This document shows positions 1-64,000 of a DNA stretch of 64,000 nucleotides, one piece after another. This DNA is from Malus domestica (lineage: Eukaryota; Streptophyta; Magnoliopsida; Rosales; Rosaceae). The position numbers were made by a program, and so were the translations under genes. The stretch covers positions 8,093,501-8,157,500 of the forward strand of contig NC_091677.1 of the NCBI RefSeq assembly GCF_042453785.1, read 5' to 3'. The notes below the pieces were generated by a model, which was not told the origin of the DNA, ran no database searches, and saw only the letters and a program-made list of their open reading frames with translations. Numbering within the stretch: the first letter of the stretch is position 1; every line of letters starts with the position of its first letter.

Positions 1-190
1 AAATCATTCACTTGTACTCACTAAAGGAGAACTTGAACCTATGTACTTGTGTAAACCCTTCACAATTAATGAGAACTCTTCTATTCCGTGGACGTAGCCA
101 ATCTGGGTGAACCACGTACATCTTGTGTTTGCTTTCCTATCTCTATCCATTTATATACTTATCCACACTAATGACCGGAGCAATCTAGCG
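1..190 (+). mobile_element. Possible Copia LTR R/U5 remnant
   Basis: The stretch contains the phrase CCGTGGACGTAGCC (about 89-102) followed by GAACCACGTACATC (about 110-123). This pairing is typical of the R/U5 part of plant Copia LTRs. No second LTR or coding part is seen, and the fragment runs straight into LINE-derived sequence. It lies upstream of the AXR1 exons, probably in an intron of that gene. The family assignment rests on motif memory only. Confidence 0.35.
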
Positions 191-194
191 AAGA

Positions 195-812
195 TCACAA
201 AAAGCGACCGTTTTCGCTACCTAGGATCTATCTTGCAAGAGAACGGAGAATTAGATGGAGATCTCAACCATAGAATACGAGCTGGATGGATGAAGTGTAA
301 GAATGCATCCGGCGTGTTGTGTGACCGTCGTAGGCCACTGAAGCTCAAGGGAAAATTTTATAGGACGGCAATAAGGCCAACGATGTTGTATGGCACAGAA
401 TGTTGGGCGGTGAAGCATCAACACGTACACAAAATGGGTGTAGCGGAGATGAGGATGCTTCGTGGGATGTGTGGGCACACGAGAAAGGATAAGATTGGGA
501 ATGAGGATATCCGAGGTAAAGTAGGAGTAGCCGAAATTGTAGGAAAGATGAGAGAAAATCGGCTCCGGTGATTTGGACATGTGCAAAGAAGGCCGAATGA
601 CGCTCCGGTTCGAAGATGTGACTACGGGACAGAGGTTCAGGGCCGAAGGGGTAGAGGAAGATCTAGGAAAACTTTGGAAGAGACTCTAAGAAAAGACTTA
701 GAGTACTTGGATCTAACGGAGGACATGATACAAAACCGAGCGCAATGGCGTTCTAGGATTCATATAGCCGACCCCACTTAGTGGGAAAAGGCTTTGTTGT
801 TGTTGTTGTTGT
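195..812 (+). mobile_element. RTE-type LINE, 3' remnant of reverse transcriptase ORF
   Basis: One reading frame gives the C-terminal part of a plant RTE-clade non-LTR retrotransposon polyprotein. Recognisable blocks are FRYLGSILQ, IRPTMLYGTECWAVK and, after a stop, FGHVQRRPNDAPVRRCDY. The frame is interrupted by TGA at 569-571, where the family has Trp (RLRWFGHV), and then continues in the same frame to a stop near 779-781. The 3' end is a (TTG)n tract at about 793-811, the usual tail of RTE elements. The 5' end is missing, so this is a dead, 5'-truncated copy. It sits upstream of the first visible AXR1 exon. Confidence 0.85.
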
Positions 813-1036
813 GTGTTTTCATCTGAGACATTTTCAGAGTTACTTATTTGGATTTCTGATAACTAAGTATTTGCTTGTGGATTTTATTTTATGCTAATTG
901 ACCTTCGCCACTAATGACTGGTATTCTGATTTCTTAACCTATATGTGTGTGTGTTGCCTTATGAATCAATGGTTCAATAATATACACCGTGTGTTTGATT
1001 TTCAAGATTCTGAATGGATTATATTATCTATTGTAG

Positions 1037-4000
1037 GTATGCAGAAACCATTGATTTAGATGTGTCGGATCCTGTTGCTCACAAACACACGCCATATGTC
1101 CTCATTCTTGTCAAGATGGCAGAGGAGTGGGCCAAAAATCATGATGGTAAACTTCCATCAACTAGGGAAGAGAGAAAAGAGTTCAAGGTTTACCTGCTTG
1201 ATTTATACATTTTATGTTTGTTTTTCTTCTTTCAATTGCTTTCTTCTAAATATGTTTATTTGTTTCCCATTTATCTTGGATTACTTAGGAGCTTATTAAA
1301 GCTAGGATGACTGCACTAGATGAAGATAACTATAAAGAAGCCATTGAGGCCTCCTTCAAAGTCTTTGCTCCACGAGGAATTAGTAAGTGTATCAATTTTA
1401 AGTTTGGTTGTGGTTGCCCAGTATATTATTTCAAAAGATGATGTTGTCTTGTTAAATTTCCAAGAACGGCAAAATAATCATCACTTATGTTTTGCAGTCT
1501 GACTGATTCTTCAAGTTAATGAATATTTTTGGTAATTCTGAGCTGCAAATTGAGCTTGGTTAGAGACTTAGAGTACTTGCATAATGCCAGTGTGGCAGGC
1601 ACGCTTGTTGACTATTATATCCTACTCTCACTCCAATGGAGTTGGGGTTGAATTGGCATTGTTGCTTGCATTGTTTCGGACGAACAGAGTTTATCCATCT
1701 TTCCCCTGTCATTCACATAATATAATTAATCTGGAAAGAAAAGATAAATGGCATCATCCATAGCTGATGGAAGACTCGTACATCTTTGTAAACTTTGGGT
1801 GTTGCCGTATACTTCTTTGGAGGTTATGATCATACCGCATTTCAGCCTTGATTATTGGTGGTTGAATATCAGTCTGACTTTACAAGTGGTTAATTCTGTT
1901 TTTTCTTCTCATTTTATCTCTTAGGTTCAGACTTGCAACAGGTAATTGGAGATAGCTGTGTGGAAGTTGATTCCAGTTCATCTGATTTTTGGGTGATGGT
2001 GGCAGCGTTGAAGGTTTGTTTTTTATTTATTTTTCCATGAGAACTGGATATAGCATGCTTAATTTTTTTTGTGTTAAACTGAGGTGCTCAGAATAAAGTG
2101 ATTATCACCATATTGCATATCATCTATGGTTTCAAATAGATTCCTCTTTTCCTGATTTAGATTCCAGGCCCTCTGTTTTTTCTCTGGAAAACAACAGATC
2201 GGCCTATAAGTTTCAAGGCTGAAACTCTGATTTTCAAAATTGTTTAGAGGTAATTAGCGTAATGTTTAGGCAGTTGACCACCATTCATGCATATTTTGAA
2301 CACATAGCTTTGAGCCCCATGCCTACGTGCTTATGCTAGATTTTGGGGATTTTATGTGAAATACCTAACATGATCAAAGAGAATATGTGTTCAGAGTTCT
2401 CATGCCGAGTTTGTCTTCCTTGAATTTAGAGATTTCAGCCACTTACAATGGATAAGTAAGTAGCTTACCAATATTTTTAATTGAGAAAATCACATGCCTA
2501 TAATTAGCTTGTCCAATAGATCCATACCATTGTCAATTTCTTGACTAGCGTAATCAGAAATCTTCACTTTGCAGGAGTTCATAGAAAATGAAGGTGGTAG
2601 CGAGGCACCTCTTGAAGGATCAATACCAGATATGACATCTTCGACAGAGTTAGTGACCGATCTTATAATCTAGCCTTTCTTCTTTCTTTCTTTTTTTGTG
2701 TTTAAAAAAAATAATTGTTGATGTAAGAGTTCTTTCTACTCTCTTGTAGGCACTATATATCTTTGCAGAAACTCTACCAAGCCAAGGCTGAGGCTGATTA
2801 TCTTGTTATTGAGCAAAGGGTTAGGACTATTCTGAAAAAAATTGGTAGGGATCCAAACAGCATCTCAAAGACAACAATAAAAAGTTTCTGCAAGAATGCA
2901 AGAAAACTCAAAGTAAGTGTGTCGAGTTCCACTTTGTTGTGTGACTGACATATATTGCTTCACCAGTCCTGCAAGTATTCTTTTAATTGCAAATGTGGAT
3001 CCAAACATGTTCATAAGATTCTAATTTCACCTACCTTTTTTTTAATAAGTTTTCACCATTTTATAACTTCTTTTTGTGGTAAGGAATCCAATTGATTCTG
3101 TACTCCATAGACTTACTCTTTATAATTTATTTGATTGCTACTATTTTTAGGATATTTAGTAGTTATCCAGTGATGAAATAGTCTTGTGATGACCTTTCCT
3201 CATTTGTGTATACAATTTGGACCGTAAGGCTTGCAAAACAGTTGTAGCTTAGATCTGAGGCATCTTTCCTGCGGAATTTTAGCAAGGAATTCAGTGTGCA
3301 TATTAGGGATTAGTGTCCTAGTCTTTCAGAAACATTTTACTTAAGCTTCTTGATGTTTGCCTAGCGGACTTCAGTTGAACACTAATCTTTGCTTTGTAGG
3401 TTTGCAGGTATCGCCTAGTCGAAGATGAGTTCAATTCTCCAACCGCACCAGAGTTGCAGAAGCTTCTAACAGATGAGGATCACAGGTACATTATGATTTT
3501 GTTACCGTGGATTTTTGCGATCTTGTTTGTAGAATTATTATTTCTTTTGTGGGATGATATATTCTTGAAGATCTGAACAATAGAGATTCCAGAATCCTTT
3601 TACATATTGTATAGTACCACTCTTATCTATTTAACACATTTCTACTTGTCAGAGTAGAAGAGGAATTGTCATGTGTTTTCTTGATATATTTGTTTTATTT
3701 TATTTATATAAAGGATTAGATAACGTTGTTTTTCTCCCACCAAATATATTTTCTTAAATTTTACTTGAGGCAAACTAATGGAAGTTTTGGCGGAATTCAA
3801 CCCCTTCCTGGAAAAATAGAGCAAATGAACTAAATTATTTATCCCCCAACCCAAAATAAGAAAGGAATATACGTTACATATAACTATGGATCTGTCTTGC
3901 TTAAAGTTCACTATTTCTTTTGATTTTCATGACAGTGTAGCTGCTGGATTTTATGTTTTGCTTAGAGCTGTTGACCGATTTGCTGCCAATTACAACAGTT

Positions 4001-4457
4001 TTCCTGGCCAATTTGATGGGTAACACCTAATACTGTTTATGACTATATTATGGTACAAATTTATAATATTGTACTGATTATGCGTGTTCATTTTTCCCAT
4101 AGTTTAATGGATGAGGACATATCTCGATTGAAGACTACAGCTGTTGGCCTGCTTAGTGATGTGGGCTGCAATGGCGTTACATTAAACGAGGACCTAATCA
4201 ATGAGATGTGTCGATTTGGTGCTGCCGAGCTCCACGCAGTTGCTGCTTTCATTGGAGGAATTGCATCTCAGGAAGTGATTAAGGTTTGTGTTTCTAGCTC
4301 TGCTTTGTATGTAGAGATTAGTGATATCATATAGCTACTTAAAGTGACATTGACTGTTCCGACACTGTTACAGCTTATAACAAGACAGTTTGTGCCCCTT
4401 TCCGGAACTTTTGTCTTCAACGGCATTGATCAGAAGTCTCAATTGTTGTCTCTGTAG
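1037..4457 (+). CDS. AXR1: NEDD8-activating enzyme E1 regulatory subunit (AXR1-like), C-terminal exons
   Basis: Nine exons with GT/AG introns read through in phase: 1037-1187, 1289-1382, 1925-2013, 2575-2648, 2750-2912, 3400-3485, 3936-4019, 4103-4283 and 4374-4457 (stop TAG). They encode the last ~334 residues of the ~540-residue AXR1 family. Diagnostic blocks are AAHK-type VAHKHTPYVLILVKMAEEWA, LPSTREERKEFK, SSDFWVMVAALKEF, TIKSFCKNARKLKVCRYR, FYVLLRAVDRFA, MCRFGAAELHAVAAFIGGI and the terminal LITRQFVPLSGTFVFNGIDQ. AXR1 pairs with ECR1 to activate NEDD8 (RUB1), which then modifies cullins in SCF ligases, including those for auxin response. The first exon seen begins in mid-codon, so the 5' exons lie left of the window. 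No frameshift or stop is seen. AXL1, the paralogue, cannot be excluded. Confidence 0.92.
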
Positions 4458-4790
4458 CGGCTCTAAAGCCTGAAATGATATCAAATGACGGTATGTTTTC
4501 ACGTCTGGTAAACATCCTGTATGTAGCACTTGCAACTTCTGTTACATTGAGCTATACTAAGTTTTGGTTTTCATTTGCAGATAACCTTTTACGATTGCAG
4601 TGGGAGAAAGTTTGATGTCACAGCGATCTTACGTGCTATTGATCGGAGGCTTTGTTTCTGCAGTTGAGATTGGGCAGTTTGCAGTGAAACATGATTTTTG
4701 TAGTTTTGTTTCTCATTCCATTATCCTGGATATGTCAGTCAGGCAAAGAGAAACGATATATGAGAGAGAGAGATGGAGAGATTGATACAA
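4458..4790 (+). other. AXR1 3' UTR with a likely intron
   Basis: Downstream of the stop codon a GTATGT donor at 4491 and a TTTGCAG acceptor ending at 4580 suggest an intron inside the 3' UTR. The following sequence includes a short GA run near 4760-4775. A 3' UTR intron more than ~50 nt after the stop could expose the transcript to nonsense-mediated decay, but here the donor is only ~34 nt from the stop. Confidence 0.5.
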
Positions 4791-5080
4791 TATATATAAC
4801 ATTTGACTTCCAATTTGTTATGAAATGGATTTCTTATTAAGCATACATGCCCTCATACAGCGTTAACCACTTGTTCGGGCTCATTTTCATTTTTTAGGTT
4901 GTTATCGAAAGATTAATGTTGCAAAAATTCATTGAAATCGAAAGTCGTTTAAGTTTTATGTGGCTTATCAATATGCATGGATAATTATTTCCCTATACTT
5001 ATCAAGGAAATAAAATATAATTAATTTTTTAAAATCTGTTTATTAACACATTGTATTTGTGAAAGCACAAGCTTTTTAGA

Positions 5081-5270
5081 GCTTGTTTGGATGTGTTTTT
5101 AAAATGATTGAAATCACTTGTAGAGAAAATGTTTTTTTGATTTCAAAAGCACTTAAAGTGCTTTTTTTTTTCTTTTCAGAATTTACTTGCATTTTTACTA
5201 AGAATTGGTTCCAAAAACATTTTTATCAAAAACGTTTTCAGTCATTTTAAAAGCACATTCAAACAAGCAC
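5081..5270. mobile_element. MITE with ~30 bp terminal inverted repeats
   Basis: The left end reads GCTTGTTTGGATGTG then TTTTAAAATGATTGAAA. The reverse complement of the right end reads GTGCTTGTTTGAATGTG then CTTTTAAAATGACTGAAA. The inverted repeats extend about 30 bases with few mismatches, and there is no coding capacity. A target duplication is not clear. A more degenerate relative may lie at about 17022-17205. Confidence 0.6.
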
Positions 5271-6700
5271 TTAGTTGGCTAATTTTTTAGATTGTACATG
5301 ATATAGATTTTAGGTGTGTCCTAGTTTCTAGGTGCATATCATTTCATCATATCGTATCATTCATCTGTGTGACGAAGTTGTGTGCGATCTCTTTGCTCGT
5401 GAGGAGGACCAGCGAAGTGCGTTGTGTTCATCGAATCAAAGCAAAGGAAAGATAAGTGTGCTACAAGAACAAAAGTACAAGAGAGAATTTCGAGTGTAAT
5501 AAGTATTTGTCCTTCTGAGTCTTGTAAAAGTCTTTATGTAAGCAAGAATTTCTTGTAGCAAATGAAACAAGAACATGCATACCAAATAATATTTGCATTA
5601 ATGTGTTTAGGGTTATACTCTCTTTACAAAGTTGATCCTCTGATTTGATCTCCGTAAATGTAAAGTGTGTATGTGTTGTTGATCCAAAGGTCGTGATGAC
5701 TTGATCAACGGATGGCGCGAGGTTTTGGCTCTTGGCAATGGAAAAATCGGCACGTGTAGCAATGTTTGTTGATTCTTCTCAAGAATGATGAAGAATGTAG
5801 AGTTTTCTAAATCTTCTAATTGTTTGGGAATTTGGGGTTTGAGAGCTTTAGAGCTTCGGGGTCTGGGTATGAATGATTTTCTGGACTATTTTCCTTATCT
5901 TGGTCTTGGAGCCTCATATTTATAGTCTTTAGGCTTTGCCTACAAAAGAACCAAGACTTGATGTGTGTCTTGGTTCGTAATTTGACTCCTCTAATTAATT
6001 CAAATAAATTAATTTGTTTGATTTAAATTAAAACTAATTGAAGAAATATTCCTTTTTTTTTATTTTTTGTGAAATGTCGCCATATGTCCTTCTTGATGGC
6101 TTGTCTGATTTTGTTGAGTCATGTGTCCAACGTACGATTTGTGAGATACATGGTGCATACCACATAAGTCCTAATATGTCGAAACTTTAACGTGTTGGTG
6201 AACATTTACTTCACCAAAATTTTGATGTCTACACCTTATTCCTTAGTGGATTCTTTAACCAACTGTGTGCCAATGAATTTTATCTATTATGTGTAGGATT
6301 TTACCACGTAAAAGAAATAGTGTGTCATTTGTTCTTTTTATCAGCATATTTCTTTTTTATTCTTCATAGTACCTCATCTGATATTTTAATTGAGGTTGTT
6401 TATCTTTTGGGTTTGGATTCTAACATCTACCCGCGTTTTCAATTTATAATTACGAATTATGTATAATCAGGCATTGTATATGCGCTTGCACCCGACCTAA
6501 GAACAAATACAAATTGAAAAATATTCTGTGTGCTTGCACATGGATTAGGTTTAAAATTTATCGAAATAATTTACGGTTAGGAGAAGGAAACAAATTAAAG
6601 TTTAAACTCCTGGCATCCTATCCAGCTTGGTGAATTAGTGACATGACAATATCTCTCCCAACGAGGATAGGAAGGGAGATTACTTGAAGACCAAGAAATT
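5271..6700. other. Intergenic, no gene recognised
   Basis: AT-rich sequence without a convincing ORF or exon chain. Parts of 5320-6250 look like untranslated leader or LTR sequence, but no second copy lies in the window to test this. Confidence 0.4.
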
Positions 6701-6706
6701 CAAAAC

Positions 6707-6714
6707 TATAAATA
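6707..6714 (+). promoter_or_regulatory. Candidate TATA box of the SRP54 retrocopy
   Basis: TATAAATA lies 126 bases upstream of the SRP54-like ATG at 6840. It is followed by a CA-rich leader typical of a plant 5' UTR (CAAACTCATCG, ACCAACAATGG). This leaves open transcription of the retrocopy. Confidence 0.4.
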
Positions 6715-6770
6715 GAACTCTCAAAAGACAACACAAACTCATCGAAAACTTGAACTCTAAGCTATCTTGA

Positions 6771-8301
<1,531 letters not shown>

Positions 8302-8757
8302 CTAGTAGTGTTTTGGTAAAAAAATGAATTGGATTTTTGTGGTGTTGTGGCTTTTGATTAATTAGACTAATAACTGATATCTTTTGTGCCTTTCTCCATG
8401 TTTATTTGGGTGTTGTTTCATTTAAGTTTGGATATTCCCGCTGATTAATAAGTTACAAGCCACTTATTAGTCCTACGGTCTGTTGGTATCGATCATAAAC
8501 ATTCAGTAGATGAAGCCTTCTTGACTGGATTGTAGACGCTAAATTTGCCGAAGTCCCTCCTAGCACTGGAAAAAACAGTGCCCGTTATCAACCCCTTGCA
8601 CAAAGGAACAAAATTTCAGCAGCTAAACGTAATTATAAAATAAATTGCGTCAAGCATAGACAAAAAGCGGAGGGAGATATGACGATGACGATGACGATGT
8701 GATGGTGCCACGACATGTATCCAAAGCAGCATTAACTTCCATATGTGATATAATTAG
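8302..8757. other. Non-coding flank of the SRP54 retrocopy
   Basis: No gene is seen. No long poly-A tract marks the 3' end of the retrocopy, so the insertion is probably old or the tail has decayed. Confidence 0.4.
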
Positions 8758-8815
8758 CACTACAAGAAATGTGCCTGGGCCGCTGGGCGTTATATCCCAG
8801 CCGGCAGGTAAAAAA
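8758..8815 (+). mobile_element. CACTA-type terminus with a hairpin
   Basis: CACTACAAGAAATGTGCC starts at 8758 and fits the terminal inverted repeat of plant CACTA transposons. It runs into an imperfect stem: CCTGGGCCGCTGGG, an 8-base loop, then CCCAGCCGGCAGG. The matching right terminus was not found nearby, so this is a lone end or a very short derivative. Confidence 0.45.
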
Positions 8816-8895
8816 AAAACGAGGATGAACAGATTCAATGAACACTTGTCTCCACCTTTGGCAAAATTGAGAAATACCATCTTCGCCATATTCCT

Positions 8896-10007
8896 TTAGC
8901 AGATGATCCACAACTTGCTTGCCAGAAGTGACATTTCTGATCTATGTTTACGTTCAGAAGTTGCCCCATCTGCGGCATGACCAAATGTAACTGATCCATT
9001 CGGTGTATCTCTACTCTCACCATCACCATCAGCATTTACAACAGATACAAAATGACAATCAGCAACTCCACTCATGTCTGAGTTCATGTTCTTCTCAACA
9101 ACAGCAAAAGCTTCTTCTTCAGTCCCCAAATCACCATGCTTCACCATGAAAGTATCTCCATTTTCTGTTCCGGTAAATGCTTCTGCTTCAGTGGTGCATG
9201 AATCACGTAGAGCAGGGGTGGAGCCATAAAGGGACTAGAATGGTCGCAGGCCTACCTTGACATCTTTTTCACACATAAACAATGAGAGTTATCCCCTTAA
9301 TTTTCAAAGATTTTTCAAGGTATTAGAGCCCTAACAAAAATCTTTGCCTTATTCCTTTAATGGGTTCGATTTGAGGTTGGTGGCTCTTAATGCAATTAAC
9401 CAACGTCACAGTCAATTTTGAAGGACTCAGGTGATCAAAAGAGGGAGAGAGAGGAAGTAGGCAAGAGAGCTGGTTTTTATTTTTATTTTTTATTTAATTC
9501 CTTGAAGTCTTTTAATACTGTTACTTTTGCTTTTTTTTTTTCTTCCTTTTTTTATCTGTTCCCCTCCTCATTCCTTTCTTCTTCCACTAAGGGACTTTTA
9601 TTTTTAATTTGAGTCATGATAATATAGGGTTGAGTTGAGGAAGAGGATGACAAGAACGACATCGTACTAAACCCAAATGATGGTGGTTTGTAGTTAGAAC
9701 ATGGCATATCCTTATTTTTCTTAAATCAGAAGAGCGTTTTAGGTGAGACTTTTGGCCCCTCCTGAGCCTAGCTCCGCCACTGACGTAGAGTATCAGCTTC
9801 CGATGCGTTCACAATGGCAGATGTGGACCTGGTAACTGTATTTTTCTCCTGCTCCGCATCTGGTTGAATACTCCCCTTAGAATGCATTAAAGAAAGTCCT
9901 TTTTTCTTCTCAAAGCGTCTTCTCTCGTTGGGACTCATGCCAACCAGCAAAGCCCTTTCTAAATCTTCCTCCGATATTTGCCTCCCTCCATAATTTTTCA
10001 TTGCTAT
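8896..10007 (-). pseudogene. Unrecognised exon split by a hAT insertion
   Basis: A minus-strand reading frame begins after a likely acceptor (TATGCAG, ending at 10008) and encodes a hydrophilic segment with GGRQISEEDLERAL and SPNERRRFEKKKG. It runs into a 570 bp transposon at 9782-9213. If the transposon and one copy of its target duplication are set aside, the frame continues without a stop, through SCTTEAEAF and HGDLGTEEEAFAVVEKN, to TAA at 8898-8896. That gives 178 codons including the stop. As it stands the frame ends inside the transposon after DTLR. I do not recognise the protein. It may be one exon of a larger nuclear protein or a gene fragment. Exons further upstream on the minus strand were not found. 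Confidence 0.55.
9213..9782. mobile_element. Non-autonomous hAT element (Tip100-like), 570 bp
   Basis: The left end is CAGGGGTGGAGCCA, and the reverse complement of the right end is CAGTGGCGGAGCTA. These resemble Tip100-group hAT inverted repeats. The element is flanked by a perfect 8 bp duplication, ACGTAGAG, at 9205-9212 and 9783-9790, the size expected for hAT transposons. No transposase is encoded. Set aside with one duplication copy, it leaves an open reading frame across the insertion site, which supports both boundaries. Confidence 0.88.
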
Positions 10008-10234
10008 CTGCATAGCGAATAGATTAAATGCACACACACACAAGCTCCTAAACTAACAAACCAACAATACTACAAACCACTGATGTTAAAAATTTAAAAT
10101 CACACACCAACAGTAGTAAAACGTTTGATGTAAAAACCAACTTAAAATCAATACAATAATTTGGCGGCACTTTTGAGTAATACGACGAGTCGCTTGTGTG
10201 CCTCGGGCTTCATTGCATCCGACAATGGTCCATT

Positions 10235-10625
10235 GGGCCGTACGGTTTATTAGGCTTAGAAAATTTTGATAAAATAGCGACAGCATTTCATTTCTTTTCA
10301 AAAGGGAATTACAGTACACATTACATCAAAGCTTCTTCCAATAAAATATCAGAGATCAGGCCCGGGGTACTCGATCCCAAGGACAAATAAACAAATTCGA
10401 AAGAAGAGCATAACGCGCTAGTTGATGGGCAGTCCTATTTGCTTGACGACGAACATGGGTAAAAATAGCTCCAGTGATAGAGGCAATTAGAGCCTTTGAA
10501 TCCTCCATTATATGCCCAATGGTATGGTAGACAGATTGAGAGAAGATTCGTTTAGCGCTGTCACAATCTAAAGAGAATCACTTTCTAAAATAAAATTTTG
10601 AAAATCCCTTCGAGTCGTCAAAGTG
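10235..10625 (-). mobile_element. L1-type LINE 3' end with RNase H fragment
   Basis: On the minus strand, from about 10625 to 10324, the frames give FILESDSL, IIMEDSKALIASITGA, HVRRQANRTAHQLARYALL and, near the end, GLISDILLEEAL. These are blocks of the C-terminal RNase H domain of plant LINE polyproteins. Several stops and shifts are present. The downstream AT-rich stretch to about 10235 resembles the LINE 3' UTR. Only the 3' end remains. Confidence 0.7.
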
Positions 10626-10639
10626 AGACCTACACGTCC

Positions 10640-11180
10640 ACAATTATTTTTTCAGTGCAGATAGGACATTACAAGTCTACAATGTCACTGATTTTCAAGG
10701 CAATGATGTATGGTTTCTTACAAGTGTTAAATGAGTTTGAAGAGGATCGTTTAGAGTTGTGCTATTTATAGTGTGGGTATAGGACTAGGAAAGATTTTTC
10801 AGTTTGTAGAAAATACGGTCACTATACCGTGTCATAATACAAGTGTTTGCTTACATGAAAAAATGATTTTCAACCACTTGTATTATGATACTCGTATATA
10901 TGAACTGTATTCTCAACACACTAAAAATTTTCTCCAGAAGAGACTCTCATATGTTGCAGATCTTACAGTGTTAAGACTCATATATAAACAACTTTCTCAA
11001 GCAACATTGTAAGGTTAACTTAGAGCATGCACACCTCACGACCGCGGCAATTTGCTTTTTCCTTTTAATTTATATCTTAAATTGTTTATATAAACATATA
11101 GATGTCAATTGTATAAAATACACAATTAAGGAAAACAAAGCAAAATACCATTCATGAACTCAAATTTCTCTATTTTAAGG
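10640..11180. other. Intergenic, no gene recognised
   Basis: No exon chain or known repeat was identified. A reading frame of 79 codons at 10773-11012 shows no protein-like features. Confidence 0.35.
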
Positions 11181-11323
11181 GTAGTATTATTCACACACTT
11201 GTTTGACCTCTTACACACTCTTGTTACTTTGTTTTTTTTTTATCTTCTTCAATTGATTCGACGGTCAAAAATTGAAAGAAATATGTGAGAGATAAAAATG
11301 AGTGTGCAAATAACATCATCATA
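11181..11323. mobile_element. Small MITE-like inverted repeat
   Basis: The left end GTAGTATTATTCACACACTT is matched by the reverse complement of the right end, ATGATGTTATTTGCACACTC. The pair encloses about 140 bp with no coding potential. Mismatches make the exact ends uncertain. Confidence 0.4.
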
Positions 11324-11567
11324 TTTTAATAATCGAAAAGAATCAACAATCTGCTGCAGCGGCGCTTTCATTTATTTTTTTTAAAACTCAGCGGCGCTTT
11401 CATTGGCCGGGCCCAACAGCTTATAAATAATTTGCTTCCATTCCATGAAATAACAATAAAAGAAAAAATGGATTGGGAATTAAACAACATGATGATATTG
11501 TTTTGGTTTCGTGTGGGAATAAGTGGGTGAAGACTTAAGACTCCATGAGTTGATGCCATCTCTGGAT

Positions 11568-11766
11568 GGATCCAGATCCTCTCCGGATCTAAGGATCCTG
11601 AGCCTAGGGATCAATTGATCCAGCCCGCTGACATTTGATCCAACGATTACAATTATTATAACTTTTAATGGGACCCCCTGTTTATAGCCGTTGGATCAAA
11701 TTTCAACAGGCCAGATCAATTGATCTATAGGCTCAGAATCCTTTGATCCGGATAGGATATGGATCC
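11568..11766. mobile_element. Foldback MITE, ~200 bp
   Basis: Two arms of about 85 bp are inverted copies. The left arm has GGATCCAGATCCTCTCCGGA and GAGCCTAGGGATCAATTGAT. The reverse complement of the right arm has GGATCCATATCCTATCCGGA and GAGCCTATAGATCAATTGAT. Almost the whole element can fold on itself. It is rich in GATC. CATCTCT occurs on both outer sides (11557-11563 and 11766-11772), but not in clean target-duplication register. Confidence 0.65.
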
Positions 11767-11910
11767 ATCTCTTGACAATGACATCGAAATGAATGGCAAG
11801 CTTGGCCCTATTCTTTGTCCTTCCCTGCTCCTTACAAAATAAAATTTTCTGAGTGAGATATCAACTGAGTCGTCGACCCATGTTATAATTTATAACACAG
11901 AGAAGTATGC

Positions 11911-12066
11911 CATATAGTACTACGATCATGTGGCATTTTTTTTAACTTGTAAGTGAGAGGTCTTATGTTTGATTTTCATCAAAAACAAATTTGAACCACA
12001 TTATTACTAGCTCATTGTAAAGTTTAGTACACTGCTCCATTATTTAGTGTAGATAATATTATTTAT
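11911..12066 (+). mobile_element. SINE-like repeat, copy 1
   Basis: The segment carries AAGTGAGAGGTCTTATGTTT, then ATTTGAACCACATTATTACT, then TTTAGTGTAGATAATATTAT. The same order of blocks occurs at 15105-15235 and inverted at 39369-39536. A GGT(C)TTAGGTTTGATT-like block resembles a tRNA B box, which suggests a tRNA-derived SINE. Confidence 0.55.
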
Positions 12067-12448
12067 TCAAAATAAAAAAACGAAAAATAGACAAAATTTG
12101 TTCGCCTTGTGCACTCTTGCCTTCCAAATATTGCTTGACATTATGTTTCTTTTTTTCACTTTTTTTACATTATTTTGAAATTCAAATTCTTAAAGATACA
12201 AAAACCAGAAGCTAGGGTTCAACAACAACAAAAAAAAAAGGAAAAAAAACAAAAAAAAGAAGCTTAAAGTAAACAATGGATGGGAGGGAATAAAGGGAAC
12301 TGCAGATGGCACATGTGTATGGGCCTGCAGACATAAAGCAGTGGATGGAAGATGGTGGCCCACTCTAGATGGGGCATTAATGCTGCCATTAAGGAGGCCC
12401 AGTTTTATATCTGTGGGACATACCTGCCCTCATGGGCCTGCCGCCTTC

Positions 12449-12450
<2 letters not shown>

Positions 12451-12485
<35 letters not shown>

Positions 12486-12503
12486 TGTGTGTGTGTGTGT
12501 GTG
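12451..12503. repeat. (GA)n(GT)n compound microsatellite
   Basis: About 16 GA units are followed by about 10 GT units. Confidence 0.95.
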
Positions 12504-12509
12504 GCAACT

Positions 12510-14448
12510 CGGAGTATGATTTGTAGTATGGTAGTATGGTTTAACAACTCCATTTCAGCTAACATTGATGTGTTTAATAATGAAAGCACAACTACTAAGA
12601 TTGCACAATCTTCGGTTTTCTTTTTGGGTAATATTCCATTATTATTTAATTATTTTGCAGGAGTGTGGAAACTTCTCGAACTAAAGACCTTAGTGAGTGT
12701 AGGGGTATGAATAATTTCTAATCGTTAATGCATATGAACTCTATGGTTGAACTCACATGCATTTAGTTAGAAATCAATCATACGTGAGTGAGTGACTAAT
12801 ATAAGCATTTCTATTATGAAAACGGAAGTTCCTTTACAATTCTAAAATGTGTATGACACTAGCAAATGATTTATTTTTAAATTTTATGGTATGCTAGAAA
12901 ATGTGAAAAAAAAAATCAACAATTAGGGTAAGAGATGACGGAATAAAAGAATTTTGGTTTGAATCTTTGTGCGCATTTCCAATCAGATCAGGGAGAAATA
13001 CCACGTTAAACAATGACTCTAAAAACTTATGATACTAGAAAATATATTAACTTGTATCATTCCTCACACAAACTCAACCAAATCGAAATACCATGTTAGA
13101 CAAGACAAATAATAATGACTCTGAAAGCTAGCTGAAGTTGCTAAAAAAATGTCAACAATGTATATCAAACTTGCACCCTCCATCGCACGCATACCACATA
13201 TTACATACAAATAGGTGACCTGTATATGATGTGTATGAAGCCGACAAATTAAATCAAACTAACAATTAGCATCTTGGAATTTTGTGAGCCTTTATGAGGT
13301 ATAGTCCAATTTTGCTTGATTATTGACTTAGGTCCAATGGCTCATTGTACACATCAGCTTATTTTTATTCTCCTGCCAAATTTATCCCTAAAATGACTAA
13401 TTAAGTAATTAATATACTATTAATTTTTTTTTATTTATGATGATTTTTAATCCTTATTCATAGGATTATCTTATGCTTAATGATCGGATTAAGTATAGGA
13501 ATTTAAATCTCTTTAATATTCTTTCATCCTCCAAAACGTTTCCTATTCTTCCTTCTCTTTCTCCCTCACGATGTCTCCTTCTCATCCCTCACGATATCTT
13601 CTTTTTTTTCCCTCCTCCCTGCTCCCAAGCATAGATGATCAAAGATGTCCAACCTCAAATTTCTATAGTTGGTTTGATTTGTAGAATTTAGCCAATCTTG
13701 TATGCTTTGATTTTTTATTTTTTCATATTTCTCTGTTTTTTATTTTTTATTTTTTGTCTATTCTAAAACTCTTTCTTTCCTCTTTGTGTTTTACTCCCTC
13801 AACGCCATCTTTTTATTCATCATTTTCTATGGATCTTCTTGGTATATATATCAAAATTTTTTTCTAATCTACCTCTGTGTGTTTTAAACTACCTGTATCA
13901 TGGATAAATTGTATTATCTACCTATCACACATTATTGATAATCTATCTCAAGTTAATTGTGTTTGTCTACATGTATCATAGGTTATCTTGTTCTGTCTAC
14001 CTTATACCATGGATTAATAGTGCGCACACACACATTATTTCTTGATATTCTAATTCAAATTAAAAGTATTTATCTACCTATACCATAGGTTTTTGTTCAT
14101 TGCTTATATCACAGGGTTTTGTTCATAGTCTACCTATATCACATGTTTTTGTTCATAGGTTTTTTATATATCATTCATTTCAACTTAAGTCGTGGGTTTA
14201 TAGTCATACCCATGAACTTACTTTTAAATTTTTTCCTTAAATAGTGGCTAGATTGAGGAATTCGAAGATTCAAATTTGAGTAAATAATGCATAAATTAGG
14301 AAATTTAAATATATATTTATTTTTACTATAAAGGGAAAAACGGGAATAAGATGAGATCAATTAGACCTAAACTGGTAAGAACATTTAACTGGACTCAATC
14401 AAAAGTAGCTGATTTTTTTGGACTTGGATATAAATGCCCTAAAAAAAA
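12510..14448. other. AT-rich intergenic, no gene recognised
   Basis: No supported exon is present. Loose phrases such as CTACCTATATCACA recur between about 13870 and 14150 at irregular spacing. Weak inverted similarity between ~13300 and ~14390 (GTCCAA ... TTGGAC) hints at an old TIR element but is not enough to call. Confidence 0.35.
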
Positions 14449-14604
14449 GGGAACTTTAACGAAAAGCACCCGGTACTGTTCACTTTAACGAAAAACCACA
14501 TTTTTACACTAAAAAGTCAATCTTGGTACTATTCACTTTACCCTTTATTTTGTCCTTATCATTAAAACTTAAAGTTTTCAAGCCTTTTTCATTAGTTTTC
14601 CTTA
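14449..14604 (+). mobile_element. ~155 bp MITE family, copy A
   Basis: The copy starts GGGAACTTTAACGAAAAGCA and ends ATTAGTTTTCCTT. Its interior has CACTTTAACGAAAAACCACA and ACTAAAAAGTCAATC. The ends are imperfect inverted repeats of each other. Four further copies occur in the window. Confidence 0.7.
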
Positions 14605-15104
14605 AAAATAATGCTATAGCTTCCTTTGCAAATTGGCAAAAATGGCAGAAAGTATAATTTTCATGGTACAGAAATACCCCTTGGCTTCATGAGAAAGACT
14701 TGTGTAGTTCTGTTGGCTTGGATAAATGGGATGCACCTGCAACTGCACCAACCAGTCTCGTGCAATGGCGGTTGCTTAGAGTAGGAGAGAATATGAACTG
14801 CATGAAGTGGTGGTGCAGTAAAGCGACAGGGCATCCTTTTCCAAGCAAACATATCCCCCAACCGATCTCAACATCGCACCTTATTTTCTTTCTCTTTTCT
14901 TTCTTAATTTTGCAATTTTTTATACATGATTAGTTCATTTATTTGTTAGACAAAAGCTATAACTGTGGGGATGAATTGAATATAAAATTATTCATTAAAA
15001 ATGATCACTCTAATGTATGATTTTATACCACACTTACAATTGTATGAATAATATGAAAATTATTAGAACTTTACCTAAAGAGTAGAAACAAATCAAATTA
15101 AGTG

Positions 15105-15235
15105 TAAAAAAAAATTCCATAACAATCTTAGGTTCGATTCTCGTCAAAGGCGAATTTGAACCACATTATTGTTAGTCTATTGTGAAGCTTAGTCCACTCC
15201 CCCACCTCTTTAATATAGATAATATCATTGTTTAA
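15105..15235 (+). mobile_element. SINE-like repeat, copy 2 (5' part diverged)
   Basis: It carries TTAGGTTCGATTCTCGTCAA, which is a good tRNA B-box match, then ATTTGAACCACATTATTGTT and ATATAGATAATATCATT. It is collinear with the copies at 11911 and 39369. Confidence 0.6.
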
Positions 15236-15239
15236 GTAA

Positions 15240-17020
15240 AAAATTCAAACAATAGTACATGTTTTCTAGACAATACAATATGCATGTTGCTTGCACCTTT
15301 TCTCTAATATGATATATAACTTTGGTTGCAATTGCCAATGGAAAGATCTTAAAAGAGTGATTGGCTTTGCATGTTTCGTGTTTCGAAACACTTTTTATTG
15401 TCCCTTGATAATGTTTGTGCATGAATAATTGGTCCATATTGTAAATAACTTAATATCTTAACAACATGGCTGCTCCGATGGGAGGCATGACGGCTTGAGT
15501 TCACAAGGTTGTCTTCTACTCTCTTCAAACAAAAGTGTTCTAGCAAGAAGTAGGGTTTGCTTAGAATGAAACTTTTTTTTAGAGCAGGGACATCCTTAAT
15601 ACGGTAAGTAGGGTTCCTCTAAAACCGCATATTATAGTTAACCGAGAGATACACAAAATCACCATTTAACATAAATATTGTTCCACCATGTACAATATGT
15701 CTTACTTAATTAGGAAACCAAATAGTCAACTAATGTATCTCCGTTCTATGATTCTTGTCAATCAATATAAATCACTATCAAAGTCAAATGAATTAAAGAT
15801 CAAGTTACCCGACTTTCAATTAATTCGATTATCATAATAATTGACAACTCAAGATGAATCTTACACATATGCACTTACTGTTACACTAGCATCACCATTT
15901 TTTCTCTCTTAAATACTTCCAAACAGAAAATGATAAAGAAAAAAAAACTGGATCCCCCAAAAAGTGATCAACAACTCACCATTTTCTATTGGAACGCATT
16001 CATCACACTTTTAAAATAGTTGAAAAATAATTCAAGCAATAAAATTACGTTTCGTTGAAGGAAATGTTACACTCATAAAACATACTTATTAAGAAACTAA
16101 TTTTACAGCTGATTATTTGATTAAGTTTGGTTATAATCATGAATTAGACGATCACAATTGCGAATCTGTTGATGGCGGACTACTTTAGAAAATAAAAAAG
16201 TTCTGCAAGTTCAAATTAGTGCATTCTTGTTATGTTTGGATTTTGCTCCTAATTAATTGTTCACCCAATGAAAAGAATGTTTAACTTTAACTTCAATTCA
16301 AGATGTCATAATTGTTATAAACAAAAATAAAAAATTGGTTCTTTTGTCCTTTCTTAAAGAGAAAAATAAAACTTCACTGTAAGAGTAGGGATGGCTTATT
16401 AGCATGATTGATTCACTGTTTATGGAAGTAGTACTTGAGTATTTTTCAAACTTCAAGTTTAACTAAGCTAAATTTATTAAGTTTTAATCATACGTTTTGG
16501 GTTCGAAATTTCTCTATTTCGAATTATCGTAACACTTTCAAACTCTTCTCTTTCATTATAAAAAAGAAAAAAACTAAACTTATTAAGTTTTGAGTTCTAA
16601 TGAGCTTATTATTTGGTCCAAACCGACCAATAGCGAAACTGCCAACTAAACTGAATCTTAACTCTGAGTTTCCAGTAATAAAAAAAATCAATTGGGTTTT
16701 GTTCAGATATAATTTGAGGGTTAATCCAAGAACCATTATACCAACACATTAACCAAATTGAAACCCAGCTAATTAATTTGCTCTCCTGAAAGAAGCAGAT
16801 AGGATGTCCAGCCCTCTGTAACGTGGAAATACTCAATAATAACACGTGACACGTGGCCCTAGTCCCATGCAGACTTTTGCAGTTTCCCCGTGAGTTGGAG
16901 CACCACATGTCACATAATTAATGGACAACGTTAAGATCCTATTAATCATATCGCGCCACGTAACAGATGTTTAGATCTGATAGCGTATACTTGCTACTTT
17001 TTCAGCCTAATCTTCATTTG
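15240..17020. other. Intergenic, no gene recognised
   Basis: No exon chain or complete repeat is seen, apart from the two G-box motifs at 16843-16855. Confidence 0.35.
16843..16855. promoter_or_regulatory. Two adjacent G-box motifs
   Basis: CACGTG occurs at 16843-16848 and again at 16850-16855, within ACACGTGACACGTGGC. Such pairs bind bZIP or bHLH factors and resemble ABA-response elements. The nearest downstream gene start is 2.9 kb away, so a regulatory role is only possible. Confidence 0.3.
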
Positions 17021-17021
17021 A

Positions 17022-17205
17022 AAGCGCTTTCAAATTTACTAAAATTGTTTTTGATAAGAGTGTTTTTGGATCAAATTTTCAATAAAAATGTAAATGAAAC
17101 ATACAAAAACATAACTAGTTTTTCAGGCAAGAAACACTTCAAGTAATTTTGATACCCAAAAACACTTTAAGCTATTTTAAAAACACTGTTAAACGAGTCC
17201 TAACT
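17022..17205. mobile_element. Degenerate MITE related to 5081-5270
   Basis: The right end, read inverted, gives GGACTCGTTT and GTGTTTTTAAAATAGC, close to the TIR of the element at 5081. The left end is more diverged (CATTTGAAAGCGCTTT). Confidence 0.35.
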
Positions 17206-17333
17206 TGTTGCCTTTGGCTTCTCTTTTTGTGTAGAAACTAGGTTCTTATCATCAGCTTAAGAGATTCTCATAATTTTTAAGTGCTTCTTTCCCCCTATTA
17301 TTTTATTGTTTTCATATGATGATTATAAAATAA

Positions 17334-17489
17334 AAGGAAAAGTAATGAAAATGGTTTGAAAAGTTTGAGTTTTAACGATAAAGACAAAATAAAAGGTAAA
17401 ATGAATAGTAACATGATTGACTTTTTAGTGTAAAAATATGATTTTTTGTTAAAGTGAACAGTACCGACAACTTTTCGTTAAAGTTCTCT
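17334..17489 (-). mobile_element. ~155 bp MITE family, copy C (inverted)
   Basis: This is the reverse complement of copy A. It starts AAGGAAAAGTAATGAAAATG and ends CTTTTCGTTAAAGTTCTC, with GATTGACTTTTTAGTG inside. Confidence 0.7.
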
Positions 17490-17909
17490 AAAATAAAAGC
17501 CCTCACAAATCTCAATTCATGATTCATGAACCACAATTATAGCTAAATTTTTGTTGTTCTTTTTCAAATGTCCCTCCAAATTCAAATTCTTCGATTTGAA
17601 AGTCTTTCCTCTTTTCTTTGTCCTCTCTTTACCAATAAATTTTAAATATTTTTCTGTTAATTAAATATGAGAATTAAGAAATGCTTGTGATTTACAATGT
17701 GCTTAATCGGAATGGTATGATAACTTTTTAGTTTTATTAGGTTCAATCCTAATCATATAGTTCAATAATACTAGAAATATCAGCTTATTCTTATTATACT
17801 AAATTTTGTTTATTTTTGTTAGTCTAGCATGAATTAGTCGTTAGCTTAATTAGGCGTGTAATAAGTTGAAACTACAAGAAAAAATGACTATGGAGACTAA
17901 TTTTTTTTT

Positions 17910-18060
17910 GGGAACTTTAACGAAAAGCACCCGATACTGTTCACTTTAACGAAAAACCACATTTTTACACTAAAAAGTCAATCATGGTACTATTCACTTT
18001 ACCCTTTATTTTGTCCTTATCATTAAAACTCAAAGTTTTCAAGCCATTTTCATTAGTTTT
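17910..18060 (+). mobile_element. ~155 bp MITE family, copy B
   Basis: It starts GGGAACTTTAACGAAAAGCA and ends TTTTCATTAGTTTT. It lies about 420 bp from copy C in the opposite orientation, so the two copies could pair in a transcript. Confidence 0.7.
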
Positions 18061-18173
18061 TTTTTTTCTCTCGGCCAAACTGTTGTTACGTCGGCTAATC
18101 TTTCCCCGATGAAATAATTTCGTGCGAAACTCGATCCAACAATATCCAATTTCAAAAAATTATGAGTTTAGAA

Positions 18174-18174
18174 T

Positions 18175-18212
<38 letters not shown>
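18174..18212. repeat. (TA)n microsatellite
   Basis: About 19 AT units. Confidence 0.9.
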
Positions 18213-18215
<3 letters not shown>

Positions 18216-19540
18216 ATAGGCCACCATTATTTACAATTGTGTGGATTAATTAAGAGTAATTATTTACTAAACCTAAATTATGGTCCTTCCTTAAAGCCAA
18301 TTTCAAAACATATTTAGTATAACACATTTAATCATGCCCTTTCCTTAAAAAAACGCAAATAACATTAGATGCAATGGTTTTAACCTTTTAGTTGAATTTC
18401 ATGAGGTAAAAGTTCTTCTTGTGATATTAGAAAGTCATGATAAAACCCTAAACGGCAATAATTTGTGTAACAAACTCTCCAAACTTGTCGAATGCATTAC
18501 TAACATTATCATATATTGTGCATTATTAGTTGTTCAAACATAGTAATTAACGATTTATGAGCACCACAAGTGGGGGTTTAAAATTACTTAATTTAGGCCT
18601 TCGTAATGATCCTATGTGCATTATTAAACTCAACCAACATTATTATGTGGTCAAAAATGGATGGAAGAATACTTGCATTTTAGGAAAGGTCAACGTGCTA
18701 TTGCGAGTTGCAAGTCTTTAGGAAAGAAAATGGATTCCAATGATCACCCAATTTCTTTATGTATTTGTCTACTTGATTGTTTAATGGGTAATGTCCATGG
18801 TCAACTCTACTAAGGATCACTTGGTAGATGCTTGTAACACTATAATTCTTGAATTATGCTACAAAAAGTCGTCCACACATGTATGTGTGTGGGCTGTACA
18901 TTAGTTAAGAGTCAATCATGCACTTGTCAACGTTAATAACAACATTACTCTAAATTATGTAAAGTATATAGTTATCCATCTATGCTTCGAACACTGCACC
19001 CAAATGGTGTAGCAAGACTTAAGTGAGACAAGAAAATCAAATCTAAGACCTGAAATGCAAAAGTGAATACTCTTAACTACTTGAACTATGAATATCTCGT
19101 AGATTAATAATATGTCCATAAAAACATCATTCATTACTTGGCTACGATTGCATATCTTTATAAAGCTTATGGAAAAAGACTCTCAATCTACTTCAAAAGA
19201 AACCTTCATACGCATCTCACAATGTGAAGTGTGAACCATAAACCACATTTTCTCCATGTGGCTGCGAGTGAAGAGAACATGTCGACTGTCTGCATGGTCC
19301 TACTCCCACCCAATATATATGTGCTGTAGGAAGAAGAAAGTGAACTAAAAAATATTGGGAGAGAGAGAAGAAAAAAAAAAATGTTCAAGGGCAATAATGT
19401 GATTTCAGGACCTGTTACTCAGGTCATTTAGCAAGGAAGAAGTTGGGAGGTACCGTTTGGTAATTTAGTCTTTAAGTTCAACAGCAGTTAGTGAGTCATC
19501 TCTCACTACCGTTCAACGTCCCGTGCCTGCAAAGTAGAGT
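18213..19540. other. Upstream region of the galactosyltransferase gene
   Basis: AT-rich sequence with no exon or known repeat recognised. It probably contains the distal promoter of the gene at 19770. Confidence 0.35.
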
Positions 19541-19543
19541 TTC

Positions 19544-19700
19544 TAGAGAGAGAGAGAGAGAAGAGAGAGGAGGGCAAAGGGATTAAGAAAGGAACAAAAC
19601 AAATGACAAGTTAAAAAAAAGCACTCTGTTCTGTTCTGATTCTCTCGCACTTTCAAAACAGTGCTGTTTCGTCTTCTTCTTCTTCTTCTTCTTCTTCCAC
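19544..19700 (+). repeat. GA and CTT microsatellites in the 5' leader
   Basis: A GA run at about 19544-19570 and a (TTC)n run at about 19671-19697 lie 70-225 bases upstream of the galactosyltransferase ATG. GA/CT-rich tracts are common in plant core promoters and 5' UTRs. Confidence 0.75.
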
Positions 19701-19769
19701 ATTCTTTCATGGGTTTTGCTTCAAAAAGCTGATTGTTTTGGAAGCAGAAGAGAATTGGGGGAGAAGAAG

Positions 19770-22700
19770 ATGTCTTGGAAAAGCAGAGGAGACCCATCTG
19801 CTTCTAGAAGTTTTATTTCTCAGAAATGGACCCTTTTTCTTTGTTTAAGCTGCTTCTGTGCTGGAATGTTCTTCACCAATAGGTACTATTGCTTTTGAAC
19901 AATTTTAATATGTTACCATCACTTTTTTCGAATTGTTCAAAATTATCTGCTTCTGGGTTTTGAACCAATCGGTTATTTATACTTGCTTCTGTAATGGGTT
20001 CGAGCCAGTTTCCTAAAATGGCTACTCAATTGGAAAGTGTTTATTTATTAACTTTCTATTTTTAGATCTATGAACACTGGTCGTTATTGGTTTTGATGTT
20101 GGATATGAATATTGTTAAATTTGTGATCTTTTTTGTTCTAATTAGCTGGATGATTCTGAATTTTCAATCTTTTTTATGGTTAATTATTTTCTGAGTTTGA
20201 TTAAACATGCATGAATTTCTCAGGAGATATTTCGGTTTAGTTTAAGGATGAAAATTTGGTTGTTGTGATGTCATGAGATTTTGATGAAAATTTATGTGCT
20301 GGTTGCAGAATGTGGACTATTCCAGAAAGTAAGGGTATCACAAGGAGAACAGCTATGGAAGAAGAAACATTAAACTTAGTTTCCGAGGGTTGCAATCCGA
20401 AATCTGTAATGTCTTCCCTCTTAACTTAATTTTGTATCATCCCGAGATTCGTTATTGGCTAATGTATTAAAATTTGTATATCATGTTCCTCATCTGAAGT
20501 TTTCTTCTATGTTTATCTGATTTGGTGCTTTTAGTTGAATCAGAAGGAGGTACAGCGCGAAAATAAGGACATCTTCGGGGAGGTTTATAAGACTCATAAT
20601 GCTATACAGTATGTTACTGCTCTCTCGTACAAGAACATAATGTTTCACGATTTTGGTTAATTAACTTAATTTCTAAGTTTTCGATTGTGTGCTGAAATAG
20701 GACATTAGATAAGACTATTTCAAATTTAGAGATGGAATTAGCTGCAGCAAGGGCAACACAGGAGTCAATACGTAGTGGCTCTCCATTATCAGGAGACTCA
20801 AAGACTGATTCAACCGGGAAGAGAAGGTATCTGATGGTTGTTGGAATTAATACTGCTTTTAGCAGCCGGAAAAGAAGAGATTCAGTTCGTGCTACGTGGA
20901 TGCCACAAGGTACATAAATGGATTCCCTAATTCCTTCATTGTTGTTTTCTATTGGATTTGTTTACATCTGTTATCTGATTACTTTTGCTTATGCAAAACA
21001 TGAATTATAGGCGAGAAACGAAAGAGGCTGGAGGAAGAGAAGGGTATCATCATTCGCTTTGTCATTGGTCATAGGTGACTGTTTAATCTTTGTTCTTGCT
21101 AGTTAATGTTAAATAGGAGGGTTCCTATGCATTCTTTGCATGCGACATATTACCTTTTGTGGTCTGCTAGAATAGAATTCATCGCAGATGTAGTTTAAGT
21201 CATTGATCTGCTAGGCTGCAGTCTGTCGAATACTTATGCCTGAATGCATTGGTTCCCATTCAGTTATAGCTGATGGAAGCCAAGACTATACTTCTGCCGT
21301 TTACAATATATCACAACTCCGTGTTATTGAACACCCTTATTTCATAAAAAGCATGAATGCTGTAGTGTTGGTAATTGAAAGGTATCCATGTAATCACAAA
21401 ACAAAATTTTCTTTGAGTCTAAAAATCAGTGTTTGTCGGTTGTACTTGTACATGTATGAAGTAGCAGTACGTTCTCTATTTCTTTCAAGCCTCCATAATC
21501 TAGATGCCTTACTAGGTTCAACTTAAAATTCCTATGTCTTGGGATTATTGGGATTAATTGAATTTACGAGTTTTTACCGTTCCTTGTCTAGTGCCACGTC
21601 AGGAGGTATTCTAGATAGAGCTGTTGAAGCAGAGGGCAGAAAGCATGGAGATATCCTGAGGCTGGTAATGTCCATTAGTTGTTCTTCTGTTGTTATTGCG
21701 CTCTTCGTTCCACATGTATGCTTGCAGATCACTTGAGTCTTGAACATAACATGTTCATCTCTATGCCTCTTTCACAGGACCATGTTGAAGGGTACCTCGA
21801 ATTGTCGGCCAAGACAAAGATATATTTTGCTACTGCTGTTGCTACGTGGGATGCAGATTTTTATGTCAAAGTTGATGATGATGTCCACGTAAATATTGGT
21901 AATTTAAAACTTCTTTTACAATGATAAGCATTTTTCGTATGATACCATTGTCCACGATGACATAAAAAGTGAAAGAACTAGGTTTCTTTTCCATTTGAGA
22001 AACATATGGATACATACCAAATTGGTAGTCTCTTTCACACTACTTAGGTTCTTCACCCTTTGTGAAAACTCTTTATGTCATTTTAAGCTTGCAAGATCTT
22101 ACTGGATGGCCAACTTGGGTGTACCTAGACTTGGTAGAGCAATTTATTCATCTCACTGTGCCCATCTGTTTTCAATTTTCTGCAGCGACACTAGGAGAAA
22201 CACTAGTCAGACACCGAAAGAAACAGCACCTCTACATTGGATGCATGAAATCTGGTCCTGTTCTAGCACAGAAGTAAGCCAGTGCTTATAATTGTTTTTT
22301 AATTTATCTTTTCCTTTTGTGCTTAGATGATTTTTTAGAAAGTAACTGACTTTGTGTTCTTGACTATTTGATCGTACAGGGGAGTGAGATATCATGAACC
22401 CGAGTATTGGAAATTTGGTGAACCAGGAAACAAGTACTTCCGTCATGCTACCGGACAGCTGTATGCTATATCAAAAGATTTGGCTACGTATATATCAATA
22501 AACCAGTAAGTTTCAAACTTTAAGGATGGATATTGAAATACATGTTCTGTTTAAAACATTATTTTCTATTATTGCACTTATGATGCTCATTTGTATGCAT
22601 TTGTCAGGCATGTCCTACACAAGTACGCTAACGAGGATGTCTCACTGGGAGCTTGGTTTATTGGACTCGATGTGCAGCATATTGATGACCGGAGACTATG

Positions 22701-23003
22701 TTGCGGCACCCCACCCGGTAAGTTGTACTCCTCATTCAAAATTATCATGGTACTAATGAACTTTCAAGTTATTTTGAATGTAAAAATAAGAGCACATGCT
22801 TGTTCATATTGTAGAATTATTTAAGTTCTAATGGAGACTTGTTTGCTGCAGATTGTGAGTGGAAGGCTCAGGCTGGCAACATCTGTGTTGCTTCATTTGA
22901 TTGGACCTGCAGTGGGATTTGTAAGTCAGCCGAGAGAATCAAGGAAGTCCACCGCCGGTGTGGGGAAGGCGAAAACGCCTTGTGGAGTGCTACTTTCAAA
23001 TAG
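19770..23003 (+). CDS. Beta-1,3-galactosyltransferase (GT31), 11 exons
   Basis: Exons at 19770-19882, 20309-20405, 20535-20608, 20701-20909, 21011-21074, 21592-21664, 21778-21898, 22186-22273, 22380-22505, 22608-22717 and 22852-23003 join in phase into 408 codons plus a stop. All junctions are GT/AG. The product is a Golgi type II membrane protein: a short N-terminal tail, a signal anchor around residues 20-36 ([15 protein letters not shown]), a stem with a coiled segment, the plant DUF4094-type region, then a GT31 catalytic domain. Visible motifs are [17 protein letters not shown], the metal-binding DDD in [40 protein letters not shown] and [15 protein letters not shown]. The C-terminus is Cys-rich ([19 protein letters not shown]). 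The family adds galactose to arabinogalactan-protein or N-glycan acceptors; which one cannot be told here. It resembles the B3GALT2/3/4 group by its N-terminus. No defect is seen. Confidence 0.92.
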
Positions 23004-23135
23004 GCCGCTCGAACCTCTTCCAACCTCGGGAAGACTTTTCGAGCTGCAGTATAAAGGCGGGTGTGCTAGTCTTTTTTTCTTTGTTCATTTTCCTTCTGTA
23101 CTGAAATATAGAGAATTACAACATCAAAAAATATT

Positions 23136-23138
<3 letters not shown>

Positions 23139-23190
<52 letters not shown>
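23139..23190. repeat. (AG)26 microsatellite in the probable 3' UTR
   Basis: An uninterrupted AG run lies about 136 bases after the galactosyltransferase stop codon. Confidence 0.95.
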
Positions 23191-23192
<2 letters not shown>

Positions 23193-23299
23193 TGCTGTGT
23201 GGATCAACTCCATTTTAATAGAGGATATCGGCCACAATGAAGCAGCTGCTAAATTGAAAATAGAGGGGGCCCCAACCCATACGATTCTTTGAGAGGCTT

Positions 23300-26200
23300 G
23301 AAGAGCCAACCTGTAAGTTACAGTTCTTCTACGGCAACAAATGCAACAATAAATATGCATATCTTTCTGGGAGCTTTTACAGCCTTTCTTGTACAATCTT
23401 GTTTCCCTTGGTATATGAATATGAACATACATATTAATTTGAATTGATGTCTTTCCCAGTTATCTTGTGACTCATCTGACACGATCCGTGTCTCCACCGT
23501 TGTTTTCGGCACGTTCTTGCGTATATTGCCGTGTGAGTTAGAGCACTCATCGCGTGCTTAATGAGTGACATGTAATCAATGCTTACTTACACGGCGGGAA
23601 TAAACACCTATGGTGTCATCCAGGTTTTTCCTCTTGTTTTAAAAAAAAATATTGTGTAGTGTTACGTATTGAAAGAGATGGACAAAAGAACATTACAACG
23701 GTTACACGGCAGAATCTCTCTCAGATTTTCAATAATAACAATGCCCCTTCTGTAATTGTAATTTACATGAAAAAATATCAAACGTCCAAAACAAAAACCA
23801 ACAGGGCACACGAAGGACTAATTAATCCGACACTATCTTTTTTCTTTTCTGCCAAATATGACAGAGAAACTTAAGAAGTAACTGGGCTGAAATGAATCAC
23901 AGAACTTCGTGGTCTATTAATAGAATTTCGTGGTCTATAATCAAAACTGTATTATAAATTATTATGTAAAAATCATCGTTGTAAAAAATTAATTAAAACT
24001 AAGATCGTTAAATCAATTAATTGTAGCAAATAGATAGATTGTTCGTAATACTTTTACTAAATCCATCCATCTGTTTTTATATAGTTTGAAGACTACATGA
24101 TTTTAGTTTTAATTAATTTTGTAAAAATGATCTTTACAAATTTTTTTATAATATGAGTAATTTTGATTATAAGTACGAAATTTTATGAATATGTCACGAT
24201 GTATTTTAGAGAGAAGTTCCCTTCAATCCTTAAGAGCCAAGTCTTTCTCTTTAACTTGGAAGTTGCCACACATAAGAAACTTGAAGTGTTGCTTTCATGC
24301 CTATTTCAGATGCTGAAATCGATGGTTCGAATTTGCTTTCTATAAAGACACAAGATCGATCTTTCTTATCTTACTTTTCACAAGCATGTATTTGGATGCT
24401 AACTAGAAAAAGACACAAATTTGAAAACGACTTCATTTGCATTAGTATTAGAATTAGCAATTACCTTTGCTAGGATTTTACAATAGGGATTTTCTAGTAT
24501 GGACATAAAATGGGATCCATGACTGTTACGCTATGGTTGAATTATGGAAATAAACTTGAAATTTAGATAAAAGTCAGAATTTATAAATTGACATGCATTA
24601 ATTCTGTTGTCTGGATTCATAATAAAAATTTAGAATTTTTCGTGTGAAAAAAAAATTGGAATTTGTGACCTCCAATTCTTAAGTTTAAATTTCATATAAA
24701 TATGCGTCATTTTCTATCTTCTATAAGTGGGAGCTTAAAAATTAAAAAATTAAAAAAAAAGACTCAACCATGAGTAGCTACATACCACTTCTTGTCACTA
24801 CCACCACCACCGCCACCACCCACCATTATCATCACCATCATAGATGCCCCACCACCTCCACCCACGTCATCACTGACGCCGCCATCACCCACCATCATCG
24901 TCGCTGTCGTCATCCCCAATACTAGCACATTTCATAACTACTATCTTTTATTTATATATTAATGACTCTTTACATACATATGATTATGTATTCTAATTTC
25001 ATTGTTCTTTTAAGTTGTTTTTTAAAATTCATTCTTATTAAAGGGAGGAGGAAGGTTTGAATATATTTACAATAATTTAGGGGGAGTGAGAGTTTTAAAC
25101 ACGGGATGCATGGATGAAACCAACACCCTATCAACTGGAATATTGGACAACATTTTCTTTTTGGTCAACCAAATAAGAAAATTCACAAATTTTAGAAAAT
25201 AAAATTACGTCATTTCTATTTTTTGACGTTTTTGAATTTTTTAATAATTTTAAATTTCATCATCCAAACACAATATTAGATTCTTGGTTGTCAAATCTTT
25301 GATTGGACATTCATTTCTTCAGGTGCACACCATACATTGGAGCACAGTAAAAGACAAAAAAGTACAATTATTTTCTCCATTAGAAACTACTTAGGAACAT
25401 TGTCAAAATTACAGTTGGTGTTTTATGAGGACAATTTAACCCAAAAGTTAAAAAAACACACAGAAAACTTTACTACAACAGGACAAAACAGCTATGCCTT
25501 TAATTTACTGCCACACCAAGAATCACCTTTGGCAATATGCATTTTCTTGCTATATGCATAACAATGTCGAATCATCCTTGGTTTATTTTACTGTAGAATA
25601 ATCTTTGTCTTTATAACAAAAATGGCATGATGTACACAAACTGGTAAAATGTAGCATCTACAAGTGGCACACAAGATTTCAATTAACCAAACTATGAACA
25701 TACAAAGCCAATCCAAGACGTCGGTTTTGAAGTAGCTTTCTCATCCACATTAACTTATGAAGAAAATGGCAACTCATCCAAAATACAATTGACTTCTTTT
25801 GGTTAAAGACTTGTGAGAAACTCAACAAATTTTGCCGACATACAATAAAATGGTCAAGCATTTGTTCTAATCCCAGCATTTTGAATTCTGAGAGTTAATG
25901 TAGGCCAGTAAATCAGCAAGAGAATTGTTGTTGACACTCTAAAAACATCATTCTGTATTGTAATTTTGTAAGAACATACAAAATAGTGCAAAATTACATT
26001 TTAGAGTGCTATTAACAACTCCCTTCCTCAAATGTGGAGCAAATCTTGTAGAATGTGAGTAGTAGGTCAATCAACGTAATACAACTCGACCGATCACTCA
26101 CATCTCACAACTATATCAACATTTCCCCTGCATTGGGGAATGTCTAGAGAAAGTAGATATTGAATTATAACAAGCTAAGAACTTAGAGAAACTTTCACTA

Positions 26201-26902
26201 AACAAAATTCAAAAACCCTAATTTATGTCTAGATGAATAATGAAAAGAAAAAATAGAAATAAGAAAGTGTATACCTTTGAATTGGAATAGAGCAAAGGGT
26301 GGGATATATGATAAGAGGAACAGTGACACGTGATATTGGCACGGCTCAATCAAAAAGCCGAGCTCAAGCACTTTGAGAGCACTGTTTTCTTATTGAACCG
26401 GACCAATATCCCGTTCAAACTGATCCCAATCCATCTCTTTCTTTGGCTTCCATTCCATGCATCTTTTCATATAATAGGCTACAAAAACAAACATATCATT
26501 TTCATCTTTACACAAAACAAAACTTGGAGTGAAAACAAAAAGCTAATGATTTTCGCACTTCCACTTTCTCCTTCCGGACTCTTCACCTCGTTTCAGTCCC
26601 AGACAAAAAGGGCTGAGTATAGAACAAGAAGCACGAGTGCAAAAATCACTTCCCGAAGAAAAAGATTGGAAGTATATGAACTTACATTATGTACAAAACC
26701 AACAAAATAAAGAGTTTAATATGGGTTGAAAAATAGACAAAACATAAAAACTAGGTTGTAGAAATTACCGCTTATAAATTGATACGAGCTTGGAACAATA
26801 ACTGACAGAAAATATGAAAGGAGAAGAAAGGAGGTAATTTGGAAATGGGGCAATGGGTGGAGAGAACAACTTAAACATATTAATAATGCAGGAAGAACAG
26901 AA

Positions 26903-26940
<38 letters not shown>

Positions 26941-28309
26941 ATGTATGTCTCTTCAACAAAGGGAGGTGGCTACCAGCCAGTTACTAGTGGTGGTAGCATT
27001 GAAGAAGTTGCATTAAAATTTACAACCACCTTGCAACAAAGGAAGTTGGGAATATTAATTTTGAACAAGGTACAAGAATCTTTGAAGAAAAAGAAAGTAA
27101 GAAAATAAAAATAGGTTCACGGGCACAAATCTGGGGCTTTTAATTTGAGCATTTATGGATGATGGGGTAGGGGAAGAAGAGATGTTCGTTCTGTTCAATC
27201 CGCATTTATGTTATTTGGTATCAAACATAGAGAACCTTTTTTTTGTTTCGGGACGTTCTGGTTTGGTTTGGTTTCTGTCTCGTAGGTTTTTTTGGTTCTA
27301 TTCAAAACCCCTTTCACCGCCATCACTGCATATTTTTCTTCAACAGTGTTTTTAAAGGTCTCTGCAATATGGGGGCATTGATTAACTTTGTAGGCGCTAG
27401 GTAGTAGAGTAGCTATATACAGGTGACATACCATGCCATGCGTTTTTATGTTTAGGTTGCAGCACTGAAAGTTGAAATTTGAAACCCTAATTCTAATTGT
27501 CAATTCGTGCCATCATTTTGGGGAATTACTGTTCGGCTTTGGCGTTTGGAAATTGAGACCCAGTACTGAATTTTCACACACGATAAGGTACTCGGTTAGC
27601 ATCATACCCCATTGCCATATCGTGTAGGTGAGAGGTCAGAGATGGAAAAAAGTTGGTCCGCAATTTTCAAAAGTTTTATGGGCAACTTCGTATGGAAGGG
27701 ACTTGCCAAAAGATTGATGAGACAAGTTGCATGAATAGTTATCGTATAGTACCGAAATACAGCCACATAATATAACAATTGACACGCATAATATATGTCA
27801 TACTACCACACAATTAATTTTTTGATTTGCACCTGTCAAGTTTATTAAAAAAAATTAATTAATATTGACTAATGAGACATTAACACCAAAAGATTGATGA
27901 GGATGATTTACAGTGTTGCACTTACCATGCTTGATTGGGGTTTTTCTATATAACTGGTTGTATTTTTGTTTTTTATCTCTCACATCACATGAAAGAGAAA
28001 GAAAAAAATATGACACACGTTTTATATATTCGCATGTTTCTTGTGATAGAGTTATGTTAGAATGTGGACGACATTGTGGAGTACTCTATAAAATATATGA
28101 ATTTTGGTAAGATGCAATGAGGTGCGTTAAAAAATGTGAAACATGCCATGTGCGGTCATTTTAAGATAGAGATATTGAGAGATTAAGTGACAATGTCTTG
28201 ATGTCGTTAAACATCATTCAATAGCGGGGCCCTTTTATGGTAAGAGGAAGGGTCGAGATTAAGTTAAGATTAAAACTCCGAAATATCTCAAAGTCTTGAT
28301 CTTTGGTAG
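23300..28309. other. 5 kb AT-rich intergenic region
   Basis: No gene is supported. The region includes a CAC/CAT-rich low-complexity block at about 24795-24915 and a (GA)15 run at 26907-26937. A reading frame of 126 codons at 26330-26710 has no recognisable domain. Confidence 0.4.
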
Positions 28310-28314
28310 AATTT

Positions 28315-29255
28315 TGTAGACATCGAAATTTCGGTAAATAAATGTTGACCGATAAATCAAAGTGTCAACGCTCATGTATTACATAAATTTTACACGTAGC
28401 GTGTGACTCAACGAAAATTGAAATGAGTTGGAAAAGTCATCAAATAGGACACGTGTCAACACCTGGCAGAAACGACTTATTTCATCTGGGATATTATATT
28501 CAAAGTTAGGCCTTGGAAAATTCTATAAATACAAGCCCATTTCATTCATTTAAGGAGGAACCAATTCATATTACACCTTGAAGCTCTGAAGCTCTGAAAC
28601 TCTGAAGCTCTCAAGCATCCAGGTTTCCGAAGAATCAAGAAAGCTCTCTTCGTTCTTCGTTCATCGTTCATCCAAGATCAAGCCCCAACGGCCCTTTGGA
28701 TCAACAATCATCCACCAATTCAAGATCAAGCCCCGACGGCTCTTGAAGAAAGCACCATCGTTCATCATCCGTTCATCCAAGATCAAGCCCCAACGGCCCT
28801 TTGGATCAACAACGTCGACAAATCCACACACATCCAACCGTTCTTCAAGATTAAGCCCAAAAGCCCTTGAAGATCTGTTCATCACTGTTTCTTCAAGATC
28901 AAGCCCAAAAGCCCTTGAAGATCCGCTCATCACCGTTATTCAAGATCAAGCCTCAAACGGCCCTTGAAGAAACATTCATCCTCAAGATCAAGCCCCAACG
29001 GCTCCTTGAAGATCCGCTCAAATCCACCTTCAAAGATCAAGCCCACGGCCCTTTGAAGAAACTTCCAAACAATTCATCCAAGATCAAGCCCCGACGGCCC
29101 TTGGATCAATGAAACATCCATAAATCAACACCTTACGGAGATTGAATCAGAGGATCAAAATAGAGAGAGATTGTAACCCAAAATCATCAAACACAAATAT
29201 TTGTTTGTGCGCGTTGTTCTTGTCTCATTCGTTTCAGGAATTTTCCGTGTTCACA
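28315..29255 (+). repeat. 5' LTR
   Basis: It is 941 bp long. TATAAAT at 28524-28530 is the likely core promoter. From about 28672 to 29105 it consists of nine imperfect units of 32-50 bp, each with CAAGATCAAGCC followed by ACGGCCCTTG(A/G). Several units can form a short stem (GATCAAGCC with GGCCCTTGGATC). Confidence 0.92.
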
Positions 29256-29258
29256 AAT

Positions 29259-29276
29259 TGGCACGCCCGGTGGGAC
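29259..29276 (+). other. Primer-binding site
   Basis: TGGCACGCCCGGTGGGAC starts 3 bases after the LTR end, where plant LTR elements carry an 18-base tRNA complement. I have not assigned the tRNA. Confidence 0.7.
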
Positions 29277-29334
29277 AATCTCTGCCTCTCATCTCTTTAT
29301 CCGTTCAAGAAATTCAAGCGCACTTCCAAAATTA

Positions 29335-31992
29335 ATGGCATCAAGGAAGGCTCAAACTGTTCCCGCAACCGGCGCAAAGAACAAAAGCGTCCTCGTCGCA
29401 ACTGGTGTCACTTTGGGCATCACGACTCGAAGCATGGCAATAGCTACTTCTGCCACCTCTTTCACCTCTGCATCAACTCTGCCAAGGGAACAAAAGCACC
29501 CAAGGCACGAGCCTTTGATCACCTTAGCCTCACTAAGGGCACCAAGGGGGGAAAGCCCAAGGAAATACTCCGAATCCATGCTCTCCGATGCCGATTCAAG
29601 CGACAGTTCAGCCATGCAAGTCATGACCATTGGAGCAACTTCAATCGATGAGCAGCTGGCTCAAATGAATGAAGCAATCACAAGGCTAACCCGAACTGTG
29701 GAAGAAAAAGACTTGCAAATTGCAGCACTAGTCAACCGACTGGAGGCGCAGGACGGCGATAAACCCGACCCAGAGGATGATCCACTAAAGGGAGGAGCTG
29801 GCGGAGACGAAGAACCCCCAATGAAGAAAATCGATGGGAAGCCGGAGCCAGACCAAGCAGCGGCACTCATGGGATCTCTTTCTATCCAGCAGCTGCAGGA
29901 GATGATCACCAACACCATCAAAGCACAGTACGAAGGGAGCTCACATACCTCTTTGTTCTACTCGAAGCCCTATTCCAAGAAGATTGATGCCCTAAGGATG
30001 CCAAGGGGTTATCAACCACCAAAGTTCATGCAGTTTGATGGAAAAGGAAACCCAAAGCAGCACGTTGCACATTTCGTCGAAACTTGCAACAACGCGGGAA
30101 CGGAGGGAGACTACCTCGCCAAGCAGTTTGTGCGCTTGCTGAAAGGAAATGCCTTTGAGTGGTACACGGACTTAGAGCCTGAGTCCATCAACAGTTGGGA
30201 GCAATTAGAGCGGGAATTCCTCAACCGCTTTTACAGCACCCGTCGCACTGTGAGCATGCTAGAGCTAACAAGCACAAAGCAGTGGAAGGACGAGCCAGTC
30301 ATTGACTACATCAACAGATGGCGCACTCTAAGCCTCGACTGTAAAGACAGGCTCTCGGAAACCTCTTCAATCGAGATGTGCATCCAAGGCATGCAATGGG
30401 GTTTGCAATACATCCTTCAAGGCATTAAACCGCGGACCTTCGAGGAATTGGCCACTCGCGCCCATGACATGGAGTTGAGCATCGCCCATCATGGGAAGAA
30501 AGAACCGATCGCCGATTACAAGAACGACAAAGTTCTTGGGACAAAGGTGGAAAAGGCTGCATGGAAACCCACCAAGGAAGCGATGACGGTCAACACATCT
30601 CCCGTCAAAATATCCACACGAGGCAAGGCGATTCAAGCCGAAGGCTTTCGTGATCAAGAGATGCGTAGACGCACTTTGAAGGAGCTTGAGGAGAAAACTT
30701 ATCCATTCCCCGACTCTGATGTGGTTGCCATGTTAGAAGACCTGTTGGGCAAGAAGGTGATCAGTTTGCCTGAGTGCAGACGGCCGGAAGAGATGAATCG
30801 TACCGATAACCCAAGATACTGTAAATTCCACCGCTTCATCAGTCATCCAACGGAAAAGTGCTTCGTACTAAAAGATCTCATCCTGAAGCTAGCACAACAA
30901 GGGGAAATCGAGCTTGACCTCGAAGACACGGCTGCGGCACACACTACTACTATCGTGTTTGAATCACTCGATCCTGTGCATCTCCGAAGCATGCATGATC
31001 ATTCCCGTCAATGTTCAAGTCACATGGCACCTCCTACACAACCATCACCGGGGGCAAGCAACCAAGATGCATCTACTGGTGATAAGAAAGGGTGGACATC
31101 GGTGACCTACAAAAAAACGAGGAAGCCAAGACCACAAGCCATAAGGCCAAAAGATAAGCCTAAACCCGCCCTTCGAACTTCAGTCTTCGAAAGGCTGAAT
31201 TATTCAAAACCTAGAATTGCAGCACTTGATCGCATCAGTGGTCGAGACCAAACTTCCGTCTTCAAAAGGCTTGAGACGCCAACACCTCAAAGATCAGTCT
31301 TTGAAAGGTTATCAAAACCCAAGAAACAAAGCGGCACAGCTAGATCTCCTCCGCAACGGTCGGCTTTGGACAGACTTGAAGAAACTAAGAAGCCTTCTAG
31401 AAACAGGAAGACAACACCAAAGGGAGAGAAGCTCGACAGTCTAACAGGAAAAGACGATGTTCAAAGCTTGATTCCTTCAAGGATGAAGCGCCAAGCAACT
31501 TTGGAAGTCGACACAAAAGGACCACTGAAGGTAAGGAGGCGCACCATCATCTACACCGGCCAACCTTCACGGCAACAAACCCAAGAGGACCGCACTGAAG
31601 AGAAGGCCCAAGAAGACAAAGAAGACGAAATCCTGGAAGAAGACGTCACTTTCAGCTCTGTCAACTCAAAATTTTCACCTCAATCGCCGGGGGCATGCTC
31701 CAAAAACATGCCAGTCAAGCCGAGTGAAGTTGAAAGATGGACTTATGTCACTCCGAAGAAATTGCACAAGAAGCATATGTCTTCTCCACAAGCTCACCAA
31801 TGGGAAAGGGGGCAAAACAGCTTCTGTTCACCTCTAGAACAATGTGAAAGTGTTGGAGATAATGAAACTTTGACACGAAGTTCATCCATCCCCATCACGA
31901 TGCGTGACATCTTCCCAGAAGACTTCTTCAACTACTCAGTCAAGGCTCCTTGCTATGAAGATTGCGAGGAACGACTCTCTCAGATTGCTTGA
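29335..31992 (+). CDS. Retrotransposon Gag, 885 aa
   Basis: This is an open frame without stops. It starts with a Ser/Thr/Ala-rich N-terminus. A retrotransposon gag domain spans about residues 220-380 and is marked by PPKFMQFDGKGNPKQHVAHF, GNAFEWYTDLEPESINSWEQ, FLNRFYSTRRTVSMLEL and DEPVIDYINRWR. A Cys/His block, YCKFHRFISHPTEKCFVLKD, replaces a classical CCHC knuckle, as in Tat-type Gag. The C-terminal third is basic and repetitive: SVFERL or SALDRL recurs about six times around residues 620-700. Gag would form the particle that packages the RNA. No protease or pol frame follows. An intact Gag in a pol-less element suggests it has been kept, or that the insertion is young. Confidence 0.9.
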   Translation: MASRKAQTVPATGAKNKSVLVATGVTLGITTRSMAIATSATSFTSASTLPREQKHPRHEPLITLASLRAPRGESPRKYSESMLSDADSSDSSAMQVMTIGATSIDEQLAQMNEAITRLTRTVEEKDLQIAALVNRLEAQDGDKPDPEDDPLKGGAGGDEEPPMKKIDGKPEPDQAAALMGSLSIQQLQEMITNTIKAQYEGSSHTSLFYSKPYSKKIDALRMPRGYQPPKFMQFDGKGNPKQHVAHFVETCNNAGTEGDYLAKQFVRLLKGNAFEWYTDLEPESINSWEQLEREFLNRFYSTRRTVSMLELTSTKQWKDEPVIDYINRWRTLSLDCKDRLSETSSIEMCIQGMQWGLQYILQGIKPRTFEELATRAHDMELSIAHHGKKEPIADYKNDKVLGTKVEKAAWKPTKEAMTVNTSPVKISTRGKAIQAEGFRDQEMRRRTLKELEEKTYPFPDSDVVAMLEDLLGKKVISLPECRRPEEMNRTDNPRYCKFHRFISHPTEKCFVLKDLILKLAQQGEIELDLEDTAAAHTTTIVFESLDPVHLRSMHDHSRQCSSHMAPPTQPSPGASNQDASTGDKKGWTSVTYKKTRKPRPQAIRPKDKPKPALRTSVFERLNYSKPRIAALDRISGRDQTSVFKRLETPTPQRSVFERLSKPKKQSGTARSPPQRSALDRLEETKKPSRNRKTTPKGEKLDSLTGKDDVQSLIPSRMKRQATLEVDTKGPLKVRRRTIIYTGQPSRQQTQEDRTEEKAQEDKEDEILEEDVTFSSVNSKFSPQSPGACSKNMPVKPSEVERWTYVTPKKLHKKHMSSPQAHQWERGQNSFCSPLEQCESVGDNETLTRSSSIPITMRDIFPEDFFNYSVKAPCYEDCEERLSQIA

Positions 31993-32235
31993 TGAACCAA
32001 AGCTCCTTGTTCGCATGAGCCTAAACTGCACGAACCAATGCTCCTTGTTCGCACGAGCCTAAACTGCACGAACCAAACGCTCCTGGTCTGCACGAGCATA
32101 AAAGGCAACACCAACGCTCCTGGTCTGCATGAGCATAAAAGGCGACACTAACGCTCATTGCCTGCACGAGCTAAAACTGCAACACGGCACCAAATGCTCC
32201 TTGTCTGCACGAGTTGAAACTGCAAATGGCACCAA
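31993..32235 (+). repeat. Tandem ~42 bp repeats after gag
   Basis: Five to six imperfect units carry GCTCCT(T/G)GT(T/C)(C/T)GCACGAGC followed by an AAACTGCA or AAAAGGC spacer. The inner part (GCTC ... GAGC) is self-complementary, so each unit may form a small stem-loop in the RNA. Confidence 0.8.
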
Positions 32236-32456
32236 AAGAAAATACCAAGAAAAAAAAATGTATTTTGAACTACGTTACGACTTGATCTCTTCTTTGGAGG
32301 GGTACGTAGGCAGCTCGAATGTTCAATTTTTCGAGTTCAGTCACATCAAAATTAAAAAAAAAAAAAAAGAATAAATGTTTTATTAAAGAATGTCAATTTT
32401 ATTACAAATTTATTCTGTTAAGAAAAATTTGCAATTTTCTTTGTACAGTTTCTTCG

Positions 32457-32492
<36 letters not shown>

Positions 32493-32554
32493 TACAATTT
32501 CTTCAAAAGAAAAAAGGAAAAAAGGAAATATATATATATATGTGTGTGTGTGTA
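32457..32554. repeat. Poly-A tract and TA/TG microsatellite
   Basis: A run of 34 A at 32457-32490 is followed by an A-rich stretch and then (TA)n(TG)n to 32554. It sits directly before the host-derived segment and could mark a template-switch or old poly-A junction. Confidence 0.8.
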
Positions 32555-32559
32555 GGCCC

Positions 32560-32870
32560 AGCAGTAACAAAAGGCACCAGCCCAGGCTCGGTTCTCTCTC
32601 GGTCCGTACACCCCTCAAGCCCAACATCGTCAAGCTCCACGTGGTGCGTGGCGAATGGGTAGGCATGGCCGTCATCGGAGTTCCAGTGAAGCTCGGCGCC
32701 GTTGCCGGAGCATGGAGGAGCCATCCGGCGCCGCTGAGCGAGTCGAGTCCGTTAGAAGACATCACAGGTCCCATTTTGAGGCGGTGCTACACTTCTAGAC
32801 CTCCGTACCTCACCACTTGCCACCCGCGCTCTCTCTCTCCTTTTTGGTTTCACAAATTTCAGGTATAAGA
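32560..32870. other. GC-rich segment, probably captured host sequence, unidentified
   Basis: The base composition jumps from A-rich to GC-rich and the minus strand is open over about 100 codons in two frames. It ends next to a GA-rich leader that precedes the malic enzyme ATG. It could be the malic enzyme 5' UTR, a fifth captured fragment, or both. I do not recognise a protein in it. Confidence 0.4.
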
Positions 32871-32947
32871 GAGAGAGACAGAGAGAAGGAGTCAAGCAAG
32901 GAGAGCTCATCGATCCTAAAGACTCTCCCCTTCACAAATCCGTCGCC

Positions 32948-34008
32948 ATGATGTCCTTGAATAGAAGCTGTTTTCTGGGGAAACCGGGCATTGCTGGGTC
33001 TTCAAGCCCATTCTCTCAGAGCCAGAAGAGGCGGTCAACGTCGCTAAAAGTGGTGGCTGTGGTCCCAAAAGTCCGGACAAGCGACCGAAACGGTAGCGTT
33101 ATGATGGAGAACCCATTGCAGGACGTGAAGGCCGAATCCGAGGTGTTTGAGCTGAAATCTACCGTCCATGGTGGGGTACAAGACGTGTACGGTGAGGATA
33201 CTGCCACCGAGGACCAACTCGTCACGCCCTGGAGTGTCTCGGTTGCTAGTGGATATACATTGATACGATCTCCACACCACAACAAAGGTCTTGCTTTCAC
33301 AAAGAAAGAGAGAGATGCCCACTACTTGCGTGGTCTTCTTCCCCCAATTGTTATTTCTCAAGAACTTCAGGTTAAGAAAATGATCAACAGTATCCGTCAG
33401 TATCAAGTTCCACTGCAGAAGTATATCGCTATGATTGATCTTCAGGGGAGAAATGAAAAGCTATTCTACAAGCTTCTTATTGAACATGTTGAGGAATTAC
33501 TTCCGGTTGTCTATACTCCTACTGTCGGTGAAACTTGCCAGAAATATGGAAGCATCTTTACGCAACCACAGGGTCTTTTCATAAGTTTGAAAGAAAAATG
33601 CAAGATTCTTGAAGTATTAAGGAACTGGCCTGAGAAGAATATTCAAGTCATTGTTGTCACTGATGGAGAACGGATCCTAGGGCTTGGGGATCTTGGCTGT
33701 CATGGAATGGGTATTCCTGTGGGTAAACTTGCTCTATACACGGCACTTGGAGGAGTTCGTCCTTCTGCTTGCTTGCCTGTAACCATTGATGTTGGTACAA
33801 ACAATGAGAAGCTGTTGAATGATGAGTTCTACATAGGGCTGAGGCAAAAGAGGGCTACTGGGCAGGAATATGCCGAACTCCTACAAGAGTTCATGACTGC
33901 AGTCAAGCAGAATTACGGGGAGAAAGTTCTCGTTCAGTTTGAAAACTTTGCAAACCATAATGCGTTTGAACTGCTTGCAAAGTATGCCTCAACTCATCTT
34001 GTTTTTGA
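32948..34008 (+). pseudogene. NADP-ME: Captured chloroplast NADP-malic enzyme cDNA fragment
   Basis: The frame starts with a Ser/Arg-rich chloroplast transit peptide (about 1-60, with [20 protein letters not shown]). It continues into the malic enzyme N-terminal domain. Key motifs are [29 protein letters not shown] with the catalytic Tyr near residue 189, [14 protein letters not shown] (237-250) and [16 protein letters not shown]. It breaks at THLVF, just before the FNDDIQGT motif that opens the NAD(P)-binding domain. The intact enzyme decarboxylates malate to pyruvate, making NADPH and CO2. Plant NADP-ME genes have many introns; none is present here, so the template was a spliced RNA. The fragment lacks the cofactor domain, so the encoded protein could not be an active enzyme. 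Its coding frame is otherwise open. Confidence 0.9.
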
Positions 34009-34443
34009 ATGACGACGTCCACCAAAACGGCACCGTCTCAGACACCCCAGCAGAGCAATGCCAAGCCTGGTCTAAGGAAGCCCGTGTTCACCAAGGTCGA
34101 GTTGCTCAAGCCGGAGACCAGCGGCCACACGATCGTCGCCAAGGTCCTGGGCTCGAACCCTGTGCTGCAGAAGGGCCGATCGGTGTCGCAGCACCTTCGC
34201 CAGACTCGAATCTCTGAGTGCTTGATTGGGGACGAGACTGGGACCATTCTCTTCACTGCCAGGAACGATCAAGTTGACTTGATGAAGCCTGGTGCAACTG
34301 TAATTCTCCGCAATGCAAGGATTGACATGTTCAAGGGATCGATGAGGCTAGCAGTTGATAAATGGGGACGTATTGAGGTCACTGAACCTGCAAACTTTGT
34401 AGTCAAAGAGGACTCGACATCCGGAACTCCTCGCAGAAGCTGA
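34009..34443 (+). CDS. Captured OB-fold nucleic-acid-binding protein (At4g28440-like)
   Basis: A 144-codon open frame starts at its own ATG, fused directly to the malic enzyme fragment. It shows [60 protein letters not shown] and [13 protein letters not shown]. This matches the small plant single-domain OB-fold proteins related to the SOSS-B/hSSB family, which are ~150 residues long. The last ~15 residues are replaced by read-through into the next fragment (STSGTPRRS). There are no introns. The frame is intact and nearly full length, so it is the captured piece most likely to make a folded protein if transcribed. Its native C-terminus is missing. Confidence 0.8.
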
Positions 34444-34620
34444 CGTGCCGCCTCATCGCCTCCTCCGTGCTGATCTTCCTCGACGACCTCGAGTTCTCGT
34501 CCTTGATCGCCTCAGCGCAGAGCCCACAAATCCACCGGTCCTGGTGCCTCTCCTTCACCGTCGCTACGTATGCCGGCGTGCACTCCTCCGTCAAACCGCA
34601 GCAGTAGCACTTCACCTCCG
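34403..34620 (-). pseudogene. Captured DUF1677 protein fragment, antisense
   Basis: On the minus strand the frame gives EVKCYCCGLTEECTPAYVA, DRWICGLCAEAIKDE and [17 protein letters not shown]. This is the Cys-rich core of the plant DUF1677 family, whose function is unknown. The orientation is opposite to gag, malic enzyme and the OB-fold piece. The N-terminus is cut off where the RPB3 fragment begins, and the C-terminus is cut off at the OB-fold junction near 34410. Confidence 0.75.
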
Positions 34621-34703
34621 ACCGGGCCATGAGCATACGCTTCTCACGTGACTGCGACGCCTGCGACGGTGATGGACAGTGCGAGTTCTGCTCCGTCGAG
34701 TTT
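34611..34703 (+). pseudogene. NRPB3: Captured RPB3 (RNA polymerase II subunit) fragment
   Basis: The plus strand reads TSDRAMSIRFSRDCDACDG then DGQCEFCSVEF. This is the conserved Cys-rich zinc loop of the plant RPB3/NRPB3 subunit. After the Phe codon the similarity stops and unrelated sequence follows (HPPCCLDFVHPC). Only about 30 codons remain. It is the fourth recognised host gene in the element. The related Pol IV/V form cannot be excluded. Confidence 0.7.
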
Positions 34704-34782
34704 CATCCTCCATGCTGCCTCGACTTCGTCCATCCCTGCAAATTCCCCATCCCGTCATCAGAATTTATACAAAAAAAATATA

Positions 34783-35044
34783 ATTAAAAAAAAAAAAAAA
34801 AAAAAAAGGTGGTGGAGCAAAACAAAGTGGTGCTGTCACCACGTGAAAAAAAGGGGGTGCATCAGGCACCATGTGCAAAGAAAGAAAAAATAAATAAATA
34901 AAAAATAAAAGAATAAAAAAAAATATATATATAATAATTATAAAGTGTTTTGGGTGCTGGATCAACACCATTCTAAAAAAAAATATATATATATGTATAT
35001 AAAAAATGTTTAAACTTTGGTGCGGCTGGCACCATGATTAAAGT

Positions 35045-35081
<37 letters not shown>

Positions 35082-35280
35082 TTAAATTAAATTAAATTAA
35101 AATAAAAATTAAAAAATGTTTTATCGTTGGTGCGTCTGGCACCATGATTAAAAAAAAAAAAAAAAGCATTAAGAGAAATAAAAGTCCATTTTATTTATTT
35201 TTCTAGAAATTTTACATAAATTTGCATTATACATACATTTAATAAAAAAAAAAAAAATCAAATCAAATCAAATTTACAAG
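34783..35280. repeat. AT-rich block with recurrent GGTGC hairpins
   Basis: Poly-A tracts (about 34784-34807 and 35151-35165), (TA)n at 35047-35075 and an ATTAA pentamer repeat at 35075-35102 alternate with five short palindromes of the form GGTGC-5 nt-GCACC or close variants (34827, 34856, 34953, 35019, 35129). Confidence 0.75.
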
Positions 35281-35289
35281 AGGGGATCT

Positions 35290-35901
35290 TCAAGGACGAT
35301 CAGGTGGCGCCTCAGTACTTGGCGGAACCCCAGGAGAAGGAGGCACTGAAGGTTGATCATTTGAGGCTTCATTACGCGGTACAGCCCCAGAAGAAGAAGG
35401 CAAATGCTGCTGGAACAAACCCACAAACCTCTGATGATCAAGTAAAATCTGACCATCAGATTCCTGCATCTGGTCAATCTTCCTCTTCATGTTTGTCGCA
35501 TAGCTATGTGCGAGCTTATGCAACTGTTTATTCTCCTGCTTGAGCCCTCTAATCTCCTGTTTGAGACTCATCACTTCAGCCGCCAATGATTCAACTTGAC
35601 GGATTCGAGCAAATAGGCGTTGGGCCATATTAGACACAGAACCTGCACACTGCACACTGAGAGCCAGAGAATCCTTAACAGCCAACTCATCAGACCGTTT
35701 GGAAAGTAGTCTGTTATCTCTGGGAGTGACAAGGTTCCGGGCCACCACCGCAGCGGTCATATCATTCTTCACCACCGAATTCCCAACGGTAAGAGGACCA
35801 GTAGGGGATATGAAGGATGGGCGCCATATGTTGTCTGGAGAAGGCGGAACTGCCTCTTCACCAAGATTCAAGTCAAAACGACGGTCGGAGGGTCCAGACA
35901 T
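35290..35901 (-). CDS. Antisense ORF of the retroelement, coiled-coil protein
   Basis: A 203-codon frame on the minus strand starts at the Met of MSGPSDRRFDLNLGEEAVPP. A longer start at 35940 adds 13 residues. The middle has heptad Leu spacing (QVESLAAEVMSLKQEIRGLK, then ENKQLHKLAHSYATNMKRK), which predicts a coiled coil. The C-terminus is Pro/Ser-rich. Tat-branch Gypsy elements are known to carry extra antisense ORFs near the 3' LTR, and this one fits that position. Its role is unknown. FDLNLG resembles plant EAR repression motifs but does not meet the LxLxL or DLNxxP pattern. The frame is intact. Confidence 0.7.
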   Translation of the reverse strand: MSGPSDRRFDLNLGEEAVPPSPDNIWRPSFISPTGPLTVGNSVVKNDMTAAVVARNLVTPRDNRLLSKRSDELAVKDSLALSVQCAGSVSNMAQRLFARIRQVESLAAEVMSLKQEIRGLKQENKQLHKLAHSYATNMKRKIDQMQESDGQILLDHQRFVGLFQQHLPSSSGAVPRNEASNDQPSVPPSPGVPPSTEAPPDRP

Positions 35902-36116
35902 TTTCAAAGTGTTGAAGAAAGAAGAGATCGGACAAATCAAGATCTTAGAAGTGCAAGAAGGGAGTTTTCACAAGCGAAAATTCAAGTGTGCTTTGAAACG
36001 AACTGCATGCCTCTATAAAAATCAGCACTCAACGGGATTTCAGAGATCGAAGAGGCGAGCTCAGAATTCGAAGAGGCCATTCAAAAATCGAAGAGGCAAG
36101 CTCAGAAATCGGAGAA

Positions 36117-36300
36117 GCATCTTGCTTTTCCAGACGCGTCGGCACCCGTCACACGCAAACTCAGCTTTGCGAAAATCACGGGCAATTTGTCGAAGTGCCG
36201 ATCCCAGATATCGAAGAGGCGCCAGTCTTTTTCAGCCTCGTCAACACCTGTCATATGCACACTCAACTTTGCGCAAATCACGGGTAATTTGTCGAAGATT
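36117..36300. repeat. Two ~90-110 bp tandem units upstream of the antisense ORF
   Basis: Both units carry CACTCAACTTTGCGCAAATC or a close variant, then CACGGG(C/T)AATTTGTCGAAG. They lie where the promoter of the antisense ORF would be. Confidence 0.65.
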
Positions 36301-36859
36301 TTCGGTGAAGGAGAAAACACGTGAAGTTTACTGTTCAATCACGCGTTAGTTGCCGACACGAGTGAAATAATAGTACCTCTACAGGTATTAAGGGACCTCC
36401 TATAACTGTCCACCTTCACCTTCCATAGCAAGGCAGACATACAGAGCCTTTCTTCATCTCTAAAAATGTTTTCCCAACGAAACCTCTCGAGTAATTCAGT
36501 GTTCCTTATTCCTTGGGGTACCTCTGCAAGCCAATGACTCCAAAGCAAAAGTATCTCATATCACCAGGGTAGAAAGCAAGAGTATCTCATATCATGCACT
36601 ATCCCTGTCCTTTCCTTTGTCCTTGTTCCTACCTACAAAGACAAGGATAAAGAAAACAATATGCCGGAACTTCCACTCAAACTCGGGTAAGGATCCGACT
36701 GCTTGGAACCCTTCCCTGATTGCCTACCTAGCACTGCTCTCGAGTACTCGCCTTCCACTGCTGCTGTACTTTCAAAGAAGCTGTCACATCTGCTTGGAGG
36801 ACAGATAAGGCAAGTGAAAATGATACCTTGCAGCATGTGGAGACAAGGTGCAGAAGGAA

Positions 36860-37045
36860 CAAGCAGAGAAGAATGCGGTCTGCACGATCAACTCAGCAGA
36901 AGGAGTCCGAACTGAGGAACTCGAGAAGCTGCCACATCTGCCTAAAGAAACAAGCAGAGAATAATGCAGCATGCACAGTCAACTCAGCAGAAAGAGTCTG
37001 AGATGAAGAACTCGAGAAGATGCCGCATCTGCCCGAGGACGGTGA
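36860..37045. repeat. Two ~90 bp tandem units
   Basis: Each unit carries AACAAGCAGAGAA, TCAACTCAGCAGAA and AACTCGAGAAG(C/A)TGCC. The flanking region 36330-36860 has no recognised gene. Confidence 0.7.
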
Positions 37046-37284
37046 ACTCGTTTTGACCCTCAAATTCTTGGGTCGACTTACTAGGCGTTGTGGGCTGCAC
37101 GTGCCGATTCACCACCCTTGAATCAAATCCTTAAAGATCAAGTCACCAACTGGAAGAAGAGTTCATCAATCTTGAAGATCATACCGTTGACCAAACTGCT
37201 CAGGTGTGAATTAGAAAGATTGAACAGAGCAACAAGTCGTCACCTTCATCTCGTGCCTGCTTGTCATGTGTTCGAGTTAACCTT

Positions 37285-37810
37285 CAAGAATCAAGCCTCA
37301 ACGGCCTTTGAATAAGTTTCCAGCCAAATTCAAGATCAAGCCTCGACGGCCCTTGAGGAAATCACAAGTCCGATTCAAGATTAAGTGTCTACCACCATTG
37401 AATCAAAACCTAGTTCAAGAATAAGCTGTGGAAAATCAACAATTGGAGGAATCCAGAAAATCCTCCAACCCAGTTCAAGATCAAAGCTGTGGAAAGTCAA
37501 CAAGCGCAACAAAATACGTGCCGATTCACCCACTACCAAAGCCAAAGATCATCTACCACATGAAGCTCCTTGTGGTCCAAATTCAACCTTCAAGATCAAG
37601 CCTCGACGGCCCTTGAAGAAATTTCAAACAAAAGTTCAAGAACAAGCCTCAACGGCCCTTGAAGAAATCTCAAGCCCAATTCAAGATCAAGCCTCAAACG
37701 GCCCTTGAAGAAATCTCAAGCCCAATTCAAGATCAAGCCTCAACGGCCCTTGAAGAAATCTCCAGCCCAATTTAAGATCAAGCCTCGACGGCCCTTGGAT
37801 CGACGTCTAC
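37285..37810 (+). repeat. LTR-type repeat units in the 3' untranslated part
   Basis: About nine units of the form TTCAAGATCAAGCCTCAACG followed by GCCCTTGAAGAAAT repeat at 40-50 bp spacing, best conserved from 37590 onward. They are related to the units inside the LTRs but lie outside them. Confidence 0.85.
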
Positions 37811-37870
37811 AGTAAGGGACTTCAAAACGCATCTCCTACACGTGACAAGCACATGTATATGACGCGCCTT

Positions 37871-37884
37871 GAAGTGGGGGCATT
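37871..37884 (+). other. Polypurine tract region
   Basis: GAAGTGGGGG directly precedes CATT and the 3' LTR start, the expected position of the plus-strand primer. Confidence 0.75.
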
Positions 37885-38823
37885 TGTAGACATCGAAATT
37901 TCGGTAAATAAATGTTGACCGATAAATCAAAGTGTCAACGCTCATGTATTACATAAATTTTACACGTAGCGTGTGACTCAACGAAAATTGAAATGAGTTG
38001 GAAAAGTCATCAAATAGGACACGTGTCAACACCTGGCAGAAACGACTTATTTCATCTGGAATATTATATTCAAAATTAGGCCTTGGAAATTTCTATAAAT
38101 ACAAGCCCATTTCATTCATTTGGGGGAACCAATTCATATTACACCTTGAAGCTCTGAAGCTCTGAAACTCTGAAGCTCTCAAGCATCCAGGTTCCCGAAG
38201 AATCAAGAAAGCTCTCTTCGTTCTTCGTTCATCGTTCATCCAAGATCAAGCCCCAACGGCCCTTTGGATCAACAATCATCCACCAATTCAAGATCAAGCC
38301 CCGACGGCTCTTGAAGAAAGCACCATCGTTCATCATCCGTTCATCCAAGATCAAGCCCCAACGGCCCTTTGGATCAACAACGTCGACAAATCCACACACA
38401 TCCAACCGTTCTTCAAGATTAAGCCCAAAAGCCCTTGAAGATCTGTTCATCACTGTTTCTTCAAGATCAAGCCCAAAAGCCCTTGAAGATCTGCTCATCA
38501 CCGTTATTCAAGATCAAGCCTCAAACGGCCCTTGAAGAAACATTCATCCTCAAGATCAAGCCCCAACGGCTCCTTAAAGATCCGCTCAAATCCACCTTCA
38601 AAGATCAAGCCCACGGCCCTTTGAAGAAACTTCCAAACAATTCATCCAAGATCAAGCCCCGACGGCCCTTGGATCAACGAAACATCCATAAATCAATACC
38701 TTACGGAGATCGAATCAGAGGATCAAAATAGAGAGAGATTGTAACCCAAAATCATCAAACACAAATATTTGTTTGTGCGCGTTGTTCTTGTCTCATTCGT
38801 TTCAGGAATTTTCCGTGTTCACA
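37885..38823 (+). repeat. 3' LTR
   Basis: It is 939 bp long, nearly identical to the 5' LTR and includes TATAAAT at 38094-38100. It ends GTGTTCACA, followed by the AATTT duplication. Confidence 0.92.
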
Positions 38824-39368
38824 AATTTATGTTTAGTTATTTTTCTATCCTTATATGTTTCCAGTAAGGGGGTCATTTGGAGTGTGGATGACGTTTTTGA
38901 CAAATCTAAACGTACGAAAATGATCCTATCTCGATGTGTAATCTTCCTGTCTTAACATACATTTTCATCATCTACGACGATGGAGAAGTTGGCGCTCAAG
39001 AACATTTTCATTACTACGGGACTAAAGTTTTGGCCACTTGAGTGGGCCTAATGCCTAATGGTCTCGAGTCTCTCTCTATAAAAAAAATTTCTCGGTCAAG
39101 GATGAGCCTGCTTATCTCAAATTACAACATAAGAACAATTTAGAGCATGAGTGTAAGGAGTAAAAGCTCTTAATCAATTGAATTACAAGTCGCTTATAAT
39201 GTGTAGGTGATTTAACATGTATTGTTCTAAGTTTTTTTAATTAGAATATTATGTACCTTAAAAACAAACTATATTCCTACTCCCAACTACATGTATCGGA
39301 ATGTTTGATAGAATGGTATTCTAAGTTATGTTAATCTTGGGGACAATTGAACCTCTATTTTTTTTTTT

Positions 39369-39536
39369 TCTGAACAAGGGATATTATCTACACTAAAGGA
39401 GGGGGGAGTAAGTTAAGCCTCACAATTGGTTAGCAATAATGTGATTCAAATTTGTTTTTGGCCATAATCAAACCTAAGACCTCTCACTTACAATTAAAAA
39501 GGAATACCACTAGACTTTAGTACTAAGTGGCAAGAA
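39369..39536 (-). mobile_element. SINE-like repeat, copy 3 (inverted)
   Basis: On the minus strand it carries AGTCTAGTGGTATTCC (A-box-like), AAGTGAGAGGTCTTAGGTTT (B-box-like) and ATTTGAATCACATTATTGCT. It is the most complete of the three copies. Confidence 0.65.
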
Positions 39537-39834
39537 ACAATTGAACTTGGTGATTCTCAATTGTCAATAAGTGAGGGGCAATGACTCTTAGAGCGTTTAG
39601 AACTTTTCACATTGTGTAAGAACGGACATTCCATGTCCTACATCGTAGTTTTCTAAAATTTAATATCGCCTAATTCTCTATTTGTAATGAAATTAGGTGA
39701 GAAAAATATTTGAATGAGGGGGTAAAATTCTGTAACATTACCTCTTTGATAAAAGTCAACCATTTATGATAAAAGTTAATATAATAAAGGTAAAATATTT
39801 ATTAATATTAATCGAAATTATTTATAAATTAAGG

Positions 39835-40110
39835 GAAGTTCGTCCTACAGGTTGGATAAAGTTGAATGTTGATGCATGGTTGTATGAAGGGTACCGTAAT
39901 ACTAATGCTATTGGAGCAGGGGGTATTCCATGAGATTCTGATGGAAAATAGGTAATTAACTGGATTTTGTTCTAATCTGGGAACCGGAGAGATACTTGCA
40001 ACTGAATTATGCGGGTTGTTTTTGAGATTGCAACTTGCTTGGAGATTACAGGTAGATAAGTTACTTGTCAAATCTAAGTTTGCTCTCTCACTATTGTTGG
40101 TAATGCAAAT
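39835..40110 (+). mobile_element. RNase H (RVT_3-type) fragment of a LINE
   Basis: The frames give GWIKLNVDAWLYEG, RDSDGKW and, after shifts, LGTGEILATEL and QVDKLLVKS. These match the start of the RNase H-like domain of plant LINE polyproteins (PTGWIKLNVDG type). Stops and frameshifts are present. Confidence 0.65.
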
Positions 40111-40380
40111 TCTTGTTCAAAATCATCCTTTGGGTTCTGTCATTTTTACTGAGTCCAAACTTATTTTTTAAAATACAATTCTGGCATGTGTCAAAGTACC
40201 TGTTAACTTGTTACACAAGCTTACGTGGGAGGGCATTTGGTAATTTTCTTCCTTTTTTAATTCTATAAAATATTTATCTCTTTCCAATTTTTATTTAATT
40301 AAACGCGCACCACTTATTTAAAACCCTACTTTCTCCTTTTATTTTGTTCTCTATAATTGAGGGTTTTCTGAGGAGTTTCC

Positions 40381-42085
<1,705 letters not shown>

Positions 42086-43137
42086 AGACAGAAAAATAAA
42101 AGAAGTTGCAAGTGATGTAAATTATTTTTCGGTCGAGTCGACGGATTATTTATGTGTGCGTACGTAGATCGCAAAATTGCTGCTTAAGCCTTTTCTTTGC
42201 AACTTTGTAATCTAATTCAAGTCTTCAACAAAAAAATTGAAACTAAATTTGTAGAATAAAGATATCCTACTTGCTTCAATGCTTAGTCTTAAATCTCCCA
42301 GAGTGGTTCATGTGGGCTATGGGAATCAGGTTGTTCCAGTTTGCTTCCTATAACAATTGGGGGTTTCATATTTCCTATAGAAACCAAACTCATGAGACTC
42401 TTATTGAGCTCATCTCCATTTGACTTGAATTTTCCGACTTCTGAGTTGGACTCCAATTTCACATAAACCATTACATCATTAGGACCAAGGGTTCTTACTC
42501 CCTCAGAAAGCTCGTCATTATGTTCCCTCTGCCCCCTCTTTTTCATATTAATTTGTAAACTAATTTAAGAAGGACCGAATCGAATGAGAATGAAATTTGA
42601 AGGGGTTTTAACCATCAACATACGAAATATAAATACACTGCAAATAAGAACATTGTTAGGTTTATACATAGAAACAACATTGTTACACAATCACTGTAAA
42701 CGAGAACACTGCTAGCGTTAGATGGAAAATAACATTAAGGTTTATATTGCTCCCACTGAGATAAATTTTTGACACCGTACTTAATTCAAATTGGTGGTGA
42801 TGGAAGGTTCTCTAAAGTATATATGCCTCCATTATATTTTTTAAAGGAGTGCATTTGCTCAACCCCTAAAGTGCGGGTGACACTCCCCCATTGATTGCCG
42901 TTATGTTAGATTAAATTTCAAAATTTGTGTTTTAAATCAATTAAATCTAACCGATCTAACGACAATCAATGGGGGAGAGAGCATCACCCTCACTTTAGGA
43001 GGGTTGAGCAAAGTTGCACTATTTGTTAAGATACACATTGTTGTGTCGGTGTTTCTACTAACCAAATTTGAAACTTTATTAATGATTATATACGTAAGTT
43101 TTAGAGTTGATTTCTTCTGAGTATTAATGTAACGACC
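42086..43137. other. Intergenic after ATG8
   Basis: ATG8 3' UTR sequence with an AATAAA-like signal (GAATAAAG near 42254) leads into non-coding DNA. An 85-codon minus-strand frame at 42289-42546 has no recognisable features. An inverted pair near 42890-42990 (CCCCCATTGATTG and CAATCAATGGGGG) may be the ends or core of a small MITE. Confidence 0.4.
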
Positions 43138-43374
43138 TATTCCCAATTTTACGGTTTTTTTAATTTTAATAAGTGAATTTACGAAAATGCCCTTAGGTGG
43201 CTATACGTTATTTTATGGAATGTATTTTATCCTCATATAATTTATTAAGTTTCTTGTCATATTTGGATAGAGCTTGATTTCACGAGCACGTAGGCAAGAA
43301 CCGTGCGTGAAAAGGAGTTGTAATGAAAGAGTTATTAACGTTTAAAGTTAGGGATAAAATGGTAAATTGGTGGC

Positions 43375-44630
43375 ATTCGTGTCGTGTTTTCCGTGTTCGT
43401 GTCATACCCGATATCTTAACGGGTCGTGTCGTGTAACACCTGTTAAAATAAACGGGTAAAATGACCCGACCCGATAATATTAACGGGTAATATGACCTGA
43501 CCCATTACCTGTTAAGGAAAATATATTGTAAATCAATAAATAATTAAATAAAAAACATAATACTTTTTTTAGTGAAAAAAAGGTTGTGCGCCAGTTTTTC
43601 GTTCTCTCTGTTTCTAAACTTTCTACACATTTGCGATTGATTTCTCCTTTAGTATATTCAATCCAAAAGTTAAGAAAAATCAATTTCCTTTGCAACGAGT
43701 GCTGCATGAATTTGTTTTATTTATGTTAAATTTATGAGAGAATTTTTATAAGATTTGGAAAAATATGTAGATGGTAAGTGAAATGGGTGGTGCCTGAAAA
43801 CTATATATGGTACCAGCGAAAATATGGAATAAATTCAAAGGGTAAAACGTCACTCATGAGTCATGACCCCGCAGAACTGAGTACTACTGAGGACATGCAT
43901 ATATGCCATGCGAATACTGGCAGTCTATAATGATAGATAATACATACTATATTGTCACATCCAAAACATAAAAATGCATTTTTCTTTTAAGTATATATTT
44001 ACATATCTAAAATAAGAGCATAATAAAAAAAACATTAGAACATTACAAAATAACAAATATTCAAAAGATCTGCAAAATTAAGGACACTGGAACATTAGAA
44101 CATCTTGCACATTTTCTTCCAATCAAACCCTTCAATTTTCCTCAATCACCATGGGAATAAGTATTGGAACTTTGACTTGATATATTATCTTTAAGAGTTA
44201 TATTGATGGTGTTTTCATTGAGGCTTTCCACATTAGCACTCTCTTCCGCATAAACTAAACATAGAAAAATCAAACATTGTATGTAAACTATTCAAATTAT
44301 GGGTACTAAAAATAATTATGAAAAGAAATAAAAATAGTTCTATATTTTATAAACGCTACACTACCTCCTTTTTCCAAAAAGTCAATCTCGTGTACACAAC
44401 AAAGCTTGAACCGTGTCTGGCAACAATGAAGTACGATATTGATCTAGCACTTTACCCCCAATACTAAAAGCAGATTCTGACGCAACAGTTGAAATAGGAA
44501 TTGTTAGCACATCTCGTGCTAACTGAGAAAGTATTGGATAATGAAAATGCTCCATTTGCCACCAAGAAAGAACATCTATATTATGTCTTCTATCTAGTCT
44601 TTTATCATCCAAATACTTCTGTAATTCACC
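43375..44630 (-). mobile_element. hAT transposon remnant inside the solo LTR
   Basis: The left part carries inverted CGGGT/ACCCG motifs (TTAACGGGTCGTGTCGTG and ATGACCCGACCCGATAA) that resemble hAT terminal regions. The right part encodes the transposase C-terminus. LTR-like sequence resumes at about 44631 (CTCCGACGGGTTTTAACG). Most of the transposase is deleted. Confidence 0.6.
44345..44630 (-). pseudogene. hAT transposase C-terminal dimerisation domain fragment
   Basis: The minus strand reads GELQKYLDDKRL, then DVLSWWQMEHFHYPILSQLA and RDVLTIPISTVASESAFSIG, ending near VQALLCTRD. This is the hAT family dimerisation domain that ends these transposases. The catalytic part is absent. The visible segment is open. 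Confidence 0.85.
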
Positions 44631-46810
44631 TTTTTCTCCGACGGGTTTTAACGAAATTGGAGCTCTTCCTGGCCAAATTAGCCTTAGTCACAGGTATGAA
44701 AGTTGCTCTACTTACTGAGATCTTCATTTATGTGAAATTTGAGAATTGTTGGAAATAATTGAATTTTCCGGCGAGTCGGGGCGGCTGACTGCCACCCACG
44801 GTGGTGCATGGCCAGATGGCCGTCGATGCTATTTTGAGGCTAAATTAGATGTCTTGAATGATATTCGTATGACGTAGGTTGATCATTTGAACAAAAAATC
44901 ATTACGATATGTTACTTGGTAAAAATATGAATTAATGATCTGACCGTTTGATCGTCACCAAACTTTAATATATTATAATGCATAATATTTGAGGATCATA
45001 GGAACTTACGGATCAGGAATCCGATGTACGGATCTTCCCAAATTGGATTTGTAAGTTCGTAAAATAAAACGTTGGCCGCCACTTGAATTTGCAATTAGCG
45101 GAGATCCAACCGTTTGATCATAACGAAATTGTAGGATGATGTTTTAGAAGCATAATGTGGTTATTTGGAAGTTACTGATCGGAAATTCGAGGGCGGATCT
45201 TCCAGATCAAGTCACGTAGGGATGTGTTTTAAGTAAGTTACACGTTCTATCGATAAGAATTCTGAGATGTGATTTGATAATTGTTATAAGCGCTGATTGT
45301 TCGTGACGTCTAGATATTTGTACTAGGGGTTGTAGCGTGGACTCCAGGTGAGTGGACTTTTGTTTTCTATATATACGTATATATGCTTTACGATATCCCG
45401 AAATTGTTTTTAAATAAATTTACGAATTAAATGATGTGTCAAGGATGCATTATATCTTAGTATTTGCATTAGTATAGTTATTCATACTATGGAATGATGC
45501 TGCGGATGCCAGGTAAGCTTCAGGTGAGTATATCATGATGATAGTTGTTGTATTGTGTATGGTTATATATAAATGCATTTAGTGCTCCTTATCCTGCACC
45601 CCGGTGTTAGTGCTCCTGCCTGTGGTCAGGGCACAGTCCTTCACGTGATGTTCACCTCCAGCACTGCAAGCTAACCTTGGATCCAAGTTAGGTGCACAAT
45701 CTTGTTGTACAGACCATTATAGGTGGTTTCGACTCGTAGGTGACCCGCGATTATTCGCACAGTCTTCACGTGGTCGTAGCACTTGAGCGTATTTATTTAC
45801 GCCCAGTCTTATCGTACAGACCACTCTAGGTGGTCGACTCGTCTGAAGGAATTGGTTATGAGCTATAGATTCAGCCGTACAAGTCACTTTAGGTGACTCC
45901 AGCTGATATATCATTTTTTATTGATTTACGTCACTTGGCTTATATATTTATTACTGAGATACTTGACATGGCACTTGCTTGAGTTTTTATTGCTTTATGG
46001 ACGTATTTCTATATACGTATATATATTAATTAATTTCTTGAAAATTATACGGGTTTTACAGTAAGGATTTATTATTTTTGGAAAGAGAAATGGTTTTAAA
46101 AAGCTTTGTTTTTTTTGCCCCTCCAGGTTAGTTGCTAAAGGTTCGTATCAACGAGGATTCTTGGCGAATCTCAGTATAGGTGGCTATCTTTGAGGGTATG
46201 ATCCTTACTCAAATTACTGTACTTTACTTATGCTCTGACTTCGCGCGTGAAATTGGTTCATTCCCGCTCACAGCGTACTCTGGCTTTTAGGCACTTTTAG
46301 ATTCAAATTTATTCATATTTTCCACATCACTATACTTTATGGCTTCGTCACCATTCAGGTGTCGGCCAGCACAGCTCAATTCAGAGTACTAATGGACATT
46401 CCGGGTCGGGGTGTGTCAATTAAACAATGGGATTACAATTAAAATGAAATTGAAAGAATATTGTAGGTATTGAAATTTTGTGTTTACAAATACTAATCGG
46501 AATAATTCGGGGTTCAATTGGAAAACAAAAATGGACAAGAACCAATCAGAATATTAAACAATGGGAATATAATTAGAATCTCATTTCTTATTTCTGCCTT
46601 TCTTTCCCATGACGACTAGGAAAGGGCAAATGAAAAATTTCACGTTGAGATAAAACTACATCAACTAAGCATAAATCAAACTTTTCAACTCAACATCAAC
46701 TAAGCATAAATCAAACTTCACAGAAAATGAATTTATTCCTTCTAATGATGTTTTGCAACATGGAGAACTCATTATTTTCACTTCTTCAACACTTAGCTAG
46801 CGACATTTGG

Positions 46811-47158
46811 TCACTTGGAAACCTTGTCTTTGTGGTGACACTTATCTTTAATCCAATTGATTTTTCCCTTGACTTTTTCCTTGGTCTTCTCAGCACCAAC
46901 CTTGGCTTTCCCAAGTCCCAATGCAGCTGATGCAGCTGCGTTTTTCATATGCTTCTTGTCGTTGCTGCTGCTCCTCCCTTCCTCTTTCTGATCTTCTCCA
47001 GCAGTCTGCTCATCATTCTCTTCTTGCTCTTGTTCTTGTTCATGCTCGTGCTCGTGTTCGTGTTCTTGGTAGGGTTCTGGTTCTTGATAGTATTCGTATT
47101 GTGGCTCAAGTGCGAGTTCATCGCAGCCGTAACTTCCTGATCTCAATGTCCAACCCAT
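46811..47158 (-). CDS. Small acidic His/Glu-rich hydrophilic protein
   Basis: A single-exon 115-codon frame starts MGWTLRSGSYGCDELALEPQ. It continues through a Tyr/Pro/Glu segment and a tandem EH then EQ dipeptide tract (residues about 32-47) into an acidic region. It ends in a basic, Lys-rich tail (GLGKAKVGAEKTKEKVKGKI, then CHHKDKVSK). There is no signal peptide or membrane segment. The composition resembles intrinsically disordered LEA- or dehydrin-like stress proteins, but no named domain is seen. TATATA on the minus strand near 47214-47221, about 60 bases upstream of the ATG, supports a real gene. The His/Glu tract could bind metals; this is a guess. Confidence 0.65.
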   Translation of the reverse strand: MGWTLRSGSYGCDELALEPQYEYYQEPEPYQEHEHEHEHEQEQEQEENDEQTAGEDQKEEGRSSSNDKKHMKNAAASAALGLGKAKVGAEKTKEKVKGKINWIKDKCHHKDKVSK

Positions 47159-47734
47159 CTTAAAACTTCCTCAACGAATTCCATACTCCTGTCGCAATAT
47201 TTCATTCTTTTGCATATATAACTCAAGACACAAATATGTCATGTGTAGTACCCAAGGAAGAAAATATCGGTAATATCGGAAATATCGGTAGTCCGAAAAC
47301 ACGGAAATATCGATGGAAATATCGGGATAATATCGATATCGATAAAAATTACATGGAAACCATGGAAATTGTAAGAAAAACTTGGAAATTTTTATTGAAA
47401 CTTTGCAGGATGTTTATTTAGTCAATTATCTATTAGTTTATCACAAAAAATTGGAAGGAAATGCATTGCATGATGGATTTAACATTATCAAGTTGATTAT
47501 ATAGCGAGCTGACAAACATTGTGAGTGTAGAAAATATGTAGAAATTAATGAAAGAAGTCTAAACACACCATAATCATTTATATATAATGAATTAGTACAA
47601 TATTTTACACTTTATACATTGCATGGTAAAATACATGAGTGACTTAGTACCACATAGAGTTCCTATGAGGTTCAAAATTTTCACTATCTTCATCATCTCT
47701 ATGTGTAGAGTGAGTGTATTTTGAAGAGTAGTTA

Positions 47735-47982
47735 GCAACCATGGCAATGGTTTTCAAGAACCAAAACCCAAAAGTCAATAAGAAACCGAATACTTCGGTA
47801 TTTTTCGGGATTACCAAACAAATGGGATTTGGAAACCAATCCCATATCGAAAATTTTGGTATTTTTCGGGATGGGATTCTCGAACTTCAGGATGGTTTTG
47901 GTTTGGGATTTTTCGGTTTGGGTTTGGGACTTTTTCGGTTTGGTTTGAGATTTTTCGGAATTTTTTCCAGCCCTACCATGTA
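47735..47982. mobile_element. hAT-like MITE rich in TTTTCGG motifs
   Basis: The right end, read inverted, starts TAGGGCTGGAAAAAATTCCG; the left end is GCAATGGTTTTCAAGAACC. Possible flanks CAACCATG and CTACCATG match at 7 of 8 bases. The interior is built of TTTTCGGGAT and GGTTTGGG motifs. Borders are approximate. Confidence 0.4.
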
Positions 47983-48166
47983 AGTGACCAAATAAAAAAT
48001 AGAAAAATTAAAAACCACATGCCATTGACTAAGTAATTAATTGACACAATTTAAAATATAATACCACAAAAAATTTGGAAAATGTGCAAATTTGTTTCTT
48101 GTAAAAAGAATTCAAAACAAAAGCATATATATAAATATTGTAGCATATTATCACAACAACATAAGT

Positions 48167-48232
48167 GGTATGGTGGTTAAGGCGCTAAGGAGTTAATGTG
48201 GGAGGGGTTCGAACCCCTCTGTGTTCAAAATT
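48167..48232 (+). repeat. tRNA-like sequence, probably SINE-derived
   Basis: TGGTATGGTGGTTAAGGCGC resembles an A box and GGGGTTCGAACCCCTCTG a B box with T-stem, spaced as in a tRNA. A full cloverleaf with a clear anticodon stem could not be drawn, so it is more likely a SINE head or a tRNA relic. Confidence 0.4.
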
Positions 48233-48349
48233 GTGACTTTTCAAAAATTTCAGGAATTTTTGAACATAATATCGCGATATTTTGACGAAAACTCATTGGA
48301 TACTCATTAAAATATCGTTATCGATAAAATAGAAATGGTTGAAGTCTAG

Positions 48350-49565
48350 GTGGGAAATAATTTAATATGACGCACATGTAATGCTTAAAAAGAGACCCAG
48401 AGGCCTCAACGTTTTTGGTTGCACAGCAAAAAAAACCATAAAATTAAGCATTAAGGTCAAAGGAACTTAAAATCCTGAAGATAAAATCATAGGGTTTCAT
48501 TGTCCATGTGGCCCAGAACATTGAGAGATTCTTGAGTGTGCCGATTTGTGTATGTATAGATATCTAATTTTCACATCAAATAATTAAATAGATGATGATA
48601 TACAACAGTAATAAGGCAAATTTTCCTAGAATAAGAGCTACGTAAGACCAACAGGCGAGATGATAAATTCACAAACCTCTCGTACTAAAATAAAGAATGG
48701 TTCATGCACTAAAAAAACTGTAAATTAAGCAAACCCAACATTATCCCACAAACACATACAGAAAAATAGAGTGAGAAAAGTACCTTTGATGTCTGTGGAT
48801 GGCAAAAGAGCAGATGTGTGGACTTGCGGGCATTGGAAATGGGGGTTTTAGACTAAAGGAGAATTAATTGGAATACACGTAATATATGGATTTTCTCTCT
48901 CAATATTTTCATACCTTTTATATAGAAAAGTTGACTGGTTAATTCAAATTTTCATTTCTTCTTCCTATACTTATCTAAATTACATTAATAAAATCTTTTT
49001 TGTCAATAAAAAAAAAGTAAAAAAACAATTTTGTCTTCTACCACAAAACAAAATCATGAGCAGTAAAGTAAAGTAAATTCACACAAACTAACTTTTACAA
49101 TTATTTTTCAAACCCTCATTCAAGGGTGATCCTAACATCCTCTAATTTTGAAAAATAAAATATAAAAAAGAAAATTTCTCTCTCTAATCCACATTTCTTT
49201 TTTCTCCCTTTCTCCTTCCCATTTTAAACTAAAAATAAAAATTATTTTCACACACAAAGTGTGGGGCATATGCTAGTTATTATTAATTAAACGCATCGTA
49301 TCTTAATATTAATTGACACTAATGGTAAATTAAATATATACATGTTAATTGAGATTACGCTAAGTGTCAAATGGGCTGCTCCGATTCATTTAAAGGCGGC
49401 CTATTTAATTAACAAATTGTGTTTGAGTCGATCTACTTAATAAAACATTAAGCCCAACCCAACCCGCGGCCATGGCTAATTAGCACTTGGGACGTGCTGG
49501 GCGAGTCACTAAAAGGGCAACTTTGCAAACCAAACTTTAGTTATATTAAAAGTTAAAAAAATAGC
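48350..49565. other. AT-rich intergenic, no gene recognised
   Basis: No exon, known repeat or long frame is visible. Confidence 0.35.
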
Positions 49566-49572
49566 AAGTGAA

Positions 49573-49690
49573 GCAAGTGACTTGTAGCTCAATTGGTTAA
49601 GAGTTTTCGACTTAGCACTCGAGATCTCAAGTTTGAATCCCTCTTCCCTTATTATAGATTATCCTATCGTTTGTAAAGAATTTTTTTTTT
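49573..49690 (+). mobile_element. tRNA-derived SINE
   Basis: CTTGTAGCTCAATTGGTTAA is an A box and AAGTTTGAATCCCTC a B box, 40-45 bases apart. The copy ends in a T-rich tail (49680-49690). It differs from the other SINE family in the window. Confidence 0.6.
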
Positions 49691-49937
49691 ATATAAGAAA
49701 CTTATTTGAATATGTTATTAAGCTAAATAACACTAATATTAAGTCTTACTAACTTTAAAATATATATTTGTAATTGAAAAATAATGAATAAATGAGAATT
49801 TTTATATGAGCCATGGTCCATAAGATTTTTCATATGGGCCATGGTCACGGACCATGGTCCGGTTAGTCAATAGGGTCTAAATCTTAGGACCGTTCCATTC
49901 ATTTATTATAAATCATGTTGTATTATACTTTATTTAA

Positions 49938-50091
49938 AAGAAAAACTAACGAAAAATTCTCAAAATTTTTTAATTTTAATGAAAATGACAAAATAAAGGT
50001 GTAAGTGAATAGTACCAGGAATGACTTTTCAAGGTAAAAATATCATTTTAGTTAAAAATGAACATTACGAAAGTGTTTCATTAAAATTCTC
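49938..50091 (-). mobile_element. ~155 bp MITE family, copy E (degenerate, inverted)
   Basis: It is collinear with copy C (AAGAAAAACTAACGAAAAAT, then GTGAATAGTACCAGGAATGA, then TAAAATTCTC) but with many substitutions. Confidence 0.55.
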
Positions 50092-50321
50092 TTATTTAAA
50101 TAAGTGTAGACCGTGTCATGCCTTATTTAAATGGACCATACTTGTGCCGTGCTCGCCGGGTCGCCCATTTGACACCTCCACGCCAATTGTAACCATTGCT
50201 CTGTCAGTGTCATTGACATGTTATGTAGCAGTTTTCTTTGGGGCTCTTAAGGATTAAGTAAGGTTTGAGTTCCTAGGGGCTTAAAGCTGTAATAAGGTTT
50301 GAGCACACATCTAACCAGTCA

Positions 50322-50338
50322 GCTGGAGTAGCTCAGTT

Positions 50339-50371
<33 letters not shown>

Positions 50372-50395
50372 GAGGTTCGAACCCTCCTTCTAGCG
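50322..50395 (+). tRNA. trnN-GUU: tRNA-Asn (GTT)
   Basis: The 74-base sequence folds as a cloverleaf. The acceptor stem GCTGGAG pairs with TTCTAGC. The D arm is AGCTCAGTTGGTTAGAGC. The anticodon loop CTGTTAA has anticodon GTT. The T arm is GGAGGTTCGAACCCTCC, and the discriminator is G. A/B boxes are intact, no intron is present, and a T run directly follows as a Pol III terminator. It is nuclear type, without an encoded CCA. Confidence 0.95.
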
Positions 50396-50458
50396 TTTTT
50401 TTTCTCATATTTTTCTTCTTTTATTGTAATTTCATCACCCTATTCTTCTTGTCGAGCC

Positions 50459-50830
50459 ATATGAACGCAGCATTTTTTTCTCATTTTTTCCTTCTTTTAT
50501 TTTAATTTCATCACCCTATTCATCTCCATCGAGCCATATGAACGCAACATAATCACTGGCTAAGAAGGTGGGCTATGCACTCACCAGTTCAACCTTGACG
50601 AGGTTCGTATGTACCATAACATATTCAATCATACTCGGGTTTTTTTTTCTCATTTATTTCTTTATTTATTTTAATTTTATCATCCTATTCATCTCCGTTA
50701 AGCCATATGAACGCAACAGAATCACTGGCTGGAAGATGGGCTATGCACTCCCCAATTCAACACTCCCCCAGTTCAACCTTGATGAGGTTCGTGCGTACCA
50801 TAACATATTCAATCATACTTGTAACATGCA
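50459..50830 (+). repeat. Tandem duplication carrying a dehydrogenase exon
   Basis: The units at about 50479-50640 and 50649-50830 each contain the TCATCACCC/TCATCCTATTCATCTCC intron tail, then CCATATGAACGCAACA, GGGCTATGCACTC, AGTTCAACCTTGA(C/T)GAG and a GTTCGT donor. A third, shorter piece at 50400-50470 has only the intron tail and exon start. The second unit has a 14-base internal duplication (CTCCCCCAGTTCAA). Confidence 0.8.
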
Positions 50831-51485
50831 AGCATGCTTAAACATTCCGATTTAAATTACGTTATTTTTTATGCATGTAGGTAATTGCATCATTTGGGGT
50901 TGGAAGGGTAATTCGGTCAAAAGATAGTAACTATGTCGAAGCTGGCATAGTGGTCAGTCCATTCGCACCATTTGCTGAATATTGTGTGGTACCATACCAG
51001 TTCTTAACAAGAAAGATCGACCCAAATGATGGTATTCCCTTGCCTGAATATATTTGCTAGGTAGTTTTCTGGCCTGAATATATCAGAGTGCGGTAATCAC
51101 TTATTCCTTATTTACTTACAACTAATCAATTAAGTAGCAATAAGATTAATTCTAACTTGACAAGAATATTGTTGTGATTGATTAATAATGCGTCGGGGTG
51201 CCTGGGTTTGCAGCATTGTTGGGAATTGAGGTGCTAGCAGACCCAAAACCAGGTTCCAATGTGTAAATTTCGGCTGCTGCTGGGGCTGTTGGAATGTATG
51301 CAGGGCAGTTAGCCAAGCACAGAGGGTATAGGGTCATTGGAAGCACCGGATCAGATGAGTACCAATCATCGTCAATTTGATATTTCATCCCAATTGGAAC
51401 TTTCATCTGCACCAATCACCGTCAAAGATGTGGTTTATCGTCTATGTATGATTTTAAGAAAGTTGAAGTTTTGCCATAAAACTAA

Positions 51486-51640
51486 GGGAACTTTAACGAA
51501 AAGCACCCGGTACTGTTCATTTTAACGAAAAACCACATTTTTACACTAAAAAGTCAATCATGATACTATTCACTTTACCCTTTATTTTGTCTTTATCATT
51601 AAAACTCAAAGTTTTCAAACCATTTTGATTAGTTTTCCTT
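51486..51640 (+). mobile_element. ~155 bp MITE family, copy D
   Basis: It starts GGGAACTTTAACGAAAAGCA and ends TTGATTAGTTTTCCTT. It is inserted in the disrupted intron of the dehydrogenase pseudogene, 128 bases after an exon. Confidence 0.75.
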
Positions 51641-52489
51641 AAAACTAATACTAGTAATCTAGAAGGTAATCCAACCCCTCTACTTTCAAGTGGGAGCATG
51701 GATATCAAACAATGAGCATGACATGTGGCCTTGTTCTAATTCCAAATTATGCTCATACTGAGCACGGGGAAAACAATTTTTTTTCTTCTTTTAGTATAAC
51801 GGCAGATATTCGTCCTAGATCCAACCATAAGGGGCCAATGTTTGTCAAAACCAAGCACCATCTTCAAATTATTTGGTTGATAATTATCCAAACTCAACAC
51901 AATGGCGATCGGCCTACACCCAACCCACCGGCGATCGATAATATCCCTTCCCCCATGAGACACCTACATATTTATCACCTTCTACCAATCAACGTGAATG
52001 TTCATTTTCAGGTTCATGGTTTGTGGGTGCGAGAAAAAATTTAACTTCTTCATACGCTAGAGTTCAACTAAGAATCGAATTCCAGTTTGATACATCAAGT
52101 TGAAAATAAAGATTAACCGTACAAATTTAAAATTCTCTTTTAATACTCAAAATGACGCAATCTAAATAAAACCCTAATGAATAAAACAAAAATATTTTTT
52201 TGTAATTTTTCCACAAAATCTACTTAAAGAGCAACGGCTCCTAAGATTTTGTTTTAAGACCGTACAGAAATTTAAAAGTTTAAGACATCTAGCTATATAT
52301 GTTTTCATTATACCAAAGGACCGAGTTCATATATATATGAGTGTAGCACCTTCGTTTGGAATTTTAGAATATGAATGAGGTCAATTATTTGAAGTGCCCT
52401 TTCAGTAACTATAGAACCAAAAATAATTAAATAAAATTAACATATATTTAATTATTTATGGCTATTTAATTACTTAGTTGCAGTAGTAT

Positions 52490-52770
52490 TTAACATAATG
52501 TGCAAAGGTTTGGTCCTTCACCTTTGTGAGACTTTGTCCTCACATTCTTACATATACCTCCTCACGTGTGGAGAATTTTCAAATCAAACGCGTGAATAGC
52601 ACAAATTGGGTGACATGGAGTTGGACTTCACATGTGAGCCAACGTAGCTCTGATACCACGGAGGAAGTTGAGGTTCCACCATAAACAACTGGGATGGAGA
52701 GTGGCAACTTCTTGTACGCTCTTGCAAGGTTTGGTTACACTTATGTGAAACTTTATCTTCACATTTTTTT
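52490..52770 (-). mobile_element. LTR/TRIM-like remnant with an initiator-Met PBS
   Basis: GTGGTATCAGAGC on the minus strand (plus GCTCTGATACCAC near 52650) is the usual tRNA-iMet primer site. Related sequences on both sides (GGTTTGGTCCTTCACCTTTG and GGTTTGGTTACACTTATGTG) may be diverged LTR parts. There is no coding sequence. The rest of 51660-53380 shows no gene. Confidence 0.45.
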
Positions 52771-54706
52771 CACAACCTTTTTATTGTATATGAGATCACT
52801 TGTATTAAAGAATTAGTTTTTTCCAGCCCATGATGAGTTTTCTTAAGTCTATTAATAATTATAGTTTTAGAGGATTAAGTTGATTTTCCAATTGTAGTGG
52901 TTCTCCCAACCCAATTGGAGTTATTTTTCAATTTAAGTGGTTTTTTCAATTGGAGTTGTTTACCCAATTTAAGTTGTTTTTCTAAATGTAGTTGGTTTCT
53001 CAATTGGTGTATGATTCATAACTAGATTTCAATTAGGATTGGTATTCCTTATTGAAGAAGACCTCTATTATGCTATATAAAGGGACTATTGCACTAGTTT
53101 TGAATTGGATGTGCGAGGAAAAAGAAAAAAGAAAAAAGTGTATTTCTTGTTCTTGTTCTTTCATGTTTTCGTCAAGTCTTAGTCCTAGAGACTTGGCAAG
53201 ATTCTTCATTGTGCTCATTATTGATATAGTAATAGCTTGTTGTTGCTGCCCCCGTGGACAAGAAGTACTTCTATTACGGTTTCATTCTTGGAATTACTAT
53301 GTTTTAGTGTGTGAATGCTGAACTTTGAAATATCTATTCAATGCAATATTATTATGAGTTTATACATGGAAGATGTTATTCACTACACGAAAAATGGCCT
53401 TTGGGCACAAAATTAGGGACACAAATGAGGTGTTTGTGTTTGTTTAAACATCAATAGGGTGGAACAGTGCTCATTCCGTAATGGGCACCATGTATTGTGC
53501 CCAATGTTAAGAGAAATGGACACAATCACATTATTGGGCACAAAACCATGACTTTTGTGCCTTTAATGTTAGAAATAGATTTTTTTTATTAATTTGCAAT
53601 GACACCATAAATATAATCGTGCCCTGTAATTTAATATATTTAATGTAAAGGTAGATTTTTTGTGCCCTTTGTTTAAAATAATGTTTTATACGAAATGAGA
53701 AAAGCAGTTTCCTCAATCTTCACGCCTCACTCTCTCCTCATTTCCTTCCTTCCGCCTCTCTTTGTGTTTCCCCATTCAAACCCAGCCTCTCATCTCTCTT
53801 ACTCTCCCTTCCCCAATTGAATTGAGCCTCTCTTCAACCCCAGGCTCTCTCTCTCTCTTTATCTTTTCCCCAAATTTTTTTATTTCCCTCTCTTTCTCTC
53901 TCTCACCTCTCATCTCAATTCTAAACTTCAGTTCACATCTCACGCAGAAACAAAATTTGCAAATCCTTCCCCTTCAAAGCTCACACACACTGTGAATCGT
54001 TGGGTCTCAACTTAAGTTTCTAGTCGAGTTCACATATTCTCAGACTTTGCAAATCTTTCTCCTTCATACAGAATCTGCAAATCAGTCAGCCTCAACTCTC
54101 ATCTCATCCCCAGTTCCCCTTCAGTTCAGTGTTTGCATAATGTGATTCCTTCCTCTCCACTTCGTACCAGGTAAAATGGTAAGAACTTAGAACTTGTATT
54201 GGTTAATTTAGTTAATAATTTGTGATTAATTTTAAGGTTAGGGTTAGGGTTCATTTGAAACAAAAGGGGAACTGAGCTTTTTTCTCTTTTTGGTTATAAT
54301 CAAAGGGAGATTTGATTTGGTTCAGATTCAAACAAACCCATTTTTGCCTCTTTCATCTTTGCCTTTCTCAGACTCCGTTCATGGATGCCATTTGTCAGCT
54401 GGACAACCACCGCATCACGGACTCTTCTCGGATATGGGCTTTTCCTTTGTTATTTTTCTATGATTTTTGTGTATTTTCTAACGACTTTTGTGTGTGTGTG
54501 TATTTTTTTTCTTCCTGTATTTCATCATGCAGGAAAGTCAAATGTCTCATCAAGGAACCTTCATTTTTTTCTCACTAATTATTTGGAGCTTGAATTGAGA
54601 ATGTGCTTAAATTCGTTTGATTTGTCTACAAGTTTGTTTTATAAAGAAAATCAAAGAAATGTGAGTTTGATAGTTGGTTTTAGGCTTTACATGTAATATA
54701 AATATG

Positions 54707-57476
54707 CTAATTTTGTTGGAGTCTGCTGGGAAACACATTCTCATCATGAACCACATGTCTTGTTATCAATAGCTTCTGAGTTTGTTCATGATAACATATA
54801 ACACCCTTATATCCTAGTTCATAGCCAACAAAAACACATAGCGATGCTCTTGGTTGCAACTTGTTATTATTATAAGGCCTGATGTAAGGATATACAGTAG
54901 TGCCAAATATTTTCAGGTTTTGAAGTTGAGGTTTAACCCCAAATAACAACCGATAAGGAGACTTCATTCACAAAATCCTACATGGCATCCTATTTATTAA
55001 AAACACAGAATGAGCACAAGCATGAAACCCCAAGGTTTGAGGTAACTGAGCAGTTGTCATCAAAGTTATAGCTGTTTCTATGATATGTCTATGTTTTCTT
55101 TCAGCAATTCCATTTTGCTGAGGTGTGTATGGACATGAAACCATATGAAAGATTCCCTGAGTTTGCAGAAAACCCTTAAACTGATTACTATTAAACTCTC
55201 CACCCCCATCTGTATGCAAGCATTTAATTCTAACATCAAACTGAGTATAAACGAAATGATAGAAATTCTGAAAGATACCAAACACTTCTGATTTATTTAT
55301 CAAGGGAAAAATCCATACATGTCTTGTAAACTCATCCACAAAACTCACATAATATCTAAACCCTTCTACAGACTTAGTTAGTGAAGGACCCCAGAGATCC
55401 GAATGGACTTTTTGAAATGGAAAACTACATTGTTCTTTCCTATCTAAGAAAGGTTGTCTAGACATTTTCCCAGATATACAATAGGAACATACATGCTGTG
55501 AATCATCAGAAGCACTAACTATATCAGATTGCTGCAACATAACAGAGAGAACTTCATTACTAGGATGGCTTAATCTTTGATGCCACACTGTTGACTTAAC
55601 CTTCTGACCAAGCAAAGTAGTTGACTTTTGAGCTAGAGAAACTAAATTCTTTGAAAACATCTTGACCGAAATCTAAAACAACTCACCATCACTGCTCCTT
55701 CTGTGGTATATTATAGCCTTGGTTACCTTGTCATGCACATAGAAGTTAGTATCATCACATATGAACCAGCAATAGTTGTCTTTGCACATTTGTTTGATAG
55801 ATAAAAGACTAACAACAATAGTTGGAACATGTAAGACATTTCTCAAAAGTAATGAATGAGGTAATGTCTTCAAACATGTAGAACCAATATGTTTGATTTG
55901 CAAACCTTCACCATTGCCAATTGTTATTTTATCATTGCCTTCATATGGAAAAATCTGCTGCAAAGAATTGAGATCTGCTGTCATGTGATGTGATGCTTCA
56001 GTGTCAATGATCCATGAATCATTAGGAAGAAAGTTGGCTGGAGCTTGAGCTTGCATGGCAGTTAACGTAGGAGCAGGTGCAGAACCTTGATAGGCAAAAT
56101 TGTTCCTATGATGACAATCTAATGCACTGTGTCCTCGCTTGCCACAGATTTGACACTCAAGAATTGATCCATTTGAACTCAGATTGGTAGACCTCTTCCA
56201 GCAATTTGGAGTTGTATGTCCCTTCTTGGAACATATCTGACATTCAGGGACAATATTCGGCCTAGTTTCAGTGTTTCCAGACCATGACTGCCAATTTCCA
56301 CCATTATGTCCTCCACCTTAGGTATTCCCACGATTACCACCATAGTTTGATGATCTAAAATTACCATTACCATTTGGTTTTGTACCATAGACATTTCTTG
56401 TACCAATATTGGAATTAGGATACTGTCTCTGTGCATTAGTATTCCCAACAAAGCCATATGCATTAGAAAAATCAGGATAGAATGAAGGTTGAGGATGCAC
56501 TATAGGAAACTGATTACTTGGAAATAGTGATGTATTAGAGAAATCAGGATACACCGGAGGTTGAGGCTGCACCCTAAGAGACTGAGTACTAGGAAATGGT
56601 GATGGATACTGAATATGAGAAACTGGCATTGGTAGTGATGGATGCATTACAGAATTAGATGATGATGATGCTCCCTGATTTGGCACTCCAAAAGACGGAG
56701 TTGCATTCGAAATCCGTGTAAGAATCTCTCCAGTACTATACATAACCTCATCAGAATTACTTGATGACCCCTGTGCCATTGTAGATTGTGAAGAAGAAGC
56801 AACATTCCCTTGCACATACATTCCAGAAATTTTTGAGATAAACCACTCACCACAGACTTAGCCTCCCTTTCTGCACATAGTAACTGCTCTCAAAATTCCC
56901 TTAAGGACATAGTATTGTCTCTTGTGTATATCATTGTTCTAATCTCAGAATATTCCCTTGGTAAACCAGATAAAGCAGCAACAATGAAATCATTATCAGT
57001 TACAAATTCCCCCGCAGCAATCAACTGATCTTTAATATTTCTAAGTTTAGACAGATATTGATCAATAGAGTCACTACCCTCTGTGTGGTCTGAAATTCAG
57101 TCTTTAACGTATTCACCCTTGCTTTAGAAACATAAGCATACCTATCTTGAAGATTTGTCCAGGCCTCATGAGCAGTCCTAGATCCCAAAACATGCTCAAT
57201 AGACTCATCAGTCAATGTAGCAATTAACAAACTCAAGAGAGCAAGATCAACAGCTTCCCATTCTGTATATGCCTTAGAGATTTCATTTGTAACATCACGA
57301 TCAGTACTAACCACAAATTTTGGTGGAGGTGAAAGTGACCCATCAAAGTGATCAAACAACTTATATCCTTTGAGAACATATTTGAACTGAAATACCCATT
57401 TCGAAAAATTCTTGTCATTCAACTTAATTGTCAACATTCCCAAAAGGCCTTCAATTTTTACAGATGAAGATGCCAT
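54707..57476 (-). pseudogene. Copia gag-protease-integrase, broken
   Basis: Gag starts MASSSVKIEGLLGMLTIKLN (57476) and has a UBN2-type region (WEAVDLALLSLLIATLTDES). A frameshift near 57080 and a stop near 56885 break it. Two CCHC-type knuckles follow (CQICSKKGHTTPNCWK, CQICGKRGHSALDC). The protease motif reads DTEASHHMT, where the family has DTGASHH, so a catalytic-loop Gly is lost. The GAG-pre-integrase zinc block (HQRLSH ... CSYCISGK) and the integrase D, D, E residues (HSDLWGP, LHTDGGGEF, NGIAERKHR) are present. A TGA at 54967-54965 interrupts the frame before KSPYRLLFG. The copy ends near 54710; reverse transcriptase and RNase H are missing. Confidence 0.88.
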
Positions 57477-58204
57477 CGCTATGGTCTAGATTAACGGTCT
57501 TATCAAGAAACAACTCTCTCCTCAACACTTCAAAAAGAACAAAAATAACAAGAAATGCTTCAAATTTCAACTAACAGTGGTCACAAAAATTCAACTATTC
57601 GTCACAAACATTCAAAGAAATGGCTTCGTGCCCTCAAATTTCAACAACTCTTCAAAGAAATTCACAGAAATGGCTTTGTGCCCACAATCTTCAATTAACT
57701 AATCTTTTACAAACATTCACATAAATGGCTTCATGCCCAACAATACGATCAATCTTGAAATGACTGTGTACCACAAACAAACAGTAATGGCTTCGTGCCG
57801 CAAACAAGCTAAATCTACTACTCCACATAATTAAAGCATGATAGAGAATCGAAAAGAATAACCTGATTCGCACCAACTCAAAACTCCAGAAGAAAAAAAA
57901 TTCCAATACGTCGACGAACCCCAAGATGATCAAACCTTCAGCACCGATAATCCTGAGATAACCCAGCCCACAACAAAACCGATGGCTCTTGATACCATAT
58001 TAACACTATGAATCTGAAGAAATGAAAGGTTTACAGAGAGAATAGCAAAAGAGAAAAAGAAAGAGAGAGAGAAATGTAGAGACTTTTCAGATTACTTTCA
58101 TTAGGTCTTAATGCTTACAAGCTCTGCTATATATAGCATTTTACACTTGTTATCTCCTCTTCATCCACCTAACTAACTTTTAACCATTCAACTAACTACC
58201 AACA
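54708..58204 (-). mobile_element. 3'-truncated Copia retrotransposon
   Basis: On the minus strand it has a 5' LTR (about 58204-58000, starting TGTTGGTAGTTAG, with a TATATATA core near 58130). The primer-binding site TGGTATCAAGAGCC lies at 57997-57984, followed by a leader, then gag-pol up to the integrase. No 3' LTR is present, so about half the element was lost. It lies wholly between the CACTA ends. Confidence 0.8.
57617..57805 (-). repeat. Short repeats in the Copia leader
   Basis: AATGGCTTCGTGCC or a one- to two-base variant occurs four times (about 57617, 57668, 57722 and 57786) at 51-64 base spacing, within longer similar units (CACAAACATTCA before the motif). Confidence 0.65.
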
Positions 58205-58349
58205 ATTCTCAAATGTTTTTTTTAGCTGACATGGCACACACCCTTATTCTACTAATGACATGTGTCTACACTTATCAATATGTCGGTGCCCTTTGAGGCC
58301 AAAGGACACAAATAATTTATTGTGTGCAGTGCCCAATTTTTTTATAGTG

Positions 58350-58992
58350 ATTGACACTCAAAAAATATAATTTTCCTTATAAATTTTCACCTTACTGTTG
58401 TACAAAAATTCTAATAATATCTCCCTTACAGCATCTCAAATAGCCTCAGTAGATGATGCTGTTTGGCTATTTTAATGGAAAAATCACAAAACCTAATTAA
58501 GCTCTAAGAGGCTCGCTATATGTCTCGCTACTTTGACACTGTGAATAGTCCCTCGCTAGATTTAGCGAGGAAGGGAGTAAGTCGCAGGCTCACTATACAT
58601 GAACAAATCTTATTTCAATGTTCTTCCTCCACAGGCTGCACTGTTCTTACTCCACACGCTGACTAGGTCGTGGACTATGGATACGTCGACGACAGAGTGA
58701 TGAATTTTGTGGAAATTTTGACGAGATTCGGCTAGTCTATTCAAGGACGACGACCAAGGCCATTAGATCTGGGATGACGGAGTCCTTGATGTCAATTGTA
58801 ACGACAACGACAAACCCAGTTAGATATGTGATGATGGAGCCTCTCAAGTGGCCATTAAAAAGTTGAATTATTAAATAATAGAATATTATAGTGTTTGTTA
58901 AAACAGAGATATACATATTTCTTTCTCTAATTAACTTATCTAGATCAATTTTTTGTTTGTTTCGATGGTCTATAAATTTCTGTGGTTTTTAG
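58350..58992. other. Intron remnant of the dehydrogenase pseudogene
   Basis: Non-coding DNA between the CACTA right end and the next dehydrogenase exon. It includes CTCGCTATATGTCTCGCTAC and CTCGCTAGATTTAGCGAG, the latter a short palindrome. Confidence 0.4.
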
Positions 58993-59739
58993 GTTAGGTT
59001 AATCAAGGAGGATTTTGGATATGATGACGCTTTTCACTACCAGGCCGAGACAGATTTTGATGCTACTTTAACCAAGTAATCATTGTTTAACAAATTAGCA
59101 TTAAGATTCTGAGAAACATATATATGAACATGAAGACTGAAAATTTTACAGATATTTCCCCAGTGGAATTGATGTGTACCTTGACAATGTTGGCGTTGAA
59201 ATGCTTGAGGCTGCTCTCAACCATGTCAACAAGCATGCAAAGATCCCTCTTTGTGGCATGATATCAGGCTACAGTAAGGTTATTTAAAACCATTACTACC
59301 CTTTGTCTTCTTCATACGTATAACTGTCATACACATATATTTAATTATTTGTAAGCAATATGACCCAATATCACATGCATAAAAAGACATGTTACTGGAA
59401 ATTTATATATCTAGACATGTGCATATGTTCGTCCGTTTCTCAAATGCAAAGCTCATCTATTTTGTGCAGGTTGGTAGAGGGGGTGAGGAATTTGATGAAT
59501 TTAATCGGAAAGGAGGTGAATATGCAATGGTGGAATTGTGAGTTCATACTTGCATCGTTGGGGGGATTTTGTGAAGGAGCCACCTAAAGGAAGGCAAGAT
59601 TGGTTATTCTAAGCTCAAAACATTCCATGGAACTGAAAATTTCTTGGAGAGCTTAGGACCTCTCTTCACCAACTCTAATGTGGGAAGACTAGTAATCCAA
59701 GTCAAGTAATAATATTCGGTTGAAGTAAATCTATGTTAA

Positions 59740-62700
59740 GGCATCAATGCTTCATGAAAAGGATGTCATTAAGCCATGGTTGTTCGTTGAAATTGAAGTC
59801 TCTAGAATTGCTAAGTTGTTAAGAATTTAAAAGCATTCATACTAATTAATATAAAATTATTTAGATACACAAAATTGACATATGTACTTATGGACACATT
59901 TTTTTAGTTTAGAAAAAAAGTTAAAGAATTAGTTAGATAAAGAAACATATTTGAATGGTTGGTAGGAGAAATTGCCAGAGAATTAAGAAAAGAGCACACA
60001 AGGTTTGTAGGGGAATTGGATTCAATCGCTAGAAACGGGGTGGTGTGGAAACTGCCTCACATTGTGCATGAGTTACACGGACAAGTATATCAATGCCACC
60101 AATCTTTTGCTCATGCAATCTTTATGTTCCCTAAAAACCCCAGGCACTTATCACAATGTGCCAATGTAGTGAACATTCATGCGTTACCTCCATTCCCTCA
60201 GGCCACTATTATTCTCCCACAATCCCCGCAAGCTACCAGTCCTGACTATCTTACATATGATCTGTTGCAAGATATTGCATGAGGTACTTAAATTATTGGA
60301 TTAACATAAACTCTTACATTAGACTTAGGCCTTCCACAGTGGAGAATAATTAATCATAAAATAGGAAAAACGAAAAATTAAGTAGGTTCCACGCTTAATA
60401 GTACAATTTAGCTTTATTGTCACTATTGTAGCAATAATATTATCATAGGAATCAAACTCATCAAGGGTTTTGATTTCTGTTTATATGAATCAAACCACCA
60501 GAGCATTGTGGAAGTTCTACTTCCATAGTGGTATGGATAATGATCTGTGTTCCCTCCATAGAGGAACCTACTTGTCCCACCACTTATAATTAACATATCT
60601 TCGTTGTATGAACATCAAAACCGGAACCGTCCATTCTCTTTATTATCATCTAAAGATCATATCTGCAAAATTTCATTTACTTTGGAGGTCTTTTAGCTAT
60701 TCATGCGTATTAAACCAATCAAAGGTTTTGGTAACAAGTAGCACCTCATGATGAACCATTCATTTGTTTGAGGCATATGAAGGGCTAAAAGACATCTAAA
60801 TTTTTTTTTTTTTTTGTGTGTGGATATAATCTTTAGTTGATAATAAAGAAAATGTGCGGTTCCGATTATGATTTTTGTACGATAAAGATACGTTAATTAT
60901 AAGTGTGGAAACAAGTAAGTTCCCCATAGGAGGAACAACATTATTATGTGAGTTTGATTCCCCATTTACAAGAGAATCAAGATGTTTGAGTTTGATTGCT
61001 ATAACATGATTTCTTTAGCGGGGTGTGAGTTTGATTCCCATATACTATAAGAATCAAACTCATGAGACACATTACACTCAACAATTGGAGTTCAAGTTTA
61101 AATTCCGGCCCATTGTGTAAATTTACTTTTAATTCATAACAATCAAACTCAAATTCCCAACCCATTGTGAAAAGGTTAAGTTGGAAATATTTGACTCTTG
61201 ACTGATTTTACATTTCTGCGTATAAGCGAACAATGAATAAGAAAAAGAATGCTATTATTGAAACTAATAATACTTCATTGTGCAAACACTCATAAAAAAT
61301 TTATATATTTTAAGTCAACTATGAAACGCACGCTACGTACTTCGGTACTTGAACATTGATCATGCCAATGGTTAAGTAGGTATATTTTGTTTTTTTATCC
61401 AACTCAACAATTGATCTAGTACATAGATGTGAACCAGAAACTGAAAAAGGTCAAGCAAAATCAGTAACGGATACAAGATATACATTGTTTCCCCATTGAC
61501 CAATTTCCCTTCCCTCTCGACTCACTGGTTCTATAGTAGTGGTCAATAAGTAAAACTAGTTGAAGTTTACTATTGGCTTTTTTTTTAAAGTTATTTTCTG
61601 CACCTTTTTAAAAAAGTTTTTTTGGGCTTTTTAAGGAATTTTAGTGATATATACATCGATCATTACCAATTTATGATGAATTAGAAAAGCAAATGGGGTA
61701 GAACTTGAAAAAAAATGTTTGCGTGCATGGTCACTCTCCAATTCAAAAGCAGCAACTCCTATGTTTGATCTTACATTTTCAATACTTTTTTTATTACAAC
61801 ATCAGTGAGGGAAGAAGCCAGGCGGTGAATAGGGAAAAGTGGTTATGCGTGAACCCCTTCTTTTTGCCAAAATAAGCCAACCCAACTTGAGATCGAAGGA
61901 TGGGTTGGCTCCCGAAGGCTGCAAAGAACACCTCTATATTTAGCAAATTTTCAGTGATATTTTTGGCTGAATTTCGTGATAATGTTGTCTTCTTGTCTCT
62001 TGGATTTTGGATTTATTACATCACAAGCCCTAAGTTTGGCATGGCATGTGCTAAAAAATTTAGAAAAAAAGTTAAATTTTAGTGCAGATTAGGAAACGTC
62101 ACAAATAGATGAAAAATCGTCACGACAAATGTGAGGGTCACATAAACTTTTGTGATGACATTGTTCGGCCACAGCCAACACTCAAAAGTTTCTATTCATT
62201 GGGTTGGTTGAGTTCCCTATTTTTTGAAGCATAAAACTTCTCCATTGGGTTCGTTTAATCCAACAGCTAGCATTTTATCATATTATAGAAAATTAAGAAA
62301 ATTAATTGAAAAAAAAACCCCACAAATTAATAGATATTTAAGAAAGGAAAACATAAAATAAGATAAATTTAACAAGAATCCATGAAATGGTTCTAACTCA
62401 TGAAGAACTGGTGCCATTAAAGCTGAAACTAAAACTCTAATTAAGTTAAACACTGATGATATATACAACACACGCATAACATAAACAACATTTTGATTTT
62501 GGTTTTTGAGTTTAGTTACTCGACTTCAACATAAACGCTGAACTAAAATAGAAGAGAAGTTTCATTAACCCTAAGACAATTTTTGTCTTCCTTACTGCTA
62601 GAATAACTAGCCCTAATTATGAAAACTCTAGCTAACTAAAAAGATAAAACCCGCGAGACGGATTCACTAGCCTAGTGAAACTCTCTAGCATACTAACCAT

Positions 62701-62800
62701 ATGCACACTAAGCTCTAGTCCTCGTCAGTACTCATATGTATGGACACTCTCACTATCTCTAGTCTGTTGAAGCAGATGATCTCAGCATGAAGCTTTCAAT
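59740..62800. other. Intergenic, no gene supported
   Basis: A 107-codon frame at 59959-60282 has no recognisable domain. The stretch 60449-61150 is rich in GAGTTTGATTC motifs. The remainder is AT-rich and featureless to me; the last few hundred bases before 62800 probably belong to the MYB 3' UTR. Confidence 0.4.
60449..61150. repeat. Scattered GAGTTTGATTC motifs in both orientations
   Basis: Copies occur at 60449 (inverted), 60487 (partial, inverted), 60949, 60988, 61026, 61051 (inverted) and about 61139 (inverted). TGAGTTTGATTC at 61026-61037 and GAATCAAACTCA at 61051-61062 form a perfect 12 bp stem with a 13 base loop. Confidence 0.6.
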
Positions 62801-62802
62801 TC

Positions 62803-63116
62803 TCAGCATATGCCGGGCATGTTGTTCCAGTAGCAAGATCCTAGGGAGCGCTTAACTTCGGATGTTGCCGCAGTGTTGGTCTTGACTGATGGTGTCATTA
62901 ATGGTGCATTTTGCTGAATCTCTAGACTCACATTGTCACTAGTAACGACACCTGACATCGATGCGCGGTTGGACATGCATCCTTGCACGTACCATGACTC
63001 AGACACTGCAGGTGCAGAGGGAAAGTTGAGCAGGTTCAACAGGTCATCATCCATATCCTCTAATGGATCCTCATTTTGTTTCATGCCTGTGCAACAAAAC
63101 CACAGGATTATACATA

Positions 63117-63176
<60 letters not shown>

Positions 63177-64000
63177 ATGATCAAATGATAAAAATCAACT
63201 TGCTACATTCGTCAAATTTGTTTACTAAATTTTGTTGTCCAAACGTAAAGAGTTAGTATTTCAGTTATAATTTGAGCCCACTAGATATTGTCTAACGACT
63301 AACAACATAAAATGCTTATATTGTCATACTATTGATTAAGTCGGTTTATAAATGTGTTTACAAGATAACATTAGTCTAACAAGATAGTATTACCATAACA
63401 TGCGTACTCTTCTATTCAATTTGGTGAACAATTTTGATGACACTATTAATTACACTAAAACACAAAAGGCATGCAAAAGTTTTTGTATTTACCAATTGCT
63501 GACGGAGAGGAGCTACCATCCCTCTGATTGTCAGCACTATTCTCGCCGCTACTCTTCGATTCAACCTGAGCGGTGTCTTCGGCCTCCTCCTCAGCTGACT
63601 CTTCCCCCTCCTCTTCCTCCTCTTCCACCATAAGACCTTTCTCTTTACTGGACCACCCTGACGAACAGCTGTCGCCACTCTTTGCTTTCTTATTCGATTT
63701 ATTCTGAGCCTCCACCAAAACATCATCCAACAGACCACTATTCCCTTGGGACGGCACAGGTGCAATATCATAGTGATCTTCACCAGCGGTATAGCCTGAG
63801 CCCCCCATCTGACCCTCACCGAGGCCATTAATACTCAGCAGTGTTTGGTTGGAAGGGAGCTCTGGATTGGACCCTTGAACCAAAGGGGTTGGGTCATAAG
63901 TAGGAGGCCCCATGATCATGGAGCTCGGACTAAGATTGTTGTAACCACCAAACCCTCCATGAGAATTGTACTGACCTATCAAGGCTTGGTTTGGAATGTT
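62803..64000 (-). CDS. GAMYB-type R2R3-MYB transcription factor, last two exons
   Basis: On the minus strand, the exon from the right edge (64000) to 63493 joins the exon 63086-62803 (stop TGA at 62805-62803) through a GT/AG intron of 406 bases, in phase. The visible C-terminal part has GSNPELPSNQTLLSINGLG, the GAMYB LLDxxLxEAQ-type box (GLLDDVLVEAQNKS), an acidic Glu tract, NSADNQRDGSSSPSA, an acidic amphipathic EDMDDDLLNLLNFP and the family's terminal WNNMPGIC. GAMYBs act downstream of gibberellin in anthers, pollen tubes and aleurone. The DNA-binding repeats lie beyond the window. The miR159-like site in this exon supports the family call. The MYB97/101/120 branch is my preferred placing. 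The intron holds a (TA)26 tract. Confidence 0.85.
63121..63172. repeat. (TA)26 microsatellite in the MYB intron
   Basis: An uninterrupted AT run lies about 35 bases upstream (minus strand) of the last exon's splice acceptor. Confidence 0.95.
63844..63864 (-). promoter_or_regulatory. miR159-like target site in the MYB coding sequence
   Basis: The plus strand reads TTTGGTTGGAAGGGAGCTCT plus G. It matches miR159 at 18 of 21 positions, with differences at miRNA positions 6, 8 and 21. On the coding strand it encodes ELPSNQ, where GAMYBs carry a conserved VELPSxQ. Cleavage by miR159 at this site is the known control of GAMYB genes. Two of the three mismatches fall in the seed region and may weaken it. 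Confidence 0.75.

Follow-up and report, generated by a model that had tools for sequence, protein, structure and literature searches.

Gene capture by plant LTR retrotransposons has mostly been discussed from scattered cases, and several described systems bear on the element reported here. First, TR-GAG elements have two LTRs and gag as the sole retroviral open reading frame (ORF), the remaining functions perhaps coming from a related full element; one TR-GAG element has been shown to transpose in Arabidopsis (accessible parts of PMC8704663 and PMC9784723). Secondly, host sequences are found within LTR elements, as in maize Bs1, which holds segments of three host genes (PMC13317346, in part), and in rice and sorghum, where some of the host genes within LTR elements have been copied along with them (PMC3726574, in part). 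Thirdly, in the Retand elements a long 3' internal region contains both antisense ORFs and tandem repeats, and some members are non-autonomous (accessible portion of PMC11963269); conserved antisense ORFs in Grande, RIRE2 and Retand are treated in the available portion of PMC7264820, according to which transduced sequences are usually in sense orientation and the transduced ORFs occur in one or few copies. The copies within Pack-MULE and Helitron families bear different host gene fragments, and template switching between RNAs is reported for Veju and BARE-2 (both from the accessible text of PMC13317346, a 2026 review) and for Triticeae elements (PMC1950507, in part).

A gag-only element with spliced host cargo

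The window analysed here, a 64,000-nucleotide stretch of Malus domestica contig NC_091677.1, contains a real and recent gag-only LTR element, whose parts are listed in Table 1. Across 939 aligned bases the two LTRs show 10 substitutions and 2 gap columns (K2P 0.0108), the target duplication AATTT is present on each flank, a purine tract directly precedes the 3' LTR, and a putative primer binding site follows the 5' LTR; an earlier reading of the letters of this DNA (the sequence-only reading) had claimed such complete ends and a recent insertion, and both claims hold. With a substitution rate of 1.3e-8 per site per year for LTR dating, the insertion is about 0.4 million years old, and older with slower rates. 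The gag product has a Retrotrans_gag domain (Pfam E 1.4e-13), and none of the element's ORFs that were scanned with Pfam gave a pol domain, in keeping with its earlier description as gag-only. Host-derived cargo sits 3' of gag and of the 38-nt tandem-repeat block.

Table 1. Positions of the element's parts, its cargo and joins (window coordinates), and of the pol-bearing relative (chromosome coordinates)
Feature	Position	Strand	Description
Whole element	28315-38823		gag-only LTR retrotransposon
5' LTR	28315-29255	+	941 bp; contains array of ~45-nt repeat
Putative primer binding site TGGCACGCCCGGTGGGAC	29259-29276	+	sequence inspection, 3' of 5' LTR
gag ORF	29335-31992	+	885 aa, intact
38-nt tandem repeat, six copies	31994-32225	+	block common to family members
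Cargo slot 5' edge	32541-32654	+	94.7% identity to family member L018
Unnamed-gene piece, 85 bp	32671-32755	+	93% to C14:23696610-23696694
Malic enzyme 5' part	32829-34016	+	upstream stretch and N-terminal coding; donor C17:21761416-21765032(-)
Malic enzyme/OB join	34013-34016
Ssb-like OB-fold piece	34009-34412	+	donor C11:35196828-35198925, 98-100%
OB/DUF1677 join	34408-34412
DUF1677 piece, reversed	34408-34619	-	99% to C15:3274870-3275081
DUF1677/RPB3 join	34612-34619
RPB3 piece	34612-34711	+	97% to C10:17152870-17152968
Slot 3' edge, then A/T-rich stretch	34731-35150	+	edge motif recurs in many copies
Antisense ORF	35290-35901	-	203 aa, coiled-coil-like
Internal array of the LTR's ~45-nt repeat, then purine tract	37281-37884	+
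3' LTR	37885-38823	+	939 bp; AATTT target duplication follows
Pol-bearing relative	C9:21600534-21618237		17.7 kb; sole LTR pair 16.8 kb apart

Donors were sought by comparing 32541-34760 with the element's own genome (651 Mb in 19 contigs; 40 of 95 candidates scored), C1-C17 being the numbered chromosomes of the same genome. The cargo has at least five donors (malic enzyme, OB, DUF1677, RPB3 and the gene of the 85-bp piece), and 32655-32670, 32756-32828 and 34712-34730 could be assigned no donor among the candidates scored. The sequence-only reading had named four of these genes and recognised the reversal of DUF1677, but its count of at least four did not include the fifth donor piece. The malic enzyme piece corresponds to the N-terminal part of the protein (Pfam 7.8e-77, PDB 3.9e-153) and is 94-100% identical to the donor exons, with 10 donor introns absent; the C9 duplicate of this gene is more diverged (K 0.068) than the C17 donor (K 0.018). 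The OB piece (8.9e-44 to an Ssb-like OB fold) lacks one donor intron of 1,694 bp, the DUF1677 piece is recognised on the minus strand (Pfam 9.2e-30), and the RPB3 piece matches subunit 3 of Pol II/IV/V (8.5e-15). GT..AG is present at the aligned cut, in the orientation of the element, at 9 of the 11 malic enzyme and OB intron positions. The window cargo derives from spliced host mRNA with donors in the same genome; the introns whose presence would have spoken against the earlier claim of intronless fragments are absent on alignment, and their absence agrees with the likely capture from spliced RNA by template switching that it had proposed.

A large family with a variable slot and a pol-bearing relative

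The window element is one member of a large family of the TR-GAG type, gag-only and non-autonomous, with a variable cargo slot. A search of the genome with the LTR (40 of 2688 candidates scored) yielded 15 same-strand LTR pairs among the 40, 14 of them at 8.4-10.0 kb from start to start and one at 16.8 kb. An exact 28-mer across the purine tract and the start of the 3' LTR occurs at 565 genome sites (297 + 268), and the reversed 28-mer, used as a control, at 0; the 565 3' ends probably include other element types, perhaps pol-bearing relatives. Further places were taken in three sets: 9 members found through cargo similarity (set 1; L009-L014, L016, L018 and L020), 12 places found by LTR pairing only (set 2; L022-L033), and 10 places taken at even intervals from the first 100 3' ends of the listing (set 3; L044-L053). 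Three other stretches fetched via cargo similarity (L015, L017 and L019) have no LTR, gag or 3' parts and were left out.

A slot between gag and the conserved antisense ORF was found in 28 of these 31 further places. Its antisense-ORF side is seen in all 21 places of sets 1 and 2, with gag also seen in set 1, and slot edges are present in 7 of the 10 places of set 3; in the other three (L048, L049 and L050) no slot was recognised, which counts against the explanation favoured below. L049 has 95% identity over 219 bp to the antisense block of the pol-bearing relative, and L050 is gag-like by eye and probably the source of the sole Retrotrans_gag match in the set 3 sense scan. The slots as cut are 1.6-3.3 kb long, some being clipped by the extent of the fetched stretch; their sequences mostly differ, with pairs having only subsets in common, and A-rich and microsatellite tracts border the slot in many copies. 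The suggestion of the sequence-only reading that this is an undescribed family is thus upheld as to the family, but not as to its definition by the four genes named, since other members hold other pieces.

There is no internal stop in gag in 31 of the 51 genome matches scored, the window included (9932 candidates), and no open frame longer than 1151 aa, sought as a sign of a pol-bearing partner, was present among these 51 of the 9932. Values of dN/dS are 0.17-0.47 in 9 gag pairs, four of which carry 1 or 2 stops, and 0.16-0.46 in 9 of 10 pairs for the antisense ORF, the remaining, very close sister pair giving 1.58 from 6 changes; all but that pair are well below 1, and as every pair includes the window the pairs are not independent. 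In 10 other copies the antisense ORF has no stop over the length that aligns (162 of the 203 residues for L011), and in L018 the ATG-started ORF is shorter. The selection on gag and the antisense ORF may have acted in pol-bearing ancestors.

The C-terminal part of gag separates 10 copies into five near the window (K 0.009-0.043) and five distant from it (0.21-0.24). DUF1677 and/or RPB3 pieces occur with both types at K 0.02-0.04 to the window (e.g. L010, of the distant type, carries the joined DUF1677-RPB3 pair). The corresponding piece of the sister copy described below (88 bp) has K 0, a 77-bp piece in L020 has K 0.08, and L018 has neither DUF1677 nor RPB3. The presence of similar cargo under both gag types fits exchange between element RNAs.

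A relative that bears pol is present on C9. Its LTRs are 93-94% identical to those of the window element, and its gag shares 79% amino acid identity with the window gag over 615 positions (the first 606 residues). Its first frame contains gag, a stretch that looks protease-like by eye, and then RT motifs; residues 550-760 of the window gag have 48% identity to a stretch shortly before the RT and after the protease-like region. The RT matches that of Ty3 (1.5e-29), the order is RT, RNase H, integrase, and judged by this match and domain order the relative is a member of the Ty3/Gypsy superfamily; its pol spans more than one frame, so that this is an interrupted copy. To the 3' side of pol lie a repeat block, an antisense block, for which a PDB search gave chance-level matches only, and an antisense ORF of the window type, with 86% amino acid identity to it. 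The C9 relative or its kin are the likely enzyme source and ancestor, and the gag-only family would most simply be a pol-deleted derivative of an element like it. The slot appears to stand at the position of the antisense block, with pol apparently lost farther upstream; the sequence-only reading, which had put the cargo in the place of pol, was right as to the absence of pol but not as to the site. In the window slot tblastn (E 1e-5) gave no match to the pol of the relative, and the RT and RNase H/integrase of the relative have none at the same threshold in either this slot or the 31 member stretches fetched.

Contents of the slots, their joins and the route of capture

An overview of what the slots hold was obtained from stop-to-stop ORFs of at least 60 aa that passed an entropy filter, in 21 slots (the window, set 1, and set 2 without L030, a near duplicate of L026 omitted from the counts) and the 10 set 3 stretches. 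The 502 ORFs scanned (277 sense and 225 antisense; Pfam E <=1e-5) contain no Pfam family of RT, RNase H, integrase or protease at E 1e-5. With overlapping models and shared cargo collapsed by hand and the Retrotrans_gag match excluded, 29 host genes are found in the 277 sense ORFs (12, 13 and 4 in three scans) versus 4 in the 225 antisense ORFs, the latter being DUF1677, Exo70, a histone and a pectinesterase; this sense bias has a one-sided binomial probability of ~6e-6 if captures are treated as independent, which may not all hold. All 11 distinct set 2 slots have a host domain named by Pfam: PC-esterase and nodulin-like (L022), decarboxylase (L023), hydrolase and WD40 (L024), Exo70 and F-box (L025), NmrA (L026), cytochrome b5 (L027), photolyase (L028), RING (L029), RING-variant (L031), FAE1-type condensing enzyme and decarboxylase (L032), and histone (L033). 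Set 3 is poorer, Pfam naming only 5 host genes there, FBPase and pectinesterase included; a malic enzyme NAD-binding domain lies in the L045 slot, WRKY in L046 and HATPase in L047, and none of the Pfam host domains of this set was placed in L044, L051, L052 or L053.

Several slots are mosaics of spliced pieces. L014 is a chain of six fragments whose neighbours overlap, abut or stand 6 nt apart, comprising a gene matching C17/C15, RPB3, two C12 genes, pectate lyase and, as the last, a histone-fold gene (H4 by eye); five intron-like gaps are absent from one C12 gene and one from pectate lyase. The L022 slot lacks such gaps in PC-esterase (two), nodulin-like (one) and WD40 (three) sequences, L018 lacks two, and in L032 the condensing enzyme is joined to the decarboxylase, the matched parts being without a donor split. 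Altogether 25 intron-like gaps of the donors are absent in four slots (11 in the window, 6 in L014, 6 in L022 and 2 in L018), and 13 of the 17 checked have GT..AG in the orientation of the element, 4 being without it at the aligned cut. Most donors lie on different chromosomes from one another, and the genome usually has a second, more diverged copy of the donor at another place. Capture at the DNA level, in which genomic fragments would enter by ectopic repair or nested insertion as for Pack-type transposons and Helitrons, could account for the four antisense fragments, and end joining also yields short microhomologies; however, the missing gaps, the sense GT..AG borders and the strong sense bias make this explanation very unlikely. 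It is likewise highly improbable that each piece was transduced by read-through from a gene adjoining an element and transcribed past its end, a route that the accessible text of PMC13317346 discusses in detail for plant retrotransposons, as the cargo is internal, at one site, partly reversed and from several donor chromosomes per copy.

The joins themselves recur in the genome. The malic enzyme/OB and OB/DUF1677 joins are present in 2 copies, the window and C3:3509582-3511724 (L001/L021), and the DUF1677/RPB3 join in 6 (the window, C16, C6, two on C9, and C4; 15 of 15 candidates scored). The sister copy on C3 is flanked at either end by a different target duplication, ATGTC, and has LTRs with 6 differences over 1052 aligned bases and a further 44 gap columns, as well as an intact gag; a 60-bp deletion spans its DUF1677/RPB3 join. 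Because the malic enzyme, OB and DUF1677 joins recur on another chromosome beside a different target duplication, the chimera has transposed and an assembly artefact is ruled out, the junctions being real as the sequence-only reading had taken them to be; its alternative of a single copy dating to one event does not hold, the joins being in 2 and 6 copies. The copy numbers also give the order of assembly, with DUF1677 and RPB3 joined first, and OB and malic enzyme added later in the lineage of the window. The malic enzyme ORF of the window is open across 354 aa, and one might suppose that the chimera is a new functional gene under selection, either a shortened malic enzyme or a fusion; this is hardly credible, as the ORF terminates at the OB join, the match is restricted to the N-terminal malic domain, and the malic frame of the sister copy has a premature stop, which led to the rejection of a functional malic enzyme.

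Eleven joins were examined in the window, L014 and L032, and the 10 scored have shared exact runs of 4, 5, 8, 9, 7, 1, 0, 5, 9 and 3 nt; one 9-nt value drops to 4 nt under an alternative donor, and that of L032 is from a gapped alignment by eye, the ungapped script having given 0. Random donor joins average 0.68 nt, and a sum as high as the observed one occurs in 17 of 100000 random sets (19 of 100000 with the lower value). One join has zero microhomology and a 6-nt gap. Successive insertion of LINE-made processed pseudogenes into the slot of an existing element would likewise give intronless pieces, but in most of the 11 joins the two pieces meet end to end or share a few nt, the pieces derive from the interior of mRNAs, and no poly(A) tract is displayed at the joins, so that we give this route almost no credence.

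Repeated template switching onto co-packaged mRNAs is the best explanation of these patterns and a likely one; the spliced origin, the sense bias, the microhomology, the donors on multiple chromosomes and the stepwise joins all argue for it. It is weakened by the antisense DUF1677, Exo70, histone and pectinesterase pieces, which simple minus-strand jumping to mRNA does not yield, by the join without microhomology, and by the 4 of 17 introns without GT..AG. We propose that loss of pol from a Ty3/Gypsy-type element gave rise to the gag-only family. Its RNA would enter particles, probably those of its own Gag, in company with cellular mRNAs, and pol-bearing relatives, such as that on C9 or its kin, would provide the reverse transcriptase in trans. 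During minus-strand synthesis in the slot the enzyme would jump to a spliced mRNA at a short microhomology, may jump again, and would then return to the element RNA upstream; the A-rich and microsatellite tracts at the slot borders could stall the enzyme and so place the switches there. Descendants would inherit the mosaic, swap parts with other element RNAs and add more pieces, and the antisense pieces would need either switching of another kind or transcripts in antisense orientation. A stronger proposal, that the family is a dedicated collector of cellular mRNAs in which Gag and the antisense protein are kept by selection and the slot is a capture hot spot, is a tentative one, which we lean slightly against. 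If it is true, one family would keep making multi-gene fusions, as an RNA counterpart of Pack-MULEs and Helitrons.

Comparison with described systems

The family looks like a natural gene-shuffling system. Its hundreds of copies, fixed slot, nameable donors and pol-bearing relative offer many measurable joins, and the alternatives of read-through, DNA repair and template switching would become testable from counts of introns, the orientation of the pieces, microhomology at the joins and the expression of the donors. Transcription of the family, if it occurs, would also make it a source of fusions of several genes and of small RNAs directed at host genes.

The ingredients of this system are known, and their combination did not turn up in the one open-access library searched, although a prior description elsewhere is possible. 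In that literature we found no gag-only family with a multi-gene slot, and repeat databases may describe one; the accessible text of PMC13317346 describes no slot-collecting family of this kind, and in the available part of a Rosaceae survey (PMC11197308) neither 'gene fragment' nor 'captur' appears. The window element resembles Retand in having an antisense ORF and tandem repeats ahead of the 3' LTR, but differs in that TRP28 (PF04195) has no match at E 0.1 in its 203-aa antisense ORF; placement with Retand was not adopted on account of this absence.

The likeness to TR-GAG elements is closer, with two LTRs, gag only and a related pol-bearing element present; paired LTRs and a target duplication are found in both the window element and its sister copy, and the gag ORF in the window element and its relatives. 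The host-gene mosaic slot and the conserved antisense ORF are the apple family's own feature. As in Bs1, several intronless host genes lie within one LTR element in the window; Bs1, however, is described as one chimera in the accessible text of PMC13317346, whereas the apple family members carry differing mosaics. The rice and sorghum captures come from a whole-genome LTR survey, and the accessible part of PMC3726574 does not describe any one family that carries several genes in a fixed slot. Pack-MULEs and Helitrons, lastly, are DNA transposons, in contrast to the apple family, which has LTR ends and intronless cargo and carries spliced RNA sequence within an LTR element.

Malic enzyme and WD40 cargo in the family

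Malic enzyme sequence is carried by two members of the family, each with a different part of the gene: the cargo of the window element includes the N-terminal part, and the NAD-binding part lies in another member (L045). The WD40 fragment held in the slot of a further member, L022, between gag and the conserved antisense ORF, was found again, unsplit, at three other loci (C15:45150034, C5:26933643 and C5:25851559). The first of these is close to a gag match from the genome search, and therefore is probably another family member with WD40 cargo in common with L022.

LTR length and a short repeat

The LTRs vary in length among copies, from 941 bp in the window element to 1052 and 1096 bp in its sister on chromosome 3. 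Because of this difference the LTRs of the two copies align poorly, yet their gag and 3′ parts differ by only about 1%. In the window element one repeat of about 45 nt occurs both within the LTR and in the 3′ internal region.

Coordinates of the features described
Feature	Location	Strand or arrangement
~45-nt repeat, CAAGATCAAGCC..ACGGCCCTTGAAG	window 28667-29105 (LTR) and 37281-37801 (internal 3′ region)	
Malic enzyme, NAD-binding part	L045:276-1250	
SRP54-like ORFs	window 6771-8298	plus
Three related arms, ~155-166 nt	window 14448-14603, 17332-17497, 17901-18066	inverted and direct
Consecutive ORFs	window 54971-57485	minus
Antisense ORF block	L054:5235-7999	plus strand of L054, antisense in the pol-bearing relative

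Other features of the window

By eye, one group of ORFs resembles the signal recognition particle 54-kDa protein, and the consecutive minus-strand ORFs, in which zinc knuckles and a stretch similar to integrase can be made out, resemble a degraded Copia-type element. The three arms, 87–97% alike, are possibly a small inverted-repeat element.

Antisense block of the pol-bearing relative

In the pol-bearing relative (L054), a block of antisense ORFs occupies the position of the slot in the gag-only members; by eye it is reminiscent of a plant mobile domain.
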